This document shows, piece after piece, positions 1 through 20,069 of a stretch of DNA of 20,069 nucleotides. The translations under genes and the position numbers were made by a program. Source of the DNA: a virus; the IMG/VR virus record IMGVR_UViG_3300022707_001079, positions 1 to 20,069 of that record; one strand, 5' to 3'. The notes below the pieces were generated by a model, which worked only from the letters and a program-made list of their open reading frames with translations, made no database searches and was not told where the DNA came from. Position 1 is the stretch's first letter, and each line of letters starts with the position of its first letter.

Positions 1-63
1 TTATCTTCTTTGCATTTACTAAATCATCCAATTTATTTCTCCTCGGGTAAATCTGTAATGATT
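1..63. repeat. Left arm of a 63-base perfect inverted repeat
   Basis: These 63 bases are the exact reverse complement of 293-355, read base by base. Identity stops at base 64, where partial similarity lasts only a few bases. On the minus strand this arm carries the ribosome site and start of the nucleotidyltransferase gene found at 325, reading out of the window to the left. The reading frame to the right is broken at the arm boundary. The arm may therefore be a fold-back (chimera or assembly artefact) or a real inverted duplication. Confidence 0.95.
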
Positions 64-166
64 ACGGAAAGCATGGGATTGGGTTATTGTGAAATTGGAA
101 ATTGAGGCGGAAGCTACACCAGTGAATGGGAATTGGTATCAGAAAGAGGAGATAGAAATTGGATAA
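64..166 (+). CDS. 3' end of a gene cut at the repeat boundary
   Basis: An open frame runs from about base 62 to TAA at 164-166. It reads as plausible protein sequence (RKAWDWVIVKLEIEAEATPV, then NGNWYQKEEIEIG). A stop at 59-61 lies inside the inverted repeat arm, so the 5' part of the gene is missing exactly where the repeat begins. The stop overlaps the TTG start of the next gene at 159, the same coupling seen throughout the window, which supports it being a genuine gene end. The product is not recognised. In T4-like order a sliding clamp could lie here, but nothing in these few residues shows that. Confidence 0.4.
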
Positions 167-323
167 GAAAAAGAAAGAAGAACTACTAACACGGATGCTC
201 ACTACCGTGCAAAAAGAAAGATCCCGCGATCTCAAAAAATTCGTTATGTACGTGGCCGAAACCCAGTTAGTTATCCTGGATGTGTTATCCGAAATCATTA
301 CAGATTTACCCGAGGAGAAATAA
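159..323 (+). CDS. Small helical hypothetical protein, 54 aa (TTG start)
   Basis: The frame starts at TTG 159-161, preceded by AGAGGAG at 145-151 with a spacing of about seven bases, and stops at TAA 321-323. The protein begins with a lysine-rich stretch (MDKKKKEELL) and continues as a likely amphipathic helix ending DLPEEK. The next gene starts two bases after its stop and uses the GAGGAG inside its last codons, so the two are probably coupled. I do not recognise a family. The codon pattern, good ribosome site and tight fit between neighbours support it being real despite its size and TTG start. Confidence 0.6.
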   Translation: MDKKKKEELLTRMLTTVQKERSRDLKKFVMYVAETQLVILDVLSEIITDLPEEK

Positions 324-355
324 ATTGGATGATTTAGTAAATGCAAAGAAGATAA
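293..355. repeat. Right arm of the 63-base perfect inverted repeat
   Basis: Exact reverse complement of bases 1-63. This arm lies in intact coding sequence: it holds the last codons of the 54-residue protein, the GAGGAG ribosome site, and the TTG start and first codons of the nucleotidyltransferase. It therefore looks like the original copy and the left arm like the derived one. Confidence 0.95.
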
Positions 356-795
356 TGGAAATATGTAATGGCAAATGGACTTTCACGGGTTCCGATGCTT
401 ATTTTTCTGATGACAAACTATCATCAGACATTGATATATGCATAGGGGTGCCGATGGACGATCCATACGCAATACTAGAACCACTGCTTAAAGCCTTCCA
501 AGAAACGGATTTAATACGAATGGATGACGGCGAAGGCTATGAAGCCCCATGGGATTGGGGCGGACTTACTTACGCGCGATACGCCACTGATCCAGAAAAA
601 GCAGAACGAAAACCATTAGATATATTTATTGTAGATATGGAAAGTTACGATGCAATTCTATACGCCACATCGGAACTAAGAACCCTTGCAAATACAGAGT
701 TATTTGAATGCATGAAAGACAAACCATCACGGTACCATATATTTAAAGCAATAGCTGGATATTACTATAGAAAAAACCAACCAAAGGAGAAATAA
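325..795 (+). CDS. Minimal nucleotidyltransferase-like protein
   Basis: I choose TTG 325 as the start because GAGGAG at 312-317 is correctly spaced; an ATG at 280 in the same frame lies inside the previous gene and lacks a ribosome site. The 156-residue product has the DNA polymerase beta-type nucleotidyltransferase signature: Gly22-Ser23, then Asp35-Ile-Asp37 (context SDIDICIG), and a likely third metal ligand Asp99 in LDIFIV. Such domains transfer a nucleotide to a small molecule, RNA or protein, and include antibiotic nucleotidyltransferases and MNT-type antitoxins. No HEPN-type toxin partner is seen beside it, so substrate and role are unknown. The gene ends five bases before the clamp loader start, which uses AAGGAG at 784-789. 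Confidence 0.65.
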   Translation: MDDLVNAKKIMEICNGKWTFTGSDAYFSDDKLSSDIDICIGVPMDDPYAILEPLLKAFQETDLIRMDDGEGYEAPWDWGGLTYARYATDPEKAERKPLDIFIVDMESYDAILYATSELRTLANTELFECMKDKPSRYHIFKAIAGYYYRKNQPKEK

Positions 796-799
796 GAGA

Positions 800-1720
800 A
801 TGGAACTTTATAAACGCCACAGACCAAAAGCACTGGCACGAATAATAGGAAATGAAAGTACGGTAGCCAGCCTACAGAACATGCTAGAACGGAACACCCT
901 GCCCCATACGATCATGTTTAGTGGTCCAAGTGGGTGTGGGAAAACAACGATTGCAAGAATCTTGAAAGAAGAACTCAATTGCCATGATATGGACTTCAAG
1001 GAGATCAATTGTTCTGATTCACGCGGTATTGATACCATCCGAGATATTGCCAATGTAATGAATCTGTCCCCTAACAATGTGAATGGATGCCGTATCTGGC
1101 TGATGGATGAATGTCACATGCTCACCAAAGAGGCACAGAACGCCGCGCTGAAGATACTAGAGGACACCCCAGAGCACGTTTACTTCTTTTTATGCACCAC
1201 AGACCCCCAGAAGCTTATCAAGACGATACAGACGCGCTGTTGCGATATGCCGGTGTGCCTGCTCACTTATGACGAACTTGACAAACTGATTACCAGAGTG
1301 TGTAAACGAGAAAAAATCACCCTCTCTGAAGATATCAAGGATGATTTGATTTCAGGCGCGCAAGGATCAGCACGTATGGCGCTGGTGTTTCTTGATAAGA
1401 TGGCTAGTCTGGATGAAGATCAACGATCAGAAGCTTTAAAAATGAAAATGGAGGAGGAAATAGAAGGGATTGAATTGTGTCGGTTACTGATTGATAGTGC
1501 GAATTTTAAGAAAATAGCAGAAGTCCTGAAGAATTTGAAGGGGGAACCGGAATCAATCCGGTGGTCTGTTTTGGGATATGCCCGTAGTGTTTTATTGAAA
1601 TCGCGCACCTACCAAGCCTACCTGGTAATCGAATGCTTCAAGAATAATTTCTATGATTCCAAAGCAGCGGGGCTTGCTAGTGCCTGTTATGAGGCGGTGA
1701 ATACGCCAGAAGATAAATAA
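800..1720 (+). CDS. Sliding-clamp loader AAA+ ATPase subunit
   Basis: This 306-residue AAA+ protein resembles T4 gp44, the RFC small subunit and the DnaX core. It would load the sliding clamp onto primed DNA for the replicative polymerase. Visible motifs are Walker A GPSGCGKTT (residues 42-50), Walker B with the DECH box (103-106), a sensor-1 stretch ending in TTDP, and TRC in the position of the SRC arginine-finger motif. The N-terminal YKRHRPKALARIIGN matches the usual KYRP...F..ivGq opening of clamp loaders. The start ATG 800 has AAGGAG at 784-789. No second loader subunit (gp62-like) or clamp gene is visible here; they may lie to the left. Confidence 0.9.
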   Translation: MELYKRHRPKALARIIGNESTVASLQNMLERNTLPHTIMFSGPSGCGKTTIARILKEELNCHDMDFKEINCSDSRGIDTIRDIANVMNLSPNNVNGCRIWLMDECHMLTKEAQNAALKILEDTPEHVYFFLCTTDPQKLIKTIQTRCCDMPVCLLTYDELDKLITRVCKREKITLSEDIKDDLISGAQGSARMALVFLDKMASLDEDQRSEALKMKMEEEIEGIELCRLLIDSANFKKIAEVLKNLKGEPESIRWSVLGYARSVLLKSRTYQAYLVIECFKNNFYDSKAAGLASACYEAVNTPEDK

Positions 1721-1782
1721 ATTTAATTTTTTTGGCATCGTAAGCACTGGAATCGGCGATAGTATAGGTAGGAGAAACAGAA
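1721..1782 (+). other. 62-base gap after the clamp loader gene
   Basis: This is among the longest gaps between plus-strand genes. It holds a run of seven T at 1727-1733 and the ribosome site GGAG at 1771-1774 for the next gene. TTGGCA at 1732 and TAGTAT at 1760 resemble bacterial promoter boxes but are about 22 bases apart, too far for a convincing sigma-70 promoter. A 4-base stem (GGCG/CGCC at 1693-1707) ends some 19 bases before the T-run, too weak and distant for a terminator call. Confidence 0.3.
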
Positions 1783-2547
1783 ATGGTGATCATGCAAGAT
1801 GGTTGCTGCGTTCTTCAGCGTGGGTGGACAGGCTATGCACATAAATCTGTGAACGAAGAATGCGGACATGAATACCCGTGGGTGATTCTAAACGATAAAG
1901 GGAAAGTCCTTTGCTATGTATCTGACGAAGGCAAGAACCATACCAGTGATGAGGAATTTGATGTGGTCAAAGTACTGTCCGATGGGGAATATGTCCCATG
2001 TGCGGAGTGTGGTGTGTGCGGCTCAAAGAGAATCAACATGATAAAGGAAATGGCACACTGCTTAGATTGCAAAGCAAAGTCAGACAGAACACTACCCAGT
2101 GCCACTCCAGAAATGATCAATCCACCGGCCCCTCCTCCCTCACGGGTAGAAATAAAACCAGGTATTTATTCAGTGGATGGCGGTGTTGTTACAGTCCGGT
2201 TAAATCATCAAAAGGAAAGCGTGGAAAAGTGGTGCGTATTCTGGTACCACAGCCGTATGAGTTACTTTTCGGAAGAGAGATTGGCAGAATCTATTAAGGA
2301 TGGGGAATTCACATACATATGCCCAGAGCAATCGCTGCATGTTCCTGAGCCGGGGAGTATTAACACAGTACTGACTTCAGAAGTGCGGAAAGCGCTAGCG
2401 GATTACTTGCATTCTGAGGGATATGTCTGTTTTGCATCTAAACAGGCTCACGAAGAATATGCAAAACGACTTGCAGAGATGCTGAATGTGCCTGCGCGTG
2501 ATAATGGTTCTGGTTATGACTTTCAAAAGTTTAAGAGTAAAAAATAA
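1783..2547 (+). CDS. Hypothetical protein with zinc ribbon, 254 aa
   Basis: ATG 1783 follows GGAG at 1771-1774 with good spacing. The N-terminal part (about residues 1-75) is rich in His and Cys and contains WVILNDKGKVLCYVSDEGKN, which looks like a small beta domain. Cysteines in the stretch PCAECGVCG and then HCLDC (about residues 76-100) form a likely four-Cys zinc ribbon. A proline-rich linker follows, then a C-terminal region of about 130 residues that I cannot assign. Its place between the clamp loader and recombination genes suggests a DNA-metabolism or regulatory role, but that is inference from position only. Confidence 0.75.
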   Translation: MVIMQDGCCVLQRGWTGYAHKSVNEECGHEYPWVILNDKGKVLCYVSDEGKNHTSDEEFDVVKVLSDGEYVPCAECGVCGSKRINMIKEMAHCLDCKAKSDRTLPSATPEMINPPAPPPSRVEIKPGIYSVDGGVVTVRLNHQKESVEKWCVFWYHSRMSYFSEERLAESIKDGEFTYICPEQSLHVPEPGSINTVLTSEVRKALADYLHSEGYVCFASKQAHEEYAKRLAEMLNVPARDNGSGYDFQKFKSKK

Positions 2548-2573
2548 ATAGCGTCAAGGAATTTTAATACAAT

Positions 2574-3113
2574 ATGAGAGAAATAAACCCCGGACGGGAT
2601 GAAAACGAATTTGAACGAGACAAGCTGATTGATCCAAATAACCTGGATCTGGAATGTCTTAATCAACCGGAACTATTCTGTAAATGGGCAGATCGCGCTA
2701 CACTGGCAGAAGAATATTACGAAGCGGCTAAATTCAAGACAAAGGTAGTGGAAGCTTGTTTGCAAAATGATGCACGGGCTAATCCCGAAAAGTTCGGACT
2801 TACAAAAGTTACAGATACAGCAATAAAGGCCACTGCATTAATACACGACTCACATCAAGAAGCATACAAAGCAGAAATTGAAGCCCAAAGAATTCTAGGA
2901 CTTCTTAAAAATGCAGTAAGAACCATGGACATGAAGAAACGGATGATCGAAGAATTGGGAAGGTTACACGGTCAAAAATACTTTGCCGGTCCATCTGTTG
3001 CGAGAACATTAGACAGAAGTTGGCATGAACGAAAACAGGGGGATGATGAAAATCTAATTGACCGACAACGCAAAGGATTGCGTAGAAGAAAACGAAAGGA
3101 TGAAGATGATTGA
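2574..3113 (+). CDS. Possible UvsY-like recombination mediator
   Basis: This 179-residue, largely helical, charged protein sits immediately before a gp32-type SSB and a RecA/UvsX-like recombinase. Its layout recalls T4 UvsY: an early LFCKWADR segment comparable to LYSKW in UvsY, a helical middle, and a helix-rich C-terminal half (KATALIHDSHQEAYKAEIEA onward). It is about 40 residues longer than T4 UvsY and ends in a basic tail (RQRKGLRRRKRKDEDD). UvsY loads UvsX onto gp32-coated DNA, which would fit the neighbours. The similarity is by eye and weak, so the call leans on context. AAGGA at about 2556 is rather far from ATG 2574. Confidence 0.5.
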   Translation: MREINPGRDENEFERDKLIDPNNLDLECLNQPELFCKWADRATLAEEYYEAAKFKTKVVEACLQNDARANPEKFGLTKVTDTAIKATALIHDSHQEAYKAEIEAQRILGLLKNAVRTMDMKKRMIEELGRLHGQKYFAGPSVARTLDRSWHERKQGDDENLIDRQRKGLRRRKRKDEDD

Positions 3114-3252
3114 ATTCATTCTTGAAATTGTTATTTATGGAATTTGTGCTATAATTGGTCTGTATATTGGCGCTCGTGTTATTACCCGAGCAATCCTCAA
3201 AACAATTGAAAGGAACAAAAAAGATGGCAAAGAAGAAAAGAAAACGCGTTAG
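3106..3252 (+). CDS. Small single-pass membrane protein, 48 aa
   Basis: I take ATG 3106 as the start: GAAAGG at 3094-3099 is well spaced for it, and the gene then overlaps the previous one by eight bases. Residues 2-28 (MIEFILEIVIYGICAIIGLY and following) form one hydrophobic membrane helix, and the C-terminus is strongly basic (RNKKDGKEEKKTR), so the tail probably faces the cytoplasm. The end overlaps the start of the SSB gene at 3224 by 29 bases and supplies its ribosome site. The function is unknown. The SSB gene does not depend on it, so a chance frame cannot be excluded, but hydrophobicity and spacing argue for a real gene. Confidence 0.55.
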   Translation: MIEFILEIVIYGICAIIGLYIGARVITRAILKTIERNKKDGKEEKKTR

Positions 3253-4366
3253 TCCTGAAGACGTGCGGAAGAATGCGGCGGAAGGTGGGGGTGGGGGCAG
3301 CACTTGGTTTAATCTACCTGATGGTGTGGAAGTGTGGACTCCTGATAAATCAGGGACATATTTAATTGACATACTTCCATATGAAGTCGCCGTTGATGAT
3401 CACCCAGATCGTGTAGAAAAAGGAGTGTTGTGGTTTAAGCGTCAATTTGCAGTCCATCATAATTTCGGTATTAAAGCGGTATCCGTTGTTTGTCCGCGAA
3501 GTATTGATAAACGGTGCCCAACTTGTGATGACATGGATGCTTTGAAAGCTGACGATTATGATAAGAATGAGGAACAAATCAAAGCCCTCAAGCCTCAAAA
3601 ATATGTGATGTATAATATCAAACATCCCGAAGAGGATGACAAAATAGCTATCTTTACAATGTCATATGGCAAATTTGCCAAGGGACTTGATGAAGAACTC
3701 AAAGAATCAGACGAAGATATTCTGTCTTTCTTTGATGTGACTGATGAAGGAAAAACCATTAAAGTTCGGTTTTCTGATGCAACATTCATGGGACGGGATT
3801 ATATCGAAGCGACTCGTTTTGATTTCAAAGATCGTGATGAAATGGATGAAGATGAAATTCTGGATAGTGTGGCCTGTCTGGATACTATTCTGAATGTCAT
3901 GCCATTTGATAAGTTCAAGGATGCTTATCTTCAGATTGACGCGAATGATGACGATGACGGGGATAAGGATAAAAAACCCGAAGACATCGAACCAGACGAC
4001 GATTCCGATTCAGAAGCTGAAGAAAAAGCAGCGGAAGCCAAAGCGGAGAAGAAAGCTAAAGCCGCTAAATCAAAGGCAAAGAAAGAGGCAAAAGAAAAAG
4101 CTGCTAAAGAAAAAGAAGGTGATGAAGACCCCGATGACGATGACGATGATGGGGATAGTAACGATGAAGATACACCAGAACCCGAACCGAAAGAGGACAA
4201 AAAGAAATCTAAAAAGTCCAATAATAAAGACGATGACGATGACGACGATACTCCAGAATGCCCAATGAAGGATGATGGTGGTGTGTTTGGAGAGACAGTG
4301 GACAAGTTCAAAGAATGCGATGATTGCCCACACTGGCAAGCCTGCGAAGAAGCGAGTGAGGACTAA
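3224..4366 (+). CDS. gp32-like single-stranded DNA binding protein
   Basis: ATG 3224 (MAKKKRKR) is preceded by GAAAGGA at 3208-3214; a longer frame from 3155 only translates upstream sequence. In the 380-residue product His78/His79, Cys90, Cys98 and Cys101 (CPTC) reproduce the HCCC zinc pattern of T4 gp32 (His64, Cys77, Cys87, Cys90) with similar spacing, inside an OB-fold-like core reaching about residue 240. The C-terminal third is low complexity: acidic Asp/Glu runs, an Ala/Lys/Glu-rich helix and more Asp runs, like the acidic tail by which gp32 binds partners. It ends with a second cysteine set (ECPM...FG...ECDDCPHWQAC). It would coat single-stranded DNA during replication and recombination, working with the recombinase that starts at its stop codon (TAATG overlap). 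Confidence 0.85.
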   Translation: MAKKKRKRVSPEDVRKNAAEGGGGGSTWFNLPDGVEVWTPDKSGTYLIDILPYEVAVDDHPDRVEKGVLWFKRQFAVHHNFGIKAVSVVCPRSIDKRCPTCDDMDALKADDYDKNEEQIKALKPQKYVMYNIKHPEEDDKIAIFTMSYGKFAKGLDEELKESDEDILSFFDVTDEGKTIKVRFSDATFMGRDYIEATRFDFKDRDEMDEDEILDSVACLDTILNVMPFDKFKDAYLQIDANDDDDGDKDKKPEDIEPDDDSDSEAEEKAAEAKAEKKAKAAKSKAKKEAKEKAAKEKEGDEDPDDDDDDGDSNDEDTPEPEPKEDKKKSKKSNNKDDDDDDDTPECPMKDDGGVFGETVDKFKECDDCPHWQACEEASED

Positions 4367-5478
4367 TGAGTAAGACAAGAAAAAGATCAGCGGCACAGGT
4401 GGAAGAAGTAGCAATGAAGGAACGGGAACCGGTGACTGGGAAACCCAGCCGCCGGAACCTGCTTTCTTCTGGGTCAACGTTGCTGAATCTAGCTTGTTCT
4501 GATAATGCATTTGGGGCATTCCTCAAGGGTAAATATTATTTATTCGTAGGCGCTTCCACAGCCGGTAAAACTTTCCTATCCATGACTTGTTTTGCTGAAG
4601 CATCGATCAATAAACAGTTCAAGGATTACCGGTTAATCTATGACAATGTGGAAGACGGAATGGAAATGGACGTGGAAGGTCTGTTTGGTTCTGGCGTAGC
4701 AAAGCGACTAGAACCGCCGTCAATGAAAGACGGGGAACCAGAACATTCATTTACCATCGAAGAATTTTACTACAATTTAGATGATGCCCTTAAAAAAGGA
4801 AAGCCGTTTATATATGTGCTGGATTCGATGGACGGACTTTCCAGTGAACAAGAAGGGGAGAAATTCGAGCAACACAAAAAAGCCTATGAAGAAGAAAAGA
4901 AAGCGCCTGGTAGTTATGGTGATGGTAAAGCTAAGAAGAATTCAGAGATGTTGCGGAAAACATTAAAAGGAATCAGGGATAGCGGTTCTATTCTTATCAT
5001 CGTATCGCAGACACGGGATAATCTGAAGCCGGGATTCCAACCGAAAACAAGGTCAGGGGGACATGCTCTGAGGTTCTATGCTACTGTTGAGATATGGGCA
5101 TCCATTGCCGAGACATTGAAAAAAACAGTAAAAGGAAAAGACCGGCAAATTGGTGTGCGCACTAAATTAAAAATAGAAAAGAACCGAATCACCGGAAAGA
5201 AAAGAGAAATTGAAATTGAGATATACCCCGACTACGGAATGGATGATATCGGATCTTGTATTGATTATTTGATAGATGAAAAATGGTGGGGGAAAGAGAA
5301 GCAGTCAATCGTGGCAGAGGAAATTAAGTTTACAGGAACCAGACCGAAGTTAATACAACACATCGAAGAAAAGGGACTTGAAAACGAAGTACGTTCTATC
5401 GTGGGTAAATGTTGGAAATCAATTGATGACGCTTGTTCATTGAACAGGAAGAAAAAGTATGACGTGGGTTCTGATTGA
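4366..5478 (+). CDS. RecA/UvsX-like recombinase
   Basis: The 370-residue protein has a RecA-type ATPase core: Walker A GASTAGKT (62-69), an acidic DNVED stretch (93-97), Walker B FIYVLD (148-153) and a strand ending SQTR with Gln215, in the place of the RecA glutamine that senses ATP and contacts DNA. A charged insert at about 163-195, rich in Glu and Lys, separates Walker B from that strand. The start overlaps the SSB stop as TAATG. With the SSB, the possible UvsY and the SbcCD-like genes it forms a T4-type recombination-dependent replication set. It would form filaments on single-stranded DNA and catalyse strand exchange. Length is close to the RecA and UvsX families. Confidence 0.85.
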   Translation: MSKTRKRSAAQVEEVAMKEREPVTGKPSRRNLLSSGSTLLNLACSDNAFGAFLKGKYYLFVGASTAGKTFLSMTCFAEASINKQFKDYRLIYDNVEDGMEMDVEGLFGSGVAKRLEPPSMKDGEPEHSFTIEEFYYNLDDALKKGKPFIYVLDSMDGLSSEQEGEKFEQHKKAYEEEKKAPGSYGDGKAKKNSEMLRKTLKGIRDSGSILIIVSQTRDNLKPGFQPKTRSGGHALRFYATVEIWASIAETLKKTVKGKDRQIGVRTKLKIEKNRITGKKREIEIEIYPDYGMDDIGSCIDYLIDEKWWGKEKQSIVAEEIKFTGTRPKLIQHIEEKGLENEVRSIVGKCWKSIDDACSLNRKKKYDVGSD

Positions 5479-6352
5479 TATCAGCTTCCTTGCGCACCGT
5501 GCGCGGTATGCTTTGGGGGATCTTGATAACGCGGATATGCCCACCGGTATTCTGTTTGCCATATTCGAGCAAATCAGAACCATTTGCCAACATCCCAAAA
5601 TAGACAGCAATAAAATATGCGTGTTCTTTGATTCCAAAAAGAGTTACCGAAAGAAAGTCTACCCGGAATACAAGGCAAAGCGAAAAGAAAAAACAGAGGA
5701 TGAACGAGAACAAATCGATCTTATGCATACCCAAGTAAATCTATTAAGAGAAATCATCCTACCTGAAATGGGTGTGAGTGTGTATCGACAAACTGGATTA
5801 GAATCTGATGACCTAATGGCGAAAGCCTGTCTCCAATTTTATAATGCTAAAAGACAGGCTGTGATCGTCACCTCTGATAAGGATCTATGCCAATGTATTC
5901 GTCCTTCTGTGCATTGGTTTGATCCAGCAAGAGAAGTGTACCATACCTCAAAGTCCTTTATAAATAACTATGGTATTGATGCAGAACAATGGAAGTATGT
6001 GAAAATGCTTGCAGGATGTGTTTCTGATAATGTACAAGGAATAGCGGGAGTGGGGGAAGTTACGGCTATAAAATATTTAAATGATTATTTACCAGAACAT
6101 TATAAAACTTATCGAAGTATCACAAGCAAAGAAGGCATAAGAATAAGAAAACGAAACATAGAATTGGTAGTACTCCCTCATACAAAAACAAAAGAAGTGA
6201 AACTGAAAGAACCCGATTATAATCCAGAAGCTTTCTTTGCTACATGTGCACGATATGGCATAACAGCCTATCTCAAAAAGGGGGCGCAGCAAGAATGGAA
6301 TGCTTTCTTTGATCCTAACTATAAAATAAAAACAAGGAGGCGGGGAGAATGA
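5459..6352 (+). CDS. FEN/RNase H-type 5'-3' exonuclease
   Basis: This 297-residue protein is of the T4 RNase H / Pol I 5' nuclease family, which removes RNA primers and flaps from lagging strands. Metal-site motifs are visible in order: Asp7 (VLID), Asp58 in FFDSKKSYRKKVYPEYKAKR, Glu115-Ser-Asp-Asp118, Asp140 and Asp142 in VTSDKD, and Asp190 in SDN, followed by the helix-hairpin-helix GIAGVGEVTAIKYL. In the usual G-D-x-S-D-N motif the first Asp is Cys187. AGGAAG at 5446-5451 precedes ATG 5459, so the gene overlaps the recombinase by 20 bases. Its stop overlaps the next ATG (ATGA). Confidence 0.9.
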   Translation: MTWVLIDISFLAHRARYALGDLDNADMPTGILFAIFEQIRTICQHPKIDSNKICVFFDSKKSYRKKVYPEYKAKRKEKTEDEREQIDLMHTQVNLLREIILPEMGVSVYRQTGLESDDLMAKACLQFYNAKRQAVIVTSDKDLCQCIRPSVHWFDPAREVYHTSKSFINNYGIDAEQWKYVKMLAGCVSDNVQGIAGVGEVTAIKYLNDYLPEHYKTYRSITSKEGIRIRKRNIELVVLPHTKTKEVKLKEPDYNPEAFFATCARYGITAYLKKGAQQEWNAFFDPNYKIKTRRRGE

Positions 6353-6660
6353 GTGGAATACTGTTTGTTATTAAGGACATGGGTTGGTATGAAACGTCTC
6401 CTGGACACTGGCACGCAGATACGCCAGTAGGAATTTATAACTGTTGGATACATGAAGATAGATTTTATAGGCACGATAAAACAGATGGCACGAATCAATG
6501 CGATTCTATCGAAGACGGAAAGAGACAAGCGCAAAAACATTATGAAGAAACAATGTCAGAAGGATTGGTCCAGGTAGAATGCATCGCGTGTCTACAAAAG
6601 ATAGAAGACGATGCTATTTATTGCAATGAATGCTACATAAAAGAACTAGAACGAAAATGA
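6349..6660 (+). CDS. Hypothetical protein with C-terminal zinc knuckle
   Basis: ATG 6349 is preceded by AGGAGG at about 6334-6339 and overlaps the exonuclease stop as ATGA. The 103-residue product has a Trp- and His-rich first half (MGWYETSPGHWHADTPVGIY) and ends in a likely zinc site, CIACLQK...YCNEC (two CxxC pairs about 16 residues apart). I do not recognise the family. It ends in ATGA with the next small gene. Position suggests an early accessory protein. Confidence 0.7.
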   Translation: MSGILFVIKDMGWYETSPGHWHADTPVGIYNCWIHEDRFYRHDKTDGTNQCDSIEDGKRQAQKHYEETMSEGLVQVECIACLQKIEDDAIYCNECYIKELERK

Positions 6661-6866
6661 AAGAGTACTCTGTAAAACTAAGAATAGAATTCGACAAAGT
6701 AGATGGAGTGCGGGTGTCCGTTATCGGTGCGGGGGATAGGGACTGGCTGAGTTTCCATATCAGTCCTAAGACATTGCATATGAACACAAGAGTTCTCACT
6801 ATTTGGAATCCCTTCATGAAGCGATTGAAATCAGAATTAAAACAAGAATACGCGGATAATAAATGA
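6657..6866 (+). CDS. Small hypothetical protein, 69 aa
   Basis: I choose ATG 6657 because it overlaps the previous stop as ATGA; an in-frame ATG at 6630 lies inside that gene and has no better ribosome site. The product begins MKEYSVKLRIEFDKVDGVRV and looks like a small beta-rich domain followed by a basic helix (NPFMKRLKSELKQEY). No family is recognised. The stop overlaps the cysC start (ATGA), so the APS kinase is probably translated by coupling to it. Confidence 0.6.
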   Translation: MKEYSVKLRIEFDKVDGVRVSVIGAGDRDWLSFHISPKTLHMNTRVLTIWNPFMKRLKSELKQEYADNK

Positions 6867-7435
6867 CTATTATACGGAAGAAAAGTCAGATGATAAGACA
6901 ACAACCGATCACTGTTTGGTTGACCGGCCTGAGTGGTTCGGGAAAATCGACCGTGGCTTATGCACTGGAACAAAAACTTATAGAAGCGGGTAGGCTTTGC
7001 TACGTACTGGACGGCGACGACATTCGACGCGGGTTGAGCGGTGATCTTGGCTTCACTGCAATTGACCGACAAGAAAACATTCGCCGCGTTGCCGAAGTCG
7101 CGCGGTTGTTTAATCGCGCTGGCATGATAATAATCACCGCGTTTATATCACCGTTTCGCGTGGATCGGGATTTAGCCCGAACGATTATCCATACCCAAGA
7201 ATCGACGTTTATGGAAGTGTTTGTCGATGCACCGTTGTCAGTGTGTGAGGCACGAGATCCGAAAGGGCTATACAAAAAAGCGCGGGCGGGTGAAATCGTT
7301 GATTTTACCGGCATATCATCGCCCTATGAAGTGCCACTTAATCCAGAAGTGCATCTGAACACGGATCGAGAGACCCCTGACATCTCAACTAAAATCATCA
7401 TAGAGGCACTACGCCATAAAAACTTTAAAGGATAA
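6863..7435 (+). CDS. cysC: Adenylylsulfate (APS) kinase
   Basis: This is a complete APS kinase of 190 residues. It phosphorylates APS at the 3' hydroxyl with ATP to give PAPS, the universal sulfate donor. Motifs in order: P-loop GLSGSGKST (22-30), DGDDIRRGL (50-58), DLGF (61-64), the ENIRRVAEVARLF helix (71-83), AFISPFR (93-99), whose Ser96 aligns with the phosphorylated serine of the bacterial enzyme, then GLYKKARAGEI and the DFTGISSPYEVP lid. ATG 6890, nine codons in, is an alternative start. A hand count of 6961-7140 gives about 52% G+C against about 42% in 6481-6600, suggesting acquisition from a bacterium. No ATP sulfurylase gene is seen, so APS would come from the host. The likely consumer is the sulfotransferase at 12838-13437. 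Confidence 0.95.
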   Translation: MTIIRKKSQMIRQQPITVWLTGLSGSGKSTVAYALEQKLIEAGRLCYVLDGDDIRRGLSGDLGFTAIDRQENIRRVAEVARLFNRAGMIIITAFISPFRVDRDLARTIIHTQESTFMEVFVDAPLSVCEARDPKGLYKKARAGEIVDFTGISSPYEVPLNPEVHLNTDRETPDISTKIIIEALRHKNFKG

Positions 7436-7441
7436 TGAATA

Positions 7442-8020
7442 ATGGCTAAATGTAAGGATAAAGGAACTCAATTTGAAAGAGAGATTTGCAAACAAATTTC
7501 TTTGTGGTGGACAGAGAACGAACGTGATGATATATTCTGGCGCTCTAGTAATAGTGGAGGACGCGCTACCGTTCGGGACAGGCAAAGTAAACAGACATTC
7601 GGACAGTATGGGGATGTGCAAGCCACTGATCCTATCGGGCAACCGCTCATTGACCTTTGCACTATCGAGATTAAACGGGGGTATGGAAATGCTTCAGTAG
7701 GTGATGTGGTAGATAAATCACCCACTGCTGCTGAACAGAAATGGGAAAAATTTGTTATGCAAGCGAAGGGGGATGCTGAAAAAGCTGGTTCTGTTGCTTG
7801 GCTACTAATAACCAAAAGAGATCGACGGGATACTATGTGTTTTTTTCCTACTGCATTGTTTCGTCCATTGATGCACACTGCGAAATGTTCCCTTTTGTTT
7901 TCACGGCCATTCATGAGACTCAGCCTGATTCTTAACGAGAAAGAAGAAAGAATATTTGGTACGCCTTTTTCTCAATTTATGAAGTACGTAACGCCAGATG
8001 ATATAAAAGTATGTCTATAG
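7442..8020 (+). CDS. PD-(D/E)xK nuclease, Holliday resolvase-like
   Basis: The 192-residue product opens with KGTQFEREIC (Glu12, Glu14), then has Gly57-Asp58-Val and, 18 residues on, Glu76-Ile-Lys78 in IEIKRGY. This E...GDV...ExK layout is the PD-(D/E)xK nuclease core as found in Hjc-like resolvases and in small phage nucleases. Set among recombination genes it may resolve branched DNA, but restriction or repair roles are equally possible. ATG 7442 has AAAGGA just upstream. The C-terminal 70 residues (from about 115) are hydrophobic and aromatic-rich and unassigned. Confidence 0.7.
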   Translation: MAKCKDKGTQFEREICKQISLWWTENERDDIFWRSSNSGGRATVRDRQSKQTFGQYGDVQATDPIGQPLIDLCTIEIKRGYGNASVGDVVDKSPTAAEQKWEKFVMQAKGDAEKAGSVAWLLITKRDRRDTMCFFPTALFRPLMHTAKCSLLFSRPFMRLSLILNEKEERIFGTPFSQFMKYVTPDDIKVCL

Positions 8021-8031
8021 GAGGATAAAAC

Positions 8032-8238
8032 ATGAACAAGGAAGCCGGGGGGCTTTACGAAAAAACATTTGTTTGTCCAAACTGTAAGAAACAAACAATC
8101 CAGTATCAGAAAGAAACACTTTGTTGGTGTTGTCATTCATGCGGCGAATTTGATAAGAAAAGAAATGAAGCTGAATCTGCAAAATCAAAAGGAGTCGTTC
8201 GTGGATTTGTTGATACTGACTTTACCCTCAAAGGATGA
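8032..8238 (+). CDS. Small zinc-ribbon protein, 68 aa
   Basis: A strong AGGAGG at about 8020-8025 precedes ATG 8032. The product has CPNC at residues 15-18 and a second pair, CHSC, in LCWCCHSCGEF, a classic two-CxxC zinc ribbon, followed by a charged tail. The function is unknown; such ribbons often bind nucleic acid or protein. Its 3' end overlaps the next gene by 38 bases in another frame. Confidence 0.65.
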   Translation: MNKEAGGLYEKTFVCPNCKKQTIQYQKETLCWCCHSCGEFDKKRNEAESAKSKGVVRGFVDTDFTLKG

Positions 8239-8605
8239 GGCGGTACTCAAAGGCAAAGAAGCAGTAGCACTAATGCCAAACAACAATTGGGAAATAGTAA
8301 TCTGGAAGTATGATGGCTGGCACTTCCGGATACAAAACCTCCCCGTTGCTGTCTACCCATTAACCAATGGAAAATGGAAAAGCATTTGTGGCTGGGTGAA
8401 TGAGGATGGAATTATTCACTCTGGTCCATGGGACGCCTCTACCATACATGATCATCCTGGGAAAGCAGCGATGATAACAGGTGAATCCCTACAAGAATAT
8501 ACCCAGTCTAATTTGGAATTGTTCAATGCTGTTTGTTGTAGTCTCGAAGGTCTGGAAGAATTCGAGACTCCAAAGAACAAGAACATCAACAGTATCGGAA
8601 ATTAG
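8201..8605 (+). CDS. Hypothetical protein, 134 aa (GTG start)
   Basis: The frame is open from 8069, but the likely start is GTG 8201, where AAAAGGAG at 8187-8194 sits six bases upstream; earlier codons only shadow the zinc-ribbon gene. The product has an N-terminal hydrophobic stretch (MDLLILTLPSK), then a Trp-rich beta-type domain (WEIVIWKYDGWHFRIQNLPV), and an acidic C-terminus. It is not recognised. It ends 11 bases before the SbcC-like gene, whose AAAGGAAAA ribosome site lies in the gap. Confidence 0.65.
   Translation: MDLLILTLPSKDEAVLKGKEAVALMPNNNWEIVIWKYDGWHFRIQNLPVAVYPLTNGKWKSICGWVNEDGIIHSGPWDASTIHDHPGKAAMITGESLQEYTQSNLELFNAVCCSLEGLEEFETPKNKNINSIGN
8540..8569 (+). repeat. 9-base inverted repeat near a gene end
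   Basis: AGTCTCGAA at 8540-8548 pairs perfectly with TTCGAGACT at 8561-8569 around a 12-base loop. It lies within the last codons of the 134-residue protein and about 50 bases before the SbcC-like start. No T-run follows, so it is not an obvious terminator; an RNA element or chance from the repeated LEGLEEFE codons are both possible. Confidence 0.4.
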
Positions 8606-8616
8606 AAAGGAAAACA

Positions 8617-9648
8617 ATGCTGGAAAGTCTGACACTCAAAAACTTTCAAGTCCATAAGAATCGGACGATTGAATTAGACCCACAGACCACCACGATTATC
8701 GGTATTACGGATTCCGGGAAATCATCCATTACACGGGGACTTAAATGGGGTTCTCGAAATAAACCACTCGGAAGCGATTTTATCAATTGGGATGCTGAAG
8801 AAACTACAGTAGTAATCAAAGCAGAAGGGCGTGTGGTACGGCGTAGGAGAGGGAAGAAAAAAGGATCTGACAATACCTACGAACTGGACAAAGAAGAATA
8901 TAAAGCATTCGGTAGTGGGGAAGTACCTCCTGCGATACATGAAGTCTTGAATATCGGGGAGATCAATTTTCAGGGACAGCATGACAGCCCCTTCTGGTTT
9001 ACTAAGACCGCAGGGGAAGTATCCCGGGAACTGAATAGGATTGTCAATCTAACCAAGATAGACACCACCCTGAGTGCTTTAGCCAGCTTACTGCTGACTA
9101 CCCGGACAGAAGTCAAAGTGTCTTCAGAACGCTTGCAATCAGCCAAGGAAGAGCGTACTAGGCTGAAATATTCCCGGCAAATGGATAAGGATCTGAGGAT
9201 AGTAGAAGGTAAAGCAGAAAAACTGAGAGAATTGTCCCATAAACGCGCTCTACTAGCTTCCGTTCTGTCCAAGGTAACTGAAGCTCAAAAAGTAGTATAT
9301 CATTCAGCAGGGATTACAGAACGACTCCAGATAGTAGTTGAGAAGGGCGAAGCATGGCTTGCTGTACGAAAGAAGGCTAGAAATCTGGCATCCCTATTAG
9401 AATCTGCAAAAACGGCAAAAATTGCCGCTGAACAACCGGTGCCAGATATTACAGACCTTTTAGAATTGAATGAAAAAATTCTGAGAAAAAATCAATCGGT
9501 AGCTCAATTATCGGCGATAGTATTACAGGCAACTACCGCAAAGGAAAAAGTATGTCAAAAAGAGGAAAGACTGAAAGTGTTGGATCAGAAGTTCAAGAAA
9601 TTGATAAAAGATGGTTGTCCGCTCTGCGGTGGCCTGATTCCCCAGTAG
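8617..9648 (+). CDS. sbcC: SbcC/Rad50 ATPase N-terminal half, ending at zinc hook
   Basis: The 343-residue product begins like SbcC/Rad50/T4 gp46 (MLESLTLKNFQVHKNRTIEL), with Walker A GITDSGKSS (29-37) and a Q-loop region INFQGQHDSPFWF at about residues 113-126. A long coiled coil follows from about 150 to 330. It then stops nine residues after the zinc-hook motif CPLCGG (Cys334, Cys337). It has no signature motif or Walker B; these are in the gene at 10930-11514. The two proteins must therefore come together to make one ATP site. It works with the SbcD-like nuclease, whose gene starts inside its 3' end. The complex would process DNA ends for recombination. AAAGGAAAA precedes ATG 8617. Confidence 0.85.
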   Translation: MLESLTLKNFQVHKNRTIELDPQTTTIIGITDSGKSSITRGLKWGSRNKPLGSDFINWDAEETTVVIKAEGRVVRRRRGKKKGSDNTYELDKEEYKAFGSGEVPPAIHEVLNIGEINFQGQHDSPFWFTKTAGEVSRELNRIVNLTKIDTTLSALASLLLTTRTEVKVSSERLQSAKEERTRLKYSRQMDKDLRIVEGKAEKLRELSHKRALLASVLSKVTEAQKVVYHSAGITERLQIVVEKGEAWLAVRKKARNLASLLESAKTAKIAAEQPVPDITDLLELNEKILRKNQSVAQLSAIVLQATTAKEKVCQKEERLKVLDQKFKKLIKDGCPLCGGLIPQ

Positions 9649-10544
9649 TAGCTGTTCTCTGTTCTGATATCCACCTCAGTCTGAAGCCACCTCGCGCGCG
9701 CATGGGGGAACCTGACTGGTTCGGTGCTATGGCGCGTTCATTGAATCAGTTGAAGGAGGTTTCTGAGTATTTCAAAATCCCTATTTTTTGCGCTGGGGAC
9801 ATCTTCGATAAATGGAATTCGCCACCTGAACTGATCAACTTTGCCATTGATCATTTACCAAAAATGTGGGCAATTCCGGGACAGCATGATTTACCATTAC
9901 ATAACTATTCAGATATTAAAAAATCAGCTTATTGGACTTTGGTAGAAACAGGAATAATTACACCATTAGAACCCAGACAAACTTTAGATTGTGGGGATGC
10001 TTGCTTCCAGGCTTTCCCGTGGGGGTTCCCTATCCAAGATATCGGAACAATACCAGGGGCTATCAACGTGGGTATTGTCCATCAATACATCTGGATAGAT
10101 GACCACGGCTACCCAGAAGCACCTACAGAAAGAAAAGCCACCAAAGCCCGTGCGGATTTTAAGGGGTTTGATGTTCTGGTATTCGGGGATAATCACAAAG
10201 GATTCCTAACCAAGAAAGGGGATACCACGATCTTTAACTGCGGTGGATTTATGCGCCGTGCTTCCGATGAAATAGACTACCGGCCACAAATCGGACTGCT
10301 TCATGCTTCCGGAGAAGTGTCCGTTGTTCCTCTTGATATATCAGAGGACAAAATTGAATATGTTGCTCCTGTAAAAGTAGCGGACGGGGCTGATATGGAT
10401 TTGCAGGAATTCTTGGATGAATTAACCGGTCTGGAAGAGACTGAACTGGATTTTGAAGAAGCCATGCGCAGGGCAATACGGAAAAAGAAGCCGGGTCAAA
10501 ACGTCCGGAAAATTCTATTGAAAGCAATGGAGACTGTAAAATGA
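9552..10544 (+). CDS. sbcD: SbcD/Mre11-like nuclease (T4 gp47-like)
   Basis: This 330-residue calcineurin-type phosphoesterase is the nuclease partner of SbcC. Motifs: Asp39-Ile-His41 (SDIHLS), GDIFD (82-86), PGQHD (109-113, where most family members have GNHD), His177 in IVHQ, and GDNH (212-215). ATG 9552 has AAGGA at 9541-9545, six bases upstream, and gives about 30 residues before the first motif. This makes a 97-base overlap with the SbcC-like gene, so the same DNA encodes the zinc hook in one frame. TTG 9615 is a weaker alternative start. The C-terminal acidic region (about 275-305) may contact the ATPase. It ends as ATGA with the next small gene. Confidence 0.88.
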   Translation: MSKRGKTESVGSEVQEIDKRWLSALRWPDSPVVAVLCSDIHLSLKPPRARMGEPDWFGAMARSLNQLKEVSEYFKIPIFCAGDIFDKWNSPPELINFAIDHLPKMWAIPGQHDLPLHNYSDIKKSAYWTLVETGIITPLEPRQTLDCGDACFQAFPWGFPIQDIGTIPGAINVGIVHQYIWIDDHGYPEAPTERKATKARADFKGFDVLVFGDNHKGFLTKKGDTTIFNCGGFMRRASDEIDYRPQIGLLHASGEVSVVPLDISEDKIEYVAPVKVADGADMDLQEFLDELTGLEETELDFEEAMRRAIRKKKPGQNVRKILLKAMETVK

Positions 10545-10699
10545 GTGCGCCAAAATGTAAATGTGGCACTGGATTCGGTCTTTACTGTTTTGAAGGTTCT
10601 TATATTTGTCCAATATGTATGGGTGTGTTGATCAAGAGACTTCGGAAAAAAATAAAGAAACTAACTCTAAAAAAACCACGGAAAGGAAACCATGAGTAG
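10541..10699 (+). CDS. Mini zinc-ribbon protein, 52 aa
   Basis: ATG 10541 overlaps the SbcD-like stop (ATGA), and the frame ends at TAG 10697-10699, overlapping the next start by eight bases. The product begins MSAPKCKCGTGFGLYCFEGS and continues YICPICMG, so Cys6, Cys8, Cys23 and Cys26 (with Cys16) can bind zinc. The second half is strongly basic (RLRKKIKKLTLKKPRKGN), as in nucleic-acid binders. It lies between the nuclease and ATPase genes of the SbcCD-like complex; a role in that complex is inference from position. The family is not recognised. Confidence 0.6.
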   Translation: MSAPKCKCGTGFGLYCFEGSYICPICMGVLIKRLRKKIKKLTLKKPRKGNHE

Positions 10700-10940
10700 A
10701 GTAGAAGAATTATCAGAACTAAAAGACAAAGTAGAAAAACTCCGAAGTCAGACAGATGAAGCCAAAGGATCATTGACTACCTGCATGGATCAATTGAAAG
10801 ATAAATTCGAGTGCGATACCGTAGAAGATGCAGAGAAATTACTGGAAGAATGGGAAGCTTTAGAAACTGAATTAGAGGAAGATTATCAAGAAGCCTTTGA
10901 CAAAATCAGGGATGATTGGAGTGAACAACTTGAAGCATGA
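10692..10940 (+). CDS. Small coiled-coil protein in the SbcCD-like cluster
   Basis: The 82-residue acidic product is nearly all heptad-like helix (VEELSELKDKVEKL, then EDAEKLLEEWEALETELEED), broken at about residues 38-42 by FECDT, so it may form a helical hairpin. GGAAAGGAAACC ahead of ATG 10692 supplies the ribosome site. It overlaps the ATPase C-terminal gene by 11 bases. Since the two ATPase halves carry a long coil and a short coil respectively, this protein could supply part of the missing return coil of the Rad50 arm. That is a hypothesis from position and heptads only. Confidence 0.7.
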   Translation: MSRVEELSELKDKVEKLRSQTDEAKGSLTTCMDQLKDKFECDTVEDAEKLLEEWEALETELEEDYQEAFDKIRDDWSEQLEA

Positions 10941-11514
10941 TATCACATCCATTCGTAAACTTGTGAACAAACGCCTATCTGAATTCGATGTGGCGCGTAT
11001 GAGATACCGGGAAGAATCAGAAGCCCTGGAGATTGCAGAGCAGAAGGTGGAAGATGTTCTGGAAGCGCAAGGAATGGCGCAACAGGTAGCACAGACGATA
11101 CAGCAACATGCTAATAATCAAATTGCCGGGGTTGTTACCAGGTGCCTACAGGCGGTATTTGATGAGCCGTATATATTCCATATTGATTTTGAACGCAAGC
11201 GAGGACGGACAGAAGCGCGGTTATATTTTGAGAAAGATGGACATGAACTAGATCCTATGTCCGCTTCCGGTGGTGGGTGTGTGGATATTGCTTCTTTTGC
11301 TTTGCGCCTGTCCTGCTTGGCTCTTTCCCGTCCATCGTTGCGGCGATTGATTGTTATGGATGAGCCTTTCAAATTTATCTCTGTAGAGTATCGGGATAAT
11401 GTGCGGGTTCTATTGCAGACGTTGGCAAAGGAAATGAAATTCCAATTTATTTTGGTCACTCACGACGACGAATTTCATATTGGGAAAGTGATTAGACTTA
11501 TTAAGGGGGAATAA
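10930..11514 (+). CDS. sbcC: SbcC/Rad50 ATPase C-terminal half (TTG start)
   Basis: The frame opens at 10897, but TTG 10930 fits best, with TGGAG at 10917-10921 eight bases upstream. The 194-residue product has a short coil (about 1-55), a lobe with FERKRGRTEARLYFEKDG, the ABC/SMC signature SASGGG (111-116), Walker B LIVMDEP (140-146), the D-loop after it and the H-loop His178 (LVTHDDE). It has no Walker A and no zinc hook, so it complements the product of 8617-9648. The SGGG, MDEP and THDD motifs are all intact, so this is a working half and not a decayed fragment. Confidence 0.82.
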   Translation: MKHDITSIRKLVNKRLSEFDVARMRYREESEALEIAEQKVEDVLEAQGMAQQVAQTIQQHANNQIAGVVTRCLQAVFDEPYIFHIDFERKRGRTEARLYFEKDGHELDPMSASGGGCVDIASFALRLSCLALSRPSLRRLIVMDEPFKFISVEYRDNVRVLLQTLAKEMKFQFILVTHDDEFHIGKVIRLIKGE

Positions 11515-11515
11515 A

Positions 11516-11884
11516 ATAAAAACAAAAATAAGAGAAATAAATCTATATCAAAAACATCACAAATGCCCATTATGTAATAATAAAGCAAAAAGACATAGAA
11601 AATCAGAAAGAAAATTAAAAACCCCAGGCTCCAGAAATATAGCATGGATATTGATAATAAAATTTAATATTTATTATTGCTGCTCATGCCGTAAACATTT
11701 TTCATTGCCAATGGAATACTTAGCAATGCCTAATAGTAGATACACAAATCAAACTCGATCTTTTTTAATTAGTTTTCACAATAAATTAAACTTTTCAGTA
11801 GCGGGGTCAATAAGAGAAATGAAAAAACGTTATAGTATTATAATTCCAACACAAACTGCTCATGATTGGATAAAAACAAAATGA
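11516..11884 (+). CDS. Transposase-like zinc ribbon plus HTH protein, probable AUA start
   Basis: The frame is open from a stop at 11489 to TGA 11882-11884 and contains no ATG, GTG or TTG before TTG 11651. Yet the residues before 11651 are clearly coding: CPLCNN (about 19-24) pairs with CSCRKHF after 11651 to make a two-CxxC zinc ribbon. AAGGGGG ends at 11509, six bases before ATA 11516, so AUA initiation is the best reading (122 residues). The order zinc ribbon, IAWILIIKFNIYYCCSCRKH, then an HTH-like end (GSIREMKKRYSIIIPTQTAH) recalls the DNA-binding front of ISL3-type transposases; no DDE catalytic domain follows. It may be a regulator made from such a domain. The DNA is notably A+T-rich. 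A sequencing error in the start codon is an alternative. Confidence 0.5.
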   Translation: MKTKIREINLYQKHHKCPLCNNKAKRHRKSERKLKTPGSRNIAWILIIKFNIYYCCSCRKHFSLPMEYLAMPNSRYTNQTRSFLISFHNKLNFSVAGSIREMKKRYSIIIPTQTAHDWIKTK

Positions 11885-12135
11885 ACAAACGTAAACCAAT
11901 GCCAACACTTGCTCCATTTTTACTTTTCCCCGGACAGGCGATGAGACCCCCGCGAGTATTGGAGTGTACTCATGATGAATGGGTAGTCATTGTTGCCGAT
12001 TACTTTGGGAGGGAGGATATGGGAAAGGGGCGGTTACTTCTCCGCACACCTTATTACAAAACAGAACGCGGTGCGCGTAATTGTTGGAATAAAATGATGA
12101 GTGACATATTGCCTAAGTATGCAGTACTAGGTTAA
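11881..12135 (+). CDS. Small hypothetical protein, 84 aa
   Basis: ATG 11881 overlaps the previous stop (ATGA). The product begins MNKRKPMPTLAPFLLFPGQA, then has a beta-type stretch (DEWVVIVADYF), and a basic, aromatic C-terminus (RTPYYKTERGARNCWNKMM). It is not recognised. It is the last gene of the plus-strand block, and its stop codon at 12133-12135 lies at the edge of the hairpin between the converging gene sets. Confidence 0.65.
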   Translation: MNKRKPMPTLAPFLLFPGQAMRPPRVLECTHDEWVVIVADYFGREDMGKGRLLLRTPYYKTERGARNCWNKMMSDILPKYAVLG

Positions 12136-12194
12136 AAATGAGGAGCGTCCGAGGGTTTAGGTCGGCTGGCCTGGGAAGGCCCTCGAACGTCCCC
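12134..12194 (-). terminator. Hairpin terminator for the minus-strand operon
   Basis: GGAGCGTCCGAGGG at 12142-12155 pairs with CCCTCGAACGTCC at 12180-12193, with one G-T pair and two mismatches, around a 24-base loop holding a smaller GGCCT/AGGCC stem. Read on the minus strand it begins six bases after the last stop (12200) and is followed after three bases by five U (12134-12138), as expected for intrinsic termination. In the plus direction no U-run follows, so it would be a poorer terminator for plus-strand transcripts. Confidence 0.6.
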
Positions 12195-12199
12195 AAAAA

Positions 12200-12841
12200 C
12201 TATACCCAGATCGGATTCCCTTCAGCAGTATATTGCTGTCCTACGAATCCATCAAAATCAGGATGATCTGGAAATGGTCGGTTGGTTCCTCCCCACTTCA
12301 CTGGTACTGATGTGTGCCGCAATAAATCTTTGTAAACATAAGGCAATACGTATTTCTGCAATATTCTCATATCTCCCACGCGCGGTAACTTACTATAGAA
12401 CTTAGATCGAAAGGGACAATCCCCCTTTAGAACACCGCCCCGAATCCCCCACATCCCCCCAAAAAGGGGCAACGATGCATGGTGCGGATGATCGTGCATA
12501 CAATGAGCAGATTTACCAGATTCTATCCAAGCTTCCACCGCAGCCGCTTCACGGACGTTTAGACGAGAATCTGAGTCTCGAAAGATGGTATAGGTGTGCT
12601 TATCATTCCAAGCTGAGGCAAATCGCCAGAGCATCCCCGAATGTCCCCTGGAACGTCCCATAGTTTGTACCACGCATTTTAATTCCTTCAGTTGTTTTAT
12701 TATGAGATCTGGTATTTTGTCCTCACAAAAGACAAGCATCCGCCAGCCTGGATAAATGCTTTCCATAAGTTTAGCATTATCAACAGCCCCTTGGAGATAC
12801 ATCGCACCAGATCCATATAATGAGACACTGACAACTTTCAT
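12200..12841 (-). CDS. GT-A-like glycosyltransferase, 213 aa
   Basis: The product begins MKVVSVSLYGSGAMYLQGAV, has an Asp89-Ser-Asp91 motif (FRDSDSR) in the place of the metal-binding DxD of GT-A fold sugar transferases, and then HDHPHH and GGMWGIRGG, as seen in a family of putative phage and bacterial sugar transferases. Sugar donor and acceptor are unknown. It is the last gene of the minus-strand operon; its start overlaps the sulfotransferase stop as ATGA, so the two are translated together. The hairpin terminator follows six bases after the stop. Confidence 0.65.
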   Translation of the reverse strand: MKVVSVSLYGSGAMYLQGAVDNAKLMESIYPGWRMLVFCEDKIPDLIIKQLKELKCVVQTMGRSRGHSGMLWRFASAWNDKHTYTIFRDSDSRLNVREAAAVEAWIESGKSAHCMHDHPHHASLPLFGGMWGIRGGVLKGDCPFRSKFYSKLPRVGDMRILQKYVLPYVYKDLLRHTSVPVKWGGTNRPFPDHPDFDGFVGQQYTAEGNPIWV

Positions 12842-13437
12842 ACTTCATACCCCCATTCCGCTGCAATAGGTTTACAAAAATCTTCTATCTGGTCACGTTG
12901 CCAATCAGGTAGTAAGCGCCACATACCAGGATGAATAACGCCGATATGCGCCCCGTGAATTTTCTCTTCGTCAAATGTCCGAAAAGATTTTTGTTTATCC
13001 GCCCGTTCTTTATTTTCCTTAACAGAATATTTTGCACTAATCTCATCTTGTGTTTCACGTGAAACATTTGTCCAGAGTCGTTCCCGAATCATTTTAAAAA
13101 TCACATCATAGTCATTATAAAATTCTTCATACCGTAACAATTTTCCACGATATCCACGGACAAAATGGAGCGCGTCATAGTGTTCTTTCATGACAACCAT
13201 TTCTGCTTCTAATCCTTTCGTACCACCATCTGCTTCACTTCCACGAGAAAGGCGAACACGATACCGGGAAGCAGCTACATCGCACGGGTGACGAATAGAC
13301 GACACTACAAAAGAACCATCAGGTTCCCATGCCGCTGGATGAGTTTGGGGGATTTCCATTTCCGGAAATACCGTTTTCAAGATCTGCCAGATTAATGTAG
13401 ACCCACTACGGGGTATCCCGCAACATACGAGTTTCAT
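12838..13437 (-). CDS. PAPS-dependent sulfotransferase
   Basis: The 199-residue protein carries both PAPS-binding signatures. The 5'-phosphosulfate loop is GIPRSGSTLIW (residues 7-17, equivalent to PKSGTTW), and the 3'-phosphate motif is IRHPCDVAASRY, with Arg49 and Ser57 eight residues apart, the same spacing as Arg130 and Ser138 of oestrogen sulfotransferase. It transfers sulfate from PAPS to a hydroxyl or amine, probably on a sugar given its neighbours. It overlaps the exostosin-like gene by 32 bases and the last sugar transferase by ATGA. PAPS could come from the phage APS kinase at 6863-7435. At 199 residues it is shorter than most family members, but both signatures are intact. A perfect parS sequence lies inside the gene. 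Confidence 0.85.
   Translation of the reverse strand: MKLVCCGIPRSGSTLIWQILKTVFPEMEIPQTHPAAWEPDGSFVVSSIRHPCDVAASRYRVRLSRGSEADGGTKGLEAEMVVMKEHYDALHFVRGYRGKLLRYEEFYNDYDVIFKMIRERLWTNVSRETQDEISAKYSVKENKERADKQKSFRTFDEEKIHGAHIGVIHPGMWRLLPDWQRDQIEDFCKPIAAEWGYEV
13051..13066. promoter_or_regulatory. parS: Perfect parS-like centromere site
   Basis: The bases TGTTTCACGTGAAACA form a perfect 16-base palindrome and match the bacterial chromosomal parS consensus TGTTNCACGTGAAACA at every position. ParB proteins of most bacteria bind this site to nucleate spreading and chromosome segregation. Here it lies in the sulfotransferase coding sequence (residues NVSRET on the minus strand). No parA or parB gene is seen in the window. 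Chance occurrence in 20 kb is of the order of one in tens of thousands. Function in the phage is unproven. Confidence 0.75.
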
Positions 13438-14227
13438 GTTTAATCCATGCCTTCCAGTAGTTCATATCCATTTTTTTCATGGAATCGTGTGTGAAGCGTT
13501 CCTGTAATGCGGGGAGCTCCCCTATCAATCGGTCCTCTGTTACTTCATCCCAATGGTCTACTCGGAGACACGGCATATCATCCAGAATATCCGTGGCCCT
13601 GGATCGTAACACAATCGGGACAGAACCCAGCGCCATGGCTTCCCAATGCCGATGACAATCCAATCCAGCACCAGGTGGGGACAGAACGTAATCGTGCGTT
13701 TGGACGCCCGTGTAGAAATCCTCAATAGCCACGTAGCAATCAGGCATACCACCTTCAACAGTTACCCAATCGAATCCCCCAAATTGTTCATACATGCCTT
13801 CTCTGGGATTTGTTCGGTGCCGTACAATGTTTCGGTAGAAATTCATATACATTAGGTTCCGGCGTGCCGGTCGTGGTTCTCTTCTCCGATTCATACAAAG
13901 ATCCTGATGCCCTCGTTTGAAAGCAAAGCCAATCGGAATAGGAATTACGCGTGGATGATCCACCATCACATTCGTAGAGAACCAGAATTTGATATTTGAT
14001 GGCATGGATCTCACCATTTTTTGCGTTAAGGAAGCATCAGAATACGTAGTAATTAAGATACAGAGACCTATTTTCTTTGTCATTCTGAATTGATGATGAG
14101 TCAAATGGGTGATTCCATAGATAACAGGACCGTCCCCAAGCACACTGCTATCAAAAAGAACACCCGCAAGATCCGCGAACTTTTGGTTATCTACCGGATC
14201 GAATTCCTTAAATATCGAGTTTGACAT
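13406..14227 (-). CDS. Exostosin-like glycosyltransferase
   Basis: The 273-residue product has the exostosin/GT47-type signature SPPGAGLDCHRHWEA followed by MALGSVPIVLRS (residues 183-209), the donor-binding end of a GT-B fold. The first part contains GITHLTHHQF and a strand WFSTNVMVDHPRVIPIPIG, also typical of this group. It would transfer a sugar from a nucleotide donor to a glycan. The ribosome site AGGGA precedes ATG 14227, giving a 20-base overlap with the FkbM gene; the end overlaps the sulfotransferase. It is shorter than many GT47 proteins, so part of the first domain may be reduced. Confidence 0.75.
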   Translation of the reverse strand: MSNSIFKEFDPVDNQKFADLAGVLFDSSVLGDGPVIYGITHLTHHQFRMTKKIGLCILITTYSDASLTQKMVRSMPSNIKFWFSTNVMVDHPRVIPIPIGFAFKRGHQDLCMNRRREPRPARRNLMYMNFYRNIVRHRTNPREGMYEQFGGFDWVTVEGGMPDCYVAIEDFYTGVQTHDYVLSPPGAGLDCHRHWEAMALGSVPIVLRSRATDILDDMPCLRVDHWDEVTEDRLIGELPALQERFTHDSMKKMDMNYWKAWIKHETRMLRDTP

Positions 14228-14807
14228 ATAATGTGTTCCCTGCTGTTCTACAAAATTCGCGATAGTTTTCAGGTAACGCGAACCCCCCGCCCTCCATACA
14301 AATCAAAGTAGGTTGCCACCGATTCCAGTCAATGGATTGGAGTACCTGATAATCCATACCCTCACAGTCGATGGAAAGGAAATCAATTTCAGGCACTTTG
14401 TAAGCATCGAATAATTCGACAAGCGTCAAAACATGCACATCAATTTCCGCTTCATAGGTGGCGTCAAAATCCTTTTCGAGTCGATCTTTCCATTCTGACA
14501 AAAGCGTTGATCCCTGTTTATGTCCTTCACCACCAATATGAAATTTCTGTGTGCCGCATTCAGAACCACAAGCACAATTCACAGTACGGACGTGCATATT
14601 ATCAGCGTATCTTTCTTCCAGTGCTTTGTATTGACTGGGTTCTGGTTCCACTAATAGACCTTGCCAACCCCCTTGCTGTAATAATGCGTGCGTGTTAGAA
14701 TTATCGAGACCATTAGCAGCGCCGATATCCACTACAAATCCATAATGCTGTCCCTGGAAATACTTTTCAAGGATTGCATCTTCACCATATTGCGCGCCAA
14801 TAGTCAT
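14208..14807 (-). CDS. FkbM-family methyltransferase
   Basis: The 199-residue protein fits the FkbM family of SAM-dependent O-methyltransferases: SAM-binding VVDIGAANGLDNSNT (25-39), the acidic strand LLVEPEP (51-57), and the late motif IDFLSIDCEGMDYQVLQSID with ICMEGGG. FkbM enzymes methylate hydroxyls of sugars and polyketides, and such genes are common in glycan clusters. The ribosome site GGGG lies about eight bases before ATG 14807. It is flanked by sugar transferases on both sides, so a sugar hydroxyl on the phage-directed glycan is the likely target. Confidence 0.88.
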   Translation of the reverse strand: MTIGAQYGEDAILEKYFQGQHYGFVVDIGAANGLDNSNTHALLQQGGWQGLLVEPEPSQYKALEERYADNMHVRTVNCACGSECGTQKFHIGGEGHKQGSTLLSEWKDRLEKDFDATYEAEIDVHVLTLVELFDAYKVPEIDFLSIDCEGMDYQVLQSIDWNRWQPTLICMEGGGFALPENYREFCRTAGNTLYVKLDI

Positions 14808-14818
14808 ATCCGCAACCC

Positions 14819-15571
14819 CTATCCGTAAAGTTCATCCACTAAAGCACTCAAATTATTGTGACGATCCCACTGATGAATTACAATTGGAACTTCACCGGCC
14901 TTATTAATAATCCAACTTCCATCAATCACAACTGTCTCTCGTGGGATATACCCTACAGTATAAATATCATTATTTTCATTGTTATGGATGGTTCCTTCAA
15001 ATTCAGCTTCTCTTAAAATATAATTATGGCAAGATTGATCTTGTGGTTCCTTTGTCCTAGGTTGTAATCGTCGGAGTTCTTTTGTCAATCGATGCATATG
15101 CAAAGCCACAGCCGTTCGATCCCCACAGAAAGAACCCACACAGGAAATGGGGAAATTCTTCAAACGACCCAATCCCACTTCCCCATAACCAAGTCTTACC
15201 CATAAAGAATTATATGGGCATGTCCCAATTGTCATACTGTCATCTTCCAGAAAAGCATGGAATCCTTCTGCTGGTAATTCATTTGGATTCTTTTGAAAGA
15301 CTACATCTCTAGTATCAACACAGAGAATGCCGGAAGATCCTATATCTCGAATCATATCCCACATCCATAGGAATCGTTCAGCATGTGGCAGTGTTGTCAC
15401 CTTCGGACAAGCAAGCACTTCCACGCCCCACTTCTCGGCCTCTTTCGCTGCCCCTTTATTGACGAATAAAACGATTCTTCCGTGATACCCAGTCATTCTG
15501 AGACTCTTTAGAAATGGACGGATCTGTTCAGCCGTGTACCCAATAGCCGCACCTAATACACAATCAATCAT
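14819..15571 (-). CDS. GT-A-like glycosyltransferase, 250 aa
   Basis: I choose ATG 15571 (MIDCVLGAAIGYTAEQIRPF), with a GGGGG ribosome site four to five bases upstream; a start six codons earlier is possible. GILCVDTRDVVFQ (about residues 81-93; Asp86 and Asp89) matches the metal-binding region of a group of bacterial and phage GT-A transferases. Then follow a GSFCGDR segment and a C-terminal HQWDRH, probably near the catalytic site. Donor and acceptor cannot be read. It overlaps the upstream methyltransferase by eight bases. Confidence 0.7.
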   Translation of the reverse strand: MIDCVLGAAIGYTAEQIRPFLKSLRMTGYHGRIVLFVNKGAAKEAEKWGVEVLACPKVTTLPHAERFLWMWDMIRDIGSSGILCVDTRDVVFQKNPNELPAEGFHAFLEDDSMTIGTCPYNSLWVRLGYGEVGLGRLKNFPISCVGSFCGDRTAVALHMHRLTKELRRLQPRTKEPQDQSCHNYILREAEFEGTIHNNENNDIYTVGYIPRETVVIDGSWIINKAGEVPIVIHQWDRHNNLSALVDELYG

Positions 15572-16250
15572 GGTTCCCCCACCCCTCACCTGTGATGTTT
15601 GTCAATGTTGTAGAAAACCCCCATAAGGATTGTGCCGCTTTATCCACTACCGGTTGCAATTCTTCCAATTCAATTTCATCTTTCGTGAATAAATCAGTCC
15701 ATGGAACCGCGTGTATCTTATTCACTTTTCCTACAGGAGCAAATCGGTATCGGTGCCAACCATCCATTGCATCGTCGATTAGTTCAAAATTATAAAATTC
15801 TGGACTGTTCTTTTCGAGATCATGAAGCATGACCATACGGGCATATTTTGATAGATAGATCATTGCAGGAACACGCGCACATGTGTAAGTGTCTACAAAA
15901 AGGAAATCAAAGGGGTTCATATCTAAGTTTGCGTACCAATCATCCACATCTTTTAAATCCTGTGGACGCATATCTGGACGCCGTGTGCCATTATGAGCAT
16001 TATTCAACGCATGAACTAACCAATGATGATCTGGATGATTTGCTATTGTCTTGATTACCTTATTCGCCCAATTGGCATCATGTTCTATCGTCAATATCCA
16101 CGCAGCAAATTGTTCAATAATAGGGGTTGAATATGCACCACACCCACATTCAACAACAAGTTCTGGACGCAGAATCTCCATCACAGCTTGTAGAAATGGC
16201 ATGTGACTTCCCCATGTCTGTCTGACATGTTCTTCCGTATCTAAACTCAT
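15564..16250 (-). CDS. Class I SAM methyltransferase-like protein
   Basis: The 228-residue product has a class I SAM-binding motif, VVECGCGAYSTPII (32-45), an acidic strand-end motif LTIEHDANW (53-61), and DFLFVDTYTCAR in the place of motif IV. The ARMVMLHDLEKNSPEFYNFE region resembles the metal-ligand part of sugar O-methyltransferase or cephalosporin hydroxylase-like proteins. It is likely to methylate a sugar or other surface component. It overlaps its neighbours at both ends (ATGA with the gene at 16247, eight bases with the next). The exact family is uncertain. Confidence 0.65.
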   Translation of the reverse strand: MSLDTEEHVRQTWGSHMPFLQAVMEILRPELVVECGCGAYSTPIIEQFAAWILTIEHDANWANKVIKTIANHPDHHWLVHALNNAHNGTRRPDMRPQDLKDVDDWYANLDMNPFDFLFVDTYTCARVPAMIYLSKYARMVMLHDLEKNSPEFYNFELIDDAMDGWHRYRFAPVGKVNKIHAVPWTDLFTKDEIELEELQPVVDKAAQSLWGFSTTLTNITGEGWGNHD

Positions 16251-16903
16251 GATAGTGGGTTCCTCTCATGTCCTGGAAATTTATTTGACTGGCGTAAATT
16301 GAACATCCGTTTATCCTCTTTGTGATTAGCCAAAGCGGTATCCAGGTGGGATGGTCTGCCATCTTTCCCTCGTTGCCAATGATCGTGGTACTGGCTGATG
16401 TTCTTCCGTTGCTGGAAAGCATCCATCAGAATAGCCGCCTCTTGAATTTCTTGATCGGAAAAGTAATGAAAATACCCTTCCCAGTACGGTCCGTTGCCAC
16501 TGTAGGATTCATCGATGAAGGCTCTACCCACCCACGGACAGGGACAACACAGGTCAATACTGGCGAATATGTCACCTGTAGGCTGCATAACACCGAATGT
16601 ATCTGGGAATCGTTCCTTGAATTTATCCAGAATAACGTCTGGAGTCTCTTCTAAGGGTGGTCTAATGTCATCACCGATACAAACGACCACTTCCCCCGGA
16701 ACTTCACGACACAGCCTGTTCATGGCGTTAGGATAGCCTTCCCAACGTTCCCCGATGATGACTTTATCAGGTTCTGGGGATATCTCATTAATATGATCGA
16801 ATAATACAGCAGTTTTATACCCTGCTCCTTTCCAGAGTTTGATGCATTCTCCAGCTAGTTTTGGATTGGCGCTTGGCCATACAGCCCATATTTCAGGTGG
16901 CAT
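16247..16903 (-). CDS. Putative glycosyltransferase, 218 aa
   Basis: ATG 16903 (MPPEIWAVWPSANPKLAGEC) is preceded by AAGGAAGG and overlaps the previous gene by 11 bases; the open frame continues 14 codons further but without a better site. VVVCIGDDIRPP (72-83, Asp78-Asp79) sits where GT-A transferases bind metal and donor. CPWVGRAFIDESYSG and YFHYFSDQEIQEAA resemble the acceptor-side region of family 2-like transferases. The call is by fold-level pattern only. Confidence 0.6.
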   Translation of the reverse strand: MPPEIWAVWPSANPKLAGECIKLWKGAGYKTAVLFDHINEISPEPDKVIIGERWEGYPNAMNRLCREVPGEVVVCIGDDIRPPLEETPDVILDKFKERFPDTFGVMQPTGDIFASIDLCCPCPWVGRAFIDESYSGNGPYWEGYFHYFSDQEIQEAAILMDAFQQRKNISQYHDHWQRGKDGRPSHLDTALANHKEDKRMFNLRQSNKFPGHERNPLS

Positions 16904-17504
16904 ATCCTTCCTTCCCGTCAATGACGTTCTTAAATCGCTTTGCACCTCTTGTGTGTAATATAACTGGATTCAAACCTTTAGCGTGTTTCGCCGTAAGTTC
17001 CGTGATGAAAGTATATTCTTGTGGAAGTTCTACGAAATGACAAGCCTTAATATCCGTAATAGCGAGAGCCAAAGTTCTCTGATCCCAAGCTGGTCGCCTA
17101 TCTGGTAATTTGTCTGGATACTGAATATGCAAAGCAATCCATCTATCCACTACCTGCATACAAACTGGCGTATTGGCAAAGTATACAGTGCCGGATAAGA
17201 GCTCCTGGTTCCGCGCGTAATGCACCGCCGCAATATCGCAATCAACATCATCCAGAATGACAGGAGGGTGTAGCATTATCGCGTCTACGTCGATGTACAA
17301 AATAGGATTACCCACATGCTTTTCCAGCATGGATTTTATGACGATTGCTTTATACTGGGTATTCTTCTGCCATGACCCTAGATTCTCTACTGGAAGATAG
17401 TCATGCTCATACCCATGTTCTTCCAACGACAATTTCAGTGTTTGGAATTCATGTTCATACGGTGTGTCTTTTGTATAAAATCCTACTACGAGTGGCCGAC
17501 CCAT
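16893..17504 (-). CDS. DxD nucleotide-sugar transferase, 203 aa
   Basis: ATG 17504 has AAAGGGA at 17511-17518 and is preferred to ATG 17528, eight codons earlier. The product matches a family of nucleotide-diphospho-sugar transferases frequent in phages: FYTKDTPYEHEFQTLKLSL at the N-terminus, NLGSWQKNTQYKA, ILYIDVDA with the DxD Asp72-Val-Asp74, ELLSGTVYFANT, and a late DQRTLALA. It is the first glycan gene after the propeller-protein gene, 16 bases downstream of it, which suggests co-transcription with the virion genes. Confidence 0.75.
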   Translation of the reverse strand: MGRPLVVGFYTKDTPYEHEFQTLKLSLEEHGYEHDYLPVENLGSWQKNTQYKAIVIKSMLEKHVGNPILYIDVDAIMLHPPVILDDVDCDIAAVHYARNQELLSGTVYFANTPVCMQVVDRWIALHIQYPDKLPDRRPAWDQRTLALAITDIKACHFVELPQEYTFITELTAKHAKGLNPVILHTRGAKRFKNVIDGKEGYAT

Positions 17505-17520
17505 TTTAATTCCCTTTCTG

Positions 17521-18771
17521 TTAAACAACTATCGGCGGTGTAATATCGTTCCAATTTCTAACTAAACCATTTGGTTCATCATCCCATTCTTTTCCCCATA
17601 CGGAACCATTCCACACAGCTGCATTGTTTAACGTCACGCCGCCCATTTCGGAGAAGTCACCGCCAATATATAATTTTCCATTTGCAGATAAGCACGTCCA
17701 GATATCAGTACCAGCAGTTAAGCCACCGCCAATCGCCTCAAAGGTTGATCCGTCCCAACTCGCGATATGCAGGAAGTCTGCGCCATCAATTTTGGTGAAG
17801 TTGCCAACGATAATCAACTTTCCCTCATGAACACATAGACCGCGAACCCGCGTACTAGGGGAACCAGCAGAAGTCACCCCAATTGCAGAAAACGCCGAAC
17901 CATCCCAAAGGGCGAGCCTCGCTAGTGAGGTGTCCCCGTCAACGCTTGTGAATCGACCACCAATTGCAAGGTCTGTGCCAAACTGAGATAGGGCCGCTAC
18001 GTTACCTACTATTTGCCCTGGCACGGACCAACTCCCTCCACCGGCCTTTCGGATCAAAATACCCTCAGTGTTGCCGCTTACGTGTGTAAATTTTAACGCG
18101 CCACCAATTACAACGGTATCAGAACTACCGTCATTCCATGGTCGAATAACATCGCAAGACAACGTTGCCGACCCATCCCATGAGACACCGCCGGTATTCT
18201 GCCAATCGGTTCCGTCCCACTGCTGTATCGGGTCATGCGATGCAGCAACTGCTCTGTTTGTGCCAATAAATGATTCGCCGCCCGCGTTTCTGATCGAAGC
18301 GATGATATTAGTGCCAACCGCGCCTGGTCGATCCCCATGAGGTTCCCAGGAATCAAGATCAACATCAAAAAATCCCACCCGTCCAGTTACCGCACCGCCA
18401 ACTTCCACTAATAGCCCATCAATAAGCTGGACACCACGTACAGAACCAGTGGAAGCGTCAACCGCTGAAAGGTCACCAAGTAGGCGGACAACATTAGATC
18501 CAAGATTAGTAAAGTCTCCACTCATTACCAAATTCCCGACAAGTTCCTCGGTCTTCATTAAAACATGTTCGCCGTCACTTGTGAGCATTGCGATACTCAA
18601 ATCACCATCCGTAGTAGCTGCGACCACTTTCATAGCAACAATTTCACCATCAGAAGTTATACAAGGGATAATAAAATCATCTGCTGACGTGGCCGGGGTT
18701 ACAGGAAAAGCAACATACTCCCCATCAGAACCACGTACAGCGATAAAAAAATCACCTTCCGCAATAGCCAT
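17521..18771 (-). CDS. Beta-propeller virion-associated protein with N-terminal repeats
   Basis: ATG 18771 (MAIAEGDFFIAVRGSDGEYV) begins one base after the previous stop; the open frame extends further only by shadowing that gene. Of 416 residues, 5-79 are three 25-residue repeats with SDGE at 15, 40 and 65. The rest shows about seven copies of a blade pattern such as LAIGGRFTSVDGD...LALWDGSAFSAIG, LIIVGNFTKIDGA...ASWDGSTFEAIG and LYIGGDFSEMGG...AVWNGSVW. This resembles Kelch or DUF5122-type propellers. Next to probable structural genes it is likely a tail or fibre-associated adhesin, and it may be the carrier of the glycan. There is no signal peptide. Confidence 0.65.
   Translation of the reverse strand: MAIAEGDFFIAVRGSDGEYVAFPVTPATSADDFIIPCITSDGEIVAMKVVAATTDGDLSIAMLTSDGEHVLMKTEELVGNLVMSGDFTNLGSNVVRLLGDLSAVDASTGSVRGVQLIDGLLVEVGGAVTGRVGFFDVDLDSWEPHGDRPGAVGTNIIASIRNAGGESFIGTNRAVAASHDPIQQWDGTDWQNTGGVSWDGSATLSCDVIRPWNDGSSDTVVIGGALKFTHVSGNTEGILIRKAGGGSWSVPGQIVGNVAALSQFGTDLAIGGRFTSVDGDTSLARLALWDGSAFSAIGVTSAGSPSTRVRGLCVHEGKLIIVGNFTKIDGADFLHIASWDGSTFEAIGGGLTAGTDIWTCLSANGKLYIGGDFSEMGGVTLNNAAVWNGSVWGKEWDDEPNGLVRNWNDITPPIVV
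18535..18759 (-). repeat. Three tandem 25-residue repeats in the propeller protein
   Basis: Residues 5-29, 30-54 and 55-79 repeat with an exact 25-residue period: GDFFIAVRGSDGEYVAFPV, DDFIIPCITSDGEIVAMKV and GDLSIAMLTSDGEHVLMKT. The pattern GDxxIAxxxSDGExVxMKV is kept, while the DNA has diverged, so the repeat is maintained at protein level. It looks like a small beta-hairpin stack that could anchor the protein to the virion. Confidence 0.8.
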
Positions 18772-18772
18772 A

Positions 18773-19444
18773 TTAAACAATCGCCTTAAACTCAAATTCA
18801 GGATCGGTGGATTCATCTTCACCAGTAGAGTCAACAACCCTACCCAAAATCGTTCCATCAGATTCCGCATCAGCAGTCGCCTTATACAATGTAGGAGCTT
18901 CATGAGCAGGAAACTCAATCATCCCCCACGCCAAACCAGTTCCATCGCTCTCATCATTAGAAGCCCAAATAATAAGCGCCGGACCAGATGGAGAACTTTC
19001 TAAATTAGCAGTGGCATCATCAGGAGATTCGCCATCTACAAGAGTAGCATATTTATGATCAGGATCGATAAAATCAATCAAGACAATTGCACGTCCGAAT
19101 ATTGTAGCTAATCCTGTTTCGTTTACATCCAATCCTTGATGAAGAACACAGAATTTATATTCATCTAAACCCTTAACCGGTTCAATTCCTTCAAATGTAG
19201 GACGTGAAAATCGAAAAATCAATTCATCATCATCTGGTTCAAGAATGGAATTCCCCATAGCTAAAATGCCATTGGCATTTACAAAATTTGCTGTAATATT
19301 CTTGATAAAAATAGTAGATGGACCGGCATTACCAGCATTGATCCCCGTTAATTGTTGGGGAGGATTGTCTATCAAACCAGACAATTTATTTATATATGTG
19401 TCCGCAAACTGAATATCATCGCCGGGGAATACCGGTTCTGTCAT
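18773..19444 (-). CDS. Putative virion structural protein, 223 aa
   Basis: AAGGG lies eight bases before ATG 19444. The acidic product (MTEPVFPGDDIQFADTYINK) reads as beta-rich: STIFIKNITANFVNANGILA, then ELIFRFSRPTF, a middle IDFIDPDHKYATLVDGESP and an acidic end. There is no enzymatic motif. Its composition, position between another likely structural gene and the propeller protein, and tight spacing suggest a tail, neck or fibre component. I do not recognise the family. Confidence 0.55.
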   Translation of the reverse strand: MTEPVFPGDDIQFADTYINKLSGLIDNPPQQLTGINAGNAGPSTIFIKNITANFVNANGILAMGNSILEPDDDELIFRFSRPTFEGIEPVKGLDEYKFCVLHQGLDVNETGLATIFGRAIVLIDFIDPDHKYATLVDGESPDDATANLESSPSGPALIIWASNDESDGTGLAWGMIEFPAHEAPTLYKATADAESDGTILGRVVDSTGEDESTDPEFEFKAIV

Positions 19445-19465
19445 AGCCGACCCTTTTACTTTTCA

Positions 19466-20068
19466 TTAAGGAAAGATAACATCGTCATCAATAAGCAACG
19501 TATCAAAATCCATTATTTTCCGAACGTCATGCACATATACATATTTTGCTATTTGTGTAACTCTGTTCTTTCCACCTACTAATTGGACATCAGCAGCATA
19601 CCGAACATCAGCATATTGCCACCCCTTTTTATTAATGAGAATACCCCCGACATCAAAATTAGTTACGTTTTCTGACACAGCAAAATTATAACTAATTTCC
19701 CAAGGAAATGGGAAACGAATAGCAATTTGATCCGTATCAAATTCAAAAGCATCGAAAAAAATTGTACCAGATATTCCTGAATTATTCACACTGGCAAAAT
19801 CCACATTGTTCTCAGTTCTCGCTAAAGGATCTTCTGCTACTAATTCAGTTAAATCAGCATCTTTAAATAACTGAACCACGAAATTAGCCAATCCTATTAT
19901 TTTAGCCATTCTCAAATACAAAGTACCATTATCTGAATTGGTAGAATCTACCCCCGTTATTCCTTCAGGCGTGGAGAATTGTCCCGCCACATCCCCGTCA
20001 ATAAAAGTTCTTAATCCTGAAGTGTGTCTAGCTGGACCCCCCATATAGAGAACTTCCCCATCCTCCAA
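19466..20068 (-). CDS. Putative virion structural protein, partial at window edge
   Basis: The frame reaches the right edge, so the N-terminus is missing; the first edge codon is TTG, and nothing shows that it is the start. The 200 visible residues contain GTLYLRMAKIIGLANFVVQL followed by FKDADLTELVAED. The kDA.LT.LVAE pattern recurs in phage tail and baseplate-region proteins of unknown detail. The rest is beta-rich and acidic (FFDAFEFDTDQIAIRFPFPW). It ends 21 bases before the next gene on the same strand, so it is in the same operon. Confidence 0.5.
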   Translation of the reverse strand: MEDGEVLYMGGPARHTSGLRTFIDGDVAGQFSTPEGITGVDSTNSDNGTLYLRMAKIIGLANFVVQLFKDADLTELVAEDPLARTENNVDFASVNNSGISGTIFFDAFEFDTDQIAIRFPFPWEISYNFAVSENVTNFDVGGILINKKGWQYADVRYAADVQLVGGKNRVTQIAKYVYVHDVRKIMDFDTLLIDDDVIFP

Positions 20069-20069
20069 A

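Follow-up and report, generated by a model that had tools for sequence, protein, structure and literature searches.

The DNA-break-repair enzyme Rad50 is, to our knowledge, one long protein almost everywhere. The window analyzed here, that is, the whole of a 20,069-base viral contig from IMG/VR, carries two separate genes that resemble the two ends of this protein, and it raises the question of whether a Rad50 that is made in two pieces could still be a working enzyme. An earlier note made from the sequence of the window had proposed that it could. The comparisons described below indicate that the locus very probably encodes a working Mre11-Rad50 enzyme of the SbcCD type, in which Rad50 is produced as two polypeptides, N and C, that assemble each ABC head together.

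The first gene, rad50-N (8617-9648, plus strand), encodes a protein of 343 amino acids that matches PHROG 16465 (E-value 3e-22) and consists of lobe I of the ABC head, a long arm helix and a C-terminal CxxC motif. The Walker A sequence GITDSGKS was located at residues 29-36 (8701-8724, plus strand), with G29, G34 and K35 invariant in 75 relatives, and the Q-loop region is NFQGQHD at residues 117-123. Profile searches matched the protein to Rad50 (PDB 3aux, E-value 9e-16) and to Pfam AAA_23, and its AF2 model (pLDDT 87), when compared with solved folds, matched the N-terminal chain of P. furiosus Rad50 (1f2u, E-value 1e-6). These results agree with the earlier assignment of Walker A, Q-loop, rising coil and hook to one gene. 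The modeled arm has a long helix at residues 145-272, interrupted once at 183, and a second helix at 279-330 that leads to the hook. Between them, about 58 residues before the hook, is a break at 273-278 (9433-9450, plus strand), which coincides with a hot spot for Gly and Pro seen among 37 relatives at positions -60 to -57 relative to the hook. The zinc-hook motif itself, CPLC (residues 334-337; 9616-9627, plus strand), is located 6 residues before the stop, and the protein ends in ..DGCPLCGGLIPQ, followed by the tandem stops TAG TAG.

The second gene, rad50-C (10930-11514, plus strand; PHROG 15167, E-value 8e-26), encodes a short coil followed by the signature, Walker B, D-loop and H-loop. 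Its likely start is the TTG at 10930, which has GGAG upstream and lies in a frame that is open from the TTG at 10897. The placement of the signature, Walker B and H-loop in this second gene was confirmed by the motifs and by a profile match to Rad50 C-terminal chains (3qkr_B, E-value 1e-11). Among 78 relatives, the signature region SASGGG (11260-11277, plus strand) has G127 conserved in 100% and G125-G126 in 93-94%, the Walker B Asp-Glu of VMDEP (11359-11364, plus strand; VMDEPF with the D-loop) has D155 and E156 conserved in 100%, and the H-loop His of VTH (VTHDD; 11461-11463, plus strand) is conserved in 92%. Chance does not explain the window motifs, which have been conserved in sets of 64 N and 54 C sequences with less than 55% pairwise identity. 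The signature has the form (S/A/R)GGG..D throughout the split clade and not LSGGE/Q, which is a minor correction to the earlier reading.

An SbcD gene, a small zinc ribbon and a coiled-coil protein had been described between the two halves, and ORFs for all three are present. The mre11/sbcD nuclease gene (9552-10544, plus strand, starting at the ATG at 9552 or the TTG at 9615; PF00149, E-value 1.6e-6) overlaps with its 5' end the hook-coding end of rad50-N. The coiled-coil protein of 82 amino acids, referred to here as K (10692-10940, plus strand), has profile matches at nearly every locus; its AF2 model (pLDDT 96) shows two equal helices (3-39 and 44-81) joined by a turn, and comparison of this model with solved folds gave no match. 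The zinc-ribbon-like ORF of 52 amino acids (10541-10699, plus strand) had no match in any related locus; it was ruled out as a core subunit for this lack of conservation and is regarded as lineage-specific.

Family and profile matches place the split rad50 in a recombination region with a clamp loader, a UvsX/RecA-like recombinase (4366-5478, plus strand; PF00154, E-value 2e-12; PHROG 97, E-value 4e-32), a 5'-3' exonuclease and a RusA/PDDEXK resolvase. An APS (adenylylsulphate) kinase gene (6863-7435, plus strand; PF01583, E-value 1e-67) is found within the same region. A block of opposite-strand genes at 12200-19444 (minus strand) includes a sulfotransferase-like gene (12838-13437, weak match) and an FkbM methyltransferase gene (14208-14807); this block possibly has a role in glycan or sulfate modification, and its modification genes may be linked to the APS kinase. 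A comparison with defense systems gave matches to generic AAA proteins only (AriA, mad3 and LmuB).

Searches of IMG/VR confirmed 168 relatives of C, of which 80 were kept, and 14 relatives of N; when the C protein of the window served as the sole query for viral sequences, no relatives were confirmed. About 180 related loci were tabulated, with 169 ORFs carrying the N head and 195 carrying the C half. N and C were joined in none of these ORFs except for three derived coil-less Mre11-Rad50 fusions described below, and none carried both lobes in a single chain by way of coil, hook and coil. N, K and C were separate ORFs at every well-covered locus, an Mre11/SbcD partner gene was nearby in nearly all loci, and the gene order of the window recurs in other phages, since N-Mre11-K-C was found in 65 of 76 distinct viral loci. 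The median overlap of N and Mre11 at the viral loci is 19 nt, which suggests coupled translation. The break immediately after the hook, noticed originally in the window, is likewise shared, with a CxxC near the stop codon (usually 4-10 residues from it) in 73 of 75 distinct viral N proteins; the two that lack it are those of locus L080 and phage Magritte.

Three annotated phages matched either half. In Bacillus phage vB_BboS-125, N ends with CPLC and 9 further residues, an AP2-domain gene lies between N and K, and C is present; SbcC and ATPase are absent from the main text of its genome paper (PMC6375668). An unannotated Mre11-like ORF was also observed downstream of its C half (L001, ~9239-10222; NC_048735.1, ~22421-23404). 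Microcystis phage Mvi-JY20 has N (CSQC plus 14 residues), SbcD, K and C in the same order as the window. In Microbacterium phage Magritte (L003/L004), about 93 kb of the linear record separates N (gp155) from C (gp2), and no K was seen adjoining either one.

The matches in a genome scan were for the most part in Clostridia, and a strong C half was present as its own ORF in about 61 genomes of a 399-genome phylum sample. Loci that were read whole in Fervidicola, Tissierella, Caloramator and a Thermosediminibacteraceae bacterium have the order recA - mre11 - N - K - C - rny, with an N of ~480 amino acids (CPxC ~20 from the end), a K of 80-86 and a C of ~220. Within 8-kb flanks, rny was found at 47 genome loci and recA at 32. 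K lies between N and C at nearly all genome loci, including those missed by the K profile. In one Eubacterium MAG contig (L104, 7914-8789) the order is reversed, with C directly followed by N. In Acetivibrio-type genomes, C stands alone between folD and rny, and an mre11-N-K operon is located near rimO and pgsA, these names being read from the protein sequences rather than from annotation. Because C is encoded at a separate site, joining during translation is impossible in these genomes, and the halves must meet as proteins. C without a nearby N was found in 12 genomes; N was present elsewhere in 11 of them, and G417 had no strong N match. Taken together, the sequences indicate that the same split is found again in numerous unrelated phages as well as in many Clostridia.

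The conventional Rad50 arm requires two strands of equal length, and the suggestion had been made that the 82-residue K could replace part of the descending coil, most of which is missing. The same trans-assembled enzyme would then have an ordinary two-stranded arm with the hook at its apex, and K would be the middle part of the descending strand, made as a separate piece. In the window, the N arm of ~185 residues is indeed nearly matched by K (82) plus the C coil (~70-77), and K occurs in nearly every well-covered locus, usually before C. Across the family, however, the N arms range from 141 to 438 residues and are quantized (~144, 185, 235, 250, 297 and 438), growing in steps of ~47 residues while K (~84) and the C coil (~77) remain constant, and no positive correlation of K length with N arm length was observed. 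Since the strand lengths are unmatched across the family, it is unlikely that K is no more than the absent descending strand. Its model of two equal helices and a turn also argues against this role, as does its position beside N, not C, when the two are separated. We consider this arrangement of K doubtful, and because it is a variant of the preferred explanation, its probability is not to be added to that of the latter. K is a conserved member of the set, but the replacement of the coil by K, as suggested earlier, was not established.

The ~47-residue step corresponds to a 47-residue tandem repeat in the Clostridia arm (autocorrelation z of 32 at lag 47 and 28 at lag 94), and weaker lags of 44-47 were found in phage N arms. 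The Rad50-N of Desulfotomaculum copahuensis (L119), with 710 amino acids, has an arm that aligns in 47-residue rows with TG....EG at the start of each. In the enzyme of two polypeptides preferred here, K is a regular accessory of the split system. Its retention beside N and mre11 when C is elsewhere suggests that its partner is N or Mre11, and for this reason K most likely packs on the arm or the hook end of N.

A second alternative is that N and C do not form one ATPase together and instead belong to complexes of their own, N acting, for example, as a tether and C in regulation, so that their linkage would be operonic only. The Acetivibrio-type genomes, in which C is apart from mre11-N-K, and the distance between N and C in Magritte would fit such an arrangement. 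The motifs do not, because Walker A is confined to N and C is the only half with the signature, Walker B and H-loop; neither protein alone can therefore be an ABC ATPase. Both halves are, moreover, retained even when they are unlinked, and we consider separate complexes improbable. That the split is an artefact or decay of a single sbcC, through sequencing error, frameshift, intron or pseudogene remnants, is scarcely credible: although most of the descending coil is lost at the break and N and C together are short relative to SbcC, the two halves are separated by other genes and start independently, tandem stops close the reading frame of N, and neither a frameshift nor an intron connects N with C. 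The motifs, moreover, have been kept in more than 100 loci (representatives less than 55% identical), chromosomes included.

The distribution of ordinary SbcC was compared with that of the split form, using as a marker the full model TIGR00618 with an E-value below 1e-30. SbcC was found in 2 of 61 split genomes and in 19 of 40 others (Fisher p ~1e-7, a value that serves as a guide only, since related genomes are not independent samples and genome completeness is unreported). In the two exceptions, G111 and G398, the split sets lie among phage-like neighbors (L204 and L196). N ORFs of the split genomes gave only weak N-terminal matches to TIGR00618 (E-values of ~1e-3 to 1e-7), and no strong match to this model was found among the split proteins. 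PF13558 (SbcC_Walker_B) was dropped as a marker; the strong matches examined (L180-L184) adjoin JetD-like ORFs and are therefore probably Wadjet JetC, so the apparent SbcC count that they gave in split genomes was discarded. Automatic SbcC calls made from PF13558 in Clostridia may be wrong.

As the split system and SbcCD are nearly mutually exclusive, they likely do the same job, and the split version appears to replace the usual enzyme in many Clostridia. A more specific proposal, to which we give an even chance, is that it is the main or only Mre11-Rad50 in a large group of Clostridia, with an arm of ~47-residue repeats formed by N only, a free C-terminal hook, and K as a dedicated third subunit. 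The proposal of a working split enzyme is favored by its conservation in multiple lineages, by the retention of unlinked halves and by this near exclusion of SbcC.

In a head-domain tree with four fused outgroups, all split sequences fall on one side of a 100/99 branch, and archaeal Rad50, nanoarchaeal Rad50, SbcC and T4 gp46 on the other. Among the split sequences, the window belongs to a main phage clade (99/97), and the Bacillus phage groups with the Clostridia in another clade (99/99). The bootstrap was unconverged, and the long branches of T4 gp46, SbcC and L002 could distort the root of this tree, for which one ancient fission that gave rise to the split form appears to be the best explanation. 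Three Clostridia genomes encode a single chain of 684-700 amino acids consisting of Mre11, lobe I and lobe II without coil or hook (L190, 4264-6318, plus strand; L191, 5152-7254, minus strand; L192, 5083-7170, minus strand). The position of these fusions within the Clostridia clade suggests that they arose later by renewed fusion and are not ancestral. Relatives with one fused gene in the same place had been named as evidence that would count against a split enzyme; no full-length fused Rad50 was found there, and the three fusions lack coil and hook and include Mre11.

By analogy with the Rad50 family, N (head lobe I, arm and terminal hook) and C (short coil and lobe II) would pair into an ABC ATPase head, and two such heads would dimerize on ATP. 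Mre11 would be the nuclease bound to N/C, with ATP binding driving the processing of DNA ends. Solved structures in which the Rad50 head consists of two separate chains (1f2t, 1f2u and 1ii8) make a two-chain head physically reasonable. Two N chains would be joined through zinc at their C-terminal CxxC motifs; the last helix of N may fold back, or two N chains may zip in parallel to share the zinc. The ordinary Rad50 hook is a stable dimerization module that can be replaced by an SMC hinge (PMC6969161), and a module of this kind would fit a hook at the end of a chain.

No description of a natural split Rad50/SbcC was found in searches of one library of open papers. Models of Rad50/SMC-like machines assume one chain that reaches the hook or hinge and then returns, with head movements transmitted along a continuous two-stranded arm. 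An enzyme naturally cut at the hook makes this assumption testable, as halves, hook and arm could be swapped independently. If the split enzyme works as proposed, continuity of the chain through the hook would be dispensable for Mre11-Rad50 function in nature. The split form would also account for the many Clostridia that score as lacking SbcCD, and, as a naturally bipartite ATPase, it may be usable for engineering conditional control.

The split system can be compared with several known ones. PHROG 16465 (exonuclease) and PHROG 15167 (ATPase), as in vB_BboS-125, are annotated as unrelated single genes; here they correspond to the paired N and C halves, which provides a likely function for two phage families that were annotated but unconnected. 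Bacterial SbcCD is similar in combining an ATPase with an adjacent Mre11/SbcD nuclease, but its SbcC is a single chain of ~1000 amino acids. The gp46/gp47 of phage T4 likewise form an Mre11-Rad50 pair, and T4 also has recombination of the UvsX type; however, gp46 is one chain of 560 amino acids (L233) and falls outside the split clade. Archaeal Rad50 (P. furiosus and M. jannaschii) gave the best profile and fold matches and shares the head lobes, the motifs and the CxxC hook. In its single chain the ascending and descending coils match and the signature is of the SGGE type, whereas the split form has two chains plus K, a terminal hook and the GGG..D signature.
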